Below are positions 1 through 64,000 of a stretch of 64,000 bases of DNA, one piece after another. The notes below the pieces were generated by a model. It was not told the origin of the DNA and did no database searches. It saw only the letters and a list, made by a program, of their open reading frames with translations. The stretch is from Wohlfahrtiimonas chitiniclastica DSM 18708 (GTDB taxonomy: Bacteria > Pseudomonadota > Gammaproteobacteria > Cardiobacteriales > Wohlfahrtiimonadaceae), in contig NZ_AQXD01000001.1 in the NCBI RefSeq assembly GCF_000375345.1, positions 58,807 through 122,806 of the forward strand, given 5' to 3'. How positions within the stretch are numbered: position 1 is the stretch's first letter; the number at the start of each line of letters is the position of its first letter. A program made the translations under genes and the position numbers.

Positions 1-467
1 AAGGCGTACCCTCGCCCCATTCAAACATTTGGCATGGCGTATGGTTGGTGGTGCATTTGATCTCTGTGGTGGCCATCACAAAGGTGGATTCAACACCGCT
101 TGAAACATTGCTTGGTAATTTAGAGGCACCGAAAGCATTAACCGGTTTAATTGTGGCGATCTTGATTTTCGCACCGGAAGGCTTAGGTGCGATTCGTGCG
201 GTTTTGGCCAATGATTTACAGCGCGCCATTAATATGTATTTTGGTTCCGTGTTGGCGACCATTTCCTTGACAGTGCCTGCCGTGGTGATCATCTCATTAT
301 TAACAGGCAACAACATTGTGTTAGGCCTTGATTTGGTGGATGCGATGCTGTTGATCGGGATTTTTATTCTCTGTCAGGCAACGTTTGCCAGTGGGCGCAC
401 CAATCAGGTCGATGGCGTTGCGCACCTTGTGATTTTTGGTGCCTATTTGATGATGATTTTGAGTTAA
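1..467 (+). CDS. chaA: Ca2+(Na+)/H+ antiporter ChaA family, 3' part only
   Basis: Only the C-terminal part of the gene is present. The frame is open from base 3 without a convincing start, so the real start lies left of the window. The visible protein is strongly hydrophobic with about four membrane segments and carries the cation-exchanger core 'FAPEGLGA' followed by 'DLQRAINMYFGSVLATI' and 'LTVPAVV', which matches the second repeat of ChaA-type inner-membrane antiporters as I know them. The family exports Ca2+ or Na+ in exchange for protons and helps at alkaline pH. A TTG at 45 could be misread as a start, but the upstream codons continue the same membrane protein. A strong hairpin follows the stop. 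Confidence 0.8.
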   Translation, partial: GVPSPHSNIWHGVWLVVHLISVVAITKVDSTPLETLLGNLEAPKALTGLIVAILIFAPEGLGAIRAVLANDLQRAINMYFGSVLATISLTVPAVVIISLLTGNNIVLGLDLVDAMLLIGIFILCQATFASGRTNQVDGVAHLVIFGAYLMMILS

Positions 468-484
468 ATAAAGATTGAGGCAAC

Positions 485-513
485 AAAAAAGCGATCCAAT
501 GGATCGCTTTTTT
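485..513. terminator. Bidirectional terminator between chaA and bipA
   Basis: A 13-bp perfect stem (485-497 with 501-513), AAT loop, A-tract on one side and T-tract on the other. It can stop both the rightward chaA transcript and the leftward bipA transcript. Confidence 0.85.
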
Positions 514-531
514 ATCATCTTGCGTTAAGCA

Positions 532-2355
532 TTATGCATCTTTAGAAGCACGAGCAAAACGTTTACGATCATTTTCCGTTAAGTATTTTTTACGTAAACG
601 GATGGATTTAGGTGTCACTTCAACCAACTCATCGTCATCAATGAATTCGATGGCTTGTTCTAACGTCATGCGGATCGGTGGCGTTAATGTCAATGCTTCA
701 TCCGTACCTGAGGCGCGCATGTTTGTTAACTGTTTTGCCTTCAATGGGTTCACAGTTAAGTCATTGTCGCGTGAATGGATACCGATCAACTGACCTTCAT
801 ACACTTCTTCAGCATGGCCAATGAATAAGCGACCACGATCTTGTAAGTTGAACAATGAGTACGCAGAGGCTTTACCTGTACCGATGGAGATCAATACACC
901 GTTCAAACGTTGACCCACTTCACCTTTTTTGTAAGGACCGTAATGATCAAAGTTATGGAACATTAAGCCTGTACCACTTGTTAATGTCATGAATTCAGTT
1001 TGGAAACCGATCAAACCACGAGATGGGATCATGTATTCTAAACGAATGCGGCCTTTACCATCTGGAACCATGTTGGTCAATTCACCGAAGCGAATGCCCA
1101 TTTGTTCCATGATTTTACCTTGGTGATCTTCTTCGATGTCAAAGGTCAAAGTTTCATAAGGTTCAACTTTAACGCCATTTTCTTCTCTAAAGATAACTTC
1201 AGGGCGACCCACAGCCATTTCAAAGCCTTCACGACGCATGGTTTCGATTAAGATAGATAAATGAAGCTCACCACGGCCAGAGATCTTGAAGCGATCAGGA
1301 TCTTCAGTGTCTTCAACGCGCAATGCAACGTTGTGTAACAATTCTTTTTCTAAACGCTCTTTGATTTGGCGAGATGTGACAAACTTACCTTCTTTACCCG
1401 CAAATGGAGACGTATTCACTTGTACAGACATCGAAACAGTTGGTTCATCCACTGTCAATGGTGGCAACGCTTCAGGATGCGCAGGATCACACAATGTATC
1501 AGAGATGAATAAAGGATCGATCCCTGTGAAACAGATGATGTCGCCCGCTTGTGCAGATTCAAACTCAACACGATCTAAGCCATGGAAGCCCAAGATTTTT
1601 TGAATTTTACCGTTACGTTTTTTGCCTTCACGGTCAATGATTGTCACTTGTGAGTTTGTTTTGATTTGACCACGTTGAATACGGCCCACACCAATTAAGC
1701 CCACATAAGAGTTGTAATCTAATGAAGAAACTTGTAATTGGAATGGTGCATCCACTTCAACTTTAGGTGCATCAACGTGTTTAACGATCGCTTCAAATAA
1801 AGCTGTCATGTCGCCATCACGCACATCGGGTGTATTGCCAGCAAAGCCGCTTAAGCCTGATGCATAGATCACAGGGAAGTCTAATTGTTCTTCAGTTGCA
1901 CCTAATTTATCAAACAAGTCAAACGTTTGATCTAATACCCAATCAGGACGAGCGCCAGGGCGGTCAATTTTGTTGATCACAACGATTGGCTTAAAGCCCA
2001 TTGCGAATGCTTTTTGTGTCACAAAGCGTGTTTGAGGCATCGGGCCTTCAACCGCATCCACTAATAATAAAACAGAGTCAACCATGGACAATACACGTTC
2101 AACTTCGCCGCCGAAGTCAGCATGTCCTGGAGTATCTACGATGTTGATGCGATAATCATTCCAATTGATCGCTGTGTTTTTTGCCAAAATAGTGATGCCG
2201 CGTTCTTTCTCGATTTGTCCTGAGTCCATCACACGATCGGCCACTTGCATGCGTGGGTCGAATGTGCCGGATTGTTTAAGGAGTTGGTTAACGAGAGTGG
2301 TTTTGCCATGGTCAACATGGGCAATAATCGCAATATTGCGTAATTTTTCGATCAC
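532..2355 (-). CDS. bipA: Ribosome-associated GTPase BipA/TypA
   Basis: A 607-residue translational GTPase of the usual BipA length. G1 is '[10 protein letters not shown]' at residues 12-21, G3 'DTPGHADF' near 74 and G4 'NKID' near 128; EF-Tu domain 2, EF-G-like domains and the BipA-specific C-terminal domain ('[14 protein letters not shown]', 'GIHSRDNDL') follow. The family binds 70S ribosomes, supports 50S assembly and is needed at low temperature or under stress. The start is a GTG (2353-2355) with a weak purine-rich TAAGGG about ten bases upstream. It is a single-gene transcript, with a terminator on its 3' side and its own promoter region at 2400-2435. Confidence 0.97.
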
Positions 2356-2403
2356 TTGAGTAAGCCCTTATCAGTGAATGGTTGTGAAAAAATGAGATCA
2401 AGC

Positions 2404-2434
2404 ATTTTAGCATACTAAATGCTCACGCTGTCAA
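2404..2434 (-). promoter_or_regulatory. Probable bipA promoter with overlapping palindrome
   Basis: Read on the minus strand: a perfect TTGACA at 2434-2429 and an extended -10 TGCTAAAAT ending at 2404. The spacer is 19 nt, slightly long. An imperfect inverted repeat AGCATTTTAG/CTAAATGCT (2401-2423) covers the -10. Assigned by eye. Confidence 0.45.
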
Positions 2435-2507
2435 TTTTATGAATTTTATGGTAGTTGGCAGCTTTTAATGAAATTAAAGCGTATATTAGAGAAAAGGAGA
2501 GATCACG

Positions 2508-2825
2508 ATGACAGTCTATTTAATGCAAATTGATTTCCATACAGAAGGGCCATTTGGTGCAGAAATGAGCGAAGCGTACAAGCCATTGGCGCAAGACATT
2601 GCCGGCACAAACGGACTCATTTGGAAAATTTGGACAGAGAATGCAGCAACTTCGCGCGCAGGCGGTTGGTATGCGTTTAGTGATTATGAATCATTAGAAG
2701 CCTATAAAGAGATGCATTGTGCGCGTTTAACGAGTTTTGGCATTACGGACATTGAGACAAAAATCTTTACCCCAAATGTTGATTTGTCTGTGATTGACCA
2801 TTTTCCTGCGGCGTTAATTTCATAA
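2508..2825 (+). CDS. YdhR-like putative monooxygenase
   Basis: A 105-residue protein beginning 'MTVYLMQIDF', with 'GLIWKIWTEN' and 'GGWYAFSDYESLEAY' in the middle. This pattern and length fit the YdhR family, small dimeric alpha/beta-barrel proteins related to antibiotic-biosynthesis monooxygenases; the substrate is not established. A good Shine-Dalgarno, AGGAGAG, precedes the ATG. It is a lone gene between bipA and rpsU, with a strong bidirectional terminator after it. Family assignment is by pattern; enzymatic role is inference. Confidence 0.8.
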   Translation: MTVYLMQIDFHTEGPFGAEMSEAYKPLAQDIAGTNGLIWKIWTENAATSRAGGWYAFSDYESLEAYKEMHCARLTSFGITDIETKIFTPNVDLSVIDHFPAALIS

Positions 2826-2888
2826 GGAGCATGATCATGGATGAAGAGTAACGTAAATCAGTTGAAATGAATTGAATCCATAAAATGG

Positions 2889-2916
2889 AAAAAGCCTCAG
2901 AAATCTGAGGCTTTTT
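2889..2916. terminator. Bidirectional terminator between ydhR-like gene and rpsU
   Basis: Stem AAAAAGCCTCAG (2889-2900) pairs with 2905-2916; T-tract on the plus strand and A-tract mirrored for the leftward rpsU transcript. Confidence 0.85.
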
Positions 2917-2945
2917 TTGAAACGTTCTAATGCAATAAAATTGTA

Positions 2946-3161
2946 TTAGTATAAGCGTTTACGATGAATTGAATCACGCATGATACGCTTATAATGGCGT
3001 TTCTGAGCAGCGGCAGCCTTGCGCTTACGCTCTGCGGTTGGTTTTTCAAAGAATTCACGTGCACGTACGTCCGCGATAACGCCAGCTTTTTCACAAGCAC
3101 GTTTAAAACGACGCAGAGCTACGTCAAAAGGTTCATTGTCACGAATCTTGACGGAAGGCAT
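2946..3161 (-). CDS. rpsU: 30S ribosomal protein S21
   Basis: A 71-residue, very basic protein starting '[20 protein letters not shown]' with the S21 signature 'ACEKAGVI' and a lysine/arginine-rich tail. Length and sequence are typical of bacterial bS21, which sits on the 30S platform near the anti-Shine-Dalgarno and helps initiation. In many gammaproteobacteria rpsU heads the macromolecular synthesis operon with dnaG and rpoD; here it is alone, facing a terminator, so it is not coupled to dnaG/rpoD in this genome. Confidence 0.97.
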
Positions 3162-3410
3162 TAAACATCACCCCAATTAGTAATTAATTAAATAAAAACG
3201 TTTTTTGAAAGATCAAAAAACACCAAGCTCAAAATTATATAGGAAATTGATTTTAATGTAAAAGAAAAAGCGCATTTTCTTTTGTGTCAATGAACCATTG
3301 CCAGCATTTTGATTTACGAGAAATTTACTTTTCATGACGAATGTTTGCAAAAACGAACCTATACTGCACTCATCACGATTGTATAAAAATTTCCATAAGG
3401 AGACACATTA

Positions 3411-4793
3411 ATGAAAAAACCTTGGATGGCGCGCGTGTATGTGGGCGTGATGGGCTCATTGTTACTGATGAGTGTTGCGGTTTCACAAACGCTGCCCGAT
3501 TGGAGTACATTGTTTGAAAATAATAAATCCTCGATTGTGAGCATCACTGTTAAAGGTAAAGAAGAGGTGCCAACGATGCCAGGCTTTCCCTTTTTCTTTG
3601 ATGAACGCGATCCGTTTTCATTCTTTTTTGGTGAGCCAAGACAACGATCACAAAAGCCGCGTGAACGCATTGTGCAAGCCGGTGGCTCAGGATTCATCGT
3701 GGATCAAAATGGCTTAATTGTCACCAATGCCCATGTGGTGGGTAAAGCTGATGAGATTTTGGTGCAGTTGTCTGATCGCCGTGAATTGCCAGCAAAACTT
3801 GTGGGCAAAGATGATCGCTCAGATGTGGCGGTGCTACAAATTGAAGCGAAAAACTTGCCGGCCGTGAAAATTGCCGATGTCAAAGATCTAAAAGTGGGGC
3901 AATGGGTAATGGCAGTGGGTTCGCCATTTGGGCTTGATTATACAGCAACGCAAGGCATCATCAGTTCTCTTGGCCGCAATTTACCAAGTGACAGTTACAC
4001 GCCATTCATTCAAACCGATGCTGCGATTAACCCAGGCAACTCAGGCGGTCCGCTCTTTAATACAAAAGGCGAGGTGATTGGCATTAATTCACAAATTTAC
4101 ACCAGTACAGGCAGCTATGCGGGCGTGAGCTTTGCCATTCCGATTGATTTAGCGATGGATGTGGTGCAGCAATTGCAATCAAACGGTAAAGTGGTGCGCG
4201 GTTGGCTTGGCGTACAGATTCAAGATGTGAATGCTGATTTAGCGAAAACCTTTAACTTGGATAAACCCCAAGGGGCGATTGTGTCGAGCATTGTGCCCAA
4301 TGGTCCTGCGGCAAAATCTGATCTTCAAGTGGGCGATGTGATTTTATCTTTCAATGGTCAAACGATTCATACATCGAGTGAATTACCGGTGTTGGTGAGC
4401 CGTGCGAAAGTGGATCAACCGGCAACATTAGAGATTTTACGCCATGGCAAAAAACAGAACTTAACCGTGGACATTAAGGCGGTAGATGGTGATCAATTGG
4501 CGGTGACGGCACAAAATGGTGCGCACAATCTCTTGGGCATCACCGTGGAAGCATTGCCACAAAACAGTGTGCAGCAAGGCGTGGTGATCAGTGGCGTGAC
4601 AGAAGGCGCAGCAGCTGATGTGGGCATTCGTGATGGCGACATCATCAGCCAGATCAATGGACAGAACATCTTGACGGTGGCAGATTTTAATCAAGCCCTT
4701 GCATCTGTGAAAAAAGGTGATGTGGTGCGTTTATTGGTGCACAGAGGCTCAAATGCTTACTTTGTGGCAGTGCCCATTAAAGAAAAATCCTAA
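3411..4793 (+). CDS. degQ: Periplasmic Do-family serine protease (DegP/DegQ/MucD type)
   Basis: 460 residues with an N-terminal signal peptide (cleavage near residue 25), a trypsin-like domain and two PDZ domains (about 255-350 and 370-455). The catalytic triad is visible: His108 in 'TNAHVV', Asp138 in 'DRSDVAVL' and Ser211 in 'NPGNSGGPL'. It should act in the periplasm on misfolded envelope proteins. An aromatic-rich loop (about residues 55-80, 'FPFFFDERDPFSFFFG') matches the LA loop of DegP/DegQ/MucD. Start supported by AAGGAG. Single-gene unit with a terminator at 4816-4836. DegP, DegQ and MucD cannot be separated by eye, so the symbol is provisional. Confidence 0.93.
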   Translation: MKKPWMARVYVGVMGSLLLMSVAVSQTLPDWSTLFENNKSSIVSITVKGKEEVPTMPGFPFFFDERDPFSFFFGEPRQRSQKPRERIVQAGGSGFIVDQNGLIVTNAHVVGKADEILVQLSDRRELPAKLVGKDDRSDVAVLQIEAKNLPAVKIADVKDLKVGQWVMAVGSPFGLDYTATQGIISSLGRNLPSDSYTPFIQTDAAINPGNSGGPLFNTKGEVIGINSQIYTSTGSYAGVSFAIPIDLAMDVVQQLQSNGKVVRGWLGVQIQDVNADLAKTFNLDKPQGAIVSSIVPNGPAAKSDLQVGDVILSFNGQTIHTSSELPVLVSRAKVDQPATLEILRHGKKQNLTVDIKAVDGDQLAVTAQNGAHNLLGITVEALPQNSVQQGVVISGVTEGAAADVGIRDGDIISQINGQNILTVADFNQALASVKKGDVVRLLVHRGSNAYFVAVPIKEKS

Positions 4794-4815
4794 TGTGGAT
4801 GAAACATTGAACAAC

Positions 4816-4836
4816 AAAGCCCCGCAAAGGGGCTTT
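4816..4836 (+). terminator. Terminator after the Do-family protease
   Basis: Stem AAAGCCCC (4816-4823) with GGGGCTTT (4829-4836), five-base loop, followed by a T-run. Confidence 0.85.
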
Positions 4837-4878
4837 TTTCTTGGGTATACTAATGGCTTTCAATCAAAAGGTGACATC

Positions 4879-5376
4879 ATGGCGAAGTCAAAAGTGGATA
4901 AAACCAATGCAATGCGCGCATTAGATCAATTGAAAATCAATTATGAAGCGTTAAGTTATCCGTGTGAGGGTGATGAGGTCAAAGGCGGATTAGAAGTGGC
5001 ACAATTGCTCGGTGAGTCGCCGAATGTGGTGTATAAAACACTCGTCACCCACAGTGATCATGATTATGTGGTGGCGGTGATTCCAAGCGCGGAGCATCTT
5101 TCATTAAAACGCTTAGCTAAAGCGAGTGGACACAAAAAATTAGAGATGATTCCTGTGGCAAAATTAGAGCCATTAACGGGTTATGTGCGTGGTGGTTGTT
5201 CACCGATTAAGATGAAGAAAACATTTCCAACCTTCATTGCAAGTGCCGCAGAGACTTTGCCTTACATCATCATTTCAGCGGGGAAGCGCGGCACGCAAAT
5301 TAAAATTGCCCCGCAAGATTTATTAAAAGCCGTGCGATGTCAATTTGCAGACATTTCCGACCTTGAAGCGGAGTGA
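4879..5376 (+). CDS. ybaK: Cys-tRNA(Pro)/Cys-tRNA(Cys) deacylase YbaK/EbsC
   Basis: 165 residues of the YbaK/ProX trans-editing family, which hydrolyses Cys-tRNA(Pro) made in error by prolyl-tRNA synthetase. Visible family marks are 'VYKTLV' with the conserved lysine (about residue 53), 'VIPSAEHLSLKRLAKA', 'GYVRGGCSPI' and 'ISAGKRGTQI'. The frame is open further upstream (to 4717) but that would overlap the protease gene and cross its terminator; ATG at 4879 with an AAAGGTG just upstream gives the normal family length. Confidence 0.93.
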   Translation: MAKSKVDKTNAMRALDQLKINYEALSYPCEGDEVKGGLEVAQLLGESPNVVYKTLVTHSDHDYVVAVIPSAEHLSLKRLAKASGHKKLEMIPVAKLEPLTGYVRGGCSPIKMKKTFPTFIASAAETLPYIIISAGKRGTQIKIAPQDLLKAVRCQFADISDLEAE

Positions 5377-5421
5377 TTTGTGATATGATCGCTTCTTTTT
5401 ATTTTAGGGTTTTGAGCAAAA

Positions 5422-6762
5422 ATGGCAAAGCGTAGACACAGACAAAAATTTTCCCAAGAACCATTTGAAGTGGCCATCACGGACATTACACACGATGGCC
5501 GCGGCGTTGCCCATGTGGAGGGTAAGGTGGTGTTTGTCAATGGCGCATTGCCAGATGAAGTGGTGATGGCGCAATACGTCAAAAGCCGCAAAGATTACGA
5601 TGAAGCGAAAACCATTGAAGTATTAAAAGCATCGCCAGATCGTGTGGCGCCCATTTGTGATGTGTTTGGCACCTGCGGCGGTTGTTCATTGCAGCATTTA
5701 GATCCTGAAAAACAGATCTATTTTAAAGCCAAACAATTGGCATCGAACTTGAAAAAACAGGCAAAACTCGACTTTGATGTGGCAGAACAAATGCCGCCAT
5801 TGAGATCACCCAGTGAACATTATCGCTATAAAGCGCGTTTAGGCGTGAAATATGTGGCGAAAAAAGAGAAAGTGTTGGTGGGTTTTCGTGAGAAATTTGC
5901 TCCATTCATCGTGGATATGGACAGCTGCCCTGTGCTTGAAGACAAAGTGGCGAACTTGTTGCCTGCATTGTCTGCCTTAATTGGTGATTTAACGCTGTTA
6001 GATAAAATCCCACAAATTGAAGTGGCCATTGGTTCAGAGCAAGTGGCATTGAGTTTTCGCGTATTAGAAACGCCCACTGAAGAAGATGAAGCAAAACTCA
6101 AAGCATTTGGCATTGAGCACAACATTCTCATCTATTTACAGCCTAAAAATGAAGCCTCGACCTATTTATTAAGTGATGTGGAAGATCGTGATGATTTGTT
6201 GAATTATCAATTGCTTGATCGCTTAACGATGGCATTTAAGCCGTATCACTTTACGCAAGTGAACCCAATGATCAACCAACAAATGGTCAAACAAGCGCTA
6301 GACTTATTAAAGCTGCAAAAAGATGAAACAGTGCTTGATCTCTTTTGTGGTTTAGGTAACTTCACTTTGCCTTTAGCGTTAGAAGCTGGCAAGGTCATTG
6401 GCGTGGAAGGGGATCAAAGCTTAACTGAGTGGGCTGCGAAAAATGCGGCGCGCAATGGTTTAGAGAATGTTGATTTTTACTGTACAGATTTGACACAAAA
6501 TCAAGATGATGCCGATTGGATGCAGCTCAAATATGACGCGATCTTGGTGGATCCGCCGCGTTCAGGCGCATTAGAAATGATGCCGTATTTAGGCAAATTG
6601 GCCCCAAAACGCATTTTATATGTGTCTTGTCATCCTGCAACATTGGCACGCGACTTAGCTGAGTTGGTGCAATATGGCTATGAAGTGACCGATGCAGGTG
6701 TGATGGACATGTTCCCGCACACAGCCCATGTGGAATCGATGGCGCTGCTCGTTAAAAAATAA
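5422..6762 (+). CDS. rlmD: 23S rRNA (uracil-1939-C5)-methyltransferase RlmD
   Basis: 446 residues. An N-terminal TRAM domain is followed by the iron-sulfur motif C79-x5-C85-x2-C88 and a fourth cysteine at 169 ('DMDSCPVLE'), as in E. coli RumA/RlmD. The C-terminal SAM domain shows 'VLDLFCGLGNFTLPLA', 'VDPPRSGALEM' and the catalytic cysteine motif 'VSCHPATLARDL'. It forms m5U1939 in 23S rRNA. The Fe-S cysteines favour RlmD over TrmA. The gene runs into gph with a nine-base gap, so rlmD-gph-rdgC look co-transcribed. Confidence 0.95.
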   Translation: MAKRRHRQKFSQEPFEVAITDITHDGRGVAHVEGKVVFVNGALPDEVVMAQYVKSRKDYDEAKTIEVLKASPDRVAPICDVFGTCGGCSLQHLDPEKQIYFKAKQLASNLKKQAKLDFDVAEQMPPLRSPSEHYRYKARLGVKYVAKKEKVLVGFREKFAPFIVDMDSCPVLEDKVANLLPALSALIGDLTLLDKIPQIEVAIGSEQVALSFRVLETPTEEDEAKLKAFGIEHNILIYLQPKNEASTYLLSDVEDRDDLLNYQLLDRLTMAFKPYHFTQVNPMINQQMVKQALDLLKLQKDETVLDLFCGLGNFTLPLALEAGKVIGVEGDQSLTEWAAKNAARNGLENVDFYCTDLTQNQDDADWMQLKYDAILVDPPRSGALEMMPYLGKLAPKRILYVSCHPATLARDLAELVQYGYEVTDAGVMDMFPHTAHVESMALLVKK

Positions 6763-6771
6763 GGAGTCACA

Positions 6772-7446
6772 ATGGCAATTGAGGCAATTGGTTTTGATTT
6801 AGATGGTACGTTGGTGGACAGTGCACAAGGCTTAGGAAATACAGTCGATGGCATGTGTGAGCGTTTAGGCTTGCCGCAACCCGGCAAAGCGCTCGTGACT
6901 ACGTGGATTGGCAATGGCATTGAAATGTTATTGACGCGCGCCTTAGCTTGGGCAGGTGCACCGAGTGATGATGAATACCGCGCGCGTGCCATGGCCATAT
7001 TGTCCGATTGCTATCAGGATGAGTTATTGAGCGGCAGTCCACTGTTCCCTGAGGTGAAAGTGACTTTAGAAGCCTTAAAAGCACAAGGGTATGATTTGGT
7101 ACTCATCACCAATAAGCCTTCAAAGTTTGTGCCAGAATTGATGCATTATTTGGGCATTGATCATCTATTTACCGAAATGCTTGGTGCGAATGATGTGGCA
7201 AAAATCAAGCCGCATCCTGCGCCCATTTTTAAGATTTTGGGGCAGCTTGGCTTAACGCAACGTGAGTTTGTGTTTGTGGGCGATTCGCGTAATGACATTT
7301 TGGCAGCGAAAAATGCTGGCGTGCGCTCGATTGCCTTGACGTACGGTTATAACTATGGGGAATCGATCGCCCATGCATCCCCAGATGCTGTGGTGGATGA
7401 TTTTGCGGCGATCTTACCTGTGATTGAAACATGGAAAAATGACTGA
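6772..7446 (+). CDS. gph: Phosphoglycolate phosphatase (HAD family)
   Basis: 224 residues with the HAD nucleophile motif 'GFDLDGTLVDS' (Asp9, Asp11), motif II 'LITNKPS' and motif III/IV 'KIKPHPAP' plus 'FVGDSRNDILAAKNAG'. A helical cap lies between. The family removes 2-phosphoglycolate produced during repair of DNA 3'-phosphoglycolate ends. It is preceded by AAGGAG and overlaps rdgC by one base (TGATG), so the two are translationally coupled. A related HAD phosphatase cannot be fully excluded. Confidence 0.88.
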   Translation: MAIEAIGFDLDGTLVDSAQGLGNTVDGMCERLGLPQPGKALVTTWIGNGIEMLLTRALAWAGAPSDDEYRARAMAILSDCYQDELLSGSPLFPEVKVTLEALKAQGYDLVLITNKPSKFVPELMHYLGIDHLFTEMLGANDVAKIKPHPAPIFKILGQLGLTQREFVFVGDSRNDILAAKNAGVRSIALTYGYNYGESIAHASPDAVVDDFAAILPVIETWKND

Positions 7447-8336
7447 TGAGCTTTAAAAATTTATTGATTTACCGCTTTGAGGAGCCGTTGAACGGCTCTT
7501 TAGAAGAGATGGAAGCGAAGCTTTCCGCAAAACCTTTAACCAACTGTTTAACGGAAGAGTTGGAAAGTTTAGGTTGGTTGCCGATTTATAAAGATGGGCA
7601 GCAGTATGTGGAAAAAGTCAATCAAGCGCTGTTTGTGCGTTTTGGGATTGAGCATAAAATTTTGCCAAATTCTGCGGTAAAAACAGCCGTTGAGAAGAAA
7701 ATTGAAGAGAAAAAATTAAAAAATGTCAGCCGTTCTGAGCTTAAAGAACTGACAGAAATGGTGACCAATGAATTGTTGCCCAATGCGTTGGTCAATCGCT
7801 CTTCTATGCTTGCGTACATTGACCTTGAGAAAAATTGGTTGGTGGTGGATGCAAGTTCTGCTAAAAAGGCTTCACTGTTGACGAGCCATTTGCGTAAAAC
7901 ATTGGGCAGCTTGCCCATCATTCCTTTAGTGCCAGAAAGTTCAGTCACCGCCGCAATGACCCATTGGGTTCAATATGGCGTTGAGTCTGACGCGCTTGAT
8001 CTTTTGTACGATGTTGAGCTCAAAGAGATGAAAGATGAAGGTGGCAATGCGAAGTTTAAAGGCGTGCCCCTTGACGCAAAAGAGATTCAAGAGCCACTGA
8101 AAGAGGGTTGGCAAGTGACCAAACTCTCTTTAGGGTTTGATGAACAAGTGACGTTTTCAATGGCGGGCGACTTTGTGTTTAAGCGCCTAAAATTTTTAGA
8201 ACGTTTCCAAGAAAATTTAGATCATGACGATGACCCTTCGGCTGCAATGCAAGCAGAATGGTATTTGGCAGTGGATTTATACCGTAAGCTCATCGATCAT
8301 GTGTATGCATTAAGCAATCACGCATCAAACGCATAA
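7446..8336 (+). CDS. rdgC: Recombination-associated protein RdgC
   Basis: 296 residues starting 'MSFKNLLIYRFEEPL', with the family's 'CLTEELESLGWLPI' block and a hydrophilic, lysine-rich middle. RdgC forms a ring dimer on duplex DNA and can restrain RecA filament formation; it is largely confined to beta- and gammaproteobacteria, which helps place the organism. Its ATG overlaps the gph stop. The C-terminal part ('RLKFLERFQENLDHDDDPSA') is conserved in the family. Confidence 0.95.
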   Translation: MSFKNLLIYRFEEPLNGSLEEMEAKLSAKPLTNCLTEELESLGWLPIYKDGQQYVEKVNQALFVRFGIEHKILPNSAVKTAVEKKIEEKKLKNVSRSELKELTEMVTNELLPNALVNRSSMLAYIDLEKNWLVVDASSAKKASLLTSHLRKTLGSLPIIPLVPESSVTAAMTHWVQYGVESDALDLLYDVELKEMKDEGGNAKFKGVPLDAKEIQEPLKEGWQVTKLSLGFDEQVTFSMAGDFVFKRLKFLERFQENLDHDDDPSAAMQAEWYLAVDLYRKLIDHVYALSNHASNA

Positions 8337-8385
8337 TTGATGCTCGTTTCATTTGTTTTTAGATTAAAGAATTTATAGGTTGACC

Positions 8386-10284
8386 ATGGCTGAAAAGAAA
8401 TATACCGCAAGCTCGATTGAAGTATTAACGGGGCTTGATCCTGTCAAAAAACGCCCAGGCATGTACACCGACACCACGCGTCCGAATCACTTATTGCAAG
8501 AGGTGATTGATAACTCAGTGGATGAAGCGCTCGCGGGGTTTGCGGATCATGTCACCATCACGTTGTATAAAGATGGCTCATATGGGGTCAAAGACAATGG
8601 ACGCGGCATGCCAGTGGACATTCATCCTGAGCACGGCGTCAGCGGTGTTGAGCTGATTTTAACTAAGTTGCACGCTGGTGGTAAATTCAATCAAGATGTG
8701 TATCACTATTCTGGTGGTTTGCATGGCGTTGGGGTTTCTGTGGTCAATGCCTTGTCTGAGCGTTTAGAAGTTACGGTTTGGCAAGCAGGCGTTGAGTATA
8801 AAATCGCTTTAGCCAATGGCGAATGTGTCGAAGCATTGACGCAAGCGCCGTTTGCCAATAAAAAATTGAGTGGGACAGAAGTGCGCTTTTGGCCGAATGG
8901 CAGCTACTTTGATTATGACAAAGTCGCTAAAGCCCGTTTGATTCCATTATTAAAAGCCAAAGCATTGTTGGCTGCGGGTTTAAAAATCACCTTGATTGAT
9001 GAAACTGTGGCAGAAGATACTGAAGGTGCGCGCCTAGAATGGTTCTTTGAAGGTGGCATCACTGAATACATTGAAGATCAATTAAGCGGTGAAGAGATTG
9101 TGCCAGTTGCGCCCATCATTGGTGAATTTACCGGTGAAACGGAAGAGTTCACTTGGGGCATTGCCTGGATGAAAGAGGGCACGCCATTGATGATGGAAAG
9201 TTATGCGAACTTAATTCCCACCATTGCTGGCGGTACACATGTCAATGGTTTGAAAAATGGTTTAACCGATGCGATCCGTGAATTTTGTGAGCAGCGCAAT
9301 CTATTGCCGCGCAATCTAAAAATTGCCCCAGAAGATGTGATGCACAATCTCAATTTCTTATTATCACTCAAAATGGTGGAGCCACAATTTGCGAGCCAAA
9401 CCAAAGAGCGTTTGAGTTCTCGCCACATCGCCAACATTGTGTCAGCCGCTGTGAAAGATTTCTTCACCCTTTGGCTCAATAAACATGTCGAAGAGGGCTT
9501 AGAGATTGTCACCCTCATCATTGAAAATGCTCATGCGCGCATTAAATCCTCAAAAGCTGTGGTGCGTAAAAAAATCTCCCAAGGCCCTAAATTGCCGGGT
9601 AAATTGGCCGATTGCATCAGCAATGATGTGGCGCTGACGGAGCTCTTTTTAGTGGAAGGGGATTCAGCAGGCGGTTCAGCCAAGCAAGCGCGAGATAAAG
9701 AGGTGCAAGCGATCATGGCGCTGCGCGGTAAGATTCTCAACACTTGGGAAGTGGATTCAAGTCAAATCTTATCCTCACAAGAGATTCATGACATCTCTGT
9801 GGCAATGGGGATTGATCCTGAATGTGAAACCCTCGAAGGCTTGCGTTATGGCAAAATCTGTATTCTTGCGGATGCGGATTCCGATGGTTTACACATTGCA
9901 ACCTTATTGTGTGCATTATTCTTGCGCCACTTTCGAAAATTGGTGGAAGAAGGGCATGTATTTGTGGCAGTGCCACCGTTGTATCGCATCGACATTGGCA
10001 AGGAAGTGCATTACGCATTAGATGAGTATGAAAAAAGCGAGATCATAAAAAAATACAATAAAAGCCGTAAACAAATCTCTGTGACACGCTTTAAAGGACT
10101 CGGTGAAATGAATCCGATTCAGCTCAGAGAGACGACAATGGCTCAGGATACACGCCGCTTAGTACAATTAACGATGGATGACACTGATATAAATCAAGTA
10201 TTTGATCGTTTGTTGAATAAAAAATTGAGCGCTAAGCGTAAAGAATGGATTGAAAATCAGGAATTTAGCAAGGTTGAGGCATAA
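8386..10284 (+). CDS. parE: DNA topoisomerase IV subunit B
   Basis: 632 residues from the ATG at 8386, matching ParE (about 630) rather than the longer GyrB. GHKL ATPase motifs: 'EVIDNSVDEALAG', 'DNGRGMP', 'GGLHGVGVSV'; Toprim motifs: 'EGDSAGGSA' and 'DADSDGLHI'. With ParC it decatenates daughter chromosomes. A TTG two codons upstream (8380) is open, but AGG at 8377-8379 sits six bases before the ATG. parC is not adjacent: the next gene is pilM. Confidence 0.96.
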   Translation: MAEKKYTASSIEVLTGLDPVKKRPGMYTDTTRPNHLLQEVIDNSVDEALAGFADHVTITLYKDGSYGVKDNGRGMPVDIHPEHGVSGVELILTKLHAGGKFNQDVYHYSGGLHGVGVSVVNALSERLEVTVWQAGVEYKIALANGECVEALTQAPFANKKLSGTEVRFWPNGSYFDYDKVAKARLIPLLKAKALLAAGLKITLIDETVAEDTEGARLEWFFEGGITEYIEDQLSGEEIVPVAPIIGEFTGETEEFTWGIAWMKEGTPLMMESYANLIPTIAGGTHVNGLKNGLTDAIREFCEQRNLLPRNLKIAPEDVMHNLNFLLSLKMVEPQFASQTKERLSSRHIANIVSAAVKDFFTLWLNKHVEEGLEIVTLIIENAHARIKSSKAVVRKKISQGPKLPGKLADCISNDVALTELFLVEGDSAGGSAKQARDKEVQAIMALRGKILNTWEVDSSQILSSQEIHDISVAMGIDPECETLEGLRYGKICILADADSDGLHIATLLCALFLRHFRKLVEEGHVFVAVPPLYRIDIGKEVHYALDEYEKSEIIKKYNKSRKQISVTRFKGLGEMNPIQLRETTMAQDTRRLVQLTMDDTDINQVFDRLLNKKLSAKRKEWIENQEFSKVEA

Positions 10285-10365
10285 TTAAAAAAATTGATTT
10301 TACATAATGCTACTAGTAGAATCAGGCAGCTAATTTTAAATAAGAATGAATCGAGGATAATAAGT

Positions 10366-11403
10366 ATGGCTAAAAAGCCGAGTGTGTGTATCGGAATAGA
10401 CATAGGATCATATTCAATCAAGATCGCAGAAGTGCAACGAAAAGGCAAAGATTTTCGTTTAACCCGCGCCCTTGTGTTTAACTGCGAAGGCGACTGGAAA
10501 GATGGCATGCCCGTTGAAATTGATGTGGCCGGCATCAGCTTAAATAAAGCGATGTCAGCGTTTGGTAGCTGTAAAGAGGCAACATTGGCGATCCCGACAT
10601 CGGTGGCGATGGTGCGTTCTGTGCCGATGGAAACAAAGTTAAAAACCGATGAATTGTGGAAAACCATTGAGGCAAACGTGTCGCAATATTTCCCATTCTC
10701 CTCTGAGGAAGTGTTCATTGACTTTGTACCGATTAAACCCTCTTTAAGTGCAGAAGGGCACACGGATGTGTTGATCGTTGCGGCGCAAAAAGAGTTTGTC
10801 AATCAGCGCGAAATCTGTGCGGACATCGCAGGGCTTAAAGTCAATGCCATCGACATCAATATTTATGGCTTATTAGATCTATTGCACTTAAAAGGTGACA
10901 TAGACAATATGTCTGATTATGATGCCGTGATGATTTTTGACATCGGTTTGATGCATTCAAGTTTAAATGTGGTCACCGGTGATCAATCTGTTTATGTGCG
11001 CGATGTACCGATTGGCGGCGAGCGCTTAACACAGTTGATCACAGAACAAAAATCCCTCTCTTTGCAAGATGCGGAAAAATATAAATTAAGTGGCGCTGCA
11101 GACATTCAAGAGAGCATTCAGCAATTCATCTCTGAAATGATGGTGCAATTACAATCATCGATTGACGTCTATGTGGCCAATAACCCACAAGTGACATGTC
11201 ATCGCTTGTACATCTCAGGGGCAACCGCTTGTTATCCACAAATCCTCGATGCGTTGAGCACACAATTGACGAATGTTGAGGTGGAAGTGTTGTCACCTGA
11301 CATGATTTTTGATGTGGATGACAAAGTCTATACTAAATTAAACGGCTCAAGCATTGAAGCACTTTCAACCGCAGCCGGCTTAGCAACGCGAGGATTACTC
11401 TAA
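10366..11403 (+). CDS. pilM: Type IV pilus assembly protein PilM
   Basis: 345 residues of the actin/FtsA-like PilM fold, with the nucleotide-binding opening 'GIDIGSYSIKIAEVQ' and a second phosphate loop 'IFDIGLMHSSLNVV'. PilM is the cytoplasmic ring component that binds the N-terminus of PilN and links the alignment subcomplex to the assembly ATPases. The frame is open to 10294, but ATG 10366 has GAGGA upstream and gives the family's N-terminus. First gene of the tight pilMNOPQ run. Confidence 0.95.
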   Translation: MAKKPSVCIGIDIGSYSIKIAEVQRKGKDFRLTRALVFNCEGDWKDGMPVEIDVAGISLNKAMSAFGSCKEATLAIPTSVAMVRSVPMETKLKTDELWKTIEANVSQYFPFSSEEVFIDFVPIKPSLSAEGHTDVLIVAAQKEFVNQREICADIAGLKVNAIDINIYGLLDLLHLKGDIDNMSDYDAVMIFDIGLMHSSLNVVTGDQSVYVRDVPIGGERLTQLITEQKSLSLQDAEKYKLSGAADIQESIQQFISEMMVQLQSSIDVYVANNPQVTCHRLYISGATACYPQILDALSTQLTNVEVEVLSPDMIFDVDDKVYTKLNGSSIEALSTAAGLATRGLL

Positions 11404-11404
11404 T

Positions 11405-11968
11405 ATGATCGTTAAAATCAATCTATTACCGTGGCGCGAAGAGCTTAAGCTTCAGCGTGAGAAAAAAGTTAAAAGCTGGTTGGTGACAAGCTGCTTCATT
11501 GGGGCGATTTTAGCTGCCGCTGTGATCTTTTTTGTCAATGAAGAGCTTGAGTCGCGTGAAGTGCGCACCAGCATCATTGATATGGAACTTGCTAAACTCA
11601 GCCAAGTTGAAAAGCAGATGAATGAGCGTAAAGCTCAAACAGAAGCGTTAAAACAACAGCTCAATGTATTGCGTGAATTGGCTGCCCAACGCTCTGAAGT
11701 GGTGGGCATGATGGAGCAATTCTCTTCTGTAATGCCAGAGGATGCCTTCTTAATCTCATTGGCCTTTACATTGAATCAATTGAGCTTTAATGCCTTGGCA
11801 AAAGATCGTGATGTTTTAGCTGGTCACTTAGATCAACTCGATAAAAACATTGGCCCTGCGCCGATTCCACCGCATCGTGAAGTGGTGATTGATGGCAATA
11901 ACGTGGTCTCTTACAGCGTGGTTGTGGACCCTGAAAAAAAATCGGCGATTGAAGAGGATGCAAAATGA
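11405..11968 (+). CDS. pilN: Type IV pilus assembly protein PilN
   Basis: 187 residues. The N-terminal 'MIVKINLLPWREELK' is the conserved INLLPWR-type motif that docks into PilM. One membrane segment (about residues 25-46) and a periplasmic coiled-coil (about 50-90) follow, then the small ferredoxin-like domain. It pairs with PilO in the inner membrane. It begins one base after the pilM stop and overlaps pilO by ATGA. Confidence 0.95.
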   Translation: MIVKINLLPWREELKLQREKKVKSWLVTSCFIGAILAAAVIFFVNEELESREVRTSIIDMELAKLSQVEKQMNERKAQTEALKQQLNVLRELAAQRSEVVGMMEQFSSVMPEDAFLISLAFTLNQLSFNALAKDRDVLAGHLDQLDKNIGPAPIPPHREVVIDGNNVVSYSVVVDPEKKSAIEEDAK

Positions 11969-12633
11969 ATTTAAACAGCATTGATTTTAATGAACTCTTT
12001 TCCATTGAGAATTTAGCAAAGCAACCTAAATGGACGCGTGCCTTAGTGTGTGTGGGCAGTGCCATTTTAACATTTGCAGTGGTGACCTTTGGCGCCTTTA
12101 AATATTTTGAATTTGTGGATCAATTCCAAGCACAAAAAGATCGTGAAAACCAAAAGTTGGGTGAGTTGGCAAAAAAACTTGAGTTTAAGGCCTTAGCCGA
12201 TCTCTATTTGGCTGAAATTGAGCAAGTGAATCAACTCTTATTAGAAGTGCGTAAGAAATTACCGCGTGAATTGAATGCGGCCAACTTTATCGAACAGCTC
12301 AATATGAACGCGATGCGCGCTGGGATTGATGTGAGACAATCGATGCCATTAGCTGAGCAATCGGCAGGCTTTTACACCAAGATTCCTGTGAGAATTGAAG
12401 GGTGTGCAACGTATGATCAGATCGGGCAATTTGTGGCAAACTTATCAGAAATTGAACGCATCATTACGCTTGATAACTTTGGCATCAACAGTTTTGTGCC
12501 AACGGCTCAATTGCCACAAGGCATTGAGATGTTAAAAAACGTGCCAAACGTTGTGGTGCCTAACTTTGACTGTGGTGTGTCTGGTCGTCAGGCGTTTTCA
12601 GCATTGATTGCAACCTATCGATATAACTCATAA
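11965..12633 (+). CDS. pilO: Type IV pilus assembly protein PilO
   Basis: 222 residues with a single membrane segment at about 28-48, a periplasmic coiled-coil ('KLGELAKKLEFKALAD') and the PilO ferredoxin-like domain near 'VRIEGCATYDQIGQFVANL'. It forms heterodimers with PilN and contacts PilP. Start overlaps the pilN stop (ATGA), a sign of translational coupling. Confidence 0.94.
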   Translation: MNLNSIDFNELFSIENLAKQPKWTRALVCVGSAILTFAVVTFGAFKYFEFVDQFQAQKDRENQKLGELAKKLEFKALADLYLAEIEQVNQLLLEVRKKLPRELNAANFIEQLNMNAMRAGIDVRQSMPLAEQSAGFYTKIPVRIEGCATYDQIGQFVANLSEIERIITLDNFGINSFVPTAQLPQGIEMLKNVPNVVVPNFDCGVSGRQAFSALIATYRYNS

Positions 12634-12643
12634 GGAAAGAATG

Positions 12644-13237
12644 ATGAATCCAAAAATTATGACAGTATTGGTATCGGCGTTCATTTTACAAGGTTGCTTT
12701 GAGCAATTTGAGCGTGGGGAACCGGTAGAAGAGCGCATCATGGATACAAAGCAATCTGTGGCACTCAAAGTAAAATCTCGTAAATTTGACAGCATCGCCA
12801 ATAGCTTAGACATGGGCGATACCACCTTATTTTATATTGCCCAAGGCCGCGATCCATTTGTGGCGTCAGGCTCATTTAAAGGGGTGTTTGATTATGGTGA
12901 CTTTGACGTCGCTGTACAGAGTAAAGTGCGTTTAAAACACGATCCTGAAAGACCTGAAGGTTATAAACCTGGCCCACTTGAAAAGTATGAGTTAGACAAC
13001 CTAAAAATGATTGGTGTGATGTCATTGCAAAATGGCGAAACGGCTGCGTTGATCGATGATGGCAAAGGCAAAATCATCATGGCACGCGTCGGTGATTACA
13101 TTGGCCGCGATTTTGGACGCATTAACAAAATTACAGAGCGCGACATTTTCATTGATGAAAAATTCGCCCCCGGCAATAAAGAAGATCCGAATGCATGGGT
13201 CTCTGCACCAAATAAAATATCGTTAAAAATAAAATAA
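12644..13237 (+). CDS. pilP: Type IV pilus lipoprotein PilP
   Basis: 197 residues. The N-terminus 'MNPKIMTVLVSAFILQGC' is a lipoprotein signal with lipobox LQG-Cys18, as in PilP, which anchors in the inner membrane and bridges PilN/PilO to the PilQ secretin. The HR-like domain 'RDPFVASG' and 'MIGVMSLQNGETAALIDDGKGK' are family marks. Two adjacent ATGs exist (12641, 12644); AAGGA at 12632-12636 is better spaced for 12644. Confidence 0.93.
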   Translation: MNPKIMTVLVSAFILQGCFEQFERGEPVEERIMDTKQSVALKVKSRKFDSIANSLDMGDTTLFYIAQGRDPFVASGSFKGVFDYGDFDVAVQSKVRLKHDPERPEGYKPGPLEKYELDNLKMIGVMSLQNGETAALIDDGKGKIIMARVGDYIGRDFGRINKITERDIFIDEKFAPGNKEDPNAWVSAPNKISLKIK

Positions 13238-13250
13238 TTGGAGAGTATTT

Positions 13251-15344
13251 ATGAGATTAACTCAGCCCGTTAATGGCTATCACTTAGGCGCAGTTTCAGT
13301 TGCATTGTCTGCTTTGTTGTTCTCCACGGCCAGTGCGCAGCGCTTGACTGCGGTGGAATCTGTGGCGTTAGCCGATGGCAATGTTGAATTGCGTTATCAC
13401 TTTGACCGTGATGTACAAGCCCCAAAAACCTTTTATTTAGACAATAAAAATTTATTGGTGCTCGATTTTGCATCCACAGGCGTCAATCAAGTGTTGAAAA
13501 ATCGCACGATTAATAACAACATTGTGTCTGATGTACAAAACATGTACGCGAACAATAAAGTGCGCTCTACAGTTAAATTAAAAGACAACAGCACTTACTC
13601 GGTCAATAGCCGTGGCAATGAAGTGGTGGTGACGTTAGCGCCTAAAAATTTATATGAAACCACTCAAGCCGGTTGGCAAAATTCTGTGCAGTCAAATGTG
13701 CCCAGTCAGGATTTGATGGTCAATCAACCTGTTGCAAAAGATGTGGGCTTTTTCCGTAACTCACAAGGCGCGGGTGTGATCGAGGTCTTTTTACCCAATG
13801 CCCAAACACAAGTGCAATTGGTGGATGAACAAACCCGTGGTTTAACGGTTTCTGTGCCCGGTGTTGCGTGGAATCCTGCGCAAGTGCGCCGCATTGAAGT
13901 GACGGACTTTGCAACGCCTGTGTCTGCTTTAGAAGTGGTCAATAATAACGGAACGGCTGCGGTGCGCATTCGCACACAATCGAATTATGAATACAGCACC
14001 CAACAAATTGGCTCTAAGTTTCAGTTGATTGTGAAGCCAAAGCGCCAAATGGTTGAGCAAAAGAAAAGTGCTTTAGGTGACAAAGATGTGTTCACTGGTG
14101 ATTTAATCAGCATCAACTTCCAAGATATTGATGTGCGTGCCATTTTACAGATCATTGCAGACTTTACGGGCTTAAACATTGTCGTGAGTGACAGCGTCAA
14201 TAGCCGCATCACCATCCGTTTACAAAATGTGCCATGGGATCAAGCCTTAGATGTTGTATTACGCTCAAAAGGTTTAGTGAAACAACAAAGCGGTAATGTT
14301 GTGTACATCATGCCTGCAAATGAAGCGCGTACATTAGCGCCTGATTTGATCACAGAGATCATCCAAATCAACAACGCAAAAGCGGCAGAGTTGGCACAAG
14401 TATTATCCTCTCAACAAGGCACCAATGCAGATGGTACACGCGTGCAATCCACCGGTATTTCTGAGCATGGTTCTTTAACGGTGGATCCGAACCAAAACTT
14501 ATTGATTGTGCGTGATACACCTGAGCAAATGCGCATTGTGCGTGAGCTCATCAGTCGTTTAGATCGTCCATTAAGACAAGTGGTCATTAAAGCACAAATT
14601 GTGGCAACAACAGATACATTTGCAAGAGAATTGGGTGTAAAATGGGGCATTCAAAGAGCCAATAGAGGCAGTTGGACAGGGGATGGGACAACAGCACCTG
14701 AAGGTGGTGGTTCAAGCTTTAATCCATGGAATCCAAATGTTCAAGGTAGTTACCAACCAGGCGGTAGCAATGTTTGGGGTGGCGGTATTGTGGATGCAAG
14801 CGTTGCAGGTAATACAGGTCTTTTTGCTTTAAATGTGTTGCGTCGTAACTTTGCAGCAGCATTAGAATTACAAGCAATGCAAACACAAGGTCGAGGTGAA
14901 GTATTGGCCAGTCCAACATTAATGACAACGGATCGTCAAGAAGCCTACATCAATGAGGGTTCACAAATTGCCTATTCAACAGTGAGTGATAATGGTACAA
15001 ACACTGAGTTTAAAGATGTGGTGATGGAGCTTAAAGTGACGCCAAGCATTACGCCAGATGATCATATTATTATGGACATTCAGATTAAGAAGGATGATCC
15101 GGATGGTGCCACGCCTAAAGGTGATATCAAAATCCGTAAGCGTGAGATTAAAACACAAGCCATTGTTCGTGATGGTGAAACTGTTGTGTTAGGTGGTATC
15201 TATACTGTGACCTCTGCTGAGGATGTACAAAAAGTTCCATTTTTAGGTGACATTCCATTTGTGGGTAATTTATTTAAAAATAATATTACAACCAATAATA
15301 AAGCTGAATTGGTCATTTTCTTGACGCCGAATATTGTGAAATAA
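13251..15344 (+). CDS. pilQ: Type IV pilus secretin PilQ
   Basis: 697 residues. Signal peptide with likely cleavage after Ala29, an N-terminal AMIN-type beta domain (about 35-130, possibly a second at 155-260), an STN/N0 region ('INFQDIDVRAILQIIADFTG'), N1, then the secretin domain from about residue 440 with 'ALELQAMQTQGRGEVLASP' and the closing 'VVLGGIYTV...VPFLGDIPFVGNLFK'. It forms the outer-membrane pore for the pilus. A Gly/Asn/Trp-rich insert near 475-520 is a variable loop. Last gene of the pil run; aroK follows after 33 bp. Confidence 0.97.
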   Translation: MRLTQPVNGYHLGAVSVALSALLFSTASAQRLTAVESVALADGNVELRYHFDRDVQAPKTFYLDNKNLLVLDFASTGVNQVLKNRTINNNIVSDVQNMYANNKVRSTVKLKDNSTYSVNSRGNEVVVTLAPKNLYETTQAGWQNSVQSNVPSQDLMVNQPVAKDVGFFRNSQGAGVIEVFLPNAQTQVQLVDEQTRGLTVSVPGVAWNPAQVRRIEVTDFATPVSALEVVNNNGTAAVRIRTQSNYEYSTQQIGSKFQLIVKPKRQMVEQKKSALGDKDVFTGDLISINFQDIDVRAILQIIADFTGLNIVVSDSVNSRITIRLQNVPWDQALDVVLRSKGLVKQQSGNVVYIMPANEARTLAPDLITEIIQINNAKAAELAQVLSSQQGTNADGTRVQSTGISEHGSLTVDPNQNLLIVRDTPEQMRIVRELISRLDRPLRQVVIKAQIVATTDTFARELGVKWGIQRANRGSWTGDGTTAPEGGGSSFNPWNPNVQGSYQPGGSNVWGGGIVDASVAGNTGLFALNVLRRNFAAALELQAMQTQGRGEVLASPTLMTTDRQEAYINEGSQIAYSTVSDNGTNTEFKDVVMELKVTPSITPDDHIIMDIQIKKDDPDGATPKGDIKIRKREIKTQAIVRDGETVVLGGIYTVTSAEDVQKVPFLGDIPFVGNLFKNNITTNNKAELVIFLTPNIVK

Positions 15345-15383
15345 CTATTGATTCTTGCAGTAAAACGATAGAAACTATTGGTC

Positions 15384-15950
15384 ATGAAAATGATCAATAG
15401 TTTTTTTTTAGTGGGCCCGATGGGTGTGGGTAAAACCACAGTGGGTCAAGCCTTAGCCGAACAACTCGGCTTTTCCTTTATTGACAGCGATGCCTATATT
15501 GAAAAGATGGCAGGGCAATCGATTGCAGAGCTCTTTGCAACGCAAGGTGAAGCGGCCTTTCGTGACTTAGAGACCAAAGCCATCGATGCATTGTCTTTAT
15601 TGCCAAACATTGTGCTCTCCACCGGTGGTGGCGCGATTTTACGTCAGGTTAATCGTGATTATTTAAAATCCCGTGGCACCGTGATCTTTCTAGATTTGGC
15701 ACCTAGCGCCATTTTTGAGCGCATCAAAGGCGATCAAACGCGTCCGCTGTTAAAAACTACATCTCCCCTTGGCACCCTACAAAATATTTATGATGAACGT
15801 CATCCGATTTATTTAGATGCTGCCCATTATCGCATCTTAGTGGAAGGTCGAACCCCGCAAGAGATTTCTGATCTTCTGTTTTCTTTGTATAATGACCCTA
15901 TGAATGTTTCAGCCGATTGGTGTATTCCGTTAAAGGATTTAAAGAATTAA
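15384..15950 (+). CDS. aroK: Shikimate kinase
   Basis: 188 residues with Walker A 'GPMGVGKTTVG', the shikimate-binding 'FIDSDAYIE', 'GGGAIL' and the lid 'RPLL'. It phosphorylates shikimate on the way to chorismate. The pilQ-aroK-aroB-damX order is standard in gammaproteobacteria. Start is uncertain: ATG 15384 and ATG 15390 are both possible, neither with a strong ribosome site. Confidence 0.94.
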   Translation: MKMINSFFLVGPMGVGKTTVGQALAEQLGFSFIDSDAYIEKMAGQSIAELFATQGEAAFRDLETKAIDALSLLPNIVLSTGGGAILRQVNRDYLKSRGTVIFLDLAPSAIFERIKGDQTRPLLKTTSPLGTLQNIYDERHPIYLDAAHYRILVEGRTPQEISDLLFSLYNDPMNVSADWCIPLKDLKN

Positions 15951-15953
15951 GTT

Positions 15954-17039
15954 ATGAAAATTATAGATATCGAACTTGGTGACCGTTCTTATCCCATTTG
16001 TATCGCCTCTACAAATATGTTCACTGACCGCTTAGAAGAAAAAGTTCGTGGCGAAACAGTCTTGGTGGTTTCAAATACCACAATTGCACCGTTGTATATG
16101 GATTATGTGGTGGGATTATTGCCCAATAAACGCGTTGAAACATTGGTGCTCGAAGATGGTGAAATCTTTAAAAACAATGAATCCTTACAAAAAATCATCA
16201 CAAAATTATTGACTTTAAAATATAACCGCTCAGCCACATTGATTGCATTAGGTGGCGGCGTGATTGGGGATTTGGTGGGCTTTGCGGCAAGTATTTATCA
16301 GCGCGGCATTGATTTTATTCAATTTCCCACAAGTTTATTGGCACAAGTGGACAGTTCTGTGGGCGGTAAAACGGCCATCAATCATCCCCTCGGTAAAAAC
16401 ATGGTGGGCACGTTTTATCAGCCAAAAGCGGTGTTCATTAATGTGGATGTGTTAGATACATTGCCGCGTCGTGAGTTCATCAGTGGTTTATCTGAAGTGA
16501 TCAAGTATGGTTTGATTCGTGATCGTGATTTTTTCTATTGGTTGCGTGACCATAAAGATGCCATTTTGATGCGCGATAAAACGGCGATTAAAGAGTTGGT
16601 GGCGCGCTCTTGTCAGAATAAAAAAGAGATCGTGATGGAAGATGAGTTTGAGCAAGGCAGCCGCGCTTTATTAAACTTAGGGCACACGTTTGGCCATGCG
16701 ATTGAAAAAAATATGGGTTATAAAGGCATTTTGCATGGTGAAGCTGTGGCGGTTGGCATGCGCATGGCGGCGATTGTTTCTGAGAAAATGGGCTTAATGA
16801 GCCCAGAGAAAGTGGCAGAAATTGAAGAGACCTTGACATCATTCTTGTTGCCAACGTCTATGAAAGAGCAATTTTCATTTGATGCCATGTGGGAAGTGAT
16901 GTTGCTTGATAAGAAAAACACGGCAACAGACATCCGTTACATCCTTTTATCTGACATTGGTGAAGGGGTTGTGATGGGCAATGTACCGAAAGCGTACATT
17001 GAAGAAGCTTTCCATATGACCATGACAAAGGACGCGTAA
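15954..17039 (+). CDS. aroB: 3-dehydroquinate synthase
   Basis: 361 residues, the usual AroB length. NAD-binding 'LGGGVIGDLVGFAASIYQRG', the catalytic region 'QVDSSVGGKTAINHPLGKN' and zinc ligands in 'LNLGHTFGHAIE' and 'HGEAVAVGM' are all present. It converts DAHP to 3-dehydroquinate. It begins three bases after the aroK stop, so the pair is coupled. Confidence 0.97.
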   Translation: MKIIDIELGDRSYPICIASTNMFTDRLEEKVRGETVLVVSNTTIAPLYMDYVVGLLPNKRVETLVLEDGEIFKNNESLQKIITKLLTLKYNRSATLIALGGGVIGDLVGFAASIYQRGIDFIQFPTSLLAQVDSSVGGKTAINHPLGKNMVGTFYQPKAVFINVDVLDTLPRREFISGLSEVIKYGLIRDRDFFYWLRDHKDAILMRDKTAIKELVARSCQNKKEIVMEDEFEQGSRALLNLGHTFGHAIEKNMGYKGILHGEAVAVGMRMAAIVSEKMGLMSPEKVAEIEETLTSFLLPTSMKEQFSFDAMWEVMLLDKKNTATDIRYILLSDIGEGVVMGNVPKAYIEEAFHMTMTKDA

Positions 17040-17043
17040 GACA

Positions 17044-18324
17044 TTGAGGTTAGATCGACTCCCCTGGATCAAGGTGCCACCTTATGATCAAATTTTGACG
17101 CACTTAACCGATGTTTGTCAGGCGCGTCAAACCCATTTACTGTGCATACAAGGGCCGAATGGTTCAGGTAAGAGTCGATTGTTGTCTGAATTGTTTCGGG
17201 CATTGTCTGAGGATCCATCGCACGCGGTGGCCAGCTTAAATGGGCATGATCACAGCGTTGTCCCAAGCACTGTCTGTACGTGGCCGAAATTTGATGCCCC
17301 TGATTTTGAAGTACAATTAGAAGCGTGGCTGACGCAATTATTGCAACATAAAACGCATGCGTATCTATTGATTGATGATGTCGAAGCGCTGCCACATGCA
17401 GAAATGCGTGCAGTGATGACGCTGTTTAGTCATCATCCTGAGCTTTTTTCAAAAGTGACGCTGGTCGCTTTCATGGGCATTGCGCCTGCGCACATCGAAA
17501 TGCGTGAGTTGTTAAAAGGCGCTGAAGTCATCACGCTCACCTCCATGAACATGATGGAATCTAAGCAGTTTGTTGACAGCGTGTTTGAGCATCTGAATCA
17601 AAATAAAGAGATCTCTATTGCAGAGATCAATCAGCTCCATAATCTTTCGTATGGTTACATTGGAAGATTGTTAAAGTTATTGGAAGAAGAGCGCCCAACG
17701 CCCATGAAAAGCGTACAGCGCTCTTTTCAATGGTTATGGTGGTTATTGATTCCAATCATTGGGGTTGTGGGCTTTGTGGCTTGGCAATGGTGGCAAAAAG
17801 CGCCAACAGAGCCTGCGGTCACAGATGTCCCCGATTTAACGATTGTGGTGGATGAAGTGATGCCGACTGTCAAAGTGGTGGAGCCGGTGCCAAAAGTGAT
17901 CACCGTGACACCAGAACCCACAGCACCTGTGAAAGTGGTCAAACCCATTGAAATGGTAGCGGTTGCCCCAGCCTTGATGGTCAAGGGCGAACCGATTGTT
18001 GAGGCAGCGCATTCACCTGAAGCAATTTCGAAAGCCAAAGTCCCGCCGCCACAGAAAGAAAAAGCATCCACGAAAACCAAAAAAGTGGCAGTGCCTTACA
18101 TTATTGAGCTTAGTCGTGACACAGAACGCGCGGCACTTGAAAAGCAGTTAAAAGGACGATCGATCCCTGGGCAAGTACAATATGCTAAAATCCATGAGCG
18201 GGGTAAAACCGTATGGATTGCCTTCATTGGGCCGTATGACACAGAGTCACAGGCCATTGAGGGCAAAAAGAAGCTGCCAGCGAGTGTGCAGCGCTTACCA
18301 TTGAAAGTTAGAAAGGAATCCTAA
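17044..18324 (+). CDS. AAA ATPase-SPOR fusion in the DamX position
   Basis: 426 residues in three parts. Residues 1-220 form a P-loop ATPase of the ExeA/AAA type with Walker A 'GPNGSGKS' (37-44) and Walker B 'YLLIDD' (107-112). A membrane segment spans about 229-250. A Pro/Val/Lys-rich linker (about 252-345) leads to a C-terminal SPOR domain (about 351-425). SPOR domains bind denuded septal peptidoglycan, and DamX at this locus acts in cell division; the ATPase half is not part of E. coli DamX as I know it. The only usable start is TTG at 17044, four bases after aroB, because an in-frame stop lies just upstream. Confidence 0.82.
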   Translation: MRLDRLPWIKVPPYDQILTHLTDVCQARQTHLLCIQGPNGSGKSRLLSELFRALSEDPSHAVASLNGHDHSVVPSTVCTWPKFDAPDFEVQLEAWLTQLLQHKTHAYLLIDDVEALPHAEMRAVMTLFSHHPELFSKVTLVAFMGIAPAHIEMRELLKGAEVITLTSMNMMESKQFVDSVFEHLNQNKEISIAEINQLHNLSYGYIGRLLKLLEEERPTPMKSVQRSFQWLWWLLIPIIGVVGFVAWQWWQKAPTEPAVTDVPDLTIVVDEVMPTVKVVEPVPKVITVTPEPTAPVKVVKPIEMVAVAPALMVKGEPIVEAAHSPEAISKAKVPPPQKEKASTKTKKVAVPYIIELSRDTERAALEKQLKGRSIPGQVQYAKIHERGKTVWIAFIGPYDTESQAIEGKKKLPASVQRLPLKVRKES

Positions 18325-18325
18325 A

Positions 18326-18940
18326 GTGGGTAGACGTAATGATCATTCGCGCGACGAATTAAAAGAAATGGTGATTTTGGCTGCCGAAAAAATTTTAGTC
18401 GATGAGGGTTACAATAAACTCACGACGCGCCGCATTGCCAAAGAGATTGGTTATACGGTGGGCTCTTTGTACATGGTGATCAAAAATGTAGATGATTTGA
18501 TGCTCCTACTCAATGCCCGTACTTTACAACAGTTGTTGGAAAAAATTGAACTTGATTTAGCTAAGGGCTCAAAAGAACCAGAAGCTGCTTTGATGCAAAT
18601 TGCCATCAGTTATGTGGACTTTGCCTTTGAGCATAAAGAGAAATGGCAGGCGATCTTCATGCACCGAGTGACTGATGAGGCCTTGCTCACAGAAGATTAC
18701 TTTGTGCACATTAAAAACCTCTTTTATGTGATCGGTCAGCAGTTGTCGCAATTGGCGCCACATCTTTCTGAAGATGAACTCGGCTTATTGACACGCGGTT
18801 TATGGGGCGCAGTGCATGGCGTGACCATGTTGAGCCTTGATCACAAATTTAGCATTGGTGCGCCTGTTGAATATGACACGCAGCGCGTGGTGAAAAGCGT
18901 GGTGGGCAGCGCATTATACGGGATTCAAAATAGAGCTTAA
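18326..18940 (+). CDS. TetR-family transcriptional regulator
   Basis: 204 residues. The N-terminal helix-turn-helix is clear ('ILVDEGYNKLTTRRIAKEIGYTVGSLYMVIKN', cited in part), and the C-terminal half has 'LLTRGLWGAVHGVTML', which fits the WHG-type ligand domain of some TetR regulators. Target and ligand are unknown. It starts with GTG one base after the preceding stop, with AAAGGA upstream, and is followed by uup after two bases. It thus sits inside an apparent transcript with the SPOR protein and uup; a link to either is not proven. Confidence 0.88.
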   Translation: MGRRNDHSRDELKEMVILAAEKILVDEGYNKLTTRRIAKEIGYTVGSLYMVIKNVDDLMLLLNARTLQQLLEKIELDLAKGSKEPEAALMQIAISYVDFAFEHKEKWQAIFMHRVTDEALLTEDYFVHIKNLFYVIGQQLSQLAPHLSEDELGLLTRGLWGAVHGVTMLSLDHKFSIGAPVEYDTQRVVKSVVGSALYGIQNRA

Positions 18941-18942
18941 TT

Positions 18943-20868
18943 ATGGCAATTTTAACATTACACAATATTTCATTGGCTTATGGGGATCGTCCTTTATTGC
19001 AAAATTTAGATTTTGCGTTAGAAAAGGGCGACCGCGTGGCTTTAATTGGCCGCAATGGCGAGGGCAAAAGCTCTTTATTAAAAGTGATCACAGGCGATGC
19101 TGTGCCAGATGATGGCGAAGTGATCATTGATCGCGGCTATCGCATTGCGGCGCTTTCTCAAGAGATTCCACGTGATTTAACACAAACAGTTTATGACGTG
19201 GTGGCTGAAGGCATTCCTGAAGTTGGGCAAAAATTGGTGGCGTATCATCAAATTTTATTGCAGCCAGAAGATCAGATGGATTTGGCAGAGCTCAGCCGTT
19301 TACAGCATGAGATTGAAGCCCTTGATGGTTGGTCGCTTGATCAAAAAGTGATGACCATCATTTCGCAATTGTCTTTGCCAAAGGATGAGATCATCGCCAA
19401 TTTATCGGGCGGTTGGATTCGTCGTGTGCTCCTTGGTAAAGCGTTGGTCTCTGAGCCTGATTTATTATTGCTTGATGAGCCGACGAACCATTTAGACATT
19501 GATGCCATTTTGTGGCTCGAAGAGATGCTGCTTAAAAATTATCATGGCGCGCTGTTGTTCATCACCCATGACCGTCAATTTTTGGGCAAGATCGCCAATA
19601 AGATCATTGAGCTTGATCGCGGTATTCTCTCAGAATTTCCGGGCAGTTATGACAATTATCAGCGCCGTAAAGCGGAGATGCTCCATGCAGAGAATCAAGA
19701 ACGCGCGCTGTTTGATAAGCGCTTGGCTGAAGAAGAAGTGTGGATTCGTAAAGGCATCGAAGCACGCAGAACCCGTAATGAAGGGCGTGTGCGCGCTTTA
19801 AAAGCGATGCGTGAGCAATTTAAAGAGCGCATTTCGCGTCAAGGGATTGCTAAACTCAATTTTGAGGAAGGTTCAACGTCTGGTAAGCGCGTCATCAGTG
19901 CGGAAAACATCTCATATTCCATTGATGGCAAGTCCATTATCAAAGATTTCAGCATGACGCTGATGCGCGGCGATCGCGTGGGTTTAATTGGTGCAAATGG
20001 TGCGGGTAAATCCACATTGTTAAAGTTGCTCTTTGAACAATTAACGCCAGAGAGCGGTAAAGTGGAAGTGGGCACGAAGCTTGAGATTGCCTATTTTGAT
20101 CAATTGCGTTCTGCGCTAGATTTAGAAAAAAGCGTGATGGACAATGTGGCAGAAGGCAGCGACTTCATTGAGATCAACGGTAAAAAACAACATTTGATTG
20201 GCTGGCTTCAGGACTTTATGTTCACGCCAGAAAAAGCGAGAAGCCCTGTGAAAGCATTATCAGGCGGTGAGCGCAACCGCTTATTGCTCGCTAAACTCTT
20301 TGCAAAGCCAGCGAATGTCATCGTGCTCGATGAACCGACGAATGACTTAGACATCGAAACGCTAGAGGTGCTTGAAGAGTTATTGCTGAAATTTGAAGGC
20401 ACGCTTTTGATCGTTTCCCATGACCGTGCATTCATTGATAAAACAGTGACTTCAACGTTGGTATTTGAAGGCAATGGCTCGGTGAGTCAATATGTGGGCG
20501 GTTACAGCGATTGGCTGGAGAGTGTGGAGAGTCAAAAGTACTTTAATCACACCGCAGCACAGGCAGAGAATCACAAGTCTGAAAAGAAAAATGTTGTGGA
20601 AAAGAAGCCGGAAACAGAAGCACCTAAACCACAAAAGGTGAAATTATCATATAAAGAGACGCGTGAATTAGAGACATTGCCCGCATTGCTCGAGCAATTA
20701 GATCAAGAGATTCAAGCGCTCTCTGAACAAACGCAACACAATGATTTTTATCAACAAGATCATGTGAAGCAGGCGGCAGTTTTAGATGCTTTAGCACGTA
20801 AGAATGAAGAACTTGACGAAGCCTTCATGCGTTGGGAGCTATTGGAACAGAAGCGTTCGCAGATGTGA
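18943..20868 (+). CDS. uup: ABC-F ATPase Uup
   Basis: 641 residues with two ABC cassettes and no membrane segments. Walker A 'GRNGEGKSSLLK' and 'GANGAGKSTLLK'; signatures 'LSGGWIRRVLLGKAL' and 'LSGGERNRLLLAKLF'; Walker B followed by 'DEPTNHLD' and 'DEPTNDLD'. The C-terminal region (about 560-640) has a linker and a coiled-coil ('KLSYKETRELETLPALLEQL'), the Uup mark. Uup binds DNA and ribosomes; its loss raises excision of transposons. Confidence 0.95.
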   Translation: MAILTLHNISLAYGDRPLLQNLDFALEKGDRVALIGRNGEGKSSLLKVITGDAVPDDGEVIIDRGYRIAALSQEIPRDLTQTVYDVVAEGIPEVGQKLVAYHQILLQPEDQMDLAELSRLQHEIEALDGWSLDQKVMTIISQLSLPKDEIIANLSGGWIRRVLLGKALVSEPDLLLLDEPTNHLDIDAILWLEEMLLKNYHGALLFITHDRQFLGKIANKIIELDRGILSEFPGSYDNYQRRKAEMLHAENQERALFDKRLAEEEVWIRKGIEARRTRNEGRVRALKAMREQFKERISRQGIAKLNFEEGSTSGKRVISAENISYSIDGKSIIKDFSMTLMRGDRVGLIGANGAGKSTLLKLLFEQLTPESGKVEVGTKLEIAYFDQLRSALDLEKSVMDNVAEGSDFIEINGKKQHLIGWLQDFMFTPEKARSPVKALSGGERNRLLLAKLFAKPANVIVLDEPTNDLDIETLEVLEELLLKFEGTLLIVSHDRAFIDKTVTSTLVFEGNGSVSQYVGGYSDWLESVESQKYFNHTAAQAENHKSEKKNVVEKKPETEAPKPQKVKLSYKETRELETLPALLEQLDQEIQALSEQTQHNDFYQQDHVKQAAVLDALARKNEELDEAFMRWELLEQKRSQM

Positions 20869-20951
20869 CATATTGCTTTTCAGCAAATTACTGTATAGTA
20901 TCTTGAGCTACAAATAAGTTACAACTAGAAAGATTAATTAGGAGGATGTTT

Positions 20952-22481
20952 ATGGAACAGTTAAAAGCGCAAGCGGCCGGTAAAATTCGTAATCCAAATT
21001 TTGAAAATAAAATTGTCTCGGCAGAAGAAGCCGCATCATGGATGGAAGATGGCATGACCATCGGCATGAGTGGCTTTACTTTGTTTGGCGAACCTAAAGT
21101 GTTCCCGGGTGCATTAGCGGCTCGCGCACATAAAGATGGCATTAAAGTGAACATCTTTACCGGTGCGTCAATGGGACCGGATGCCGATGGCGTATTGGCT
21201 GAAAACAAAGCGATCAATTTGCGCTTACCTTACCAAGGCAATCCCATTTTACGTAAAGAGATCAATGGCGGCGAAGTGAAATACATCGACCAACATTTAT
21301 CACACACCGCAGAACAATTGCGCCAAGGCGTGTTAGGTGAGATTGATTATGCTGTGATTGAAGCGGCAGCCATCACTGAAGATGGTCAAATCATTCCAAC
21401 AGGTTCTGTGGGTAACTCACCGATTTTTGTGGACAAAGCAAAACACGTGATCATTGAACTGAACGTATCTGCACCCGCAGCTTACGAAGGCATTCATGAT
21501 GTGTATGTGCCAAAAGATCAAGGCGAAAACAGCCGTGAAGCGATTCCTGTGTATGATGTGAGTAAACGCATCGGCAGCGTTGGCATCAAAGTTGATCCTG
21601 CAAAAGTACGCGGCATTGTATTGTCAGATCGCCCAGACATTCCATCACCTTTATTTGAACCAAATGAAGAGACGCAAAAAATTGCGGACAATTTATTAGC
21701 ATTCTTAGAAAAAGAAGTGGAAGAAGGTCGTTTGACAGAAAGTTTAGCGCCGTTACAATCAGGCGTAGGTTCTGTGGCAAATGCTGTATTGAGCGGCATG
21801 AAGCACTCTAAATTTAAAGACATCACCGTGGCATCAGAAGTGTTGCAAGATGGCATCTTTGACTTGATCGATGCGGGCGTTGTGAAATTTGCAGCCGCGA
21901 CGGCATTCTCTTTATCCGCTAAACGCGTGGCAACCCTTGCGGAAGATTTAGAGCGCTATAAAGGCAAAGTGATTTTCCGCCCACAAGAGATCACCAACCA
22001 TCCTGAAGTGATTCGTCGTTTAGGCGTGATTTCTTTTAACACAGCGTTAGAAGCGGACATTTACGGCAACATCAACTCTACCCATGTCAATGGCACGCAC
22101 ATGATGAACGGCATTGGCGGCTCAGGCGACTTTGCACGCAATGCGCGCATCACGATCTTTGTGACGCAATCGACCGCGAAAAATGGTGACATCTCTGCCA
22201 TTGTGCCATTTGTAACGCATGTGGATCACGCAAACCATGATGTGGACGTGATTGTGACAGAACAGGGTTATGCGGATCTTCGTGGTAAATCACCTAAAGA
22301 GATCGCAGCCTTGGTGATTGAAAACTGTATGCATCCTAAATTTAAAGCCCAAGCACGTGATTACTTTGATCGCGCTTGTGCAAAAGGTGGTCAAACACCA
22401 CACATCTTGTCTGAAGCATTCTCATGGCATGATCATTATGCGAAACATGGCACCATGGTTTTAGGCGAAAGCAAAAAATAA
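20952..22481 (+). CDS. Succinyl-CoA:acetate CoA-transferase / acetyl-CoA hydrolase family
   Basis: 509 residues of the Cat1/AarC class I CoA-transferase family: 'GMSGFTLFGEPK' near the start, 'GSVGNSPIF', 'SGVGSVANAVLSGM', and the catalytic-glutamate region 'VIVTEQGYADLRGKSP' near 435. The family moves CoA between succinyl-CoA and acetate, or hydrolyses acetyl-CoA; in acetic acid bacteria it closes a modified TCA cycle. An ATG at 20946 touches the AGGAGG, so ATG 20952, six bases after it, is the start. Single-gene unit with a strong terminator. Acceptor specificity cannot be told from sequence by eye. Confidence 0.92.
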   Translation: MEQLKAQAAGKIRNPNFENKIVSAEEAASWMEDGMTIGMSGFTLFGEPKVFPGALAARAHKDGIKVNIFTGASMGPDADGVLAENKAINLRLPYQGNPILRKEINGGEVKYIDQHLSHTAEQLRQGVLGEIDYAVIEAAAITEDGQIIPTGSVGNSPIFVDKAKHVIIELNVSAPAAYEGIHDVYVPKDQGENSREAIPVYDVSKRIGSVGIKVDPAKVRGIVLSDRPDIPSPLFEPNEETQKIADNLLAFLEKEVEEGRLTESLAPLQSGVGSVANAVLSGMKHSKFKDITVASEVLQDGIFDLIDAGVVKFAAATAFSLSAKRVATLAEDLERYKGKVIFRPQEITNHPEVIRRLGVISFNTALEADIYGNINSTHVNGTHMMNGIGGSGDFARNARITIFVTQSTAKNGDISAIVPFVTHVDHANHDVDVIVTEQGYADLRGKSPKEIAALVIENCMHPKFKAQARDYFDRACAKGGQTPHILSEAFSWHDHYAKHGTMVLGESKK

Positions 22482-22492
22482 ATTGGGTCATT

Positions 22493-22526
22493 AAAAAAAT
22501 CCCTGATGACGATCAGGGATTTTTTT
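22493..22526 (+). terminator. Terminator after the CoA-transferase
   Basis: 15-bp stem (22493-22507 with 22512-22526), GACG loop, ending in a long T-run. It can also serve the converging PAS gene because the 5' arm starts with A's. Confidence 0.88.
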
Positions 22527-22547
22527 TGTCTCAATGTTTAGTGCCGA

Positions 22548-22997
22548 TTAATCGAGTGTGGCATAAAGCGCGATGGCATCTTTTAATTTCTCTTCACTTG
22601 GCATTCTGCGAATGGATGTGAATGCAGTGATGTTGCCATCTTTATCAAATGAAGGCACAACGGTGGCGTACACCCAATAATATTCACCATCTTTACAAAG
22701 ATTTTTCACATAACCATTCCAACTTTTGCCCGATTCAATGGTGCTCCACATGTCCTTAAATGCCGCCTTTGGCATGTCAGGGTGGCGCAAAATGTTTTGA
22801 GGCTGACCGATCAATTCATCTCTTGTATAGCCGGAGATGTCAATAAAAGCTTGATTCGCTTGCATGATTATTCCGTTCGTATCCGTATATGAAACAATGA
22901 GTCGGCCAATCGGGTAAGGGATGCGTGTATCATTGACTGAGACTGTACGAGTTGAACCATCATAATAATGTAATTCTACTTCGCGAGAATTCGACAT
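22548..22997 (-). CDS. Stand-alone Aer-like PAS domain protein
   Basis: 149 residues, almost entirely one PAS domain (about 25-140). 'ISGYTRDELIGQPQNILRHPDMPKAAF' (quoted in parts: 'GYTRDELIG', 'NILRHPDMPKAAF') and 'WNGYVKNLCKDGEYYWV' closely resemble the FAD-binding PAS of the aerotaxis receptor Aer, including the Arg-His-Asp and Trp positions that contact FAD. There is no HAMP, methyl-accepting, GGDEF or kinase domain. Start ATG 22997 has a GGAGAGAAGGAA upstream; a longer frame to 23039 is open but lacks such a site. FAD binding and redox or energy sensing are inference; the partner is unknown. Confidence 0.85.
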   Translation of the reverse strand: MSNSREVELHYYDGSTRTVSVNDTRIPYPIGRLIVSYTDTNGIIMQANQAFIDISGYTRDELIGQPQNILRHPDMPKAAFKDMWSTIESGKSWNGYVKNLCKDGEYYWVYATVVPSFDKDGNITAFTSIRRMPSEEKLKDAIALYATLD

Positions 22998-23124
22998 TTC
23001 CTTCTCTCCTAAGCTTGTGTAGAAATTTAAAATAGGCAATTTTCATTGTGTTATATTGCCGCGACAATTGACCATTATACGATAAAGCGGCCAAAGATAA
23101 ACTGAGAATCAGGAAAATATTCGC

Positions 23125-23130
23125 TATAAT
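23125..23130 (+). promoter_or_regulatory. Probable kdsD -10 element
   Basis: A perfect TATAAT 31 bases before the kdsD start, in the 164-bp region shared with the divergent PAS gene. No good -35 is seen at the expected distance. Confidence 0.4.
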
Positions 23131-23161
23131 TACGGCTCTATTCATGGTTGGAAGAGATTGA

Positions 23162-24136
23162 ATGAACCCACAAGATCGCGCAATTGCTCATGCAAAACGA
23201 GTGTTGGAGATTGAAGCTAAAGCCGTGAGTGCTTTGCAATCAATCATTGATGAAAATTTTTATGCCATTTGCCAAGTCCTCAAAGCGTGCACAGGGCGCG
23301 TTGTGGTCACCGGCATGGGCAAGTCTGGACACATTGGCCATAAGATTGCCGCAACCTTAGCAAGCACCGGCACCCCTGCATTTTTTATGCATCCGGCAGA
23401 GGCAAGCCACGGTGATTTAGGCATGATCACGGCATCCGATGTGGTGATTGCTTTATCAAACTCAGGAGAATCCGATGAGATTGTTGCCATCATGCCCATC
23501 ATGATTCGCCAAGGCACACAAGTGATCGCCATTACAGGCAATGATCAATCAACATTGGCAAAAAATGCGCAGTATCATTTGTTGGCGAAAGTGACAGAAG
23601 AGGCCTGCCCATTGAATTTAGCGCCCACTTCATCAACTACCGCTGTGCTTGCCTTAGGCGATGCCATTGCAGTGACATTGATGGAAATGCGTGGCTTTAC
23701 GGCAGATGATTTTGCGCGCTCTCATCCGGGGGGTAAATTAGGCCGCCGTTTATTACTGCGTGTCTCAGATGTGATGGCACCATTTGATGAGCTCGCGAAT
23801 GTCTCTGAAGATCAGCATTTAACCGATGGTTTGCTTGAAATGACTAAATATCCCCTTGGCATCATCGTGGTGACGGATGAATCTGCCCATTTAAAAGGTG
23901 TGTTCAGTGAAGGGGATTTGCGCCGCACGTGGACAAAGCATGCGGACATTCGTCAATTGACCATGAAAGCCTGCATGACAGAAACACCCATCAGCATTGG
24001 ACCTGACGCTTTAGCGGTGGATGCTGCAAATTTAATGGAAGCAAAACGCATCAGCGCGTTGCCTGTGTTAGATGATGCGGGGCACGTGGTGGGCGTTGTG
24101 ACGATGCACCATTTATTAAAAGCGAGAGTCATGTAA
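23162..24136 (+). CDS. kdsD: Arabinose-5-phosphate isomerase (KdsD/KpsF/GutQ)
   Basis: 324 residues: an SIS sugar-isomerase domain (about 35-180; 'VVTGMGKSGHIGHKIAATLAS', cited in part, 'SNSGESDEI') and two CBS domains (about 205-320; 'VSDVMAP', 'GVVTMHHLLKA'). It makes D-arabinose 5-phosphate for Kdo in lipopolysaccharide. The gene is divergent from the PAS protein and is followed by rep after three bases; the rest of the Kdo pathway is not in this window. KdsD is preferred over GutQ since no sorbitol genes are nearby. Confidence 0.93.
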   Translation: MNPQDRAIAHAKRVLEIEAKAVSALQSIIDENFYAICQVLKACTGRVVVTGMGKSGHIGHKIAATLASTGTPAFFMHPAEASHGDLGMITASDVVIALSNSGESDEIVAIMPIMIRQGTQVIAITGNDQSTLAKNAQYHLLAKVTEEACPLNLAPTSSTTAVLALGDAIAVTLMEMRGFTADDFARSHPGGKLGRRLLLRVSDVMAPFDELANVSEDQHLTDGLLEMTKYPLGIIVVTDESAHLKGVFSEGDLRRTWTKHADIRQLTMKACMTETPISIGPDALAVDAANLMEAKRISALPVLDDAGHVVGVVTMHHLLKARVM

Positions 24137-24139
24137 GTC

Positions 24140-26110
24140 ATGCAGTTGAATCAACAGCAGTTAGAAGCGGTCCATTCCATTGATCGACCGCTTTTGGTGT
24201 TAGCAGGTGCAGGCTCTGGTAAAACGCGCGTCATCACTGAAAAGATCAAATATCTTGTGCGCGAGTGTCATTATCCTGCCCGCAGCATTTATGCCGTCAC
24301 ATTTACCAATAAAGCGGCCAAAGAGATGGCAGAGCGCATTAAAGGCACGCTCAAGCGTGAGGAGTCAAAAGGGCTTCGCGTCACGACCTTTCATCGCTTG
24401 GGTTTGCAGATTTTAAAAAAACATGGGCATTTATGTGGTTTAAAAGCAGGTTTTTCCATTTATGATCAGCGCGACAGTTTAGGATTATTGACCGATTACC
24501 TCAACGACAGCGATGAGGCAAAAATGATGCAAATGCAGATTTCTAACTGGAAAAATGATCATCAATCGGTGGAATCTGTGCAATCGCAGGTGGATGATGA
24601 GGCCATGGTGCATGCGGTGGATGTGTATCGTGAGTATCGTGATCAGCTCACCACTTATAATGCGGTGGATTTTGATGATTTGATTTTCCTGCCGCTCAAT
24701 CTTTTGCAAACCCATGAAGAGGTGCGCCGTTATTGGCAACGGGAGATTCGTTATTTGTTGGTGGATGAATATCAAGACACGAACTTATGCCAGTATGAAT
24801 TGGTGAAGCTGTTGGTGGGCAGTAAAAGTGGTTTGACGGTGGTGGGGGATGATGATCAATCCATTTATGCTTGGCGGGGCGCGCGACCTGAAAATCTCAA
24901 TCAGCTGCACCATGATTTCCCAAATCTCAAGATGATTAAGCTTGAGCAAAATTACCGCTCAACGGGGCACATTCTCAATGCGGCGAACCATGTGATCCGT
25001 TTTAATCCCCATTTATATGAAAAGTCCTTATGGTCAAGTTTAGGGATGGGCGATGAGATCACCATTGATGAATTTAAGAGCGCCCAAGATGAGATTGATT
25101 ATGTGGTGCTCTCCATTGAAGAACAGGCGGCGCTGACGGGCAATGATTACAGTCAGTTTGCCATTTTATATCGCGGCAATCATCAGGCAAAAGCATATGA
25201 AATGGCGCTCAATATGCGCAATATTCCGGTGCGCGTTGTGGGTGGTACGAGCTTTTTTCAGCAGCCAGAAATTAAGGATTTGATTTCATACTTAAAAGTG
25301 ATGGTCAATCCGAACGATACGGCATCTTTGGTGCGCATTTTAAACATTCCTAAGCGTGAAATTGGTGCGGTCTCTTTGAAAAAGCTTTTGGAGTTTTCTA
25401 AAGTCAATCAATTGTCGCTCTATGAAGTGCTCAACCACTCACAACTTGGCAAAGTGATGGGCAAGGGCTTAGGCTTGCGCTGCGGCGATTTTTATCAGGT
25501 TTTAGAGCGCACTAAGAAAATGCTTGATCAAGGGCAAACGCGTGAAGCACTTGAACGCATGCTCGATGCCATTGAATATGATGATTATCTTCGGGATCAA
25601 TCCACGTCGCCTAAATCTTTTGAGCGCAAACAGAGCAACATTCAGTATTTGATCAATTGGCTCGACCAATATGACATGCCCTTTGAGGAGATTTTATCGC
25701 ACCTGACATTGGTCTCCATTTTAGACAATGACAGCGAGCAAAAAGAACACAATGCAGTGACGCTTATGACCCTTCACAGTGCCAAAGGGCTTGAATTTCC
25801 TTATGTGTATCTTGTGAGCATGGAAGAGGACATTTTGCCCCATAAAAACAGCATCGATAATGATACGGTGGAAGAGGAGCGGCGATTGTTTTATGTGGGC
25901 ATTACGCGGGCGCGTCAGCGTTTATCATTAACGTATTGCCGTCAGCGTAAGCGTTATGGTGAATGGGAGCCGTGCACCCCAAGCCGATTTTTAGACGAAT
26001 TGCCAGAAAAAAACATCATTTGGCGTCGCCCAGGTGATGAGTCACTTCAGGTGAAAAAGGAGCAATTGTCGGCGGTATTGGGGGATTTACAAGCGTTACT
26101 GCGAGGATGA
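24140..26110 (+). CDS. rep: ATP-dependent DNA helicase Rep
   Basis: 656 residues of the UvrD/Rep superfamily 1A helicases. Motif I 'AGAGSGKTRVI', II 'LVDEYQDTN', III 'VVGDDDQSIYAWRG', IV 'KLEQNYRS', V 'MTLHSAKGLEFPYV' and VI 'VGITRAR' are visible. 'DFDDLIFLP' and the overall match favour Rep over UvrD. Rep travels with the replisome and removes bound proteins ahead of the fork. It begins three bases after kdsD and its stop codon abuts the dnaA stop on the other strand with no spacer. Confidence 0.94.
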   Translation: MQLNQQQLEAVHSIDRPLLVLAGAGSGKTRVITEKIKYLVRECHYPARSIYAVTFTNKAAKEMAERIKGTLKREESKGLRVTTFHRLGLQILKKHGHLCGLKAGFSIYDQRDSLGLLTDYLNDSDEAKMMQMQISNWKNDHQSVESVQSQVDDEAMVHAVDVYREYRDQLTTYNAVDFDDLIFLPLNLLQTHEEVRRYWQREIRYLLVDEYQDTNLCQYELVKLLVGSKSGLTVVGDDDQSIYAWRGARPENLNQLHHDFPNLKMIKLEQNYRSTGHILNAANHVIRFNPHLYEKSLWSSLGMGDEITIDEFKSAQDEIDYVVLSIEEQAALTGNDYSQFAILYRGNHQAKAYEMALNMRNIPVRVVGGTSFFQQPEIKDLISYLKVMVNPNDTASLVRILNIPKREIGAVSLKKLLEFSKVNQLSLYEVLNHSQLGKVMGKGLGLRCGDFYQVLERTKKMLDQGQTREALERMLDAIEYDDYLRDQSTSPKSFERKQSNIQYLINWLDQYDMPFEEILSHLTLVSILDNDSEQKEHNAVTLMTLHSAKGLEFPYVYLVSMEEDILPHKNSIDNDTVEEERRLFYVGITRARQRLSLTYCRQRKRYGEWEPCTPSRFLDELPEKNIIWRRPGDESLQVKKEQLSAVLGDLQALLRG

Positions 26111-27475
26111 TTAATGTGTCAATGTGGCTCTGATGGTTTCAAAGTCGCGTTGCAATGCATAATCTTTTTTGAGTTCTGTTTCGACCTTACGGCAAGCATG
26201 CATGACCGTGGAATGGTCGCGTTCAAAGGCGCGGCCAATTTCAGGCAAGCTGTGTTGCGTCAATAAGCGCGCCACATACATGGCCAATTGCCTTGGCTTG
26301 GCGATGTTTGCCGCTCTAGATTTACCCATTAAATCCGCTGTTTTTAAGCCATAATAAGTGGTGACCACTTTTTGGATGTTCGTTAAAGTGATTTGGCGGC
26401 TTTGAATTTCCATCAGGCTGCCTAAAGCATCCTGGGCAATGCTGACGGAGAGCGGTGAGCCTTTAAAGTTTGCCAGAGCATTGACTTGTTTTAATGCGCC
26501 TTCTAATTCTCGCACGCTGGCTTTGACGGTTTGCGCAATAAAAAATGCCGTCTCTTGCGGCAAATTGAGCCCCCAGTTTTCTGCTTTTTGCAGCAAGATT
26601 GCAATCCGATGCTCTAATTCAGGCGGCTCAATGTTCACAATGAGCCCGGATGCAAAACGCGACTTTAAACGATCTTCCATCATTTCAAGCTCTTTAGGGT
26701 AACGGTCACAGGTTAATATCACCTGATGGCCACCATCAAGGAGCGTATTAAAGGTGTGGAAAAAAACCTCTTGAGATGTGTCTTTGCCCGCTAAAAGCTG
26801 AATGTCATCGATCAATAGCGCATCTAAGGTTTTATAAAAGTGGCGTAAGTCAGAATGGGTATTGTTGCGAAAGCTGCGCACAATGTCTTCAATGAAGCTA
26901 TCGCAGTGCTGATAAATTAAGCGGGCATCCGGATATTTTTCACGGATGGAGTTACCAACGGCATGCATCAAATGCGTTTTGCCAAGCCCCGTACTGCCGT
27001 AAATGAACAATGGATTATGGGATGTGCCTGGATGCTGCGCCACTTGGGCACAAGCAGCTAAAGCAAATTGGTTGGATTTACCCTCAACAAAGTTATTGAA
27101 AGTGAAGTCATGATTAAGATTGCTTGTTTCAATGGCCGATTCTTTGATGAAATCTTTGATCACATCGCGTGAACGCCCGCCGCGTCCACCGCTTTTACGG
27201 CTTTTCTTTTCCACAACGGCAGGCGCTGAATATTCATCTTCAGTGCCCACACCATATTGAATCGTAATGTCACGGTCTAATTTGCTTGCAAAGATCTTCG
27301 TGATGATCTCTTCATAATTTTTTTTCACCCAACGAATGATCATGTCAGATGCTGCCAAAATAATGACCTTATCTTCTTTAATCAGAAATTTGAGCGGGGC
27401 AACCCACATAGCAAAGTCGTCTTCAGGGATATTGCCAGACAATTCCGAGAGACATTCTTCAATTATTACATCCAT
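26111..27475 (-). CDS. dnaA: Chromosomal replication initiator protein DnaA
   Basis: 454 residues. Domain I at the N-terminus, a basic linker rich in Ser/Arg/Gly ('KKSRKSGGRGGRSRD'), the AAA+ domain III with Walker A 'GSTGLGKTHLMHA' and Walker B 'ALLIDDIQLLAGK', and domain IV with the DnaA-box binding helix 'FERDHSTVMHACRKVE'. It opens oriC. The gene is not followed by dnaN or recF: it converges on rep. Its upstream gap is only 82 bp, so no origin sits there. A promoter and palindrome in that gap are listed separately. Confidence 0.97.
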   Translation of the reverse strand: MDVIIEECLSELSGNIPEDDFAMWVAPLKFLIKEDKVIILAASDMIIRWVKKNYEEIITKIFASKLDRDITIQYGVGTEDEYSAPAVVEKKSRKSGGRGGRSRDVIKDFIKESAIETSNLNHDFTFNNFVEGKSNQFALAACAQVAQHPGTSHNPLFIYGSTGLGKTHLMHAVGNSIREKYPDARLIYQHCDSFIEDIVRSFRNNTHSDLRHFYKTLDALLIDDIQLLAGKDTSQEVFFHTFNTLLDGGHQVILTCDRYPKELEMMEDRLKSRFASGLIVNIEPPELEHRIAILLQKAENWGLNLPQETAFFIAQTVKASVRELEGALKQVNALANFKGSPLSVSIAQDALGSLMEIQSRQITLTNIQKVVTTYYGLKTADLMGKSRAANIAKPRQLAMYVARLLTQHSLPEIGRAFERDHSTVMHACRKVETELKKDYALQRDFETIRATLTH

Positions 27476-27505
27476 TTTAATTTTCTAGACCAATGACGGG
27501 GCGAT

Positions 27506-27538
27506 ATTGTAGCAAAGAAATCCATTTTCAGAAAATGG
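27506..27538 (-). promoter_or_regulatory. Probable dnaA promoter overlapping a palindrome
   Basis: On the minus strand a TACAAT (-10, plus coordinates 27506-27511) is preceded after 16 nt by TTCTGA (27528-27533, weak -35). The -35 lies inside the perfect palindrome CCATTTTC-A-GAAAATGG (27522-27538). The palindrome could instead be a weak terminator for the upstream pilin gene. Confidence 0.4.
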
Positions 27539-27557
27539 GGAGAGGTAAATTATGCGA

Positions 27558-27956
27558 TTATTTTTGGCACTCTGAGGGCGTAATTTCACCGCTGCTTTTA
27601 AGCTCAATCGTTTTGCATGGATCCGTCGCTTTTAACCAATTGCCTTGCGCCGTTGCCGTTAAGGTGTATTGTTTGCCGGCATCATGATTGTAGGCAAGTT
27701 GATAGATGGTTGTGCTGCCATGCTTGACTGTATTGGCAATATTTGCATCAGCTAAGGTGATCTCATTATAAGTTTTGCGTTTTTCAAGACGTGTTTTTTC
27801 AATCTGGGATTGCGCCGCTGTCAATGCTGCAATGCCTTCGGCAATTTTTGTTTTGCGTTGGGCATTTTGATAACTTGGCACAGCAAACATGGCAATGATG
27901 CCAATGATGGCCACAACAATCATCAGTTCAATCAGGGTAAAACCTTTCTTATGCAT
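27558..27956 (-). CDS. Type IV pilin (PilA/PilE/ComP-like)
   Basis: 132 residues beginning '[19 protein letters not shown]': a short basic leader, prepilin peptidase site after Gly5, methylatable Phe and the conserved Glu at mature position 5. The hydrophobic helix continues to about residue 30. Two C-terminal cysteines ('[13 protein letters not shown]', 'SECQK') would close the disulfide D-region seen in major pilins. It is the subunit type served by the pilMNOPQ genes 14 kb away, whether as the major pilin, ComP-like DNA receptor or minor pilin. Monocistronic-looking, directly upstream of dnaA. Confidence 0.9.
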
Positions 27957-27998
27957 TTGATCACCTTTTAATTATGAGTGTTGAGTGAGGAGACTCAG

Positions 27999-28775
27999 CT
28001 ATTTTACATGATTAATGAATTGCTTAAAGCGTTCGGAGGTGGGATTGGTGAACATGACTTCAGGCTCGCCACTCTCTTCGATGATGCCTTGATGGAAAAA
28101 GAGGATTTGATCTGATACATTGCGTGCAAAGTCCATTTCATGCGTCACAATGATCATGGTCATGCCGTCAGCTGCGAGCTCTTGAATCACTTTTAAGACT
28201 TCTTGCACCAATTCAGGATCAAGGGCAGAGGTCGGTTCATCAAATAAGATCACTTCAGGATTCATGGCAAGGGTGCGTGCAATGGCAACGCGCTGCTGCT
28301 GACCGCCTGATAAACTGCTTGGGTAGACATCTTTTTTATCTAATAAGCCCACTTTGTCTAAGAGTTTTTCTGCGGTGGCAATCGCCTCTTTTTTCGGGAT
28401 GCCAAGAACATGGACGGGCGCTTCAATCACATTTTCAAGCACCGTCATGTGCGCCCATAAGTTAAAGCTTTGGAACACCATGCCCACTTTGCTGCGATAT
28501 TTTTGGAGTTGTTTTTGGTTTTTTGCCACCAATCCTTTAGGGCTTGCTTTTAATTCAAGCACTTCTTGATTGAGGGCAATGGTGCCAGCATTTGGGTTTT
28601 CTAATAAGTTCAAACAGCGCAAAAAAGTACTTTTGCCAGAGCCCGAAGAACCTAAAAGAGAGATGACTTCTCCCTTATACAAGGATAGAGAGATGCCCTT
28701 GAGAATTTCAAGTTCACCAAAGGACTTATGTAAGTTCTGTACCTCGAGCACGGGCGCAATGTTCTGTTGACTCAT
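27999..28775 (-). CDS. Polar amino acid ABC transporter ATP-binding protein (HisP/GlnQ type)
   Basis: 258 residues with Walker A 'GSSGSGKSTFLRCLN', Q-loop 'GMVFQSFNLWAHMTVLENV', signature 'LSGGQQQRVAIARTLA', Walker B 'VILFDEPTSALDPELV' and the H-loop 'IIVTHEMDFAR'. This is the histidine/arginine/glutamine class of importer ATPases. No permease or binding protein is in the window, so its partners are elsewhere. Two adjacent ATGs exist; 28775 leaves some room after AGGT. Substrate cannot be named. Confidence 0.9.
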   Translation of the reverse strand: MSQQNIAPVLEVQNLHKSFGELEILKGISLSLYKGEVISLLGSSGSGKSTFLRCLNLLENPNAGTIALNQEVLELKASPKGLVAKNQKQLQKYRSKVGMVFQSFNLWAHMTVLENVIEAPVHVLGIPKKEAIATAEKLLDKVGLLDKKDVYPSSLSGGQQQRVAIARTLAMNPEVILFDEPTSALDPELVQEVLKVIQELAADGMTMIIVTHEMDFARNVSDQILFFHQGIIEESGEPEVMFTNPTSERFKQFINHVK

Positions 28776-28877
28776 CATACCTAAAATCTGTAAATTAAAA
28801 TAATGGGTGATTATAACAAATAAAATCTGTGACTTTGTTATAATTACCGCTCTTAATCATACAATGAACGAATTAGG

Positions 28878-30626
28878 ATGAGAGTATACTTCCCGTGCAT
28901 CGCCATTTTGTTGACGTTAGGTTTAGCGCATGCGGACAAATTGACTGTTCGCATCGAAGGCTTAGACGGGCACAAAACCGCCTTAACAAACGTGCAAAAT
29001 GCTCTGAGCATTTATGAATATCAGAACCGAGAAGCGCCGCCTGCTTTACGCGTCGAGTGGCTGAACGAGCAAGCCCCCGCGGAGATTCAACAGGCTCTTG
29101 AACCTTATGGTTTTTATCGCCCAAAGATTAAAACAAACCTCACGAAAGAGGGCGATACATGGGTTGCAACTTATCAAATTAACCCTGAAGATCCCATTAA
29201 GATTAATGATCTGATCTTTGAGCTTGAAGGTGAGGGGCGCCGCAAAAAAATCTTTAAAACCATCATTCAAGAGAGCGACTTGCGTTTAGGTGCACCTTTA
29301 AATCAGGTGAGCTACGAGAAGATGAAAAGCACCCTTTATAACCGCGCTTTGTCGATGGGTTATTTTGAGGTGGATTTTCCGGTGCATCAAATCATTGTCA
29401 ATTTAGACACTTATAAAAGTCTTGTGCATTTAGCGATGGATACAGGACGCCGTTATCACTTTGGGGAAGTGACGTTTCAGAGCGATTATTTTTCTGAAGA
29501 CCTCTTGCGCCGTTATGTGATGATGAATGAAGAGACGGAATTTTCAGATACGCGTACTTTAGAGTTACAACAAGATCTAGATGCCTCTGACTATTTTGAA
29601 GAGGTGGTGATCACCCCAACGATTGACCATGCCAACCGCAGTGTGCCGTTAGACATTAAAGTGACACCGAAAAAGCGCCGCGTATTTAGCGTGGGTTTAG
29701 GTTACAGCACGGACATTGGTGCGAGAATTTCAGGGTTGGGCACTTGGCGTTATTTAAATCCGATGGGTCACAAAATGACAGTGGATTTACTCTTAGCCCA
29801 AAAGCAACGCCGCGCTGTCTGGGTGTATACTGTACCGGGTAAACGACCGGCCACCAGCTTTTATGATTTTTATGTGCGTTATGATTATGAAGACACCAAA
29901 TACCGTGATTACACCGCTTTTGTCATTGGTGCATCGAGCACACACCAAAAAGATAATTTAAAACAAGTTTATGCATTAGATTACCGCAATGACCGCTTTA
30001 GAACGCCCGATGGTGTGCGTCGCCACACTAAAATGATCGTGCCAAGCGCCACCTTTACATGGCAAAACATTGAAAACCCTTGGTTCACTGCGTGGGTATT
30101 GAAAGGTTCTGTGATGGTGCGTGGGGCCGCAAAACAGATTGCTTCTGATGTGAACTTTATTCAAGTGAAGGCCGAAGGCACGGCGGTGATCCCGATTCCG
30201 GGCTTCCAGAATGATCGTATCATTTTACGTGGACAAATCGGGCATACCTTTGTACCGAGTGAAGACTTATACAACATGCCGCCAGCGCTACTGTTCCAAA
30301 CCGGTGGTGATAACTCCGTGCGCGGTTATCGTTACAATGGCATCGGTGAAAAAGGTTACCGCAACAATGAGATTTATGGCGGTAAAAAATTGGTGGTGGC
30401 AAGTTTTGAATACGAACATCGCTTCACGAAAGAGTGGGCAGGCGTCACTTTTGTGGATGCTGGGGATGCGTTTAATGGCCCTAAACCGAATTGGAAAGTG
30501 GGCGCAGGTGTCGGTGCCCGTTGGTATTCACAAATTGGCGTGGTGAAGTTTGACATTGCCCACGGCTTTAACCGTGAATTTGGTGATACTGTGCGTTTTC
30601 ACTTAAACATTGGGGCGGAGCTATGA
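28878..30626 (+). CDS. tamA: Translocation and assembly module subunit TamA
   Basis: 582 residues: signal peptide (about 1-19), three POTRA domains (about 21-265; 'LEPYGFYRPKIKTNL' is a typical TamA POTRA1 segment) and a 16-strand Omp85 barrel that ends 'FHLNIGAEL'. The barrel shows 'GGDNSVRGYRYNGIG', the Omp85 loop-6 VRGY motif. TamA works in the outer membrane with inner-membrane TamB in autotransporter assembly and lipid transport. tamB is not next to it; tilS overlaps its stop instead. The AGG stands immediately before the ATG, unusually close. Confidence 0.92.
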   Translation: MRVYFPCIAILLTLGLAHADKLTVRIEGLDGHKTALTNVQNALSIYEYQNREAPPALRVEWLNEQAPAEIQQALEPYGFYRPKIKTNLTKEGDTWVATYQINPEDPIKINDLIFELEGEGRRKKIFKTIIQESDLRLGAPLNQVSYEKMKSTLYNRALSMGYFEVDFPVHQIIVNLDTYKSLVHLAMDTGRRYHFGEVTFQSDYFSEDLLRRYVMMNEETEFSDTRTLELQQDLDASDYFEEVVITPTIDHANRSVPLDIKVTPKKRRVFSVGLGYSTDIGARISGLGTWRYLNPMGHKMTVDLLLAQKQRRAVWVYTVPGKRPATSFYDFYVRYDYEDTKYRDYTAFVIGASSTHQKDNLKQVYALDYRNDRFRTPDGVRRHTKMIVPSATFTWQNIENPWFTAWVLKGSVMVRGAAKQIASDVNFIQVKAEGTAVIPIPGFQNDRIILRGQIGHTFVPSEDLYNMPPALLFQTGGDNSVRGYRYNGIGEKGYRNNEIYGGKKLVVASFEYEHRFTKEWAGVTFVDAGDAFNGPKPNWKVGAGVGARWYSQIGVVKFDIAHGFNREFGDTVRFHLNIGAEL

Positions 30627-31915
30627 TCCCTGATTGGTACGAGGAAATTTTTCAAAAATATCATGCCACGCTTAATGAGTATGATCACCTCTACATCGGT
30701 TTAAGTGCGGGGATTGATTCAAACATGCTGCTCCATTGGCTCCACACTTACCGTGCGAATTTGCCACCAATTACGGCGATTCATGTCAATCATCAATGGC
30801 ATGGGGAAGACTCCATCATTTGGGCGAACTTTGCCCGTGATAAAGCCAAACATTATGGCATAGATTTCATCAATTATGATGTGGTGATCGACATTGATCA
30901 AAAGGGTGCAGAAGCCTGTGGACGTGAAGCCCGTTACATCCAATTTGCCAAAACAATGGCAGCGCAGGGCGGTAAGGCTTTGTTGTTGGTGGCGCATCAT
31001 CGCTCGGATCAAGCCGAAACAGTGATGTATCGCTTGCTTCGGGGTTCAGGCACTTTAGGTTTAGGCGGCATGCGTGCGATGACCACTTTGCACTTTGGTG
31101 ATCATGCATTAGAAGTGTTGCGTCCTTTGTTAAGCATCTCAAAATCTACGCTCTATCAAACCGGTAAACGCCTTGGCATCGCATGGATGGAAGATTACAC
31201 CAATCATGGTGTGGAAGAGGCGCGCAACCAAATCCGTAATGGTATTTTTCCAAAAGTGGCGGAGTTTTTCCCCCATTATGAACAGACCTTTGCAAGAAGT
31301 GCTGAGCTCATTCAAGAGAGCGACGCATTATTGTTAGAAATTGCCGAGATGGATGGTAAGCGTGCCATTGCCAATGGGCAATTAGACTTAACAGAAATGC
31401 GAACATTGTCGCGGCTGCGTCAAAAGAATTTGCTGCGCCATTGGCTCAATTTGCACCATGTGATTTTAGAAAAGCGTCAATTTGATGAGTGCTTTGCAAT
31501 GTTTGTGGCGAAAAAGCCCACTTCCGAAAGCTGCTTTGCCATGCATGATTGGTGCATCCGTGCTTTTGAGCACACGTTATACTTTTTAAAACCTAAACCT
31601 GTGGTGAACCATCGCGTGGCATGGGTGAAAAGTGATCATGCGCCCCCATTATCTTTTTGGCGTGGGCTTGATTTAATGCTCGTAAACCGCGAAAATGGCG
31701 GTTCATTTCATCCTATGTGGCGAGATCGATCCCAAACTGTGAAAAAACTTCTGCAAGAAATCGCGTTAGAGCCATGGCTTCGCCATGACATACAGCTCCT
31801 AAAAGACCGCGCAACCGGCGAGGTGATTTGGATCGAGCATTTAGGGCTAAGTCAGCGTTATCAAGCGCTGTGCGAGCCCTCAGGCATATTGCCAACCATC
31901 ATCCGAGAGCACTGA
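30623..31915 (+). CDS. tilS: tRNA(Ile)-lysidine synthase
   Basis: 430 residues. N-terminal PP-loop ATPase with 'GLSAGIDSNMLLHWL', a variant of SGGxDS in which the second residue is Ala, then 'VNHQWHGED' and 'LLVAHHRSDQAETVMYRLLRGSGTLGLGGM' (in part), and C-terminal substrate-binding domains. It makes lysidine at position 34 of tRNA(Ile)(CAU), an essential step. ATG overlaps the tamA stop (ATGA). Confidence 0.94.
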   Translation: MIPDWYEEIFQKYHATLNEYDHLYIGLSAGIDSNMLLHWLHTYRANLPPITAIHVNHQWHGEDSIIWANFARDKAKHYGIDFINYDVVIDIDQKGAEACGREARYIQFAKTMAAQGGKALLLVAHHRSDQAETVMYRLLRGSGTLGLGGMRAMTTLHFGDHALEVLRPLLSISKSTLYQTGKRLGIAWMEDYTNHGVEEARNQIRNGIFPKVAEFFPHYEQTFARSAELIQESDALLLEIAEMDGKRAIANGQLDLTEMRTLSRLRQKNLLRHWLNLHHVILEKRQFDECFAMFVAKKPTSESCFAMHDWCIRAFEHTLYFLKPKPVVNHRVAWVKSDHAPPLSFWRGLDLMLVNRENGGSFHPMWRDRSQTVKKLLQEIALEPWLRHDIQLLKDRATGEVIWIEHLGLSQRYQALCEPSGILPTIIREH

Positions 31916-32009
31916 TATCCATGATCATTCAAATGAGCAAACAGTGTGGAAAATTCGGAGTTCAATGCGCGCGTCGCAAAATTCATTGTTCATTTTTGAG
32001 TGAGGCTAT

Positions 32010-32897
32010 ATGCAAATCGTAATCATCAGTGGTTTGTCGGGCGCAGGAAAATCCATTGCCCTTGAAACGTTTGAGGATGAAGGCTTTTTCTGTGTGGATA
32101 ATTTACCGCTGAGTTTTGTGCTCTCCTTTGTGGAAAAATTTGCCGAAGAGGACGATCAGAGAAACTTAGCCATTGTGGTCGATGCCCGCGGCTTTCCAGA
32201 AGATTTAGAACGCACCGATGAAGTCTTTCGTGCGCTGCGCCATTTACCACAAAAGACAGACTTTGTTTTTTTAGATGCCACAAATGAGGCGATTTTACAG
32301 CGTTATCGTGACACGCGCCGCCGCCATCCCTTTTATAAAACCCATCGCTCATTGTTAGATACCATTGAATATGAGCGCTCCCTCCTTCAGCCGTTGTTAG
32401 AATATACAGATTTACACATCGACACATCAAGCCTGAGTGTGCATGATCTGCGTGCAGTGTTGAAAAAACATCTGTTAGCTGAGCATGAGCGCCGTCAACT
32501 CTTCATACAAATCGAGTCTTTTGGCTTTAAAAATGGCGTACCACTGAATTCTGATTTTGTGTTTGATGCCAGATGCTTAACGAATCCTCATTGGGAGCCT
32601 TCGCTTCGCCCACAAACCGGGCGCGATTCAGCGGTGATTGATTATCTCAATGACCGAGATGATGTGCAGGCCTACTTAAAAGATCTCGAGCAATTTTTTG
32701 ATGCATGGCTGCCAAAATTTGAGCAGGGCACGCGTGCTTATTTAACAATCGCCATTGGTTGCACCGGTGGTCAGCATCGATCCGTTTACTTGGTGGAGCA
32801 ATTGGCACGTAATGTGGCCAAGCGCTATCCGTTAATCGTGAAACACCGTGAATTACACATTACACATTCTTGTCAGACACAGTTGGAGGAACAATGA
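32010..32897 (+). CDS. rapZ: RNase adapter protein RapZ
   Basis: 295 residues with Walker A '[10 protein letters not shown]', the family block '[10 protein letters not shown]', and the C-terminal RNA-binding half with '[15 protein letters not shown]'. In enterobacteria RapZ presents the sRNA GlmZ to RNase E and so controls glucosamine-6-phosphate synthase. The usual neighbours (rpoN, hpf, ptsN) are absent; it sits between tilS and folD and overlaps folD by four bases. Role in this genome is inferred from family. Confidence 0.95.
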
Positions 32898-33775
32898 TTA
32901 TTGATGGTAAATTATTTGCTCAAGGCTTGCGTGCAAAATTGACTGAGCAAATTGCAGAACTCAAAGCAACGCATGGCTTAGTCCCAGGATTAACGGTGAT
33001 TTTAGTGGGTGAAGATCCTGCAAGCCAAGTGTATGTGCGCAATAAACAGAAATTTGCCGAAGAGTGCGGCATGAACTCTGTGACGTTGAAAAAAGATGCG
33101 AGCACAACGCAAGCAGAATTATTGGATTTGATCGCGACGCTCAATGCCGATCCTGCTGTGCATGGTATTTTGGTGCAATTGCCCTTGCCAAAACACATTC
33201 ATGAGCAAACGGTGTTACAAGCGATTTTACCCGCAAAAGATGTGGATGGCTTCCATCCTGTCAATGTGGGGCGTTTATCGATTGGCGAGCCTTCTTTGGT
33301 GCCATGCACGCCATTAGGATCATTGTTATTGCTGAAAGATAAATTGGGTGATTTAACCGGTAAAAAAGCGGTGATTGTTGGGCGCTCAAACATTGTGGGT
33401 AAACCGATGTTTCAGTTGTTATTGAGAGAAAACTGTACTGTTACGGTGGCGCACTCTAGAACGAAAAATTTACCAGAAGTGTGCAAAGAGGCGGACATCA
33501 TTGTTGCGGCGGTCGGTCAGCCTTTATTGATCAAAGGTGAATGGGTTAAAGAGGGTGCAACTGTGATTGATGTGGGCATTAACCGCATTGAAGTGGATGG
33601 CAAAAATAAATTGGTGGGCGATGTGGATTTTGATTCCGCCGCACCAAAAGCTGAGTTCATCACACCTGTGCCAGGTGGCGTCGGTCCAATGACGATTGCC
33701 TGTTTGCTTCGCAATACGTTATCCGCAGCTTGCATGCAAAATGAGATCGAAGATCCGAACCGTTTGATGAAATGA
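32894..33775 (+). CDS. folD: Methylenetetrahydrofolate dehydrogenase/cyclohydrolase
   Basis: 293 residues with '[16 protein letters not shown]' (catalytic Lys region), '[13 protein letters not shown]', '[11 protein letters not shown]' and the NADP-binding '[11 protein letters not shown]'. It interconverts 5,10-methylene-, methenyl- and formyl-tetrahydrofolate. Start ATG 32894 has GGAGGA five bases upstream and overlaps the rapZ stop (ATGA); the frame upstream of it is shared with rapZ and rejected. Confidence 0.96.
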
Positions 33776-33815
33776 TCAAATATTGACCAATTTTTGATCA
33801 CGTAAACGGCGTGTA

Positions 33816-33843
33816 TTGACAAGAAATGAGAAGCGCGTATAAT
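33816..33843 (+). promoter_or_regulatory. Strong sigma-70 promoter of tRNA-Leu
   Basis: Perfect TTGACA (33816-33821) and perfect TATAAT (33838-33843) with a 16-nt spacer; the mature tRNA starts 13 nt after the -10. Confidence 0.88.
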
Positions 33844-33855
33844 TCTCTTCTCATT

Positions 33856-33938
33856 GCGAGAGTGGCGAAATTGGTAGACGCACTGGATTTAGGTTCCAGC
33901 GGGCAACCGTGAGAGTTCGAGTCTCTCCTCTCGCACCA
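33856..33938 (+). tRNA. tRNA-Leu, anticodon UAG
   Basis: Full class II cloverleaf. Acceptor GCGAGAG pairs with CTCTCGC (33928-33934), discriminator A and an encoded CCA (33936-33938). Anticodon stem CTGGA/TCCAG closes the loop TTTAGGT with anticodon TAG at 33890-33892, reading CUN leucine codons. A variable arm (CGGGCAACCG) and a T-arm GAGAG/CTCTC follow. Own promoter upstream and own terminator downstream, so it is a single-tRNA transcript between folD and tig. Confidence 0.96.
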
Positions 33939-33944
33939 GGTGAC

Positions 33945-33972
33945 AAAGGTGCGTATATACGCACCTTTTTTT
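33945..33972 (+). terminator. Terminator after tRNA-Leu
   Basis: A perfect 24-nt palindrome (33945-33968, AAAGGTGCGT/ACGCACCTTT around ATAT) followed by T's. It separates the tRNA from tig. Confidence 0.85.
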
Positions 33973-34002
33973 ATTTCTACATTAAAATTAGGTGCTTAAA
34001 TT

Positions 34003-35304
34003 ATGTCAGCAGTTGAAGTATTAGAAGGTTTAAAACGTCGCGTACAAATCGCATTAGATGCAGCTGAAGTTTCCTTAGAAAAAGATAAGCGTTTAAAAGC
34101 ATTGTCTAAGCGCATCCGCTTAGATGGTTTCCGTCCTGGTAAAGTGCCAGTTAAAGTTGTTGATAACATGCACGGCGCTGAAATTGAAAATGAAATCATC
34201 AACGAAAAAATCAACGAAACATTCAGAGATGCCATCAAAGATGCAGAGTTTAAGCCTGCAGGTTACCCTGTGATTGTCCCTTCTGAAGTTGAAGGTGAAT
34301 TGAAATTTGCAGTTGAATTTGAAGTGATGCCAGAAATCACATTGAACGATTTAGCACAATTAGAAATCGCTAAGCCAACTGCTGAAGTAACAGACGCTGA
34401 TTTAGAAGAAATGATCACAACATTGCGTAAGCAACAAGCGACTTGGAATGATGAAGATCGCGCTGCTGCCAATGGCGACAAAATTATGATCGACTTCGTT
34501 GGCCGTGCAAATGGCGTAGAATTTGAAGGCGGTAAAGGCACAGATGTGCCTTTAGTGTTGGGTTCAAACTCTATGATCCCTGGCTTTGAAGATGAATTGA
34601 TGGGCGTAAAAGCGGGCGAAACTCGCACAATCAACGTAACATTCCCAGAAAACTATCCTGCTGAAAACTTAAAAGGTCAAGCGGCTGAATTTGATGTGAC
34701 TGTACATAAAGTACAATCCCCACAATTGCCTGAATTGAACGATGAGTTTGCAAAAACTTTCGGCATCGAAGAAGGCGGCATCGCTAAATTGCGTGAAGAG
34801 TTATCTAAAAACATGGTGCGTGAACTCAATAACGTGCTTCACAACCAATTGAAAACAAACGTGATGACTGCATTGTCTGAAGCGAATCCTTTTGACATCC
34901 CTGAAGCATTGGTGATGGCTGAGATTCAAGCGATGGCAAAACAATCTAATTTCCCAGAGCCAAAAGATCAAGAGCAAGCTGAACAGTTCATGAAAATTGC
35001 ACAACAAGCATTTGGCACAGAAGCTGAAAAACGTGCACGTTTAGGCTTGATCTTAGCGGAATTAGTGAAAGCGCAAGATTTGAAATTAGATGAAAAATAT
35101 GTTGAAGCGCGTTTAGACAACTTAGCGGCAACTTATGAAGATCCTGAAGAAGTGAAAGCACACTTCAAGAAAGATGACAAAACCATGCAACAAGTGCGTA
35201 ACATCGCATTAGAAGATCAAGTGATCGAAACTGTATTGGCAAAAGCAAAAGTGGTTGAAACTGCCACAACTTTCCAAGAAGTGATGAACCCTAAGAAAGC
35301 ATAA
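34003..35304 (+). CDS. tig: Trigger factor
   Basis: 433 residues with the three expected parts: ribosome-binding domain with 'LDGFRPGKVPVKVV' (equivalent of the GFRxGKxP signature), the FKBP-like PPIase domain ('GDKIMIDFVGRANGVEFEGG', 'LGSNSMIPGFEDELMG') and the helical C-terminal arms. It binds L23 at the peptide exit tunnel and folds nascent chains. The usual downstream clpP-clpX-lon is missing; a terminator and a leader for leuA come next. Confidence 0.97.
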   Translation: MSAVEVLEGLKRRVQIALDAAEVSLEKDKRLKALSKRIRLDGFRPGKVPVKVVDNMHGAEIENEIINEKINETFRDAIKDAEFKPAGYPVIVPSEVEGELKFAVEFEVMPEITLNDLAQLEIAKPTAEVTDADLEEMITTLRKQQATWNDEDRAAANGDKIMIDFVGRANGVEFEGGKGTDVPLVLGSNSMIPGFEDELMGVKAGETRTINVTFPENYPAENLKGQAAEFDVTVHKVQSPQLPELNDEFAKTFGIEEGGIAKLREELSKNMVRELNNVLHNQLKTNVMTALSEANPFDIPEALVMAEIQAMAKQSNFPEPKDQEQAEQFMKIAQQAFGTEAEKRARLGLILAELVKAQDLKLDEKYVEARLDNLAATYEDPEEVKAHFKKDDKTMQQVRNIALEDQVIETVLAKAKVVETATTFQEVMNPKKA

Positions 35305-35319
35305 TGCTTAATTAGCTCG

Positions 35320-35347
35320 AAAAAGCCTGACATTGTCAGGCTTTTTT
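35320..35347 (+). terminator. Terminator after tig
   Basis: Stem AAAAAGCCTGAC (35320-35331) with GTCAGGCTTTTT (35335 on), ATT loop, T-run. Confidence 0.87.
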
Positions 35348-35439
35348 ATTGCCTGATGATGGGTAAGGGCGATAAATGGGTGAATGATTCTAGTTTATCT
35401 CATTGAAATATATATTTTTCTATAAAGATTGGCAGAAAA

Positions 35440-35598
35440 ATGGATGAATTGCTTGACGAATGGCTCAAATCCTTTTATGTTAATTTCTATGAAAACGAAT
35501 CCTGTGAATTTATCTCTCCTACGACTTATTCTGCTGTAATCGCAACGATTGCAGCCTTTGACGTTGGCCACGTATATGGCCAGAGTTTGAATCAGTAA
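35440..35598 (+). CDS. Possible small protein, 52 residues, unknown
   Basis: The frame starts 'MDELLDEWLKSFYVNFYENE' and ends 'AAFDVGHVYGQSLNQ'. Composition is protein-like, acidic at the N-terminus, with a small hydrophobic stretch 'YSAVIATIAAF'. I do not recognise a family. There is no good Shine-Dalgarno (only GGCAGAAAA before the ATG), which lowers confidence. It may be the first of two cotranslated small genes, or a remnant of an accessory gene. Confidence 0.35.
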   Translation: MDELLDEWLKSFYVNFYENESCEFISPTTYSAVIATIAAFDVGHVYGQSLNQ

Positions 35599-35614
35599 CG
35601 AGAAGAGATGATTG

Positions 35615-35761
35615 ATGTTCATAGCGAGTTTTAAAATCCAAAATGACAGTACCCATGCAAAAAACCACCGTTGGTTTGCGTGGCGTTATGCTGTGCGACT
35701 TAGAAAAAACATAACAATTCAAAACCATTCATTCATTCATTCATTCATCATTACACCGTAG
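35615..35761 (+). CDS. Possible small protein, 48 residues, running through a repeat
   Basis: Begins 'MFIASFKIQNDSTHAKNHRW' and continues with 'FAWRYAVRLRKN'; AGAAGAG lies seven bases before the ATG. The last dozen codons read through the ATTC repeat and the frame stops 15 bases before leuA. The basic, Trp-rich core looks like a real peptide, the tail is repeat-encoded. Not recognised. Confidence 0.33.
   Translation: MFIASFKIQNDSTHAKNHRWFAWRYAVRLRKNITIQNHSFIHSFIITP
35727..35746 (+). repeat. Tetranucleotide repeat (ATTC)5
   Basis: Five perfect ATTC units plus a partial sixth, ending about 30 bp before the leuA ATG. Four-base units can shift a reading frame when copy number changes. Confidence 0.9.
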
Positions 35762-35776
35762 GAAAAAGGATACATT

Positions 35777-37459
35777 ATGATTGCGCAACCTTCTGCTAAA
35801 TACCCCGCTTTTGCCCCCATTCGTTTGAAAGATCGCACCTGGCCTGACAAAGTGATCGACAAAGCCCCCCGCTGGTTATCATCGGATTTACGCGATGGCA
35901 ACCAAGCTTTGATTGAGCCAATGAACATCGAACAAAAATTACGCATGTTTGATTTGTTGATCGAATGTGGCTTTAAAGAGATTGAAGTGGCATTCCCATC
36001 AGCGTCTGACACAGAATTTACCTTTGTGCGCCGTTTGATTGAAGAAAATCGCATCCCTGAAGATGTCACCATTCAAGTATTGACGCAATCGCGTGAGGAT
36101 TTGATTGTGCGCACATTTGAGGCATTAAAGGGCTGTAAGCAAGCGATTGTGCATGTTTATAATGCAACCTCCCCAACGTTTCGCCGCGTTGTCTTTAATA
36201 AAACGAAAGAAGAGGTCATTGCGTTAGCGGAATATGGCGTCTCATTATTGGTTAAAGAGGCGGCAAAATACCCAGAAACTGATTGGACATTTGAATATTC
36301 CCCTGAAATTTTCTCAGACACAGAAGTGGATTTTGCGGTAGAAGTGTGTGAAGCCGTGATGAAAATTGCCAATCCAACCCCTGAAAAACCCATCATTTTT
36401 AACTTGCCTGCAACAGTAGAAGTGGCAACGCCGAATGTGTACGCCGATCAAATCGAGTATTTTTGCCGCAACATCAGCCGCCGTGACAGCGTGATTGTGA
36501 GCATTCATACGCACAATGATAGAGGTTGCGCGGTTGCAGCCACTGAATTGGCATTGATGGCAGGCGGCGATCGCGTGGAAGGCTGTTTATTTGGCCATGG
36601 TGAGCGCACAGGGAATGTTGACATCATCACCGTTGCCTTGAATATGTATACGCAAGGCGTGGATCCTGAGTTGAATTTCTCGCAAATCAATAAAGTGGTG
36701 CGTGAGGTTGAGCATTGTACGGCGATTAAAGTGCATCCGCGTCATCCGTATGCGGGCGAATTGGTGTTTACGGCGTTTTCAGGCTCGCACCAAGATGCGA
36801 TTCGTAAGGGTTTATCGGATATGAAAAATCAGCCAGATCAAATGTGGAAAATTCCTTATTTACCCGTTGATCCCCATGATTTAGGTCGCTCCTATGAAGC
36901 GGTGATCCGTGTGAACAGTCAGTCGGGCAAGGGCGGCATTGCGTACTTATTGGAAGAAGATCATGGCATTAATATGCCGCGTCGTTTACAAATTGAGTTC
37001 AGTCGAACCGTGCAAGCGGAAGCGGATGCGAAAGGCATCGAGGTCACCTCGCCGATGATCTTTGATTTATTTAACCGTGAATATTTAACGAAAGGCAATG
37101 TAGTGATTGGTCAGCCCATCAGCATTGTGGAAGATGAAAATGGTAATACAGAGATCAGTGCTGTGATCACAACTGCCACGCAGCAATATCATGCCAAAGG
37201 TCATGGCAATGGACCGATTGCCGCTTTAGTCAATGCATTAAATGAAACCCTTAAGATTGATGTGGATGTGGTGAGTTATCATGAACACGCCCGCAGCCAA
37301 GGTTCAAAAGCAGAGGCGGTGGCATTTGTGGAAATGCAAGTGGAATCACGCACCTTATTTGGGGTGGCGATTCATGCAAATACTGCGCGTGCATCCATTG
37401 ATGCGGTGATCTCTGCATTGAACCGCGCCATTGCAAAAGGCTGGGTTGAAGTAAAATAA
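35777..37459 (+). CDS. leuA: 2-isopropylmalate synthase (long, LeuA2 type)
   Basis: 560 residues, longer than E. coli LeuA (523) and of the class found in actinobacteria and many other proteobacteria. 'RWLSSDLRDGNQALIEPM' carries the metal/substrate Arg-Asp pair, 'HTHNDRG' supplies metal-binding histidines, 'GHGERTGN' follows, and the C-terminal regulatory LeuA dimer domain starts near 430. It commits 2-ketoisovalerate to leucine; the domain gives leucine feedback. Single gene here, no leuBCD. Good AGGAAAAAGGA upstream. Confidence 0.95.
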   Translation: MIAQPSAKYPAFAPIRLKDRTWPDKVIDKAPRWLSSDLRDGNQALIEPMNIEQKLRMFDLLIECGFKEIEVAFPSASDTEFTFVRRLIEENRIPEDVTIQVLTQSREDLIVRTFEALKGCKQAIVHVYNATSPTFRRVVFNKTKEEVIALAEYGVSLLVKEAAKYPETDWTFEYSPEIFSDTEVDFAVEVCEAVMKIANPTPEKPIIFNLPATVEVATPNVYADQIEYFCRNISRRDSVIVSIHTHNDRGCAVAATELALMAGGDRVEGCLFGHGERTGNVDIITVALNMYTQGVDPELNFSQINKVVREVEHCTAIKVHPRHPYAGELVFTAFSGSHQDAIRKGLSDMKNQPDQMWKIPYLPVDPHDLGRSYEAVIRVNSQSGKGGIAYLLEEDHGINMPRRLQIEFSRTVQAEADAKGIEVTSPMIFDLFNREYLTKGNVVIGQPISIVEDENGNTEISAVITTATQQYHAKGHGNGPIAALVNALNETLKIDVDVVSYHEHARSQGSKAEAVAFVEMQVESRTLFGVAIHANTARASIDAVISALNRAIAKGWVEVK

Positions 37460-37494
37460 TCCTAGATTCTTATTCGATAGCTGATAAAATAGCG

Positions 37495-37518
37495 AAGTCC
37501 ACCATGCGGGTGGGCTTT
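37495..37518 (+). terminator. Weak terminator after leuA
   Basis: Nine-pair stem AAGTCCACC/GGTGGGCTT with one G-U pair, followed by a short mixed T-tract (TTTGTTAT). Confidence 0.5.
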
Positions 37519-37541
37519 GTTATATGGGTTGTATTCGGTGG

Positions 37542-37570
37542 TTAACACGTTTCGGATACAAGAGTACAAT
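37542..37570 (+). promoter_or_regulatory. metK promoter
   Basis: TTAACA (37542-37547), 17-nt spacer, TACAAT (37565-37570). An ACAATA/TATTGT inverted repeat (37566-37571, 37576-37581) overlaps the -10 and predicted start site. No MetJ-like AGACGTCT box is seen. Confidence 0.6.
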
Positions 37571-37631
37571 AGATGTATTGTCTTAGGTTGTTTCATCCTC
37601 GGACGCACCATTTACTTTGAGAGAATTCAAT

Positions 37632-38834
37632 ATGAGCTATTTATTTACGTCAGAATCTGTGTCTGAAGGACATCCAGATAAAATTGCCGACCAAATTTCC
37701 GATGCCGTATTAGACGCCATCATTCAAAAAGATCCTCATGCACGTGTGGCATGCGAAACCTTGGTGAAAACTGGGGCAGCGATCATCGCAGGTGAGATCT
37801 CCACAAGTGCGTGGGTGGACTTAGAAGATTTAGTGCGCAATGTCATCAATGACATTGGTTATAACTCTTCAAGCGTGGGTTTTGATGGTTCAACGTGCGC
37901 AATTTTAAACATCATTGGTAAGCAAAGCGTAGACATTGCTCAAGGTGTTGACCGCGTGAAACCTGAAGATCAAGGTGCGGGCGACCAAGGCTTAATGTTT
38001 GGTTATGCATCAAATGAAACTGATGTATTGATGCCAGCGCCAATTACTTATGCACACCGTTTAGTGCAACGCCAATCAGAAGTACGCAAATCTGGCCTAT
38101 TGCCATGGCTTCGCCCGGATGCTAAAAGCCAAATCACATTTGAATATGATGATGAAGGCAACATCAAAGGCATTGATGCGATTGTATTATCGACACAACA
38201 CAATCCGGATGTCAGCTTAAAAGATTTAAAAGAAGCGGTGATGGAACTCATCATCAAGCAAGTGATTCCGAATGAATGGATCACAGACAAAACCAAATTC
38301 CACATCAATCCTACAGGCATTTTCGTCATTGGCGGACCTGTGGGCGACTGCGGTTTAACTGGCCGTAAGATCATTGTGGATACATATGGTGGTATGGCAC
38401 GCCATGGCGGGGGCGCTTTCTCAGGAAAAGACCCTTCCAAAGTTGACCGTTCAGCAGCATATGCAGGACGTTATGTTGCGAAGAACATCGTGGCAGCAGG
38501 CCTTGCAGATAAGTGCGAAATTCAAGTGTCTTACGCAATTGGTGTGGCTGAGCCAACATCAATCTCCATCACAACTTTTGGAACCAATAAAATTCCTGAA
38601 GCTGAGATTGAGCGTTTAGTGCGCACACATTTTGATCTTCGCCCTTATGCGATCACAAAGATGCTCGATTTATTGCATCCGATCTATCAACCAACCGCTG
38701 CTTATGGCCATTTTGGCCGTGATCCGTATGAAATCACATATCAAAATGCTGATAATATCGAGACTAAAGCTACGGCATTTAGTTGGGAAAAAACGGATAA
38801 AGCAGAGCTTTTACGAAGCGAAGCTAAACTATAA
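37632..38834 (+). CDS. metK: S-adenosylmethionine synthase
   Basis: 400 residues, slightly longer than E. coli (384). '[20 protein letters not shown]' at the N-terminus, 'DQGLMFGYA', and the P-loop-like '[19 protein letters not shown]' are all present. It makes SAM from methionine and ATP. A TTG at 37617 is in frame, but GAGAG precedes ATG 37632 at normal distance and the family N-terminus starts there. Own promoter. Confidence 0.97.
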
Positions 38835-38835
38835 C

Positions 38836-38863
38836 TTGACTTTTTGGTATAAAAAGCTAAAAT
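38836..38863 (+). promoter_or_regulatory. rpmH promoter
   Basis: TTGACT (38836-38841), 16-nt spacer, TAAAAT (38858-38863), about 40 bp before the L34 start. Confidence 0.7.
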
Positions 38864-38904
38864 TTTTGTTTATTTTTGCGTTACAAAACATTTAAGGGTT
38901 CAAT

Positions 38905-39039
38905 ATGAAACGTACATTTCAACCAAGCGTAATTAAGAGAAAACGTGACCACGGTTTTCGTGCACGTATGGCAACTAAAAACGGTCGTAAAGTTTTAAAC
39001 CGTCGTCGTGCTCGCGGTCGTGCAAGTTTATCTGCATAA
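38905..39039 (+). CDS. rpmH: 50S ribosomal protein L34
   Basis: 44 residues, '[20 protein letters not shown]' followed by '[19 protein letters not shown]' and a short tail: textbook bL34. AAGGG lies seven bases upstream. It heads the rpmH-rnpA-yidD-yidC-mnmE set. In many relatives this set is beside dnaA; here dnaA is 11 kb away. Confidence 0.98.
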
Positions 39040-39054
39040 TCACTGATTATTGCT

Positions 39055-39082
39055 AAAAAGGCGCTGTTAAAAGCGCCTTTTT
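39055..39082 (+). terminator. Terminator or attenuator between rpmH and rnpA
   Basis: 11-bp stem (39055-39065 with 39072-39082) ending in T's. Since rnpA has no obvious own promoter, partial read-through could set a low RnpA to L34 ratio. Confidence 0.8.
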
Positions 39083-39101
39083 ACATTCTAGCGGGAAATT
39101 C

Positions 39102-39449
39102 ATGAATTATCGTTTTACCAGAGCGCAGCGTTTATTGACGCCAGCGGATTACAGTCGCACATTTGATCATCCATTTCGATCCTCTGATCGCTACTTTACT
39201 GTGCTCGCAAAGGCACAGGCCGAAAAAGGGCAAGGGCGCTTAGGGCTTGCGATTGCAAAAAAGCAGCTTAAAAAGGCGCATGACCGAAATCTTGTAAAAC
39301 GCATTGTGCGTGAGTCTTTTCGCTTGCAGCAAGAAAAATTGACGGGGTTTGATATTGTTGTGCTTGTCAAAGGGAACGTTTCCTTAGATAATCGACAACT
39401 ATTGCATCAATCTTTGAAACAGCATTGGGGGCGGATAGAAAAGTTGTGA
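39102..39449 (+). CDS. rnpA: Ribonuclease P protein component
   Basis: 115 residues, basic, with the RNR-like signature seen here as 'KKAHDRNLVKRIVRESFR' and 'RLGLAIAKK' before it. It binds the RNase P RNA and aids 5' processing of pre-tRNAs. The gene overlaps the yidD start. Confidence 0.96.
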   Translation: MNYRFTRAQRLLTPADYSRTFDHPFRSSDRYFTVLAKAQAEKGQGRLGLAIAKKQLKKAHDRNLVKRIVRESFRLQQEKLTGFDIVVLVKGNVSLDNRQLLHQSLKQHWGRIEKL

Positions 39450-39655
39450 AGACGATTTTAATTGGTTTAATTAAGTTGTATCAACTGATTTTGAGTCCAT
39501 GGGTGGGGCAGCAATGCCGATTCACACCGTCGTGTTCAAATTATTCCATCGAAGCCATTCAAAAATATGGTGCAATCAAAGGCTGTTGGCTAACATTCAA
39601 GCGATTGATCCGTTGTCATCCGTTTTGTGATGGCGGTAAAGATCCTGTTCCGTAG
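39446..39655 (+). CDS. yidD: Membrane protein insertion efficiency factor YidD
   Basis: 69 residues from a GTG that overlaps the rnpA stop (GTGA). An amphipathic N-terminus ('MKTILIGLIKLYQLILSP') is followed by the conserved cysteines of YidD: 'CRFTPSCSNYSIEAI', 'GCWLTFKRLIRCHPFC'. It assists YidC-dependent insertion. A longer TTG start at 39425 overlaps rnpA more and is unlikely. Confidence 0.95.
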   Translation: MKTILIGLIKLYQLILSPWVGQQCRFTPSCSNYSIEAIQKYGAIKGCWLTFKRLIRCHPFCDGGKDPVP

Positions 39656-39692
39656 CATCTTCTTTGTTAAATTTTGAGTTAAAGATATTACT

Positions 39693-41387
39693 ATGCAAAA
39701 TAATCGATTAATCCTCTGGGGCATTTTTGGTCTGTTGGCCTTTATGCTCTTCAGTAAGTGGCAATTTGCCAATGCACCGAAGCCGCCTGAGGCTCAAAGT
39801 GCACAAGTCGTGACACAAATGCTCGATGGCCAAGCCACCGATGGCTCTGTGCCACAATTGAATTCAGCAAATGTGCCAGATGGCATGATGACGAATTCTA
39901 AAAAAATCTCTGTCACCACAGACGTTTTTTCCATTAATATCGCTTTAACCGGTGCAGACATCGAAGATGTTAAGTTATTAAAATACTCTGAAAGCTTAGA
40001 GCAAAAAGATGTGCCATTTGCTTTGTTGTCATCGGATCCTAAGCGTCGCTTTGTGAGTCAAACAGGTTTAATCAGCACATCGGGTCAAGCTTCTTTCCCA
40101 CACAGCACAGAATTTAGCGCACAAGCGGACAGTTATACTTTAGAAGAAGGTCAAGACACTTTAATCGTACCGTTAACGTACACAGATGCCAATGGCATCG
40201 TGGTGACAAAAACTTACGAGTTTAAACGTGGTAGCTATGACATCGGCTTTACCCAAAAAATTGACAACAACACTGACAATGTATGGCAAGGCATCAACTA
40301 CATGCAGTTGTTACAAAAAGATCCGAAAGCCAGCGGCCATTTAATGGGTGCATCAAGCTATACGGGTCCTGTGTTCTCGATGGGTGAAGAGAGCTATAAA
40401 AAAGTTCCGTTTGATAAATTGATTGAAAAAGCACCTGCCATTAAGCAAGAAGGTACAGCCGGTTGGGGCGCGATGATTCAACAATACTTCACCTCTGCAT
40501 GGCTTGCATTAAACACTCATGCACATGTGGTGGAAGTGGCAAAATTACCGGGCGACATGGCGATGATCCGCTTAATGTCTAAAGATCCTGTTGTGGTGCC
40601 TGCACATGCATCTTATGAGTTTAAAAACAGTTTATACTCAGGCCCTAAAATCAAAAAGAATTTAGTGGATGCTGGTGAATACACTTATGTGAATGACAAA
40701 GGTCAAGAAGAGAAAGCGAATGCTAAATTAGAATTGACCCTTGACTATGGTTGGTTCAGCCCGATTTCTGCATTGATGCTTTGGGTGCTTGAATTTTTCC
40801 ATGGCATTGTGGGCAACTGGGGTTGGGCAATTGTTTTATTAACCTTAACCGCAAAATTGATCTTGTATCCATTGTCTGAAAAAGGTTACCGCTCGATGGC
40901 AAAAATGCGTCATTTAGCACCTGAGATGCAGCGCATCAAAGAGCTTTATGGCTCAGATAAACAAAAGATTGGCCAAGAAACCATTGCCCTTTATCGTAAA
41001 GAGAAAGTGAACCCAATGGGTGGCTGTTGGCCGATGCTCATTCAGATTCCAATTTTCATCTCATTGTTCTGGATGTTGCAAGAGAGCGTTCAGCTTCGCC
41101 AAGCGCCATGGATCTTATGGATTCATGACTTAGCGATCATGGACCCATACTTCATTTTACCGATCATCATGTGTGCAACGATGTTTGTTCAACAAATGTT
41201 TAACCCACCGCCACCAGACCCAATGCAAGCTAAAATCATGAAATTCATGCCATTGGTGTTTGGTTTCATGTTCATGTGGTTTGCCGCAGGGATCGTTTTA
41301 TACTGGATCGTGAACAACTTATTGACCATCTTGCAACAGTGGCTCATCAATCGTCGCATTGAAGCTGCTCAAAAGAAAATGTCATAA
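39693..41387 (+). CDS. yidC: Membrane protein insertase YidC
   Basis: 564 residues. N-terminal membrane anchor (about 8-25), a large periplasmic beta-supersandwich domain (about 55-340), then five C-terminal membrane segments with the conserved insertase core ('NWGWAIVLLTLTAKLILYPL', 'MLIQIPIFISLFWML'). The Arg in the hydrophilic groove is within 'PLSEKGYRSMAKM'. It inserts membrane proteins alone or with SecYEG. Gap to yidD is short. Confidence 0.97.
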   Translation: MQNNRLILWGIFGLLAFMLFSKWQFANAPKPPEAQSAQVVTQMLDGQATDGSVPQLNSANVPDGMMTNSKKISVTTDVFSINIALTGADIEDVKLLKYSESLEQKDVPFALLSSDPKRRFVSQTGLISTSGQASFPHSTEFSAQADSYTLEEGQDTLIVPLTYTDANGIVVTKTYEFKRGSYDIGFTQKIDNNTDNVWQGINYMQLLQKDPKASGHLMGASSYTGPVFSMGEESYKKVPFDKLIEKAPAIKQEGTAGWGAMIQQYFTSAWLALNTHAHVVEVAKLPGDMAMIRLMSKDPVVVPAHASYEFKNSLYSGPKIKKNLVDAGEYTYVNDKGQEEKANAKLELTLDYGWFSPISALMLWVLEFFHGIVGNWGWAIVLLTLTAKLILYPLSEKGYRSMAKMRHLAPEMQRIKELYGSDKQKIGQETIALYRKEKVNPMGGCWPMLIQIPIFISLFWMLQESVQLRQAPWILWIHDLAIMDPYFILPIIMCATMFVQQMFNPPPPDPMQAKIMKFMPLVFGFMFMWFAAGIVLYWIVNNLLTILQQWLINRRIEAAQKKMS

Positions 41388-41474
41388 TTTTTCAATGCAT
41401 TGAATGATCATCTCCTATAATGGCGACATTGTAGGAGATTTTTTATTTCGCGAGATTAAATTTAAGAGGAAATC

Positions 41475-42800
41475 ATGAAAGAGACAACCATTGCAGCCAT
41501 TGCATCTGGCACCTCGATTGGTGGTGTGGGCATTGTGCGCATTTCAGGGCCAGAGAGCCACGCCATTGGCGCACGCATTGCCAAAAAAGAGGCATTGGTG
41601 CCGCGTCATGCCACATTTACACAATTTTATGATGACAATGATGAAGTGATGGATGAAGGCTTGGTCATCTACTTTAAAGGGCCGAATTCTTTTACAGGTG
41701 AAGAGTGTGTGGAGCTTCAAGGTCATGGCGGCTTAGTGGTGCTCAATCGTCTATTAAAGCGTGTGTATGCCCTTGGGGCAGAGCCTGCGAAAGCAGGTGA
41801 ATTCACAGAGCGTGCCTTTTTAAATGGTAAATTGGATTTGGTGCAAGCCGAAGCAATCCACGATTTAATCATGAGCCAAAGTGAAGCACAGGCAAAAGCG
41901 GCGATGAATTCGCTCTCTGGGCAATTTTCTGCCAAAACGAGCACCATCAATGATGCATTGATTCACTTACGTGTCTATGTAGAAGCCACCATTGATTTCA
42001 GTGAAGAGGACATTGATTTTATCACCGATGGCAATGTGTTAAAGCGTCTTGATGCCGTAGAAGGAGACATTCAAGCGTTATTGGCGAGTGCCAATCAAGG
42101 TAAGTTACTCACCGATGGCGTGACGGTTGTGTTAGCCGGTAAACCCAATGCCGGTAAATCAAGCATTCTCAACGCATTGTCGGGTGAAGAGAGCGCGATT
42201 GTGACGGACATTGCCGGCACAACGCGTGACACATTAAAAGAGCATGTGGTGATTCATGGTTTGCCACTTCACATCATTGATACAGCAGGGCTTCGTGAAA
42301 CCACAGATGTGATCGAGCAAGAAGGTATTCGCCGCACGCGTGAAGCCATGAAAAAAGCCGATTTGATTTTATGGATTCATGATGATCGTGATCAAACCCT
42401 TGAGGAAGATCCTTTATTGTCCTCATTGAATGTGCCGATTTTACATGTGCGCAATAAAGTGGATTTAACGGGCAAAGCCACCGGACAAACAGGCAATGTG
42501 ATTGCGCTCTCTGCTAAAGAGAATCAAGGTGTTGATCTGTTAAGAGATGCGATTGTCAATATCGTGCAGTTTCAGCCGACGCAAGGGTTATTCAGTGCAC
42601 GTGAACGCCATTTGATTGCGTTAAAAGAGAGTTTGGCGCATTTAGCCGTGGCGAAAAGTTTATTGACGGCAGGTCACAGCATTGATTTGGTGGCTGAAGA
42701 GATTCGCCTTGCCCAAGATGACATTGGGCTCATCACAGGGCGTTTCAGTACAGATGAGTTGCTCGGGGAAATTTTCTCAAGTTTCTGTATCGGTAAATAA
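41475..42800 (+). CDS. mnmE: tRNA modification GTPase MnmE
   Basis: 441 residues: a folate-binding N-terminal domain, helical domain, an inserted G domain ('GKPNAGKSSILNAL', 'DIAGTTRD', 'DTAGLRET') and the C-terminal 'FCIGK' motif with the catalytic-type cysteine. With MnmG it modifies wobble U34 of several tRNAs. Last gene of the rpmH set; it converges on radA with a shared hairpin. Confidence 0.97.
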   Translation: MKETTIAAIASGTSIGGVGIVRISGPESHAIGARIAKKEALVPRHATFTQFYDDNDEVMDEGLVIYFKGPNSFTGEECVELQGHGGLVVLNRLLKRVYALGAEPAKAGEFTERAFLNGKLDLVQAEAIHDLIMSQSEAQAKAAMNSLSGQFSAKTSTINDALIHLRVYVEATIDFSEEDIDFITDGNVLKRLDAVEGDIQALLASANQGKLLTDGVTVVLAGKPNAGKSSILNALSGEESAIVTDIAGTTRDTLKEHVVIHGLPLHIIDTAGLRETTDVIEQEGIRRTREAMKKADLILWIHDDRDQTLEEDPLLSSLNVPILHVRNKVDLTGKATGQTGNVIALSAKENQGVDLLRDAIVNIVQFQPTQGLFSARERHLIALKESLAHLAVAKSLLTAGHSIDLVAEEIRLAQDDIGLITGRFSTDELLGEIFSSFCIGK

Positions 42801-42803
42801 AGC

Positions 42804-42830
42804 ATCCCCGCTGAGGCGGGGATTTTTTTA
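42804..42830. terminator. Terminator between mnmE and radA
   Basis: ATCCCCGC/GCGGGGAT stem (42804-42811, 42816-42823), TGAG loop, T7 on the plus strand. It also lies just after the radA stop on the other strand. Confidence 0.85.
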
Positions 42831-44207
42831 TTCGCTAAAATCATTGAGTGCATCAATCACTTCAGATAATTTCGTCACAGAGACCACTTTTAAGCCTTCC
42901 GGAATTTTCCTTGGGGCATTGCCTTTCGGTAAAATGGCTTTGGTGAATCCATGTTTAAAAGCTTCTTTTAAGCGCTCTTCACCATGCGGAATCGGGCGAA
43001 TTTCACCGGATAAACCCACTTCGCCAAAAATCACTAAATCCGCCGGAATCACTTTATTGCGAAAGCTTGAATAAGTTGCGGCAATGACGGCTAAATCTGA
43101 GGCAGTTTCTGTCACTTTGACGCCACCTACAGCATTGACGTACACATCTTGATCATTCATGGCAATGCCGGCATGGCGGTGCAATACCGCAAGCAACATG
43201 GTTAAGCGGGCTTGCTCAATCCCCAATGTTACGCGGCGCGGATAGTTGCCAAAGGATTGATCCACCAATGCTTGAATCTCAACCAAAAGCGGGCGCGTCC
43301 CCTCTTTGGTCACCATGATGACGCTGCCGGCACTGGGCTCATCGTGGCGCGATAAAAAGATGGCAGAAGGATTGCTCACTTCACGTAAGCCTTTATCCGT
43401 CATGGCGAAGATGCCAAGCTCATTGACAGGACCAAAGCGGTTTTTATAGGCACGCATGACGCGAAAACGCGAACCAACTTCACCTTCAAAGTACAAAACA
43501 GAGTCCACCATGTGCTCTAACACGCGAGGGCCTGCGATTGCACCTTCTTTGGTGACATGACCCACTAAGAAGATGGCAGTATTGGTGCGTTTGGCATATC
43601 GAGTGAGTAGGGCAGCACTCTCTCTGACTTGTGCCACATTGCCGGGTGCAGAGGTGAGAAACTCTGTAAAAATGGTTTGAATGGAGTCAATGACCATGAT
43701 TTTTGGCTTGAGGGCTTCTGCCGTGGCGATGATCTTTTCTACAGATGTTTCAGAAAGAATCTTAAGCTCACTTTGTGCCAAGGATAAGCGCTCTGCCCGC
43801 AAGGCAATTTGGCTTGGGGACTCTTCACCCGTCACATACAGCACATCATAATGCTGACTGAAATGCACCATTGTTTGCAATAAAATGGTGGATTTACCAA
43901 TGCCAGGATCACCGCCAATGAGCACCACAGAACCTGTGACCAAGCCACCGCCAAGGACTCGATTTAGCTCGGTTAATCCTGTATCATAGCGCTGATGTTC
44001 CTCTTTTTGAATATTGTTGAGGGTTTGAATCGCAGCACTGCCTGCGGTGCCTGCATAGCCTGATAAACGCGCGGAAGTGGGCGGTGATTTTTCCACAATC
44101 GCCTCTTCAATGGTGTTCCATTCTAGGCACTCAAGACACTGACCGGCCCATTTTTGGGTGACGTTGCCACAAGCATGACAAACGTACTGTTTTTTCGTTT
44201 TGCTCAT
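42828..44207 (-). CDS. radA: DNA repair protein RadA
   Basis: 459 residues. Four-cysteine zinc finger 'CHACGNVTQKWAGQCLEC' at residues 10-27, RecA-like ATPase with 'GGDPGIGKSTILLQ', the RadA-specific 'KNRFG' motif ('RAYKNRFGPVNELG') and a C-terminal Lon-like domain. It is a branch-migration helicase in recombination. Divergent from hfq across a long non-coding region. Confidence 0.96.
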   Translation of the reverse strand: MSKTKKQYVCHACGNVTQKWAGQCLECLEWNTIEEAIVEKSPPTSARLSGYAGTAGSAAIQTLNNIQKEEHQRYDTGLTELNRVLGGGLVTGSVVLIGGDPGIGKSTILLQTMVHFSQHYDVLYVTGEESPSQIALRAERLSLAQSELKILSETSVEKIIATAEALKPKIMVIDSIQTIFTEFLTSAPGNVAQVRESAALLTRYAKRTNTAIFLVGHVTKEGAIAGPRVLEHMVDSVLYFEGEVGSRFRVMRAYKNRFGPVNELGIFAMTDKGLREVSNPSAIFLSRHDEPSAGSVIMVTKEGTRPLLVEIQALVDQSFGNYPRRVTLGIEQARLTMLLAVLHRHAGIAMNDQDVYVNAVGGVKVTETASDLAVIAATYSSFRNKVIPADLVIFGEVGLSGEIRPIPHGEERLKEAFKHGFTKAILPKGNAPRKIPEGLKVVSVTKLSEVIDALNDFSE

Positions 44208-44786
44208 AAATATCGCACTTATTCCTTAGTCTGTTCCTTTTTTAGAACGTAGCGTTTCATATATATATACGAATGTGTACAAAAAAAGGTCTATATCCTG
44301 CTCGTAAAAGGATATAATACAGACTGATTCCAATATATTCATCTAAAAATACAATACAGCTTGACGAAAAAGGAGAGCTGTTGAAAAAGTCGCTTTTTCA
44401 ATGTGTGCAGGCCCAATGATCGATAAACGAGCTGTTTATGGATCTATCTGTGTTCTATTTCATTGTAAAAGTAGATAACATTGTGTTTTATGACAATGAA
44501 AGGCTGTTGACAAAGTTGTATGATTGAGAGTGTAGCGTCTGACACCATCGGGTGAAGAGATTCTATGCTTTTAGTTGTTTTGATGTAAATTAAAAAGCAC
44601 ATCACTTGGTCAACATCTTTCTAGGTTCAGCAGTATTTGGTGACTTTATGATTGACATTTATAGTTTCTATTACGCAAGGGAAGTATTTATGTATATAAT
44701 GGTCACTAGGTGGAGATAGTCGAATCAGTACAATAAAGATGTAACAAATTTCTCAAAATTAATTAATATTAGTGAAGGATATAACA
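44208..44786 (+). other. 579-nt structured non-coding region upstream of hfq
   Basis: No gene of normal size fits. I see at least four inverted repeats: 44292-44298/44310-44316, 44381-44389/44393-44401 (9 bp, triloop), 44423-44428/44434-44439 and 44458-44466/44493-44501 (9 bp). There is a TATAAT at 44313-44318, a second at 44695-44700, three copies of a 14-base motif, and a 12-codon frame with a good ribosome site. miaA, the usual upstream neighbour of hfq, is absent. It could be a long hfq leader, a small RNA locus or a decayed mobile fragment. Confidence 0.6.
44671..44700 (+). promoter_or_regulatory. Probable hfq promoter
   Basis: TTACGC (44671-44676), 18-nt spacer, perfect TATAAT (44695-44700), 86 bp before the hfq ATG. 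Confidence 0.5.
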
Positions 44787-45053
44787 ATGGCAAAATCTCA
44801 ATCTCTCCAGGATCCATTTTTAAATGTGCTCCGTAAGGAAAAAATCCCAGTCTCTATTTATTTGATCAACGGTATTAAACTCCAAGGTCAAGTAGAATCT
44901 TTTGACCAATTCGTGGTGTTATTGCGCTCGAACGTTAGCCAAATGATCTACAAGCATGCGATTTCTACAATCGTACCTGCACGTAGCATTCGTGTGAGCT
45001 TCGATGGTGATGAAGCCGTTTCTGAAGAAGTTGAAACAGAAATCACAATTTAA
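44787..45053 (+). CDS. hfq: RNA chaperone Hfq
   Basis: 88 residues. '[20 protein letters not shown]' and '[17 protein letters not shown]' form Sm1, '[12 protein letters not shown]' is Sm2 with the conserved proximal-face 'YKH'. The C-terminal tail is short (about 20 residues) and acidic. Hfq pairs sRNAs with mRNAs. ATG 44787 is preceded by GAAGGA; a TTG further upstream is discarded. Confidence 0.97.
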
Positions 45054-45108
45054 TCGCCAAAGCGAATTTCGTGTTAGAATTGACTTTTTAGCCGGCATAC
45101 AGACATAA

Positions 45109-46398
45109 ATGTTCGAAAACGAAAGTCAGACACGAAGTGGAGATCAAGCCGTTCTTGTGAGTCTACAGACACAAGATGCCCATGCAGAAGAAATTGTAGA
45201 ATTCCAAGAGCTGGTCAAAGCTGCGGACGTGAGCGAGCTTACCTTGATTAAAGGCAAGCTCGCAACGCCGAATCAAAAATACTTCTTAGGTTTAGGAAAG
45301 GTTGAAGAGGTTTTAGAAGCTGTCAATGCGCTTGAGGCGAATGTTGTCATCGTTAATCATGAACTCTCTCCTTCACAAAATCGTAACCTAGAACGTTTCT
45401 TAAAAGTCCGTGTGGTCGATCGTACGGCACTCATCCTTGACATATTTGCACAGCGTGCAGAAAGCTTTGAAGGTAAACTTCAGGTGGAGCTTGCGCAATT
45501 GACGCACATTTCCTCGCGTTTGGTGCGCATGTGGACGCATTTAGACAGTTTGCGTGGCGGTAGCGTGGGTCTGCGTGGTCCCGGTGAATCTCAGCTTGAG
45601 ATGGATAAACGCATGATTGGGCTACGCATTAAGCAGCTCAAAAAGAAATTAGAAAAAGTCCAACAAACCCGCGAGCAAGGACAAGCACTGCGCAATCGTT
45701 TAGGCGTGCCAGTTGTGGCGCTTGTCGGTTATACGAATGCGGGTAAATCGAGTCTATTTAACCGTTTAACAGATGCGGGCACTTATGTGGAAGATAAGCT
45801 CTTTGCCACGCTTGATCCTAAGCATCGCACACTCTTTTTAGAAAACATTGGCGATGTGGTGTTGATCGATACGGTGGGTTTTATCTCTAAATTGCCCCAT
45901 GAGCTTGTCACCGCATTCCATTCTACTTTACAAAGTGCAGCCGATGCTGATCTCTTATTAGAAGTGATCGATGCTGGTGATCCTGAGCGCGAATTTAAAA
46001 GCGAGCAGGTGGCGAATGTCTTGGTGGACATTGGTGCAGAAGCTGTGCCGCGCATTCAAGTGAACAATAAAATTGATTTATTAGAAAATGTCGAGCCGCA
46101 TGTCATTTATAACGATGAACAGCAGCCGTCTGCTGTGTGGATTTCGGCAGAAAAAGATTTAGGGATTCAAGCCCTTAAAGATGCCATTGGTGATTATTTT
46201 AAAGATCAACATGTGACGAAAAATGTTGTTCTCCCGCCATCACAAGGGCGATTACGTGCTAAGCTATTTGCATTAAATGCCGTTAAAAATGAGTCTGTGA
46301 ATGAACAAGGTGAATTTGAAATGGCATTATTGATGCATAAAGCTGAGTGGGACCGCTTGTTAAAGCATGATGTTGATGCCCAAAAATACCTCAACTAG
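45109..46398 (+). CDS. hflX: Ribosome-associated GTPase HflX
   Basis: 429 residues: N-terminal HflX domain with 'VNHELSPSQNRNLE' and the glycine-rich 'GSVGLRGPGESQLE', then the G domain with 'GYTNAGKSSLFNRL', 'DTVGFI' and 'NKID'. It splits stalled ribosomes, notably after heat shock. It lies 55 bp after hfq, as in other gammaproteobacteria. Confidence 0.96.
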   Translation: MFENESQTRSGDQAVLVSLQTQDAHAEEIVEFQELVKAADVSELTLIKGKLATPNQKYFLGLGKVEEVLEAVNALEANVVIVNHELSPSQNRNLERFLKVRVVDRTALILDIFAQRAESFEGKLQVELAQLTHISSRLVRMWTHLDSLRGGSVGLRGPGESQLEMDKRMIGLRIKQLKKKLEKVQQTREQGQALRNRLGVPVVALVGYTNAGKSSLFNRLTDAGTYVEDKLFATLDPKHRTLFLENIGDVVLIDTVGFISKLPHELVTAFHSTLQSAADADLLLEVIDAGDPEREFKSEQVANVLVDIGAEAVPRIQVNNKIDLLENVEPHVIYNDEQQPSAVWISAEKDLGIQALKDAIGDYFKDQHVTKNVVLPPSQGRLRAKLFALNAVKNESVNEQGEFEMALLMHKAEWDRLLKHDVDAQKYLN

Positions 46399-46416
46399 AG
46401 ATTTTAGGTGCAATTT

Positions 46417-46470
46417 ATGGCAAAAATTGGTAGCGTATGGCAAGTTTTGTCTAAAAATTCTTTAATTTAA
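46417..46470 (+). CDS. Possible 17-residue peptide between hflX and hflK
   Basis: 'MAKIGSVWQVLSKNSLI' with AGGTG six bases before the ATG. The frame fills the hflX-hflK gap and its TAA runs straight into the GGGA in front of the 46478 ATG. It could be a small protein, a coupling leader, or chance. No family recognised. Confidence 0.3.
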   Translation: MAKIGSVWQVLSKNSLI

Positions 46471-46498
46471 GGGAAAGATGAAAGAGAGTACTGTAGAA

Positions 46499-47755
46499 AT
46501 GGCTTGGAATGAGCCTAAAAATGGTCAAAATTCGGGGGGGTCTAACGAGCCGCCACGTGGTCAAGATCAAAAACCAAAGCAAGAGGATATGCCAGATTTA
46601 GACGTTTTATTGAAAGATTTAAAAAATAAAATGTTTGGTAAATCTTCAAACAATGGTGGGAATGGCAATCAGCCAAATCAAGCACCTCGATCACCTAGCA
46701 AAATGCCCAATAATTTAAGCGGCAAAGTGATGGGCTTTGGTGCATTTGTGGTGTTCATTTTATGGATGCTCACGGGCATTTATATCGTGGATACGGGTAA
46801 CAATGCCGTGGTGCTTTTTTTAGGTAAAGAGCAATCGGTCACAGGTCCTGGTATGCATTGGCGCTTCCCATCCCCAATTGGTGAGCACCGCATCATCAAC
46901 GTTGAGAACCGTTTCTCCGCGACAATTGGCACAAATAAAGAGACCATGATGCTCACAAAAGATGAAGCGATCGTGGATGTGCGCGTTGAAGTGCAATATG
47001 AAATTGATCGTCAAGATCCTGCGGCCTATTGGTTTGCCTCTAGCAATCCTGATGGCACGCTTCGCGATGTGGTGGAAAGTGCTTTGCGTGAACGTGTGGG
47101 TCAAACCAGTTTAGATGCCATTTTAACGTCAGGGCGCGCACAATTGGTGGCAGAGGTTAAATCCTTAGCACAACAAGTGCTCGATTCTTATGGCGTGGGC
47201 TTAAAAATCACCAATGTGAACTTAGTGGATGCGCAAGCACCAAAATCCGTGCAAGCAGCCTTTACAGATGCCATCAAAGCACGTGAAGATGAACAGCGCA
47301 TGATCAACCAAGCGAACACTTATGTCACAGATGTGTTAGCACGCATCAATGGTGAAGTTGAACGTGAATTGGCTCAAGCGGAAGGTTATAAACAAAGTGT
47401 TGTGGCTAAAGCAGAAGGTGAGGCGGCACGCTTTACGTTATTAAATACCGCGTATGCTAAATCCCCTGTGATCATGCGTCAGCGCTTGTATTTAGATGCG
47501 ATGGAAAACATTTTCCAAACCACCAATAAAGTGTTGATGAATACACAAAGCAATAATTTGATGGTGTTGCCGTTAGATCAGTTGTTGAGCAATGGTCAGC
47601 AACAAACCATTAAATTAGACATTGATTCCACAACGATTCGCGAATCTCAAAACAAAACTGCACCGCAAGCCATGTTGCCAAAACAGTCGGCAACGAGCGT
47701 GAATACCACCCCAGAGCGTGCTGTGAACATTCGCAGTCGCCAAGATGGTCGTTAA
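46499..47755 (+). CDS. hflK: FtsH modulator HflK
   Basis: 418 residues from ATG 46499 ('MAWNEPKNGQ', matching the HflK start 'MAWN'); an in-frame ATG at 46478 with AAGGGA close by would add seven residues. A Gly/Asn/Gln-rich cytoplasmic tail is followed by one membrane segment (about 78-98), an SPFH/band 7 domain ('VVLFLGKEQSVTGPGMHW') and coiled-coil. It forms a cage with HflC around FtsH in the inner membrane. Confidence 0.93.
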   Translation: MAWNEPKNGQNSGGSNEPPRGQDQKPKQEDMPDLDVLLKDLKNKMFGKSSNNGGNGNQPNQAPRSPSKMPNNLSGKVMGFGAFVVFILWMLTGIYIVDTGNNAVVLFLGKEQSVTGPGMHWRFPSPIGEHRIINVENRFSATIGTNKETMMLTKDEAIVDVRVEVQYEIDRQDPAAYWFASSNPDGTLRDVVESALRERVGQTSLDAILTSGRAQLVAEVKSLAQQVLDSYGVGLKITNVNLVDAQAPKSVQAAFTDAIKAREDEQRMINQANTYVTDVLARINGEVERELAQAEGYKQSVVAKAEGEAARFTLLNTAYAKSPVIMRQRLYLDAMENIFQTTNKVLMNTQSNNLMVLPLDQLLSNGQQQTIKLDIDSTTIRESQNKTAPQAMLPKQSATSVNTTPERAVNIRSRQDGR

Positions 47756-47773
47756 TTTAGAGTAGGGCAAGAC

Positions 47774-48658
47774 ATGAATCAGAGAATTACACAAATCGTG
47801 ATTGGCGCTGTTATTGCAGTGTTCTTATTAGCGAACTCCATTTACATTGTCAAACAGTGGGAAACGGCCATTCGCTTACAGTTTGGTGTTGTGCAACAAA
47901 ATAACATCGGGCCAGGTTTGCATTTTAAAGTGCCATTCATCAATACCATCAAAAAATTTGATCGTCGTTTACAAACCTTAGACACCGATCCTGAACCCTT
48001 TTTAACCCTTGAGAAGAAAAATCTCATCGTTGATACGTTTGTGCAATGGCGCGTTGAAGACCCAAAAGTTTTCTATGAGCGTGTACAAGGTAATCCTGCG
48101 CGTTTGAATAATTTATTGCGCCCTGTGGTGCAAGACAATTATCGTGCGGAATTTGCCAATCGTAATTTACAAGATGTGGTGGCAGGGATTGATGAAGTCA
48201 GCGGGAATACAACGCGTTCGATCATTCAAAATGACATCTTAAAAAATGTGCGTTTAACCGGTGAGCAATACGGAATTGCGATTGTTGACATGCGCATCAA
48301 AGGCGTTGAGTTGCCTGAAGATGTGAAGCAAAGCGTTTATGATCGTATGAACAGTGAACGCGAACGTGCGGCAAAAGAGTTCCGTGCCCGCGGTGAAGCA
48401 ACATATGTTGAAAAGGTTGCCAAAGCCGATAAAGAGCGCGAAATTCGTTTAGCCGATGCGTATAAGAAAGCGGAAATTTTACGCGGTGAAGGCGATGCCA
48501 CTGCCGCAGAAGTCTATGCAAAATCGTTCTCGGCCAATCCTGAGTTTTACGAATTTAATCGTAGTTTAGAAGTGTACCAGAAGAGTATTAAGCAAGATGG
48601 CGACATCTTAATTCTCGATACGGATTCTGAATTCTTTAAATATTTTCAGCCTAAATAG
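47774..48658 (+). CDS. hflC: FtsH modulator HflC
   Basis: 294 residues, N-terminal membrane anchor (about 7-24), band 7 domain ('QWETAIRLQFGVVQQNNIGPG') and a charged helical region ('RERAAKEFRARGEA'). Pairs with HflK, 18 bp upstream, to restrain FtsH proteolysis of membrane proteins. Confidence 0.95.
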   Translation: MNQRITQIVIGAVIAVFLLANSIYIVKQWETAIRLQFGVVQQNNIGPGLHFKVPFINTIKKFDRRLQTLDTDPEPFLTLEKKNLIVDTFVQWRVEDPKVFYERVQGNPARLNNLLRPVVQDNYRAEFANRNLQDVVAGIDEVSGNTTRSIIQNDILKNVRLTGEQYGIAIVDMRIKGVELPEDVKQSVYDRMNSERERAAKEFRARGEATYVEKVAKADKEREIRLADAYKKAEILRGEGDATAAEVYAKSFSANPEFYEFNRSLEVYQKSIKQDGDILILDTDSEFFKYFQPK

Positions 48659-48710
48659 CGTGCGAAAACATCATTGAATTGCATTTCTTTTTTTTTTATT
48701 CAAAATTTGA

Positions 48711-50027
<1,317 letters not shown>

Positions 50028-50052
50028 GATTCATTGCATCAAAGATTAAATG

Positions 50053-50077
50053 AAAAGGGCCAAGGGCCCTTTTTTTA
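50053..50077 (+). terminator. Terminator after purA
   Basis: Stem AAAAGGGCC (50053-50061) with GGCCCTTTT (50065-50073), T-run. Confidence 0.82.
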
Positions 50078-50145
50078 TGTCAGGCGTTGAAACGCAGCAG
50101 TGTCAATGATAGGGTAAAACCTTCCGTTCATTCAAAAGAGTCACC

Positions 50146-50748
50146 ATGGCAAAGGATTATCAAAAACAATTAAAACAGGTCAAAGCCGTCATTCGTCGCG
50201 ATGAATTGAAGGCAAAGATGGCGGCGGCTGTGCAAAAGCCCATGGCACCTGAGCCAGAGTTTGCAAGCGTGATGAAAGATGTGAAGCGCATTTACAGTGA
50301 TCGCGTTGATCCATTGACTTTGAGGCCAAAGCGCAAAGTGCGTGTGCGTCCTCATTATGAAGAGATCGAATATGATTATTTCTATATTGGTGAAACCTAT
50401 GAGGCCGCGCCCATTCAGCACTCAAAAAATGGGCAGGGCAACCGTGATGTGCAAAAGCTTCAGCAGCGCACTTATCGCATTGTAGAGAGCTTAGATCTGC
50501 ATGGTCATAAAATGGATGGGCTAGATGAGCTATTGACGGAATTTTGCCATTATGTGCAGTCTAAGGGCGTGTGTGGGCGCATCATCCATGGCAGCGGTTT
50601 AGGGTCTAAGAATTTTACGCCGATTTTGAAAAATCATGTGCGCCGCTGGTTGTATGAATATCCTGAAGTGCTCGCTTATACAGAAGAGCGCAATAATGAT
50701 GGCGCGGTTATTTTTTTATTAAAGCGTAAAGCTTGGGTGAAAGAATAA
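50146..50748 (+). CDS. Smr domain protein
   Basis: 200 residues. The C-terminal Smr domain (about 110-195) shows 'ESLDLHGHKMDGLDELL' and the loop 'GRIIHGSGLGSKN', close to the consensus LDLHG...HGxG. The N-terminal half is basic and disordered-looking. Gammaproteobacterial proteins of this plan (SmrA/SmrB type) are nucleases; SmrB cleaves mRNA at collided ribosomes. Which type this is cannot be told by eye. Confidence 0.88.
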   Translation: MAKDYQKQLKQVKAVIRRDELKAKMAAAVQKPMAPEPEFASVMKDVKRIYSDRVDPLTLRPKRKVRVRPHYEEIEYDYFYIGETYEAAPIQHSKNGQGNRDVQKLQQRTYRIVESLDLHGHKMDGLDELLTEFCHYVQSKGVCGRIIHGSGLGSKNFTPILKNHVRRWLYEYPEVLAYTEERNNDGAVIFLLKRKAWVKE

Positions 50749-50750
50749 AA

Positions 50751-50770
50751 AAACCGCCCGAAGGCGGTTT
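50751..50770. terminator. Bidirectional terminator, Smr gene and gltS
   Basis: AAACCGCC/GGCGGTTT stem. On the minus strand the loop is TTCG and a T8-like run follows, a strong stop for gltS. Confidence 0.85.
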
Positions 50771-50793
50771 GATCAATTGGTTACTTCACACAT

Positions 50794-52002
50794 TTATGAG
50801 AAATAGTTGATGAGATAGGTGTGATAAGGGATCGACACAATGTCGATTAATACTGCACCACTTAACGGCACAATCATCAATGCGCGAGTGGAGATCACTT
50901 TGTAATGGTCACACACGCTCGTCATGTTTGCCATAGCATTTGGCGTTGCGCCTAAACCATGACCCATTAAACCTGCACACATGACAGCTGCATCATAGTT
51001 TTTGCCAAGCACTCGGAAGACAAAGAAAACAGCAAAGAGCACAATAAAGGTCACTTGTAGCAATAAAATGATGAGTAATGGTAACGCAATGTCGCTCAAT
51101 TCCCAGATTTTAAGGGACATCATCGCCATTGTTAAGAATAAACCGAGCGATACGCCTGAGATTAAATCAATGGATTTTTGATGCAAATTCACGATGCGCA
51201 CAGAATCATTGAGGTTACGGACCACGATGGCAATGATCATTGCGCCCACATAACTCGGCAGAGAAAAGCCTGTCCATGTTGTGAATTGCTCAGAGGCAAT
51301 GCGCCCAACCACCATAATGCCAAGGATGATGGCGAGTACCTTCAAAAAGGCAGTCACATCAATTTCTTTAATGGCATTTGCTAAAGTTTTCGGCTCATTC
51401 GGGAGGTTTTGCGCATCATCAATGGCTTCGATTTTGACGTTGTGACGTTTGATTAAAAAGCGTGCCACAGGTCCACCTAAAATGCTGCCAGCAATCAAAC
51501 CAAAAGTTGCCGCGGCAATGGCAGCAACAGCCGCCGATGAGTGTCCTAAACCTTCTGCCATGCCACCAAAGGCAGCTGCGCCACCATGTCCACCGGTTAA
51601 TGAGACTGCGCCAGCCATCACGCCTAAAATCGGATCAGCCCCCAATGATAAGGCAATGCCAACGCCAAACGTATTTTGAAAGAGCGCCAAAAACCAACAG
51701 ATGCATAAGTAAATCAGAAGCAATTTGCCGCCACTTTTGAGGATGCGAAAGCTGCCATCAATCCCAACGGTGGTGAAAAATGCCACCATCAAAAAGCTTT
51801 GGATGCTGGTGTCAAAGGAGAATGTTGCGAGCTCAAAACTTCTGAGCATCCAGATTACGATGCTGACGATGAAACCGCCAATCACGGGCGCTGGAATACA
51901 AAATTTTTGGAGCCATGAGAGGCGATTTTTTAAAAATAAACCCAATAGCAGGCATAAAACTGTTAAAAAGAGCGTACTGAGTGAGTCAAGGTGCAAGTTC
52001 AT
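50794..52002 (-). CDS. gltS: Sodium/glutamate symporter GltS
   Basis: 402 residues, hydrophobic with about ten or more membrane segments in two inverted halves. 'GGHGGAAAFGGMAEGLG' and 'CAGLMGHGLGATPNAMANM' are the paired glycine-rich re-entrant loops of the GltS family. It imports glutamate with Na+. Its ATG overlaps the hutG stop (ATGA), so uptake and production of glutamate are tied in one transcript. Confidence 0.95.
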   Translation of the reverse strand: MNLHLDSLSTLFLTVLCLLLGLFLKNRLSWLQKFCIPAPVIGGFIVSIVIWMLRSFELATFSFDTSIQSFLMVAFFTTVGIDGSFRILKSGGKLLLIYLCICWFLALFQNTFGVGIALSLGADPILGVMAGAVSLTGGHGGAAAFGGMAEGLGHSSAAVAAIAAATFGLIAGSILGGPVARFLIKRHNVKIEAIDDAQNLPNEPKTLANAIKEIDVTAFLKVLAIILGIMVVGRIASEQFTTWTGFSLPSYVGAMIIAIVVRNLNDSVRIVNLHQKSIDLISGVSLGLFLTMAMMSLKIWELSDIALPLLIILLLQVTFIVLFAVFFVFRVLGKNYDAAVMCAGLMGHGLGATPNAMANMTSVCDHYKVISTRALMIVPLSGAVLIDIVSIPYHTYLINYFS

Positions 52003-52934
52003 GAAGGCTCCTTCTGAATGTGGTATTGAATGAATTGGTAAGCGATGAAAGCGGCCAATTTCGTGGTGCGCTGATCAATGTCAAAGTTAGGATTGCACTC
52101 TACAATGTCCAATAAGCGCACTTTGCCGCTGTCAATGAGGTGAGTGAATAAGGCTTCAAATGTGGCAACGCTGATGCCGCGCACCGCAGGCGCACTGACG
52201 CCAGGGGCAATGAAGTTTGAAAACACATCTAAATCAATGGTGATGTAAATGTGATCCACAGTATTCACAAATGTGGTGAGGGTGTTGAGTGTTTGCTTGA
52301 GGTCTGCAAGATCTGTATCCATCACATATGTGGCATTGAGCTGATCGGCCGTATTAAACAATGCGCGTGTATTGGCGTGGGCTGCAATGCCAAGCACAAG
52401 ATAATGAAAGGGTTGATCATGCGCTTGGCATAGGTGAGCGGCATTTAAAAATGGCGTGCCAGAGGTGTTTTCATCGGCGGCTCTTAAATCAAAGTGCGCA
52501 TCAAAATTGATGATGCCAATGGATTCATTCGGATGCTGCTGTGCCACATGGTGAAAAATGCCTTGAAAGCTGCCATAAGCTGTTTCGTGGCCACCGCCTA
52601 ACACAATGGGCGTGATGCCTTGATTCATCAACATCGTCACTTTTTCCCCAAGTTGAACTTGGGCAGCTTCTAAATCTTGATGCTCAACGCTGACATTGCC
52701 AAAATCTTTGAGGCTAAATGCTTGATGTACAGGGAAACTCGCCATTTGCTTTCGGATCAAATCAGGAGCCGCTGCTGCACCTAATCGGCCTTGATTGCGG
52801 CGCACGCCTTCATCACTTTCAAAGCCGAGTAAGCCAAATTGTGGGGCAGTGGATTGATTGATCACTTGAAATAGGCGGCGATGGCAAACATCATCGCCAT
52901 CAAAGCGTCCGGACCAGACAAATGGATCAGACAT
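51999..52934 (-). CDS. hutG: Formimidoylglutamase
   Basis: 311 residues of the arginase/agmatinase fold. Metal-binding motifs: 'GGGHETAYGSF', 'INFDAHFDLR' and 'TIDLDVFSN'. The N-terminus 'WSGRFDGDDVCHRRLFQVI' fits HutG, which hydrolyses N-formimidoyl-L-glutamate to glutamate and formamide, the last step of histidine use. ATG 52934 has AAGGAG seven bases upstream; the longer open frame overlaps iclR. hutH, hutU and hutI are not in the window. Another ureohydrolase remains possible. Confidence 0.85.
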   Translation of the reverse strand: MSDPFVWSGRFDGDDVCHRRLFQVINQSTAPQFGLLGFESDEGVRRNQGRLGAAAAPDLIRKQMASFPVHQAFSLKDFGNVSVEHQDLEAAQVQLGEKVTMLMNQGITPIVLGGGHETAYGSFQGIFHHVAQQHPNESIGIINFDAHFDLRAADENTSGTPFLNAAHLCQAHDQPFHYLVLGIAAHANTRALFNTADQLNATYVMDTDLADLKQTLNTLTTFVNTVDHIYITIDLDVFSNFIAPGVSAPAVRGISVATFEALFTHLIDSGKVRLLDIVECNPNFDIDQRTTKLAAFIAYQFIQYHIQKEPS

Positions 52935-52956
52935 GAAAACTCCTTTGGTTAAATTT

Positions 52957-53685
52957 TTATTGGTCGTGGCCAATTAAGGCGGTAATGGCGGCGCTCGCTT
53001 CTAAAATGGCTTCAATCCACTGTGTTTCATGGGCGCTGCCACGGAAATAGGGGGCCATCAATGTCACCACTGCAATGGCGGACTGATGACGGAAAATGGG
53101 GGCAGAGATGCCAAGTACCCCAGGATCAATCTCGCCCATTGTACGGCCATAGCCTTGGGCGCGGATGCGTGCTAAATCCGTGATGAGGGTTTCTTTCTCT
53201 GGGCAATCTTTTGGGTAGGCATGTTCGATGATGGCATTGCCAATCGCTGCTTCTTTAAAAGCGAGCAAGGTTTTACCGCTTGCCCCTAATGTTAATTGAT
53301 TGACGCGACCGGGCAAAAATGAGCAGCGCAGCGCTTGTTCACTCTCCACCATTTTAATGCAGATGGTTTCTGTGTAATCTGCCACCACAATGCCCGCAGA
53401 TTCCCCTGTTACATCACAAAGGTTTTGCAACACCGCATCAACATCATCATTAAAGATGGAATAGGTTTGATGCAAATGTTGTCCCTTTAAGCTTTGGGCA
53501 CCTAAAGTATAGGCCCCATATTTTCGGGATGGTGTAACAAATTCCCATTCTATGAGAATATTTAAAATCCTATAAACCGAGGATAACGGGATGTTTAATG
53601 CCTGTGATATGTGCTTTGGGAAGACGGGTTTACCGCAAGAGGCAATATAAGACAGGATGTTCAATAATCTATCAGTGCTTTTCAT
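52957..53685 (-). CDS. IclR-family transcriptional regulator
   Basis: 242 residues: winged helix-turn-helix at 1-60 ('LNILSYIASCGKPVFPKHIS', 'LSSVYRILNIL') and an IclR effector domain with 'GASGKTLLAF' and 'GYGRTMGEIDPGVLGISAPI'. First gene of iclR-hutG-gltS with a 22-bp gap to hutG. It probably regulates its own operon in response to a histidine or glutamate metabolite; the ligand is inference. Confidence 0.92.
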   Translation of the reverse strand: MKSTDRLLNILSYIASCGKPVFPKHISQALNIPLSSVYRILNILIEWEFVTPSRKYGAYTLGAQSLKGQHLHQTYSIFNDDVDAVLQNLCDVTGESAGIVVADYTETICIKMVESEQALRCSFLPGRVNQLTLGASGKTLLAFKEAAIGNAIIEHAYPKDCPEKETLITDLARIRAQGYGRTMGEIDPGVLGISAPIFRHQSAIAVVTLMAPYFRGSAHETQWIEAILEASAAITALIGHDQ

Positions 53686-53775
53686 AATCTCACTCCTAGG
53701 ATTACAATAGCAATGATCTTTTTTGAAAACAAAAAATTTTCTTATTTTGTGAGAATATTTATTTTAGGTATAAAA

Positions 53776-53796
53776 AATCCCGCAGGGTGCGGGATT
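53776..53796 (-). terminator. Terminator of the M16 peptidase transcript
   Basis: Read leftward: AATCCCGCA-type stem of nine pairs (53776-53784, 53788-53796) followed by T6. It separates the peptidases from iclR. Confidence 0.82.
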
Positions 53797-53817
53797 GTGT
53801 GAACAGCTCAGTTTTGC

Positions 53818-55134
53818 TTACTCAGCAGCACCGCCAACAATCACAATGGTGAAGTCATCGGGGTGAATGTGTTTCTCAAATGCTTTTTGAATCTCTTCTT
53901 TCGTGATGGCACGGATGCGATCAGGATAGGTGTCATAATAATCTAGCGGTAGATCATATTGGGCAATGGTGAGTAACGCTGAGGCTAATCCACGGTTACT
54001 GCTTAATGCCAAAATGCTGCTGCCAATTAAATTATTTTTCGCACGTTCTAAATCTGCATCCATTGGGCCATTGGCGATGAATGCTTTGGTCTCTTTGAGG
54101 GTGGCTTCAATGGCATGTTCAACGCTCTCATTTTTAGTGGCCAGACCAATGGTGAAAGGACCATGGAGCAAGGTTGGGCTAAAATAGCTATAAATGCCGT
54201 AGGTTAAGCCTTGCTTTTCACGGATGTCCATCATCAAAAGGGATGTTAATCCGCTGCCACCTAACACATGATTGCCGAGCGTTAAGGGTAAAAAGTCAGG
54301 ATTGAAGCGATCAATGCTCACTTGACCCATCATGATTTGGCTTTGTGGGCCATTGAAAGGTTGACGCACCGTTTGTGCTTTAACGGCTTTGGCATCATTG
54401 CGAATGGGGCTCAATGTTTTGTCAGTTTTGCCAAGTTGTGCGCTCAATGCTGTACTGATGGCTTTAGCCTCTTGTTCCGACAAAGCGCCCACGATCACGA
54501 TATTGGCATCGGTGGCGTGGTAATAAGCCTCGCGGAAGGCTTTGACATCTTCAATCTTCATGGCTTTTAAAGAGGCTTCAAGCATTTCGCTTGTAACGCC
54601 TTGCAACTGATCTGGAAAGAGCAGGGATTGATACAGCTCGCCTGCAATCGCGCTTTGATTGTCTAAACGTGCTTTTTGTGCATCGATGGCTTGGGCGCGT
54701 TCACGATCAAAGATCGCCCCATCCATGCGAGGTGATGCCATCATCTCTGACCATAATTCAAGGGTGCGATTGAGCACAGCTTCATCTGTCAATGAGCGAA
54801 TATTGATGGTGGTGGTTGCAATGCTAGAACCCGCAGAAATGCTGCTGCCGATGTTTTCTAACGCTTCAGAGAAGGCATTTTCATCCATCTCTTTTGTGCC
54901 AAGAGTCATCATTGTGGCTGTCATAGCGGCTAAGCCATGTTGATCACCTTCACGAAAACTGCCAGCATCCATGGAGACGATGATGTCCACCATTGGGATT
55001 TCTGGTGCATTGATGAAGAGAACGCGGGCACCTTCATCGGTGCGCCACTCTTTGATTTTTGATTTCATGTCAGATGCCATTGCTGTGGTACTGATCGCTA
55101 GGCAGGTGAGAGTCATGATGATGCGTTTAAACAT
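53818..55134 (-). CDS. M16 family peptidase-like protein, non-catalytic partner
   Basis: 438 residues with a signal peptide ending 'TTAMA'. The fold marks of M16 proteins are present ('NHVLGGSGLTSLLMMDIREKQGLTYGIYSYF', in part), but the zinc motif HxxEH is replaced by 'HGLAAM'. In bacterial two-gene M16 systems one subunit carries the zinc site and the other completes the chamber. Its partner is the gene just upstream, two bases away. Periplasmic location follows from the signal peptide. Confidence 0.88.
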   Translation of the reverse strand: MFKRIIMTLTCLAISTTAMASDMKSKIKEWRTDEGARVLFINAPEIPMVDIIVSMDAGSFREGDQHGLAAMTATMMTLGTKEMDENAFSEALENIGSSISAGSSIATTTINIRSLTDEAVLNRTLELWSEMMASPRMDGAIFDRERAQAIDAQKARLDNQSAIAGELYQSLLFPDQLQGVTSEMLEASLKAMKIEDVKAFREAYYHATDANIVIVGALSEQEAKAISTALSAQLGKTDKTLSPIRNDAKAVKAQTVRQPFNGPQSQIMMGQVSIDRFNPDFLPLTLGNHVLGGSGLTSLLMMDIREKQGLTYGIYSYFSPTLLHGPFTIGLATKNESVEHAIEATLKETKAFIANGPMDADLERAKNNLIGSSILALSSNRGLASALLTIAQYDLPLDYYDTYPDRIRAITKEEIQKAFEKHIHPDDFTIVIVGGAAE

Positions 55135-55136
55135 GG

Positions 55137-56492
55137 TTATTCCTCCTGACTGTCGGGTGCATGTGCACGCAAACGACCAATGGTTAAGTTGCTGTCATTG
55201 AGATATTTTTGTGCCACCTGTTGAATTTGCTCAGGGGTCACTTTTTCTAAATAGCTCACCAAATTGTCACGGTTTTGCCAGCCTTCACCGGTGGTTTCAG
55301 CTGCGCCAATGGCCATCGCTTGCGAATAGATGGAGTCTTTGGCATAAATCTGCTCGGTGCGATAGGCAGTGAGGATTTTTTTGAGTTCTTCTTCACTGAC
55401 CAATGTGGTTTGCAGTTCATTGATGGCGGCTTTGAGCTCAGTTTCCAATGTTTCTAACGCCACACCTTCAGCAGGCACCGCACTTAAAAAGAAAGTGGTG
55501 TCATAACGCGCGCCTTCATTGTAGTAGCTTGAAGCATCGAGGGATTGCTGCGTCTCTTTGACCAGTTTTTTCGGTAAACGCGCGGTTGTACTGCCACTTA
55601 AAATCTCTGAGGCGAGCAATAGGGCATACGCTTCTTCTTTATGCTCAGTGCTGTTGATGCTTGGGACTTTGTACGCCATAAAAAGCACCGGTAGATTTGC
55701 AGGCGCTGCCATGTCAATGTATTTTGTGGCGTTTTGTGGCACTTCAAAGTTATTTTCTCGAACGATTTTAGCGCCGCGTGGAATCTCCCCAAAGTATTGC
55801 TGAACCATTTGATGGGTTTTTTCAGGATCCACATCCCCGACAATCACGACGGTTGCATTGTTTGGGCGATAAAATTCATTGTACCAGCTTTGTAAATCTG
55901 ACAACGTCCAGCTTTCAATTTCTGGCATCCAACCAATGATGGGATTGCGATAAGCGTTCGTTGTCCAAACAGTGGCATTAAACGCTTCATAAAAGAGGGC
56001 TTGCGGATTGCTGTCTGTGCGCATGCGGCGCTCTTCTGCCACCACTTGACGCTCTGGTGCAAAGTCTGCTTCTTTGAGCACAAGATTGTGCATGCGATCA
56101 GATTCTAAGCGTAAACTGGTCTCTAATTCCCAGCTGGGCAAAATCTCAAAATAAGCCGTGTAATCGTAAGAGGTAAAGGCGTTGTCTTTCCCACCTAAGT
56201 TCGCCACGATGGTGGAGTGTTCATTTGGGCCAAGGGTTGGCGTGCCTTTGAACATCATGTGTTCAAGCATGTGTGAGATGCCACCTTTGCCGCGTGGCTC
56301 ATCAACTGAGCCGACTTTATACCACACCATGGTGATGGCAACGGGGGCTCTGTGATCTTCGCGCACAATGAGTTTTAAGCCATTGTCTAGGGTGTATTCA
56401 TGGGTCGGTTGTGTTGTAATGTCGTTATTTCCGTAGCTGATGGCCATCACAGATAATGTGGTGATGGCAGCCAATTTTTTAAAAAATGCCAT
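55137..56492 (-). CDS. Periplasmic M16 zinc peptidase, catalytic subunit
   Basis: 451 residues, N-terminal signal-like segment (about 1-20). The inverted zinc motif 'HMLEH' (His74, Glu77, His78) and the third ligand Glu153 in 'VVAEERRM' are correctly spaced. Related to pitrilysin/PqqL-type peptidases; substrates are probably small peptides. First of the two-gene operon. Confidence 0.92.
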   Translation of the reverse strand: MAFFKKLAAITTLSVMAISYGNNDITTQPTHEYTLDNGLKLIVREDHRAPVAITMVWYKVGSVDEPRGKGGISHMLEHMMFKGTPTLGPNEHSTIVANLGGKDNAFTSYDYTAYFEILPSWELETSLRLESDRMHNLVLKEADFAPERQVVAEERRMRTDSNPQALFYEAFNATVWTTNAYRNPIIGWMPEIESWTLSDLQSWYNEFYRPNNATVVIVGDVDPEKTHQMVQQYFGEIPRGAKIVRENNFEVPQNATKYIDMAAPANLPVLFMAYKVPSINSTEHKEEAYALLLASEILSGSTTARLPKKLVKETQQSLDASSYYNEGARYDTTFFLSAVPAEGVALETLETELKAAINELQTTLVSEEELKKILTAYRTEQIYAKDSIYSQAMAIGAAETTGEGWQNRDNLVSYLEKVTPEQIQQVAQKYLNDSNLTIGRLRAHAPDSQEE

Positions 56493-56519
56493 GTCACGCT
56501 CCTTATTCAGTCAGGTGAA

Positions 56520-57242
56520 TTATAGGGTGAAGGTTTGTCCTGTGGTGAACGGGCGGGCATCATCATTTAAATCAATGATGTGTGTGATGACATCTGCCAC
56601 TTTTTTTGCATCACGGTTGCCAGAAGGTGAGACGCTGTAACGCATTGCTGAGTTTAAGCACACAGGATCGATGCTGTTGAATTGAATTTTTTCTTGGGAT
56701 TCAAACTCGCCGGCAAAGAGTTTCATTAACGTATTTAAGCCAGCTTTTGCGACGGCATAACTGCCCCAGTAAGCTTGTGAGCCATCGGCCACTTCAGCGT
56801 GGTCAAAAAAGATCACCGAACCACGTTCAGCTTTATTTAACAACGGTAACATGGCTTGCGTTAAATAGAAAGGCGTATTTAATGTGGTGTTGATGCTCAA
56901 TAACCATTTTTCAGGATTGGTGTGGGCAAGGGGCGTTAAGTTCCCAAGATTGGCCGCAGTGTGCACGATGCCATCGAGTTTCCCAAATTCAGCCGCCAAT
57001 GTTTCATAGAGCGCATAGTAATCATCATTGCTGCATTTAGCAAAATCCATGTACAAAATGGCAGGTTCAGGGCAACCGGCGGCCACGATTTGATCATATA
57101 AATCTTCCACGATCTTTTGCTTTTTCTCGCGGGCAAGCAGAACAACGGTGGCGCCTTCTTTTGCTAAGGCCAATGCGCTGTTGCGGCCCACCATGCCTGT
57201 AGAACCGGTGATTAAAATGACTTTATTGGCTAAACGACTCAT
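56520..57242 (-). CDS. YciK-like short-chain dehydrogenase with altered motifs
   Basis: 240 residues. Overall it matches YciK ('SAMRYSVSPSGNRD' region, 'GSYAVAKAGLNTLMKLF'). The catalytic YxxxK is present (Tyr-Ala-Val-Ala-Lys), but the nucleotide loop is 'TGSTGMVG' (TGxxGxxG spacing of extended SDRs rather than TGxxxGxG), and at the catalytic Ser position, 13 residues before Tyr, I read Ala in 'IFFDHAEVADG'. Function unknown in the family. Overlaps ubiG by four bases; ubiG-yciK linkage is also seen in pseudomonads. Confidence 0.82.
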   Translation of the reverse strand: MSRLANKVILITGSTGMVGRNSALALAKEGATVVLLAREKKQKIVEDLYDQIVAAGCPEPAILYMDFAKCSNDDYYALYETLAAEFGKLDGIVHTAANLGNLTPLAHTNPEKWLLSINTTLNTPFYLTQAMLPLLNKAERGSVIFFDHAEVADGSQAYWGSYAVAKAGLNTLMKLFAGEFESQEKIQFNSIDPVCLNSAMRYSVSPSGNRDAKKVADVITHIIDLNDDARPFTTGQTFTL

Positions 57243-57955
57243 TTCTCTTCCTCTTTTGCAGCGAGTGTTGGCTTTTGTGCATATAACAGATAGTTCATGG
57301 ACAAATCTTTTGTTAAATAAGCCACACGATTGAAGGGGTTAAAGCTCATGCCGCGGCTGTCTTTGACGGCTAAACCAGCATTTTCACAATAGGTGTACAA
57401 CTCAAATGGCGTGATGAATTTATCAAATTCATGCGTGCCTTTCGGTACGATTTTTAGCACCGTTTCCGCTGCAAAAATCACCAATTGCTTGGCTTTAAAT
57501 GTGCGGTTGATGGTGGATAAAAAGAGTTTGCCACCGGGTTTTAACAGTTTGCTGCACGCATCTAAAATCGATTGTGGATCGGGGACGTGCTCAAGCATTT
57601 CAAGGCACGTGACCACATCATAAGTGTTTGGTTGTAAATCGGCCAATGCCTCAACGGTGGAGAGTTGATAGTCAATGTCAAGGCCAGAGATTTTTGCATG
57701 TTCGCGCGCCACTTCTAATGCGCCGATGGCTAAATCAACGGCTGTGGTGGTTGCGCCGCGCTTTGCTAAACCTTCGGCGATGATGCCGCCACCGCAGCCG
57801 ACATCTAGGGCTTTGATGCCATGTAAATTGGCATGCTCGGTAATGAATTCAAAACGCGTGGGATTAATGTCATGGAGCGTTTGAAAGCTGCCATTGGGCG
57901 TCCACCAATCGTGTTGGTTGAATTTGCTGATCTCATCTTGAGAGACATTGTCCAT
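57239..57955 (-). CDS. ubiG: Ubiquinone biosynthesis O-methyltransferase UbiG
   Basis: 238 residues, E. coli length. SAM motif I 'ALDVGCGGGIIAEGLAKRG', post I 'AVDLA', and the UbiG opening 'FNQHDWWTPNGSFQTLHDIN'. It performs both O-methylations in ubiquinone synthesis. It is followed by yciK with an ATGA overlap and preceded by cvpA 14 bp away. Confidence 0.95.
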   Translation of the reverse strand: MDNVSQDEISKFNQHDWWTPNGSFQTLHDINPTRFEFITEHANLHGIKALDVGCGGGIIAEGLAKRGATTTAVDLAIGALEVAREHAKISGLDIDYQLSTVEALADLQPNTYDVVTCLEMLEHVPDPQSILDACSKLLKPGGKLFLSTINRTFKAKQLVIFAAETVLKIVPKGTHEFDKFITPFELYTYCENAGLAVKDSRGMSFNPFNRVAYLTKDLSMNYLLYAQKPTLAAKEEEK

Positions 57956-57969
57956 ATCGATTCTCCTAA

Positions 57970-58581
57970 CTATGATTGATTGTGCTGTTGCGCAGGGGTG
58001 GATTTAGGGCTTTGTAAATCTGATTGCAACAGTTTAGAGAGTTCACTGATGTTGATCTGTTGTAAGAATTTTTGTGGGAGGAATTTAGCAATGAAGTTTG
58101 CGCTTGATTCCACAAATGGCGTCAATTGTGATTTTTGCCACATCGGAATGCTGTTTAAGCCCACATTCATGGCAAATAGGCCTAAAAATGCCACGATTAA
58201 CCAGCCACGCAATACGCCAAAGCCCATGCCTAAGATGCGATCAATGAAGGAGATTTTCAAAAAGCGAATGAGCAGAGAAATCCCTAAATTCACAAGACCG
58301 GCCAAAAATAGAATGCCTAAAAAGGTGATGGCATAACTTAAAATAGAGACGAGTAACTCTTCTGTCGAGCCTTCTGTGGGATTTAAGTCAATTTTGCCTT
58401 TTGTGATGGAATGCAATTGATCCGGCAGCATCGCCGCCACATCTTGAGAGAAGTAGGCAGCGCCCCAAAAGGCAACGATCCATACAAGCAAAGAGAGGGC
58501 TTCGGTGATGAGCCCTCTGAAAAATGCAATGACGGTCGATAATCCAATGATGCCAATGATGGCGATGTCGATGTAGTTCAT
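57970..58581 (-). CDS. cvpA: CvpA family membrane protein
   Basis: 203 residues with about four membrane segments and the CvpA core 'NYIDIAIIGIIGLSTVIAFFRG' (in part) plus 'DRILGMGFGVLRGWLIV'. CvpA was found through colicin V production and matters for envelope integrity. The order accD-folC-SPOR-cvpA is conserved in gammaproteobacteria, but purF, which usually follows, is replaced by ubiG here. Confidence 0.92.
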   Translation of the reverse strand: MNYIDIAIIGIIGLSTVIAFFRGLITEALSLLVWIVAFWGAAYFSQDVAAMLPDQLHSITKGKIDLNPTEGSTEELLVSILSYAITFLGILFLAGLVNLGISLLIRFLKISFIDRILGMGFGVLRGWLIVAFLGLFAMNVGLNSIPMWQKSQLTPFVESSANFIAKFLPQKFLQQINISELSKLLQSDLQSPKSTPAQQHNQS

Positions 58582-58600
58582 AAGGTCCTAATTTACTCGA

Positions 58601-59335
58601 TTATTGAATTTGAATGATGTAACTGTTCACGCCTTGGCGTTTTAATTCCGCTTGTACATTTTTGGCATTGTCTTGGGTTTTAAGGGGCCCAATGCGCACT
58701 TTGTATTGCTTAGAGATTAACGCCACTTCAGAGGCATAACCGCGGCGCTTGTATTCATTCATCACACGCGTGGCATTTTCGCGACTGCTGTATGAACCGA
58801 CTTGCACATACCATGTGAATTTAGGCTGAGCAGCGTTTGCACTTTGGGTGTTTTGGCTTTGTGCAGAGCCGATGAGCTCAATTTTAGGCAACGGCGCGGG
58901 TTTAGTGTTGGCAGGTTTCGCTGCGTTATTGTTGGGCTTAGACTGATTTTGCGTCGGCTGTTTATTCGGTTTATTTTGCAATTGTGCTTGTGGGGCTTGC
59001 ACGGCTTTGCCCTGTTGATTGGCTTGTGCTAACAATTGCTCTGCAATGGACACATTGTTGTCAATCGGCAGTGAGGGCTGATTGTCCGTCACCGCTTCCC
59101 ACATATTTTCTGTGATGGGTTCATGGACAGAGGGCGACACAGGACGCGCATCGACAGGTGGTGTGATGGTTGCAGGTTCATCATATGTACTTGCATAGAA
59201 GTCATCTTCTTGTTCGACGGCGGTATTTTCCGGCACATGATAATCATCGGATGATAATAAATTTGGAATGATCCAAAGACCTAAAGCGATGAGTGCGATG
59301 CAGCCGACAATGCGTTGTTGAAGTTTTTTATTCAT
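58601..59335 (-). CDS. SPOR domain protein (DedD-like)
   Basis: 244 residues: an N-terminal inner-membrane anchor (about 8-27), a long Gln/Asn/Pro/Ala-rich linker (about 30-165) and a SPOR domain at the C-terminus ('WYVQVGSYSSRENATRVMNE', 'YKVRIGPLKT'). Position between folC and cvpA matches DedD, which binds septal peptidoglycan and supports division. It is the second SPOR protein in the window after the DamX-like one. Confidence 0.9.
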   Translation of the reverse strand: MNKKLQQRIVGCIALIALGLWIIPNLLSSDDYHVPENTAVEQEDDFYASTYDEPATITPPVDARPVSPSVHEPITENMWEAVTDNQPSLPIDNNVSIAEQLLAQANQQGKAVQAPQAQLQNKPNKQPTQNQSKPNNNAAKPANTKPAPLPKIELIGSAQSQNTQSANAAQPKFTWYVQVGSYSSRENATRVMNEYKRRGYASEVALISKQYKVRIGPLKTQDNAKNVQAELKRQGVNSYIIQIQ

Positions 59336-59340
59336 GGTTT

Positions 59341-60618
59341 TTATCTCGGGTTAATCCAATTCAATCCTTCGCTGACTGTGTGGAATGATCCAAACACCAA
59401 AATTATAGCATCATTTTGCTGAATTTCTGTCGCCATTTGACAAGCATCCGCCACAGAATGGGCAGTATGTATTTGTGTTGTCTCTGACAAAATGGGGGCG
59501 ATTCTTGCTTTTAATGCCTCTGAACTTTGTCCGCGATCACCCTCTAAACCTGCCAGCACCCATGTATCAATATCATCTTTAAGAGCATGGGCAAGGTTTG
59601 CAGCATCTTTATCTTTGAGCATGCCAAGGACAGCAATCACAGGGCGATTGTGGGCTTTAAAGGGCGCAAGCAATGCATGTAAAATAGTAGCGCCTTGCGG
59701 ATTGTGCGTCACATCAAAATAAAATTCACGATGTTGATGCACAACTTTTTGAAAGCGGCCTTGTAAACGCGTGTTTTGTAAGCCTTTGGCAATCACAGAT
59801 TCTGTCAATTGATCCGCCATTGGGCTATGGAGCAGTGCGCTGATGGCAGCGGCGGCATTTTGCAATTGATGCATGCCTTGAAGACGCGGCATTGGCAAGG
59901 TGAATGTATGTGTTTTAAAGCGATATTGCCATGCATGGTCATGGATCGCAGCATAATGAAAATCGCAGCCGGCTTCAATCAAAGTGGCATGCTGTTTAGC
60001 GGCTTGATTTAAAATCGAGACATTCGGTGCGGATTCAGCAGTGATCACAATGCTATGATCCTTAATGATGCCTGCTTTTTCATGGGCAATTTCTGTGATG
60101 GTATTGCCAAGAAGGTTTGTGTGGTCTAAGTCAATGGGCGTGATGACAGCAACATTGGCATCCACAATGTTTGTAGCATCAAGACGCCCCCCTAAACCCA
60201 CCTCTAAAATGGCAATCGCCACATGGTGCTTTTTAAAGAGATAAAAAGCGGCTAAGGTGGCAAATTCAAAGTAGGTGAGGGTGATGTCACCGCGCGCCGT
60301 TTGAATGGCTTCAAACGCTTCAATGATCTCATCATCTGTGGCTTCATGCCCATTGATGACAATGCGCTCATTGAAGAGATGCATGTGTGGGGATGTATAC
60401 AAGCCATAGCTTGTGCCCGCAGCTTCACAAATGGCAGCTATGGTATTGGTGGTCGAACCTTTGCCATTCGTGCCTGCAACCGTGATGATGAAGGGCGCAA
60501 TGGGCGTCACATTGAGGGTTTGATAAACTTTTTTGATGCGTTCTAATTTAAAATCCATCGCTAATGGATGGATTTTTTCAAGTTCAATTAACCACTCATT
60601 TAGAGTTTTATTTGGCAT
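59341..60618 (-). CDS. folC: Dihydrofolate synthase/folylpolyglutamate synthase
   Basis: 425 residues from ATG 60618 ('[18 protein letters not shown]'), near E. coli's 422. P-loop '[14 protein letters not shown]', '[13 protein letters not shown]', '[13 protein letters not shown]' and '[10 protein letters not shown]' are family motifs. It adds glutamates to folates. The frame is open upstream to 60729, but that lies within accD; the chosen start overlaps accD by 11 bp. Confidence 0.95.
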
Positions 60619-61519
60619 TCTCGTCTTTTTCGTCCACTTTTTCAAAAGAGGTTTCGGTAAATGGCTCAGGTAAATTACCCATTTTTGACAATAAAGAGGC
60701 GATTTGATTGCGCATTTCACGGCGGTCAATGATCATATCGATCGCGCCTTTTTCCAATAAGAATTCACTTTGTTGGAAGCCTTCAGGTAATTTTTCACGC
60801 ACAGTTTGTTCGATGACGCGTGGACCTGCAAAACCAATGTAGGCTTTAGGTTCAGCGATGATCACATCGCCAAGCATGGCAAAGCTTGCAGATACGCCGC
60901 CATAAGTTGGGTGCGTTAATACGGAGATGAATGGAATGTGTTCATCATTCATTTTACCGATGATGGCAGAGGTTTTTGCCATTTGCATCAAAGAGGTTAA
61001 ACCTTCTTGCATACGTGCGCCGCCACTGGCTGCAAAGACGATCAAAGGTCTACGTTCTGCAAAGGCTAAATCAGCTGCGCGCTTAAAGCGTTCGCCCACC
61101 ACAGAACCCATGGATGCACCCATGAAGTCAAATTCAAAAGCACATGCCACAACTGGGATGTTTTTCAATGTACCGCCCATTGCGATCATTGCATCTCTTT
61201 CGCCGGTTGTTTTTTGAGCATCGTTGATGCGCACTTTATAGGATTTTACATCTTTAAAGCCTAAGAAATCGATGGGCTCTAACTCTGCGCCAATTTCGTG
61301 GGTAGAATCAGTGTCTAAGAAGTTGATGAGACGACTTCTTGCCGAGATTTTCATGTGATGATTACATTTCGGACAAACGTTTAAGTTTTGTTCTAGCTCT
61401 TGTTGATAGAGAATCGAATCACAACTTTTACAGTTTTTCCAGATGCCCTCAGGTACCTTCTTGTTAGAATGGGTACTCTTGATGCGCATTGGATTAAGAC
61501 GTTCGAACCATGAACTCAT
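60608..61519 (-). CDS. accD: Acetyl-CoA carboxylase carboxyltransferase subunit beta
   Basis: 303 residues. N-terminal zinc ribbon '[20 protein letters not shown]' with CxxC pairs, then the crotonase-like domain with '[12 protein letters not shown]' and '[17 protein letters not shown]'. With AccA it transfers the carboxyl group to acetyl-CoA in fatty acid synthesis. Start ATG 61519 has AAAGGTG seven bases upstream; a GTG three codons earlier is less likely. Confidence 0.97.
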
Positions 61520-61633
61520 TGGATACACCTTTAATAAGTTTGAAAGTGGATTGGCAATGATAAATTATTCTCGTTAAATACTCAATAGAACACAATTTAA
61601 TGGCATTTTAATGCGAGCGAATGAAAAAGGGCG

Positions 61634-61639
61634 TATAAT
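61634..61639 (+). promoter_or_regulatory. Probable sufU -10 element
   Basis: Perfect TATAAT about 45 bp before the chosen sufU start, in the 130-bp region divergent from accD. No clear -35 (weak AT-rich bases at the right distance). No IscR-type box recognised. Confidence 0.45.
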
Positions 61640-61678
61640 TGTGAACTCTTTTAGTCCTATATGGTGAGCGAGACGACA

Positions 61679-62134
61679 ATGATGGATTCAGATTTGCAGG
61701 CATTGTATCAAGAAGTGATTCTTGATCATAACAAAAAACCTCGTAACTTTCGCGTGATTGATCCGGCTACACATGCAGCGCGTGGTCACAATCCATTGTG
61801 CGGGGATCAAATCAAAGTATTTTTAACCGTTGATGACAATGGCGTGATTCAGGATGTCTCTTTTAAAGGGGAAGGTTGCGCGATTTCTACGGCATCAAGC
61901 TCATTGATGACCGAAGCGGTTAAAGGCAAAACGATCGAAGAAGCGGAAAAGTTATACAACGTTTTCCATGATGCGGTCACGACAGATGAAGACGTAGATA
62001 CGAGTGAGCTTGGACGTTTAGCAATTTTAACAGGTGTGAAAAAATATCCTGCCCGCGTTAAATGTGCCACATTGGCATGGCATGCCTTGCATGCAGCCCT
62101 CACAGAAAATGAAGAACCTGTGAAAACAGAGTAA
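61679..62134 (+). CDS. sufU: SufU-type iron-sulfur scaffold/sulfur-transfer protein
   Basis: About 151 residues. 'LYQEVILDHNKKPRNF', 'NPLCGDQI', 'GEGCAISTASSSLM' and 'RVKCATLAWHAL' give the three conserved cysteines. The insert of about 20 residues before the last cysteine and the lack of the LPPVK motif favour SufU over IscU. SufU works with SufS and the SufBCD complex. In-frame ATGs at 61661, 61679 and 61682 are possible; GAGCGAGA favours the inner ones. No other suf core gene is visible around it. Confidence 0.9.
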   Translation: MMDSDLQALYQEVILDHNKKPRNFRVIDPATHAARGHNPLCGDQIKVFLTVDDNGVIQDVSFKGEGCAISTASSSLMTEAVKGKTIEEAEKLYNVFHDAVTTDEDVDTSELGRLAILTGVKKYPARVKCATLAWHALHAALTENEEPVKTE

Positions 62135-62146
62135 GAAGGATTGAGC

Positions 62147-62533
62147 ATGAGTGAAGAGAAATCCCCAAACGACGCAGTCATCTATTATGCTGAAGGCGTT
62201 GAAAAAACCGAAGCGAGTGAAGCGGTGGTTGAAGAGATCATCAATAACTTAAAGCGTGTGTATGACCCAGAAATTCCTGTGGACATCTACGAGCTTGGGT
62301 TGATTTATGTGATTGAGTTTTTAGATACGACAGAAGATCACTTTAAAATTAAAATTGACATGACATTAACCGCACCCGGTTGCCCGGTGGCTGGCTCAAT
62401 GCCAGAATGGGTGCAAAATGCTGTGATGGCAACCCCAGGGATTGATGATTGCCATGTGGATTTAGTGTGGGAACCCTTCTGGACCCCTGAGCGCATGTCA
62501 TTGCGTGCGAAGTTAGAGTTGAATATGCTCTAA
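62147..62533 (+). CDS. sufT: SufT / MIP18 (DUF59) iron-sulfur assembly protein
   Basis: 128 residues with 'YDPEIPVDIYELGLIYVI' and 'MTLTAPGCPVAGSMPEWVQ', the DUF59 signature with its conserved Cys. In SUF operons this protein (SufT) helps Fe-S maturation under high demand. It follows sufU after 12 bp; AAGAAGGA precedes ATG 62147 by six bases, so the upstream in-frame TTG is rejected. Confidence 0.92.
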   Translation: MSEEKSPNDAVIYYAEGVEKTEASEAVVEEIINNLKRVYDPEIPVDIYELGLIYVIEFLDTTEDHFKIKIDMTLTAPGCPVAGSMPEWVQNAVMATPGIDDCHVDLVWEPFWTPERMSLRAKLELNML

Positions 62534-62549
62534 ATTTTATGGTGACACC

Positions 62550-62577
62550 AAAAGCCCCTGTTTTGGGGCTTTTTTTA
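62550..62577 (+). terminator. Terminator after sufT
   Basis: AAAAGCCCC (62550-62558) with GGGGCTTTT (62565-62573), six-base loop, T-run. Confidence 0.87.
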
Positions 62578-62615
62578 TTGTTTTGTATGAAAAAAGAACA
62601 AATATTGAAATTAGT

Positions 62616-62644
62616 TTGCAAATGAGAATTGTTATCAATATTAT
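62616..62644 (+). promoter_or_regulatory. Fur-controlled promoter of the TonB-dependent receptor
   Basis: TTGCAA (62616-62621), 17-nt spacer, TATTAT (62639-62644). A Fur-box-like 19-mer at 62618-62636 (GCAAATGAGAATTGTTATC) matches the consensus at 14 of 19 positions and fills the spacer, so iron-loaded Fur would block the promoter. Confidence 0.75.
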
Positions 62645-62689
62645 CTCATCTTGTTCGATTAAGTCGTTGTATGTAATTAAGAGGCATTC

Positions 62690-64000
62690 ATGTTACACCC
62701 TAAGCAGTTTCCATCAACGCGTATTGCATTCGCATTGTCTACGCTCCTCATTCACAGTGCATTTGCACAGACTCAAGAAAATTTAAAATCCGATGACTCT
62801 ACAGACAATGCCATTGATCTCAGTGGCGTTGTGGTTTATGTAGGGGAGAATCAAGGCATTTTAGGCATGAATCCTGTCTTGTCACAAAGTGAAGTGGGGC
62901 AAGGCACCATCAATCAAACACAGATGAACATCATTCAAGCAACGAATATGGCAACGGTTTTGGATAAAATCCCAGGGGTTGGCATGTCCGGCAGTCCTCG
63001 CCCTGGTGGACAAACCATCAATATTTGGGGGATGAATGAGAGTAAGTCTGTGCCCATTATGGTGGATGGTGCGTTAAAGACGTTTGATAAATATCGTCAA
63101 GGCACTTTGTATGTGGATCCTGATCTGATTAAAGCTGTGGATGTGCAAAAAGGTGGATTTGATCCGAGCATTGGCAATGGCGGCTTTGGTGGCAGTGTGC
63201 GCATGACCACAAAAGATGCCACAGATTTCTTACGAGAAGGGCAATCTGTGGGTGCGATGCTCAAAACGGGTTATCACACCAATAATAATCAACGCAATTA
63301 TGCGGCGGCAGTTTATGGTAAAAATCATGCCAATACCATGGATGGTTTGATCTATTTTTCTAAAACATTGTCAAAAGATGTGCGGTTAGCAGATCATGAG
63401 CGATATCGAGGATCGGCGATTGATCAATACAGTTATTTGGTCAAAAGTAATCTTTATCTTGGTGAAGAAAGCCGATTGACCTTGAGTTTAAATAATACAC
63501 GTTATAAGGGGTGGATGCCGTTTGCTGCGATGGGCGGCAATACAATCAATGTGAATTCCATGGATGATTATGAGTGGAAGCGTCGTATTTTCTATCGTGA
63601 GCAGCAAGATCGCAGTTACAGTGCGAATTTTGAATATGCACCTTCGGAGAATCCTTGGGTGAATTTAACGGTGGATCTCACCCATTCAGAGACAAAGCAG
63701 CATGATCAAAAAATTAAGCCGCAACCTGGGCAAAAAAAGCCTTCAGCATCATTGTCAACTTTAGGTAAAGAGAATTGGACGGCATATCGCAATACAAGTT
63801 TGCACATTAAAAATCAAAGCATCATAGAAACCGGTGTTGTGACACAAACCATTACAGTGGGTTTGCAATATTTGCGTAAACAACAAAATGCCACAATGTT
63901 TTATGATCAAGGATCGTATGGTAAGCCTGAATTTAATCATGGATATTTCACGCCGCCCTTTTTGCCAGCTGGTCGTCAAACCGTCATCAGTGCTTATGTG
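62690..64000 (+). CDS. TonB-dependent outer-membrane receptor, heme/iron type, 5' part
   Basis: Open from ATG 62690 (AAGAGG six bases upstream) to the window edge, 437 codons, so the C-terminal half of the barrel is cut off. Signal peptide 'MLHPKQFPSTRIAFALSTLL' onward with cleavage after 'SAFA'. The plug domain follows with 'NMATVLDKIPGVGMSG', 'IWGMNESKSVPIMVDG' and 'AVDVQKGGFDPSIGNGGFGG', then barrel strands. The plug style resembles heme/hemoglobin-type receptors, but ligand is not determined. The Fur box upstream supports an iron-uptake role. Confidence 0.88.
   Translation, partial: MLHPKQFPSTRIAFALSTLLIHSAFAQTQENLKSDDSTDNAIDLSGVVVYVGENQGILGMNPVLSQSEVGQGTINQTQMNIIQATNMATVLDKIPGVGMSGSPRPGGQTINIWGMNESKSVPIMVDGALKTFDKYRQGTLYVDPDLIKAVDVQKGGFDPSIGNGGFGGSVRMTTKDATDFLREGQSVGAMLKTGYHTNNNQRNYAAAVYGKNHANTMDGLIYFSKTLSKDVRLADHERYRGSAIDQYSYLVKSNLYLGEESRLTLSLNNTRYKGWMPFAAMGGNTINVNSMDDYEWKRRIFYREQQDRSYSANFEYAPSENPWVNLTVDLTHSETKQHDQKIKPQPGQKKPSASLSTLGKENWTAYRNTSLHIKNQSIIETGVVTQTITVGLQYLRKQQNATMFYDQGSYGKPEFNHGYFTPPFLPAGRQTVISAYV

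Follow-up and report, generated by a model that had tools for sequence, protein, structure and literature searches.

What occupies the long gap between radA and hfq in Wohlfahrtiimonas chitiniclastica DSM 18708: a leader of hfq, a separate small RNA, or only the promoters of two divergent genes? The window, that is, the whole stretch of 64,000 nucleotides analyzed here, comes from a genome of 1.99 Mb in seven contigs (G000 below). The original prediction regarded this gap as the largest in the window and as a candidate leader or small RNA. Indeed, it measures 579 nt to the conserved ATG at 44787 (564 nt in the mechanical ORF call, which starts at GTG 44772), about twice as long as the second-largest gap of 267 nt. 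The features that define the locus are as follows.

42828-44207, minus strand: radA, divergent neighbour, 459 aa; ORF whose orthologue adjoins hfq in all six genomes of the genus
44208-44786, plus strand: radA-hfq gap, sense-strand structured RNA region according to folding z and length conservation
44787-45053, plus strand: hfq, 88 aa; ORF with 95-100% identity in the five other genomes of the genus

The minus-strand ORF is presumably radA, the name hfq agrees with the original prediction, and the ORFs 3′ of hfq are presumably hflX, hflK, hflC and purA. The gene miaA is absent from the locus, as had been predicted, and was found on another contig (G000:C3:169006).

Conservation of the gap and its neighbours

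The comparison within the genus included six genomes: G000, G001, G002, G003, G004 and G005. In each of them radA and hfq are divergent and lie 574-595 nt apart. Identity of the gap reaches 98% between G000 and G002, 76% between G003 and G004, and 76% between G001 and G005, with 50-61% between these pairs, so the evidence amounts to three lineages and not six. When profiles were built solely from G001, G003, G004 and G005, which make up the other two lineages, they picked out two islands in the 64-kb window: one at 44329-44372 (E 8.8e-5), the other at 44735-44786 (E 1.3e-10). Thus, the outcome named beforehand as contrary to the original prediction, an unconserved sequence peculiar to a single strain, is not what was found: the gap is kept in all six genomes and has conserved blocks near both ends.

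The first island, block A, was searched for in 18 genomes. Strong matches were confined to the radA-hfq gap, with E of 1e-17 or better in all six genus genomes, from whose own sequences the model had been built; the best match in the 12 other genomes of the family had an E of 0.009. In a genome of the sister genus (G006; L155, 1-2160) radA lies downstream of a comF-like ORF, named by eye, and no hfq was found beside it within the fetched stretch. In the other family genomes with upstream ORFs listed, hfq has a different divergent neighbour. From this gene order, the divergent placing of radA and hfq appears to be a rearrangement specific to the genus. The gap fragment of G006 (206 nt, at a contig end) gave no structure signal and was left out of the six-genome counts. 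A scan of the genome collection with Hfq found no record as close as those within the genus (the best had 83% identity among the 80 listed), and therefore no sequences were added to the comparison.

A different hfq leader was noticed in the Ignatzschineria-type genomes (L009, L012, L014, L017, L018, L020, L022 and L023), where it takes up the last ~115-140 nt before hfq. It has a conserved TATAAT and two hairpins. The first varies in its letters but, judged by eye, remains complementary to itself; GAGTY/RACTC closes the second. The consensus fold of this leader includes 11 pairs, one of them with a two-sided change. The model of this leader (R2), searched in 10 sources at E up to 10, matched neither the window nor the five other genus loci, and its single match overall was a weak one in L026 (E 0.18).

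Folding of the gap

On the sense strand the whole gap folds with a z of -3.99, and none of 100 shuffles was as stable; the antisense strand gave z -1.31, with 9 of 100 shuffles as stable. As a control, 214 tiles of 300 nt across the window had a mean z of -0.62 (sd 1.16), with one tile below -4, and the sense-strand gap tiles at 44280 and 44330 reached -4.59 and -4.19. The same bias was seen throughout the genus. Sense and antisense z values were -4.25 and -1.33 in G000, -2.63 and -1.14 in G002, -4.26 and -3.25 in G004, -1.53 and 0.28 in G003, -2.33 and -1.58 in G005, and -2.81 and -2.19 in G001. The sense value is the lower one in six of six gaps, and the sense strand beats its shuffles in all of them (0 of 60 as stable in five). 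Among 25 positions of the folding window, the segment from -290 to -201 before hfq is the only one with a sense z of -2.36 or lower in every genome. Consensus folding of four genomes with shuffled columns gave a z of -4.15 for the antisense and -3.54 for the sense strand.

Several perfect inverted repeats had been predicted. Counting those whose arms measure at least 8 and whose loops measure 3-40, we found four, against 0.53 expected; at least four occurred in 2 of 500 dinucleotide shuffles. Three of them are listed here.

44292-44299/44309-44316: perfect inverted repeat
44381-44389/44393-44401: perfect inverted repeat
44458-44466/44493-44501: perfect inverted repeat

The two TATAAT elements, said to be about 380 bp apart, are present at 44313-44318 and 44695-44700 (382 apart). 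Since two or more of them arise in 75 of 500 shuffles of the gap, this pair is at chance level and is not evidence alone.

How much of the predicted structure is kept between sister genomes? In each test the fold was predicted from a single gap and then evaluated in the sister gap, with the substitutions permuted 1000 times as the null, a scheme that ignores their clustering. On the sense strand, when the fold of G001 was applied to G005, 31 pairs were broken where 49.1 were expected, and none of the 1000 permutations gave so small a number; double changes numbered 12 where 5.6 were expected (p 0.002). The reverse comparison, G005 to G001, gave 47 broken pairs against 53.6 (p 0.083), and the share of changed pairs that were kept had p 0.019. 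From G003 to G004, 26 pairs were broken against 41.3 (0 of 1000 as few; share kept, p 0.007), and from G004 to G003 no structural conservation was detected (47 against 47.2, p 0.52). On the antisense strand the p values for broken pairs were 0.02 (G001 to G005), 0.169 (G005 to G001), 0.35 (G003 to G004) and 0.605 (G004 to G003). Comparison of structure with relatives, which the original prediction had proposed, thus favours conserved sense folds beyond chance in most comparisons, with the exception of the G004 to G003 direction and of the hairpin alignment described below. Compensated helices flank the T-rich tract of that hairpin (H2): those at -384 to -323 and in H2 itself come before the tract, and those at -182 to -84 stand between the tract and hfq. 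The following helix belongs to the hfq-proximal part, where the segment from -150 to -61 has a z of -1.78 in G000 and -0.25 in G002.

44640-44706, plus strand: hfq-proximal helix from fold prediction, weak in the G000/G002 lineage

Some other structured places were noticed in the window. On the minus strand, the radA side of the gap (44208-44507) has a tile z of -4.12, and this radA leader carries a hairpin TATATCC..GGATATA followed by TTTTTTT. At the hfq-hflX junction (45001-45300) z is low on both strands (-3.52 and -2.88). The gap at 35305-35776, before a leuA-like ORF, has a sense z of -5.41 and is the most structured place among the 214 control tiles. That gap adjoins a strong hairpin and T tract on its upstream side, holds a TTCA-type repeat run and, by eye, an ORF of ~50 codons, and had no Rfam match near the cut-off.

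The terminator-like hairpin and the candidate RNA

The middle part of the gap includes three further features.

44329-44372, plus strand: block A, a conserved promoter-like block with a -10-like TACAAT (44350-44355) and CTTGACG (44360-44366)
44520-44582, plus strand: H2, a terminator-like hairpin and then TTTTAGTTGTTTT, judged by folding energy and shuffles
44359-44581, plus strand: candidate RNA unit of 223 nt, spanning CTTGACG through the T-rich tract; this interval is 215-223 nt in six of six genomes

The H2 site, a hairpin with a T-rich tract ~210 nt before hfq, is strongest in the window's genome, where a hairpin of -15.4 kcal/mol stands directly before TTTTAGTTG and can be extended to -22.7; it is strong in G002 as well. 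Its counterparts in G004 and G003 (-8.0 and -7.4) stand directly before TTTTTTATC, and no terminator-like hairpin reached the threshold on the sense strand of G005 and G001. Among 150 shuffles of the window's gap, -15.4 or better appeared anywhere four times and none reached -22; at the place of H2, -7.4 or better was reached in 2 of 150 shuffles for each of G000 and G004. When the 3′ arm was fixed and the 60 nt upstream were shuffled 300 times, the number of shuffles as stable was 2 for G000, 1 for G002, 3 for G004, 32 for G003, 1 for G005 and 143 for G001. By this measure the local hairpin is clear in four genomes, weak in G003 and absent in G001. In the outer helix of the window's H2, 7 of 16 pairs are G-U, and therefore this helix can form only as sense RNA.

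A simple terminator scan found none, with 3.2 expected by chance, and the profile built from relatives gave no match to H2 in the window by sequence. The automatic alignment of H2 yielded no consensus fold, which we attribute to a shift of the window's 5′ arm within it, and H2 was subsequently assessed from its position, its folding energy and the shuffles. Within a divergent gap, a sense-strand terminator would imply a transcript that starts inside the gap or runs antisense to radA.

Where could such a transcript start? CTTGACG of block A is present in all six genomes. Upstream of it there is a -10-like TATAAT (G003, G005) or a weaker variant, which in the window reads TACAAT; the -35 elements are poor. 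Promoter-like scores reach at best 8-10 of 12 across the genus, and block A has 8 of 12 in the window's genome. If TTGACG is instead read as a possible -35, it is paired with TAAGAT in four genomes and has no -10 in G000 and G002. Because these scores are low and the -35 elements poor, the putative promoter is the weakest link.

Known RNA families did not account for the candidate. At the gathering score, Rfam identified only a tRNA in the whole window, and at E up to 5 the region had one small RNA match far below the cut-off (E 3.9). We rejected 6S RNA (RF00013), which is located elsewhere in all six genus genomes, and a CsrA sponge of the CsrB/RsmZ type, because the mid-gap has 0-4 GGA against 3.4-5.7 expected. 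The candidate RNA was not consistently predicted to pair with the hfq leader: of 200 shuffles, as good were 176 for G000, 177 for G002, 15 for G004, 12 for G003, 198 for G005 and 11 for G001. Among the papers searched, none joins hfq with Wohlfahrtiimonas, and the matches listed for Ignatzschineria small RNA or a Wohlfahrtiimonas transcriptome included nothing on the radA-hfq locus.

The proposed hfq leader, its relatives and the rival explanations

The second conserved island stands directly before hfq.

44735-44786, plus strand: conserved hfq ribosome-binding leader segment with a U-rich tract and GGA, from the profile match and motifs

In contrast to the stretch upstream, the last 90 nt before the ATG have no stable fold (sense z 0.49 to 2.40). 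The last ~60 nt are conserved, with TTTCTC or TTTTCTC starting at -38 to -44, GGA at -10 and AACAAT or AAAAAT at -4 in six of six genomes, and runs of three or more ARN triplets occur in the hfq leader of four of the six. As described in PMC6348989, E. coli Hfq holds down its own level by binding to the 5′ UTR of its mRNA, at a U stretch from -55 to -50 and at (ARN)3 from -20 to +4. As in that account, a U-rich tract and A-rich triplets lie here within the last ~60 nt, near the ribosome-binding site; unlike there, the U-rich tract begins at -38 to -44 and only (ARN)2, at -4 in all six genomes, reaches the start codon, the E. coli-type (ARN)3 across the ribosome-binding site (-20 to +4) being absent. 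The gene order also differs, with no miaA here and a long structured stretch upstream. Judged by motifs, the likeness to the E. coli type appears partial. CsrA of E. coli binds GGA at the hfq ribosome-binding site (PMC9037510).

Another RNA known beside an hfq gene is h2cR of Burkholderia cenocepacia, described in PMC3474761 as a 136-nt fragment antisense to the hfq2 leader. Like h2cR as described there, our candidate would be a small RNA with a 3′ poly-U adjoining an hfq gene and found in one genus only; unlike it, the candidate is sense, lies upstream, is ~220 nt long and is not complementary to hfq.

Attenuated mRNA leaders have a promoter, a structured leader and a terminator hairpin ahead of the coding gene. 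The promoter-like block, structured stretch and terminator-like hairpin before hfq resemble this plan, from which the locus differs in that no antiterminator, leader peptide or ligand was identified and no Rfam match found.

We favour, with a probability of roughly 0.45, a structured hfq leader RNA with a midway terminator-like hairpin, perhaps releasing a small RNA of ~220 nt. That the gap gives some structured sense RNA, whether leader or separate small RNA, seems likely. Such a leader or small RNA, the idea of the original prediction, agrees with the strand-biased folding, the conserved ends, the near-constant length and a terminator-like hairpin without a co-directional gene upstream; it gains nothing from the TATAAT pair or from E. 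coli-type (ARN)3.

If there is no such RNA, the gap may be an ordinary divergent promoter region, where block A and the ribosome-binding segment control the two genes, while the inverted repeats serve as binding sites for proteins or are folds that arise by chance in A+T-rich DNA. The two islands are just the traces expected of promoters and a ribosome-binding site, and antisense z is also low in G004, in G001 and near radA. We nevertheless find this explanation doubtful, since the sense z is the lower one in every gap and the G-U pairs of the outer H2 helix can form in the sense RNA alone. An independent small RNA gene (about 44360-44582) that merely neighbours hfq, which would then have its own downstream promoter, for example TATAAT at 44695, seems unlikely: the conserved start block and the terminator-like end at a fixed distance do form the usual anatomy of an Hfq-dependent small RNA, but compensated helices carry on between the T-rich tract and hfq, the terminator is weak in two of six genomes, and neither consistent pairing with the hfq leader nor an Rfam match at the gathering score was obtained. 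It is these compensated changes on both sides of the tract that lead us to prefer one long leader over a separate small RNA alone.

The gap also holds two matching copies 126 nt apart, which could suggest an internal duplication or a mobile-element remnant. Selected segments score 51 in alignment and their shuffles 21 plus or minus 4, although these segments were picked after the repeat was noticed; in the test over all offsets, which corrects for that choice, a self-alignment score of 51 does not stand out from 46.5 plus or minus 7. The genome itself has no matches beyond these two copies, the mid-gap has no further significant match there, and no phage match was found. For these reasons such an origin was rejected as extremely improbable.

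Under the long-leader reading, an untranslated structured RNA would run in the direction of hfq. Transcription would probably begin at block A, about 44360, pass a string of hairpins and meet the terminator-like hairpin and T-rich tract at about 44569-44582. Some polymerases may stop there, leaving an RNA of ~220 nt whose U-rich 3′ end could bind Hfq. The remaining polymerases, or transcripts from a nearer promoter, would continue into hfq as a long leader. The last part of this leader would be the conserved segment that has no stable fold and holds the U-rich tract and the ribosome-binding site, a place at which translation could be repressed by Hfq or CsrA. More speculative, and in our opinion improbable, is a genus-specific circuit with premature termination in the hfq leader releasing in cis, from one promoter, a ~220-nt Hfq-binding RNA. 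In this circuit the released RNA would report on or titrate Hfq, and Hfq would act on the terminator or the ribosome-binding segment.

If the favoured reading is true, the Hfq level would have a second control, in the form of a long structured leader that contains a terminator and possibly yields a small RNA as well. Such a leader would also illustrate how a regulatory RNA can retain its length and folding while losing its sequence.
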